A DNA stretch of 8,368 bases, from contig LDXR01000034.1 of NCBI GenBank assembly GCA_001443495.1, forward strand, positions 1 to 8,368, written 5' to 3'. Positions 1 through 8,368 of this stretch are shown here, piece after piece (the first letter of the stretch is position 1; each line of letters opens with the position of its first letter). This DNA is from a candidate division NC10 bacterium CSP1-5 (lineage in GTDB: Bacteria; Methylomirabilota; Methylomirabilia; Methylomirabilales; CSP1-5). Both the position numbers and the translations under genes were made by a program. The notes under the pieces are model-generated. The model saw nothing but the letters and a program-made list of their open reading frames with translations, did no database searches and was not told where the DNA came from.

Positions 1-18
1 ATTGGGAATGTATCGCAT
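1..18 (-). CDS. gcvPA: Glycine dehydrogenase (decarboxylating) subunit 1, 5' end only
   Basis: Only six codons are inside the window, reading MRYIPN from an ATG at 18-16. Its A is the last base of the gcvH TGA stop (TGATG), so translation is probably coupled. MRYIPN followed by a PLP-enzyme body is a typical start of the N-terminal half of split-type P protein, which with GcvPB decarboxylates glycine and loads the aminomethyl group onto lipoyl-GcvH. The gene order gcvT-gcvH-gcvPA is a common one for split-type systems. The identification rests on six residues plus operon context. The main alternative would be an unrelated gene starting in the same coupled position, which is less likely. Confidence 0.72.
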
Positions 19-413
19 CAGTGCCCTCCTCCAGCTTTCTTCAGGTACGCGGTGTACTCCGAAGCGGAGAGGAGATTGTTCAGTTCCTTGGAGTTGGCGA
101 TCTTCACCAGGATCATCCAGCCTCCGCTGTAGGGGTCGGCGTTGACGAGCTCCGGCTTCCGCTCGAGCTCACCATTGACCTCTACCACCTCCCCGCCGAC
201 CGGAGAGAAGAGATCGGAGACCGCCTTCACCGATTCCACCACCCCGAAGGTTTCCATCTGGCGTAGCTTCCGTGCCTTCTTCGGCAGCTCGACGAACACC
301 ACATCCCCCAGCTGATCCTGAGCATAGTGGGTGATCCCGACGCGTCCTTTATCCCCCTCGACCTTGACCCATTCGTGTTCCCGGGTGTACTTGAGCCCCT
401 CCGGTACGCTCAT
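18..413 (-). CDS. gcvH: Glycine cleavage system H protein
   Basis: This 131-residue cytoplasmic lipoyl carrier shuttles the aminomethyl intermediate between the P, T and L proteins of the glycine cleavage system. The N-terminal stretch YTREHEWVKVEG is typical of the family. So are GITHYAQDQLGDVVFVELP (26-44) and the lipoylation motif ESVKAVSDLFSP, which puts the lipoyl-lysine at K63. The length is normal for bacterial GcvH. The ATG at 413 is preceded by a good ribosome-binding site (GGAGGG, plus-strand 418-423, four bases away). The gene lies 90 bases after gcvT in the same orientation, and its TGA overlaps the next start (gcvPA). The C-terminus ends in a short glycine-rich tail (KKAGGGH). 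No key residue is missing, so the protein should be functional if a lipoate ligase or LipB/LipA is present elsewhere. Confidence 0.97.
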   Translation of the reverse strand: MSVPEGLKYTREHEWVKVEGDKGRVGITHYAQDQLGDVVFVELPKKARKLRQMETFGVVESVKAVSDLFSPVGGEVVEVNGELERKPELVNADPYSGGWMILVKIANSKELNNLLSASEYTAYLKKAGGGH

Positions 414-428
414 AATGCCCTCCGATTG

Positions 429-501
429 GTTCAGAGTTCAGGGTTCAGAGTTCAGGGTCAAAGGCTCAGGGTCCATGAACCATGAACCCTCAACCATGAA
501 C
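429..501. repeat. Heptanucleotide-period repeat between gcvT and gcvH
   Basis: About ten successive seven-base units fill nearly the whole 90-base gcvT-gcvH gap. They begin with alternating GTTCAGA and GTTCAGG (429-456) and drift through GTCAAAG, GCTCAGG and GTCCATG. They finish as AACCATG, AACCCTC and AACCATG (478-498). The second family resembles the inverse complement of the first, so the tract can fold back: AGGGTTCA at 440-447 is perfectly complementary to TGAACCCT at 483-490. It starts just beyond the gcvH ribosome-binding site and stops at the gcvT stop codon. It resembles the short tandemly repeated heptamers known from cyanobacterial intergenic regions, but that comparison is by form only. 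Confidence 0.85.
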
Positions 502-503
502 TG

Positions 504-1610
504 CTATCTCTTTCGTTTGTAGAAGGGGGTAGGAACGATCCTGGCCCGGACCGGCTCGGCCCGAACCAGGATGTCGACTTCGGTCCCGATCTTGGCATGC
601 GCGACGGCGACGTACCCCAGCCCGATGTTTCTACCCAGGGTCGGAGAGGGGCCACCGCTGGTGACTTCCCCGATCTCTTGGCCGTCCTTGACGACCTTAT
701 AATGAGAGCGGGCGATTCCGCGGCCCACCATCTCGAACCCCACGAGTTTCCGTTTGAGCCCCGCCGCCTGCTGTTTCTGGAGTGCCGCCCGGCCGACGAA
801 CTCCCCCTTCTCGAACTTGACGATCCAGCCGAGATCCGCCTCCAGGACCGTGTGTTTGTCGTCGATATCATTGCCGTACAGCGCCATCTTGGCCTCGAGG
901 CGGAGGGTATCCCTGGCCCCGAGACCTGCCGGGATCACCCCGTACGGTTTCCCCACCTCCAGGAGGCGCCACCAGAGGGTCTCTGCGTGACGGGGATCGA
1001 GATAGATCTCGAACCCATCTTCTCCCGTGTACCCGGTCCGGGAGATGATCGCGTCCACGTCCAGCACCTTCCCCCGCTGGAACCAGTAATATCGGATCTG
1101 GCCGAGATCGCCCCGGGTGAGCTTCTGGAGGATCTCGGGTGCCCTGGGGCCCTGCACAGCGACGAGGGCCGTTTCGTCACTCATATTCCTGACCTCCGCC
1201 CGCCCCTTGACCCGCTCCGCAATCCAGGCATGGTCCTTCTCGATATTGGAGGCGTTGACGGTGAGCATATAGTGGTCGTCGGCCAGCTTATACACCGTCA
1301 GGTCGTCCACGAACGTCCCGTTGTCGTAACACAGCGCCGCATACTGGACCTGGCCCACCTGAAGCTTCGAGGCATCGCTCGTCACGAGGGACTGCACCGC
1401 GGCCAGGGCGGACGGGCCCGTGAGTTCGATCTCGCCCATGTGGCTGATGTCGAAGAGGCCGGCAGACCCCCGCACGGCGCGGTGCTCGTCCAGGATGCCC
1501 GAGTACTGCACCGGCATGTCCCACCCGCCGAAGGGAACCATGCGGGCTCCCATCTGCCGGTGGACCGCATTCAACGGGGTTTTCTTGAGATCCGCCTGGG
1601 ATGGGTCCAT
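504..1610 (-). CDS. gcvT: Aminomethyltransferase (glycine cleavage system T protein)
   Basis: This 368-residue enzyme transfers the methylene group from aminomethyl-lipoyl-GcvH to tetrahydrofolate, giving 5,10-methylene-THF and ammonia. The N-terminal folate-binding barrel shows TPLNAVHRQMGARMVPFGGWDMPVQY (11-36) and SGLFDISHMGEIELTG (49-65, with small variations). The DDL motif around D102/D103 holds the catalytic aspartate of the family. RTGYTGEDGFEIY lies at 191-203 and GLGARDTLRLEA at 229-240. The C-terminal domain has GEVTSGGPSPTLGRNIGLGYV (314-334). The frame is open to a more distal ATG at 1685. The ATG at 1610 is preferred because GAGGAGGA lies five bases before it and because the homologous part starts just after it. 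First gene of the operon, transcribed towards gcvH. Length and motifs are normal. Confidence 0.97.
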   Translation of the reverse strand: MDPSQADLKKTPLNAVHRQMGARMVPFGGWDMPVQYSGILDEHRAVRGSAGLFDISHMGEIELTGPSALAAVQSLVTSDASKLQVGQVQYAALCYDNGTFVDDLTVYKLADDHYMLTVNASNIEKDHAWIAERVKGRAEVRNMSDETALVAVQGPRAPEILQKLTRGDLGQIRYYWFQRGKVLDVDAIISRTGYTGEDGFEIYLDPRHAETLWWRLLEVGKPYGVIPAGLGARDTLRLEAKMALYGNDIDDKHTVLEADLGWIVKFEKGEFVGRAALQKQQAAGLKRKLVGFEMVGRGIARSHYKVVKDGQEIGEVTSGGPSPTLGRNIGLGYVAVAHAKIGTEVDILVRAEPVRARIVPTPFYKRKR

Positions 1611-1615
1611 GATCT

Positions 1616-1644
1616 TCCTCCTCGGTCGAGGCGGGGAAGGAGGA
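1616..1644 (-). promoter_or_regulatory. gcvT ribosome-binding site with a sequestering stem-loop
   Basis: On the minus strand the ribosome-binding site GAGGAGGA (plus-strand 1616-1623) can pair over eight positions, one of them a G-U pair, with TCCTCCTT (1637-1644) across a 13-base loop. If it forms in the leader RNA it hides the complete Shine-Dalgarno sequence of gcvT. A smaller competing CCTC/GAGG hairpin lies inside. The pairing is seen directly. A role in translational control is inference, since purine-rich binding sites often find chance partners. Confidence 0.45.
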
Positions 1645-1708
1645 CGACACACGACTCGTGACAGGGCAAAGCTCGATATGGGCAAAACAGGGGGGTAATG
1701 TCGGGCGG

Positions 1709-1737
1709 ATTATACCCCGGGGGTCCCGGCTTGGCAA
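1709..1737 (-). promoter_or_regulatory. Sigma70-type promoter of the gcvT-gcvH-gcvPA operon
   Basis: Reading the minus strand, the -35 box is TTGCCA (1737-1732, five of six consensus bases) and the -10 box is a perfect TATAAT (1714-1709), with an optimal 17-base spacer. Transcription would start near 1702, giving a leader of about 90 bases before the gcvT ATG. The spacer is unusually GC-rich and contains CCCCGGGG. No other promoter of this quality is visible before gcvT. Confidence 0.75.
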
Positions 1738-1739
1738 GC
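1729..1739. promoter_or_regulatory. Short palindrome overlapping the gcvT -35 box (possible operator)
   Basis: GCTTG-G-CAAGC is a perfect five-base inverted repeat around one central base, and it covers the whole -35 box of the gcvT promoter. A dimeric repressor bound here would block the polymerase. The site is short and no known regulator consensus is recognised, so the operator role is only a suggestion. Confidence 0.25.
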
Positions 1740-1763
1740 GAGAAAATGCTCTGACAAAAACTC

Positions 1764-1792
1764 TTTACCCTTCCACGGCAAGGCTTTATACT
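1764..1792 (+). promoter_or_regulatory. Sigma70-type promoter of the PAS-GAF sensor gene
   Basis: TTTACC (1764-1769) and TATACT (1787-1792) are separated by 17 bases, matching four and five of six consensus positions. The predicted start near 1799 leaves an untranslated leader of about 120 bases. It is the best plus-strand promoter in the gap, and it lies downstream of the most distal in-frame ATG (1658), which supports the later start at 1919. Confidence 0.6.
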
Positions 1793-1904
1793 TGTGACGG
1801 TCAAGGCCTGCCAGGCTCATTCAATGCGGCTAATACGGCTCGTGGTCGATGGCGTGCGAGCGGGGAGATTCACAGGGTGATCACTGCGTTCTGTCGTGCC
1901 AACC

Positions 1905-1910
1905 AGGAGG
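1905..1910 (+). promoter_or_regulatory. Ribosome-binding site deciding the sensor start
   Basis: A full AGGAGG sits eight bases before the ATG at 1919. Translation from that ATG begins directly with a signal-peptide-like sequence, which together fix this start over the open frame further upstream. Confidence 0.85.
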
Positions 1911-1918
1911 GCTCATCG

Positions 1919-4030
1919 ATGCCTCAGGCGTTCACTCGCGGTGCTGTTCTATGCTGCCTTCTGCTGGCGACTGCTCCCGCGGCCTTCGCCGCGGAGAGCC
2001 GACCCCCCCTTCCCCCCGGACTCCAGACGGCCAGCCTCGCGGAACCACTGGTCCGCGAGGCAGAGATGATCGCCGTATTTCTCGTGGTGGGGTTGATCGC
2101 CTTCATGGTGTTCGTCGTTCGGACGGCCCGGCGCATTGCCAAGGAGGCGGTGGCGGCCAACCGAGACCTGCACGACAAAATCGTCGAATTGAAACGGGCG
2201 GGGGAGACACTCTCGCGATTGGTGGCGATCGTGGAGTCCTCGGATGACGCGATCATCGGCAAGACGCCCGACGGCGTCATCGTCAGCTGGAACCCGGGTG
2301 CCGAGAGGATCTACGGCTACGCGGAAGAGGAGGTGATCGGGCAGCGGGTCTCTCTCCTGGTCCCGCCCGAGCGTCCCGATGAGGCCACGCAGATTCTCGA
2401 GAAGGTCAAGCGGGGGAAGCGGGTCGAGCATTTTGAAACCGTGCGAATGAGGAAAGACGGCACGCGCATCCATGTCTCCCTTTCCGTCTCCCCCATCAGG
2501 GACGCCACCGGCCAGATTACGGGCGCCTCCACGATTGCCCGGGACATCTCCGAGCACAAGCGGGCAGAGGAGGCGGTGCGGCAAAGCGAGGAACGCTATC
2601 GGGACCTGGTGGAACACAGCGAGATTCTGATCTGTACCCATGATCCGGAGGGGAAATTGCTGACGGTCAACCGGGCCATGGTCCGGCACTTGGGCTATGA
2701 GCAGGCGGAAGAATTGCTCGGGCGCCGGCTCAGTGATTTCCTCGGCTCGGATGTGGTCGGTCTGTTCGATGCCTACCTCGACAAGGCCCTGAAGGAAGGG
2801 TATGCCGAGGGGTTCATGAAGGTCCTGACCCGGGGCGGGGAGGAAAGGGTCCTGGAGTACCGCAATTCTCTCCGGACCGAAGACCTGGCGGAGCCGATCG
2901 TGCGCGTCGTCGCCCTCGATGTCACGGAGCGCATGCGGGCGGAGAGAGAGCTGGGAAAGCGAACGAAGCAGGTGCAGGCGCTCCGGGCCATGACCTTGGA
3001 AATCACCAGGGAGCTGGACTGTAAGACCCTCCTGGGCCTCATCACGCGGCGGGCGGCAACGCTGGTGGGAGTCGTGTCGGGTGCGGTCTATCTCTGGGAC
3101 GACACGGCACAGGTCCTCTCGGCGGAGGCCGTGTACAGCCTCGGGGAGTGGACGCGAGGGAAATCCCTCAGGCTGGGAGAGGAGCTCGTGGGGGCAGTGG
3201 CCCAGCGCCGCCAGGGGGTGATGGTGAGCGACTATGACACCTCGCCATACGCCAGTTCCCTTATCGTGGAGCGGGGCCGGTTCACCGCCGCGCTCGCCGA
3301 GCCCCTGCTCTACCACGACCGGCTGGTGGGCGTGCTCACCATCAACAACGAGGGGACCTGGCATTATTTTACGGATGAGGACCGCGATCTCCTCGCCCTC
3401 TTCGCCGCCCAGGCCGCCATCGCCATCGAGAACGCCCGGCTCTTCTCCGACCTGGCGAACTCGAAGGGGCGGCTCGAGGAGCTCTACAGCCTGGGCCTAG
3501 CCATGCAGGAGCGCCGGTCGCTCCAGGCAAATCTCGACCTCATCTTGAAGGGCGCGCAGACGGTGCTCGGCTTTGACCGGATGAACGTCCTGCTGGCCGA
3601 CCCCGAAGGCAAGCGGCTCACGGCCGTGGCGAGCCTGGGCACCGACGAGCCGCTTGAACAGATCTCCGTTCCCGTTGGACCGGAGGGAGGGGGAATCGTG
3701 AAGGCCTTCCTGGAGCGGAAGGACATCGCGTGGGACGGCTCCGGTGCGGTGCCCGAGGAGTGGCGCCTCGCCCCTCCCTACTCCGAGATCAAGGCGTTCC
3801 GCTCGCGCCGCTTCGTGATCGTGCCCCTCATCGTCAGAGGGGTGGCGATCGGGGTCCTGGGCGCCGACAACAAAGTCAGCCAAAAGGCCATCCCCCCAGA
3901 AACGATCCAGCTCCTCAAGATCTTCGCCGCCCAGGCCGCCATCGCCATCGAGAACGCCCGGCTCGATGAGGAGCTGAGGGGGTACGCACAGGAGCTGGAC
4001 CGCAGGAAGCAGGGAACGAAAAAGGGCTAA
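1919..4030 (+). CDS. Membrane-anchored PAS-PAS-GAF-GAF sensor protein without output domain
   Basis: The product has 703 residues. A signal-peptide-like N-terminus (hydrophobic LCCLLLATAPAAFA, about 10-24) is followed by roughly 25 exposed residues. A membrane helix (about 50-67) comes next, then a charged linker helix leading into the cytoplasm. PAS domain 1 spans about 97-212 (SSDDAIIGKTPDGVIVSWN, then the PAC-like RKDGTRIHVSLSVSPIRD). PAS domain 2 spans about 220-338. GAF domain 1 (about 356-507) and GAF domain 2 (about 522-682) each end in FAAQAAIAIENARL. The protein stops about 20 residues after GAF 2, where a histidine kinase or GGDEF module would normally follow, so no enzymatic output is visible. 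It may signal through a partner or be a truncated kinase. No cofactor-binding residues could be assigned, so the ligand is unknown. It is transcribed divergently from gcvT, and its TAA overlaps the dabA stop tail to tail. Confidence 0.88.
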   Translation: MPQAFTRGAVLCCLLLATAPAAFAAESRPPLPPGLQTASLAEPLVREAEMIAVFLVVGLIAFMVFVVRTARRIAKEAVAANRDLHDKIVELKRAGETLSRLVAIVESSDDAIIGKTPDGVIVSWNPGAERIYGYAEEEVIGQRVSLLVPPERPDEATQILEKVKRGKRVEHFETVRMRKDGTRIHVSLSVSPIRDATGQITGASTIARDISEHKRAEEAVRQSEERYRDLVEHSEILICTHDPEGKLLTVNRAMVRHLGYEQAEELLGRRLSDFLGSDVVGLFDAYLDKALKEGYAEGFMKVLTRGGEERVLEYRNSLRTEDLAEPIVRVVALDVTERMRAERELGKRTKQVQALRAMTLEITRELDCKTLLGLITRRAATLVGVVSGAVYLWDDTAQVLSAEAVYSLGEWTRGKSLRLGEELVGAVAQRRQGVMVSDYDTSPYASSLIVERGRFTAALAEPLLYHDRLVGVLTINNEGTWHYFTDEDRDLLALFAAQAAIAIENARLFSDLANSKGRLEELYSLGLAMQERRSLQANLDLILKGAQTVLGFDRMNVLLADPEGKRLTAVASLGTDEPLEQISVPVGPEGGGIVKAFLERKDIAWDGSGAVPEEWRLAPPYSEIKAFRSRRFVIVPLIVRGVAIGVLGADNKVSQKAIPPETIQLLKIFAAQAAIAIENARLDEELRGYAQELDRRKQGTKKG
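3399..3442 (+). repeat. 44-base direct repeat, copy 1 (end of GAF domain 1)
   Basis: These 44 bases are identical to 3921-3964 and encode FAAQAAIAIENARL, the last helix of GAF domain 1. The copies are 522 bases apart, exactly 174 codons, so they share a reading frame. The rest of the two GAF domains is clearly diverged at DNA level. Confidence 0.95.
3921..3964 (+). repeat. 44-base direct repeat, copy 2 (end of GAF domain 2)
   Basis: Second exact copy of the segment at 3399-3442, encoding the last helix of GAF domain 2. Recombination between the copies would remove or duplicate one GAF domain without breaking the frame. Confidence 0.95.
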
Positions 4031-4061
4031 ACGAGACCGCAGGCGCCTGCGCCCTCTCTCG
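4019..4061 (-). terminator. Probable intrinsic terminator of the dabA transcript, embedded in both convergent coding ends
   Basis: A perfect 14-base palindrome (CGCAGGCGCCTGCG, 4038-4051) lies in the last codons of dabA. Outer arms CGAGA (4032-4036) and TCTCG (4057-4061) extend it with an asymmetric internal loop. In the dabA direction the hairpin is followed by TTTAGCCCTTTTT, whose final T-run is the complement of the lysine codons ending the sensor gene (4019-4023). In the plus direction no T-run follows, so it would serve dabA rather than the sensor. The spacing between hairpin and T-run is not ideal. Confidence 0.45.
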
Positions 4062-7000
4062 GCTCAAGACTCTGCCAGACCCCATCCCGCGTATAACCCA
4101 GGAAGTCCCCGGTCTGCGGATTCCAGGCGATCAAATGCGCCCACTGATTTTCAAACAAGTCCTTCAGGACTTTGTACTGCGCGATGATGGACCTTACCCG
4201 CGCCGGGTCTGCTTCGATAACCAGATGGGCCCGCATCGGCTCATGCAGGGGCGCCACGCCTTGAGCGGGTAACCCCGGTCGGAGATCACTCCCGGCCCCC
4301 TGCATCACCCCGATGAGGCCTACCACGTTGTGGATCGCCTTCGTCCCCGCCCCGAAGACACCGTTGATCCCGCTGTCCACGTAGGAAAAGTAGTAGTCCA
4401 AAGCGATCCCGCGCACCACCGGGACAAACGCGGCCATGATCTCCGCCAGGATGGACCCATCGGGATCTTGGTTTGGATTATAGGACTGGAGGTAGACGCG
4501 CCGGTCAAGGGAGAGCCCCCGGGTCCAGCCCCTTCGGCCGATCAGCATCACCGCACATCTGGCGTGACCCCACTCGGGATACACCTGGGCCCAGTCCACG
4601 CTTCGAGTGTGCACGTGGCGGAGCGCCTCTTCCGGGGTCGGATTTTCTGGCGCAAGGGGGAGGTGCCGGCAACGCTCCTGAGCGTGCCCTCCGCAGGCCT
4701 GAATGCAATCGTGCGCCAGGCGCCGAAACTCCTCCCGATGGGTGGGCGGGAGCTCTTCGGTATCGAAATACGTAAAGCGGTCGGCCGCCGTGTCATGTTC
4801 CGCCCCAAGGAAATAGGTGTCCTCCTGGATGCGTATCCCGCGCTCGGCCAGCACGGCTCGTACCTGAGGACTATTCAGCATGGCGGCGATCGCGCGACCG
4901 TTGGGCCCTCCCCGGCTGCCCCCGCAGGCCCCGCAGTGATACGCGGCCGCGTACGGATTATTTTCCGTGGTTGACCCGTGCCCGCAGAAGAGAATCAGGC
5001 GCGCGAAGTTGTCAGTCAGCCCGATCATCCGCAATTGCGCCTCGACCAGATCGACCTGCTCTTTGAGCGAAAAGCCCAGGGCGCCGAACTCCGCGAGTCG
5101 AGCGGCATGGTGGCGAGCATCCAGGCCGTTTGCTCGCAGCTCGTCAATCAGGGCCAGCTCCTCTCGCGTTTCGTCCTCCGTCGGCCTATCGACGCGGAGA
5201 GAGGTCCGCACGGGGGGGATGAGCGTGTCACGGAGGGTCGCCGTCAGGACGCGCGAGGACCGGGGGAGCAGGGTTCTGCCCATGACGGTGATTCCGAAGG
5301 GAACTCCCAAGAGATCGATCAGGGAGTAGGCCGTCGCAAAGTTGGTTTCGAGGCGATGGTAGATCCCGTGCAGCGCCTCTTTCCACTTCTTCCGGTATGT
5401 GTGGCGCGCCTCCCGAGTGCCCTGGCCCGCGTGGAGCCCTTCGACCACCGTGTGCCTAGGGTCGATGGGGATGGGGCACGATGGCTTCGCGATCCCGGTC
5501 GCGAGGGGGCGCAGGATCATCGGCATGGTGAAAAAGCCGGCGGTCCCTAAGGTCTCGTATTCCTCGCTCTGGGCCTCCACATGGCGTCGGATGCCCTCTT
5601 CCCGCATATCGAGGCAAAAGATCAGCTGGGCCCGCGGCCGGCCTTTTCGCTCGGGTATCTGCCGATGACGGCTGAGCAGCGTCAAGAGCTGGTCCCGGTA
5701 GTGGGATTCAAACGCCTCAAGCCAGATGGGCCCATGGGTGGCTGGCGGCAGCTCATCGAGGAGACCAAGGAGCGTATTCGGCGCCTCGGGCGGAAGCGCT
5801 CGGATGTCCTCGGCCGACAGCCCCAAGATCTGGCCGAGGCGAAAGAGCCGCCAGGCATCGTGGTAGACCCTCTCGATCGCGTGGTGCTCTTCCCCTCCGC
5901 CCTCGCGGTCGGCGTAGAGCATCTCCGCAAACCGGAACCACTGGTCCTCGCGACTCAGGCCCCTCGCCCTCCGCATATCCCCGTAGCCCCGATGGGTGAA
6001 GGCGTCCCAGTTGAGGGCGATCCTCCCCTGGGCCGTTCGCACGATCCCGCCCGCCATGAGGTCCGGCAAGCCCCCTGCCACAGCCTGGGATCGGGCAACG
6101 TACTCGCCCGGGTGGGCCAGGAAGTAGGCGGTGAGCGCCGGGACTGTCCCCTCAATATCCCATTCCTCGCGGCAGAGGGTGAACACGAGCTCCACCTCAT
6201 AGAAGAGCCGCACGGCCAGATACTGGGTGAGATCGATCGGATGATGCTGCTGCATTTCGTAGATCGGATGGGTCTCGCGCCACCCGATGATGCCGGCCCA
6301 GCCGGGGAGGGCGGCGAGGTGGAGGGTGAGATACTCGGTCCAGTACCTCTCCGGGACCCCCAGGGTCCGGAGGCTTTGGATCACGGCATCTTCCGGATGA
6401 GAAGGGAGCTGGCGAATTTTTTTGCTGGAGCCTTTGACCCCCAGGAACCAGCAGGTCAGATCCCGCTCGGCCACCTTCCGCCACGCCCCGTAAAATCCCC
6501 GCTCCCGGTCGGGCATCGGCCACCCGGCCAACCCCTCATCGAGGAAGGCGGCACACCATCGGATCATCTGGTCATTGATCGCCCCGGTGATGTGTGTCCC
6601 GGTGAGTCTGTGACACAACCCCCCCACCGTCCATTCCGGACCAATCCGCTCGATGTCCCGCTCCAGGGCTTCCCGGGCGCTCCGCACAAGGTCAGCGCGG
6701 AGGCCGCGCTGCGGCAATCCATCGCGCGCCACCGCGAGGACCTGGTGCAGCCTGGCCTCCGCCACGCGCGCTTCCTGATCCTGAAAGGCCACCGGGTCTG
6801 CGAGGCCGAGCTTCATCAGGACCGCAGCCCAGAGGGCCGAGACCGCATAGCGCTCGAGATCCTGCCGACAGTGACGCGCGATGGCCGGCAGGGTCCCTCC
6901 ACTCCCGAGCGATCGGCGTGGCAGGCTCCGGAGGAGCTGTCGTTCCTCGTGGAGCCACAGGGCTGCGAATTCTTCGCGCGTGACCGGGGCGTTCCGATCA

Positions 7001-7827
7001 GTCTCCCACAGCATGCTGTAGTGCTTCTCGATAGAGTACAGGTAGCTCGCCTGCTGGGATTGCGGGATCTCTAGATCCTCCAGGCAACGATAGCTGTGGT
7101 CCCGGGGCGTGCGCGAGATCTGCATCATCCTAGCGGCGCCGGTGGTGCGCAGCGCCTCACCGATGCGCTCACGGATGTGGCCCTCGAGATCGAGGGTCGT
7201 GTGGGCATGGACCCACTCCGCCAGGGTCCACTCCTCTCCGAGCCGCGCGAGCGTGGTCTCGAGATCGTGCGCAGCCTGCTGTAGGAGCGTCGTACGGGTC
7301 TCTGGCGGCACATCCTGGCGGAAGCGCCTGGTCGCCTTCGCATGAAATACCTGCCAGCGGAGGGTGCCGTGCGGGAGGGGGGTCACTTCATGCAGGAGCT
7401 GGGCGAGACAGACATCGCGCGCCTCCACCTGCCGCCCGCGCACCTCTATCGGGGGCCGCATGGTCAGGTGAGGGGCCGCGGTCTCCACAGCCCGCCCGAG
7501 GTCCTCTCTGGTAATACGACCGCTGGCGTAGATATGGCGGAACGCCTCGTTCGAGAGGTACCCCTGGCCTCCCAAGAGACGCTGGGCCTGGGTGACCGCG
7601 CGGTCAAAGGGGAGATACTCAAGCCCTTGCAAGGGATTCTGCGCGACAAAGCCATGAATGGGTCCCTTGGGAGGTAAGACCGTGCGCGCGCGAGCCACCT
7701 GCGATCGGAGACGCTCTCGTTCCTCGCCGACCGGCCCTTTCCTGCCCTCGGGCCCACGAAGAAAATCAAGCCACCGGAACCGCTGTTGATTGTCCTGCTC
7801 CACTGCCTCTGCCTCGCTCTCTCCCAT
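4027..7827 (-). CDS. dabA: Inorganic carbon transporter subunit DabA (DUF2309/UPF0753)
   Basis: This 1266-residue protein belongs to the DUF2309 family. Its members work with a NuoL-like membrane partner (DabB) to accumulate inorganic carbon, probably by ion-gradient-driven one-way hydration of CO2 to bicarbonate at a beta-carbonic-anhydrase-like zinc site. The zinc-site residues are visible. FCLDMREE gives C738 and D740, FCGHGSTTENN gives H950, and HCGACGGSRGGPNGR gives C965. The H-to-C spacing of 15 matches H524/C539 of Halothiobacillus DabA. The N-terminal PIHGFVAQNPLQGLEYLPFDRAV (56-78) and C-terminal PEWGHARC, SYNPNQDPDGSIL, DYYFSYVDSGINGVFGAGTKAIHNVVGLIGVMQG and DLRPGLPAQGV segments are also family hallmarks. 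It is several hundred residues longer than the Halothiobacillus protein. There are no clear membrane helices, as expected for a cytoplasmic subunit. The ATG at 7827 lacks a convincing ribosome-binding site. A GTG at 7803 with GAGG eight bases upstream is an alternative start. Confidence 0.93.
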   Translation of the reverse strand: MGESEAEAVEQDNQQRFRWLDFLRGPEGRKGPVGEERERLRSQVARARTVLPPKGPIHGFVAQNPLQGLEYLPFDRAVTQAQRLLGGQGYLSNEAFRHIYASGRITREDLGRAVETAAPHLTMRPPIEVRGRQVEARDVCLAQLLHEVTPLPHGTLRWQVFHAKATRRFRQDVPPETRTTLLQQAAHDLETTLARLGEEWTLAEWVHAHTTLDLEGHIRERIGEALRTTGAARMMQISRTPRDHSYRCLEDLEIPQSQQASYLYSIEKHYSMLWETDRNAPVTREEFAALWLHEERQLLRSLPRRSLGSGGTLPAIARHCRQDLERYAVSALWAAVLMKLGLADPVAFQDQEARVAEARLHQVLAVARDGLPQRGLRADLVRSAREALERDIERIGPEWTVGGLCHRLTGTHITGAINDQMIRWCAAFLDEGLAGWPMPDRERGFYGAWRKVAERDLTCWFLGVKGSSKKIRQLPSHPEDAVIQSLRTLGVPERYWTEYLTLHLAALPGWAGIIGWRETHPIYEMQQHHPIDLTQYLAVRLFYEVELVFTLCREEWDIEGTVPALTAYFLAHPGEYVARSQAVAGGLPDLMAGGIVRTAQGRIALNWDAFTHRGYGDMRRARGLSREDQWFRFAEMLYADREGGGEEHHAIERVYHDAWRLFRLGQILGLSAEDIRALPPEAPNTLLGLLDELPPATHGPIWLEAFESHYRDQLLTLLSRHRQIPERKGRPRAQLIFCLDMREEGIRRHVEAQSEEYETLGTAGFFTMPMILRPLATGIAKPSCPIPIDPRHTVVEGLHAGQGTREARHTYRKKWKEALHGIYHRLETNFATAYSLIDLLGVPFGITVMGRTLLPRSSRVLTATLRDTLIPPVRTSLRVDRPTEDETREELALIDELRANGLDARHHAARLAEFGALGFSLKEQVDLVEAQLRMIGLTDNFARLILFCGHGSTTENNPYAAAYHCGACGGSRGGPNGRAIAAMLNSPQVRAVLAERGIRIQEDTYFLGAEHDTAADRFTYFDTEELPPTHREEFRRLAHDCIQACGGHAQERCRHLPLAPENPTPEEALRHVHTRSVDWAQVYPEWGHARCAVMLIGRRGWTRGLSLDRRVYLQSYNPNQDPDGSILAEIMAAFVPVVRGIALDYYFSYVDSGINGVFGAGTKAIHNVVGLIGVMQGAGSDLRPGLPAQGVAPLHEPMRAHLVIEADPARVRSIIAQYKVLKDLFENQWAHLIAWNPQTGDFLGYTRDGVWQSLEPREGAGACGLV

Positions 7828-7829
7828 GG

Positions 7830-7848
7830 AAAAACCGCTGGAGGGCGG
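7830..7848 (-). terminator. Weak terminator-like hairpin in the dabB-dabA junction
   Basis: On the minus strand CCGC-CCTCCA-GCGG is followed at once by TTTTT, three bases before the dabA ATG. G-U pairs could lengthen the stem slightly. A second possible pairing (GCTGG with CCAGC) and an upstream one (GCGGGCCT with AGGCCGC) overlap it, so alternative folds are conceivable. The four-pair core is short for an efficient terminator, so partial attenuation or chance are both possible. Confidence 0.25.
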
Positions 7849-7875
7849 CCTCAGCCAGCAGGCCCGCAGAGCACA

Positions 7876-8368
7876 CTATCGAAAGATGATATATAAGCAC
7901 GCGAGCACAAAGATCCCCAAGGCCATGGCCAGCAAATAATTCTGAATCAACCCGGTCTGTAGGCGTCGCATGATATCGGACACGGTCTGGTTCAGCTCAG
8001 CCACCCAATCGACCCTCGCATCGATCGCCTCTTCATCGACCTCGGTCGAGGCCATCGCCGTGCCGCCGACGAAATGCGCGACCTGGTTCACGGTCCCATC
8101 GATCACCCGCTCGTCGATCCGGGACGAGGCACGCCCTGCACCCCCGATGAACGAGGCGACCTGATTGACCGCCCCATCGATCAATCTGCCATCCATCCTC
8201 CAGAGGAGGTGGCAGACCCAACGGAATCTCACCAGGAAGACCGCGGAGTAGATCTCGTCCAGGAAGTACCGACGAAAGAGGACCACATAGAGCGTCGACG
8301 AGCGAAACGGCAGCTCCCACCACTGGAGGTACGAGACATAGGCAAGCCCGATCCCCGCCGCTGCCACC
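7876..8368 (-). CDS. NuoL/DabB-like proton-translocating membrane subunit, C-terminal part
   Basis: The gene enters from the right edge and only its last 163 residues are present. They match the C-terminal part of NADH-quinone oxidoreductase subunit L (NuoL/NdhF) and related subunits. YFLDEIY follows the last core helices, then comes the extension MDGRLIDGAVNQVASFIGG, then LQTGLIQNYLLAMALGIFVLACLYIIF as a final membrane helix, ending in TAG. Such subunits form ion channels in complex I. The same fold acts as DabB, the membrane partner of DabA. The position 48 bases before dabA on the same strand argues for DabB. The well-developed complex I type C-terminus also allows a true NuoL in a nuo cluster. 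The extension contains three 26-residue repeats. Confidence 0.85.
   Translation of the reverse strand, partial: VAAAGIGLAYVSYLQWWELPFRSSTLYVVLFRRYFLDEIYSAVFLVRFRWVCHLLWRMDGRLIDGAVNQVASFIGGAGRASSRIDERVIDGTVNQVAHFVGGTAMASTEVDEEAIDARVDWVAELNQTVSDIMRRLQTGLIQNYLLAMALGIFVLACLYIIFR
7954..8187 (-). repeat. Threefold 26-residue repeat in the NuoL/DabB C-terminal extension
   Basis: Three successive 78-base units encode RLIDGAVNQVASFIGG.., RVIDGTVNQVAHFVGG.. and the degenerate EAIDARVDWVAEL... The first two are close (IDG-VNQVA-F-GG, then AS near the end), while the third keeps only the ID-V-VA pattern. The repeats sit between the last core membrane helices and the terminal one, where NuoL carries its lateral segment. 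Confidence 0.75.

Follow-up and report, generated by a model that had tools for sequence, protein, structure and literature searches.

Which membrane protein serves DabA when the gene next to dabA is of the NuoL type? The DAB structure was resolved only in 2026, and the origin of its membrane partner from complex I parts is still being worked out. The question is raised by an 8,368-base stretch of DNA (the window), which is the entire contig LDXR01000034.1 (C34) of a 2.77 Mb Methylomirabilota genome (G000), and in which the end of a nuoL-type gene lies beside dabA. We compared this locus with its counterparts in a congener (G004, records JAKEGQ; nuoL–dabA locus L016) and in a genome of another family of the same order (G016), as well as with locus L039 of G099, a genome from outside the phylum. 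That DabA is a kind of CO2-capturing protein and that it has a zinc site was already known, and long DabAs are common. What appears to be new, judging by the sequences, is a DabA-linked membrane subunit that derives from NuoL of complex I and not from DabB, and whose lateral helix comprises as many as six units of 26 residues. The locus probably encodes a DAB/MpsAB-type complex for the one-way hydration of CO2 driven by the membrane potential, in which a duplicated and modified host NuoL would replace DabB.

The locus and its DabA

The nuoL-type gene and dabA of the window are unfused and separated by 48 bp, with no promoter-like site found in this gap (Table 1). Position 8368 is the contig end, at which the 5′ part of the nuoL-type gene was lost; a genome search did not find the missing half elsewhere in G000. 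The PAS/GAF gene downstream of dabA is followed by gcvT and gcvH. Contamination is an unlikely origin of the contig, as its tetranucleotide correlation with C5, the G000 contig that carries the nuo clusters, is 0.96, and as the same locus is present in the congener.

Table 1. Features of the window, with the evidence for each.
Feature	Position	Strand	Evidence
End of the nuoL-type partner gene (163 codons and the stop)	7876..8367	(-)	ORF list, TIGR01974 match, contig end
dabA (PF10070), 1266 aa, cytoplasmic beta-carbonic-anhydrase-like subunit	4027..7827	(-)	ORF, Pfam, PDB DabA2 match, tree
DabA N-terminal hinge insert, residues 133-399	6631..7431	(-)	MSA occupancy, self-BLAST
Zinc/dyad motif C738-D740-R742	5602..5616	(-)	MSA on PDB 9rd0_A numbering
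D838, membrane finger, position of DabA2 E444	5314..5316	(-)	MSA
H950 and C965, zinc ligands	4933..4980	(-)	MSA
H1088, position of DabA2 L658	4564..4566	(-)	MSA; meaning of the position from PMC13144422
Lateral-helix array, three 26-aa units (8104-8181, 8026-8103, 7948-8025)	7948..8181	(-)	
Final transmembrane helix (NuoL TM16-like), around GLIQNYLLAMALGIFVLACLYIIFR	7879..7951	(-)	Sequence, aligned NuoL tails
PAS/GAF protein gene	1658-4030	(+)	Tail to tail with dabA, four-base overlap

The window DabA matched the Pfam DabA family over the whole domain with 822.6 bits (cut-off 25), and the sole relative found in a PDB sequence search was DabA2 of Halothiobacillus neapolitanus (9rd0_A, 271 bits). 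In the multiple alignment, C738, D740, H950 and C965 corresponded to C351, D353, H524 and C539 of DabA2, and R742 to R355; the Cys-His-Cys zinc ligands (C738, H950, C965) and the Asp-Arg dyad (D740, R742) are all kept. The distance from the zinc-ligand histidine to the second cysteine is 15 residues in both proteins. Thus, the statement of an earlier note on this DNA that all four zinc-site residues are retained with the spacing of the characterised protein held true. The mutation of the zinc ligands and of the dyad of DabA2 impaired DAB2 function (PMC13144422).

The acid of the membrane finger is also kept, with a conservative change from Glu444 of DabA2 to Asp838. This position is Asp in all Methylomirabilota DabAs and in that of G099, and Glu in the DabA2-type proteins; one whole DabA subclade in the alignment has no acid there. 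Three other changes, of R653, L658 and P704 of DabA2 to Y, H and F, respectively, count against the DAB reading. The Leu658 position, here His1088, is occupied by Gln or His in ordinary beta-carbonic anhydrases (PMC13144422), and the Tyr that replaces Arg653 is found also in two actinobacterial DabAs. The Methylomirabilota DabAs form one clade (100/100) on a deep branch of their own in the DabA tree. The rarity of the gene, which is present in only 3 of 95 Methylomirabilota genomes, was likewise counted against the DAB reading.

The size of the protein, described earlier as well above that of the Halothiobacillus form and as the possible sign of a long-form Dab variant, does distinguish it from DabA2, but is no rarity: DabAs from the phylum to which G099 belongs usually have 1006–1035 or 1084–1104 aa, and similar lengths occur in other phyla. 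As DabAs of 1000–1100 aa are common, we dropped length as the main novelty. Most of the excess is accounted for by the single N-terminal hinge, which has 267 aa in the window DabA and 336 in that of G016, as against 9 in DabA2 and 51–136 in most of the other long DabAs. A part of it resembles residues 377–421 that lie just after (self-BLAST, E 4e-4), a faint similarity that might hint at a partial internal duplication.

The NuoL-type partner

The partner fragment in the window has the C-terminus of NuoL (TIGR01974, E 1e-14), including the lateral helix and the last transmembrane helix, in agreement with the complex I type C-terminus noticed earlier. As the fragment is too short for the curated NuoL cut-offs, the scores against these come from the full-length copy at L016 (L016:19-2274, 752 aa), which lies directly upstream of dabA and to which the fragment is 90% identical over the shared part. 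The L016 partner scored above both cut-offs (702.7 vs 407.5 for TIGR01974, 719.8 vs 556 for NF005141), whereas two DabBs tested failed them (348 and 191); the Mrp-linked NuoL/MrpA-like protein of G099 passed one of the two (TIGR01974, at 470). In the PDB, the L016 partner matched complex I NuoL with 429 bits and DabB2 with 133 bits. In a tree with the NuoL/NdhF proteins of E. coli, Thermus, Paracoccus and Thermosynechococcus as outgroups, which were used also in the AU test, it fell within the complex I NuoLs (100/99), where it grouped with NuoLs from its own order that have a long helix (84/95). A clade of DabB and the L016 partner was rejected when the outgroups were included (p-AU 0.0005), and gave p 0.08 when the NuoL outgroups were left out, so that the outgroups matter to this result.

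Because the L016 copy passed the curated cut-offs, and because of the tree and the AU test, the partner is, by its sequence, a true complex I NuoL and not a DabB. The earlier note had read the two genes as a DabB–DabA pair and had suggested the phylogeny of the complete NuoL-like protein against DabB and NuoL as a check. What remains of that reading is a system of the Dab type whose partner is unusual, but not the placement with DabB; the alternative given in the same note, a DUF2309 subunit attached to an assembly that resembles complex I, came closer to what we found. The plain reading of these relationships would be that the native nuoL was duplicated and that DabB gave way to one of the copies.

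The two genes are immediate neighbors, nuoL upstream of dabA, in G000 and G004, with no mpsC between them, while the order in G016 is nuoL (two helix units)–mpsC–dabA, with MpsC recognized as PF10057 (117.7 bits). The dabA side of none of the three loci contains a nuo gene, and in all three genomes whatever lies upstream of nuoL is beyond the contig end. G000 has two nuo clusters, both on C5 and each with its own NuoL, and therefore the window gene is not the only NuoL of the respiratory complex. One NuoM and two NuoNs are encoded in these clusters; a second NuoM, as in the enlarged 2M type of complex I, was not found in G000. The genome also encodes a form I RuBisCO with an adjacent small subunit RbcS, and therefore a supply of bicarbonate or CO2 would be useful to the cell.

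One could argue that the proximity of the two genes is incidental, with nuoL belonging to an ordinary complex I and DabA acting alone or with another membrane subunit: the genes are not fused, a gap lies between them, and G000 has no recognizable DabB-clade gene for comparison. However, three genomes from two families share this gene order, one of them with mpsC in addition; apart from the C5 nuo clusters, G000 has no further PF00361 gene that could serve DabA; and both complex I clusters have NuoLs of their own. We regard a chance neighborhood as very improbable.

The residues of the partner allow for a comparison with DAB2. The L016 partner has kept each of the seven cytosolic half-channel residues (S256, H260, K310, S316, H339, H343 and K347) that were mutated in DAB2 (PMC13144422). 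The Lys-Asp pair of TM12 (K399/D400 in E. coli), which is present in 31/31 other Methylomirabilota NuoLs, is Q397/R398 in L016; this change was read from L016 alone, because the partner lacks its first two thirds in the window genome. In DAB2 the pair is absent as well and is replaced by the finger acid Glu444 of DabA (PMC13144422). The loss of the pair from NuoL and the acid in the finger of DabA would fit together, as seen in one sequence (L016) and in a post hoc comparison. The ion-pair residues of NuoL are kept in L016, including E144, which is Ile in DabB2, and its retention was counted against the DAB reading. An AlphaFold2 model of the L016 NuoL, built from two sequences, had a pLDDT of 37, too low for a reading of fold or interface.

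The DabA of G099, the closest one from outside the phylum by alignment score, is encoded in an operon with the Mrp subunits E, B and D and the NuoL/MrpA-like protein. The association of DabA with a multi-subunit ion-translocating complex is therefore not unique to the window locus, and multi-subunit complexes had been predicted in a neighborhood study from PF10070 genes beside NuoL and NuoM homologues (PMC5700660). In the papers that we searched, there was nothing specific on a Methylomirabilis DabA or a DabA–Mrp association.

These data bear on the possibility that a whole complex I has gained DabA as an extra subunit, which would sit on the modified NuoL in the distal place and whose CO2 hydration would be redox-driven, as by CupA in NDH-1MS. 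The partner is indeed a genuine NuoL and has the lateral helix by which NuoM and NuoN are braced, G000 has NuoM and two NuoNs on C5 and no spare antiporter set outside it, and the G099 operon shows the nearest outside DabA among the genes of a multi-subunit complex. Yet the lack of nuo genes on the dabA side at all three loci, the presence of mpsC and not of a nuo gene with the pair in G016, and the loss of the TM12 Lys-Asp pair, reported to be important for complex I activity (cited in PMC13144422), speak against it, and we consider this arrangement unlikely.

A lateral helix in 26-residue units

The tandem repetition of 26 residues in the partner's helix is a feature that the earlier note did not contain. 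We measured the helix in the NuoL alignment from the DEIY motif to the QTG before the last transmembrane helix. In ordinary Methylomirabilota NuoLs it has 51 aa (one unit) or 76–77 aa (two units). In the DabA-linked NuoLs it has 76 aa in G016 (two units), 102 in the window (three) and 180 in G004 (six), and the repeat period in L016 is exactly 78 bp. A repeated lateral-helix tail was found in none of the DabA-linked partners examined from other phyla. An assembly artefact behind the six units of G004 is unlikely: no exact repeat in the array is longer than 50 nt, and the assembly record names k101, so that collapse or expansion of the array during assembly is not to be expected.

The regular units differ mainly at synonymous sites (dN about 0.06–0.3, dS about 0.3–0.8) and are under purifying selection. 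At 97 degrees per residue, i.e., 7 turns per 26 residues, a hydrophobic face stays in register along the 159-residue array. A 26-residue insertion in the lateral helix was reported for an enlarged complex I with one extra pumping subunit (PMC9040806). The role of the helix in complex I itself, piston or not, is debated (PMC3274701).

A serious rival explanation, to which we would give somewhat less than an even chance, is that the helix is an unconstrained relic that does not reach across any further subunit and whose 78-bp units are gained and lost through recombination. It bears on the helix alone, and everything else in the DAB/MpsAB reading could hold alongside it. The differing number of units in two congeners (3 vs 6), the close similarity of the tandem copies and the absence from G000 of obvious extra antiporter subunits to be spanned are what one would expect of such a relic. 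The unit length fixed at exactly 26 aa, dN well below dS between the units, and the register of the hydrophobic face are not, and 26 aa is also the step reported for the extra pumping subunit of complex I (PMC9040806).

This exact step makes it attractive to think that the helix spans further subunits. A helix of 3 to 6 units, on a NuoL to which DabA is docked, might then align several antiporter-like subunits, or several DabA–NuoL copies, in a hybrid machine that couples CO2 hydration to more than one proton path. We consider such a machine rather unlikely, though not far-fetched; if it existed, it would amount to an arm similar to that of complex I, but one that yields bicarbonate and transfers no electrons, and whose length depends on how many helix units there are.

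Proposed function and known systems

In the DAB/MpsAB-type complex that we propose, DabA would dock on the NuoL copy through its membrane finger. Protons would flow inward via the NuoL copy and the finger, this flow would drive the conversion of CO2 to bicarbonate in DabA, and the bicarbonate would feed the form I RuBisCO of G000. More tentatively, the long amphipathic helix may lie along neighboring antiporter-like subunits or additional copies of itself and hold a larger assembly together. The cell's own NuoL thus appears to have been turned into a partner of DabA, and the loss of its TM12 pair fits the DAB2 structure; the coupling model can therefore be tested by partner swaps. The variation of the lateral helix in exact 26-residue steps among close relatives is a natural experiment on the role of this helix, and the whole arrangement points to a new kind of link between CO2 capture and the proton-pumping machinery of the cell.

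With the cyanobacterial NDH-1MS, the locus would share a CO2-hydrating protein that works with a NuoL-type subunit, but NDH-1MS is driven by ferredoxin oxidation, and no redox arm is evident at the DabA–NuoL loci. CupA of NDH-1MS is not known to be a PF10070 protein. The 26-aa extension of the lateral helix is common to the 2M complex I of Nitrospira and Complex_I_3 of Ca. Manganitrophaceae (PMC9040806); here, in contrast, it is repeated to 3 and 6 units on a NuoL encoded beside dabA, at loci for which no set of additional pumping subunits is known. The DabA–Mrp operon of G099 has the same Asp at the finger position and the same tie to a multi-subunit ion-translocating complex, but its NuoL/MrpA-like protein lacks the repeated lateral helix, and position 658 is Leu in its DabA.

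MpsAB(C) of Staphylococcus aureus (PMC6689103) consists of the same PF10070 and PF00361 gene pair, to which G016 adds an MpsC (PF10057). It differs in that mpsC in G016 lies between the two genes, that none was seen in the window, and that the partner here is NuoL. The S. aureus mpsAB genes rescue E. coli that is deficient in carbonic anhydrase, mpsC being dispensable (PMC6689103). DAB2 of H. neapolitanus (DabA2–DabB2, PDB 9rd0; PMC13144422) has the DabA fold family, the zinc site, the Asp-Arg dyad and the finger acid in common with the window system, and the membrane partners of both are of the NuoL type and agree in the residues of the cytosolic half-channel. Its partner belongs to the DabB clade, whereas the one described here belongs to the NuoL clade and has E144, the full lateral helix and the final transmembrane helix; the DabA described here has Asp in place of Glu444, His in place of Leu658, Tyr in place of Arg653, and the 267-aa N-terminal hinge.

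Antiporter-like genes of the two nuo clusters

The two complex I nuoL copies in the window's genome share 97.5% identity across 1,692 nt and diverge from the lateral helix onward, where one of the encoded proteins has one unit of the 26-residue repeat and the other has two. Judged from the sequences, it is as if gene conversion had ended at the start of the complex-specific tail. On contig C5 (45-60 kb), the one-unit NuoL belongs to a nuo cluster that also encodes NuoN but lacks NuoM; the second cluster encodes the two-unit NuoL together with NuoM and NuoN. In the congener G003, each nuo cluster holds three antiporter-like genes.

Coordinates of the features
Feature	Location	Strand	Context
complex I nuoL genes	L009:10380-12299 and L010:3614-5605		contig C5 of the window's genome
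PAS-PAS-GAF-GAF protein	window 1658-4030	+
mpsC (PF10057)	L038:599-1096		G016 (other family, same order), flanked by nuoL and dabA
DabA-Mrp operon	L039:2-8811		phylum of G099

Neighbourhoods of dabA

The window's dabA lies tail to tail with the PAS-PAS-GAF-GAF gene, their stop codons overlapping, and this gene adjoins dabA in the congener too (L017). Its product showed no output domain, such as a kinase or cyclase. Separately, in the gcvH-gcvT interval (window 428-501), the 7-bp sequences GTTCAGA and CCATGAA recur in short tandem runs.

The operon from the phylum of G099, which supplied the closest DabA by alignment score outside Methylomirabilota, encodes a DabA of 1004 aa together with a NuoL/MrpA-like protein and several subunits of Mrp type, among them E, B and D. 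The DabA of G016 is longer still, reaching 1203 aa up to the contig end. In G463, a DabA homologue is broken across several frames (contig C2, 137.6-140.3 kb), and is probably either a decayed gene or part of a contig rich in sequencing errors.

DabA2 position 658

In the DabA alignment, the window's protein carries His (4564-4566) at position 658 of DabA2, the solved Halothiobacillus neapolitanus DabA. The same His occurs in a separate DabA subclade (L034, L042-L045 and L047), in which the finger acid, E444 in DabA2, is missing. Leu is reportedly strict at this position (PMC13144422).
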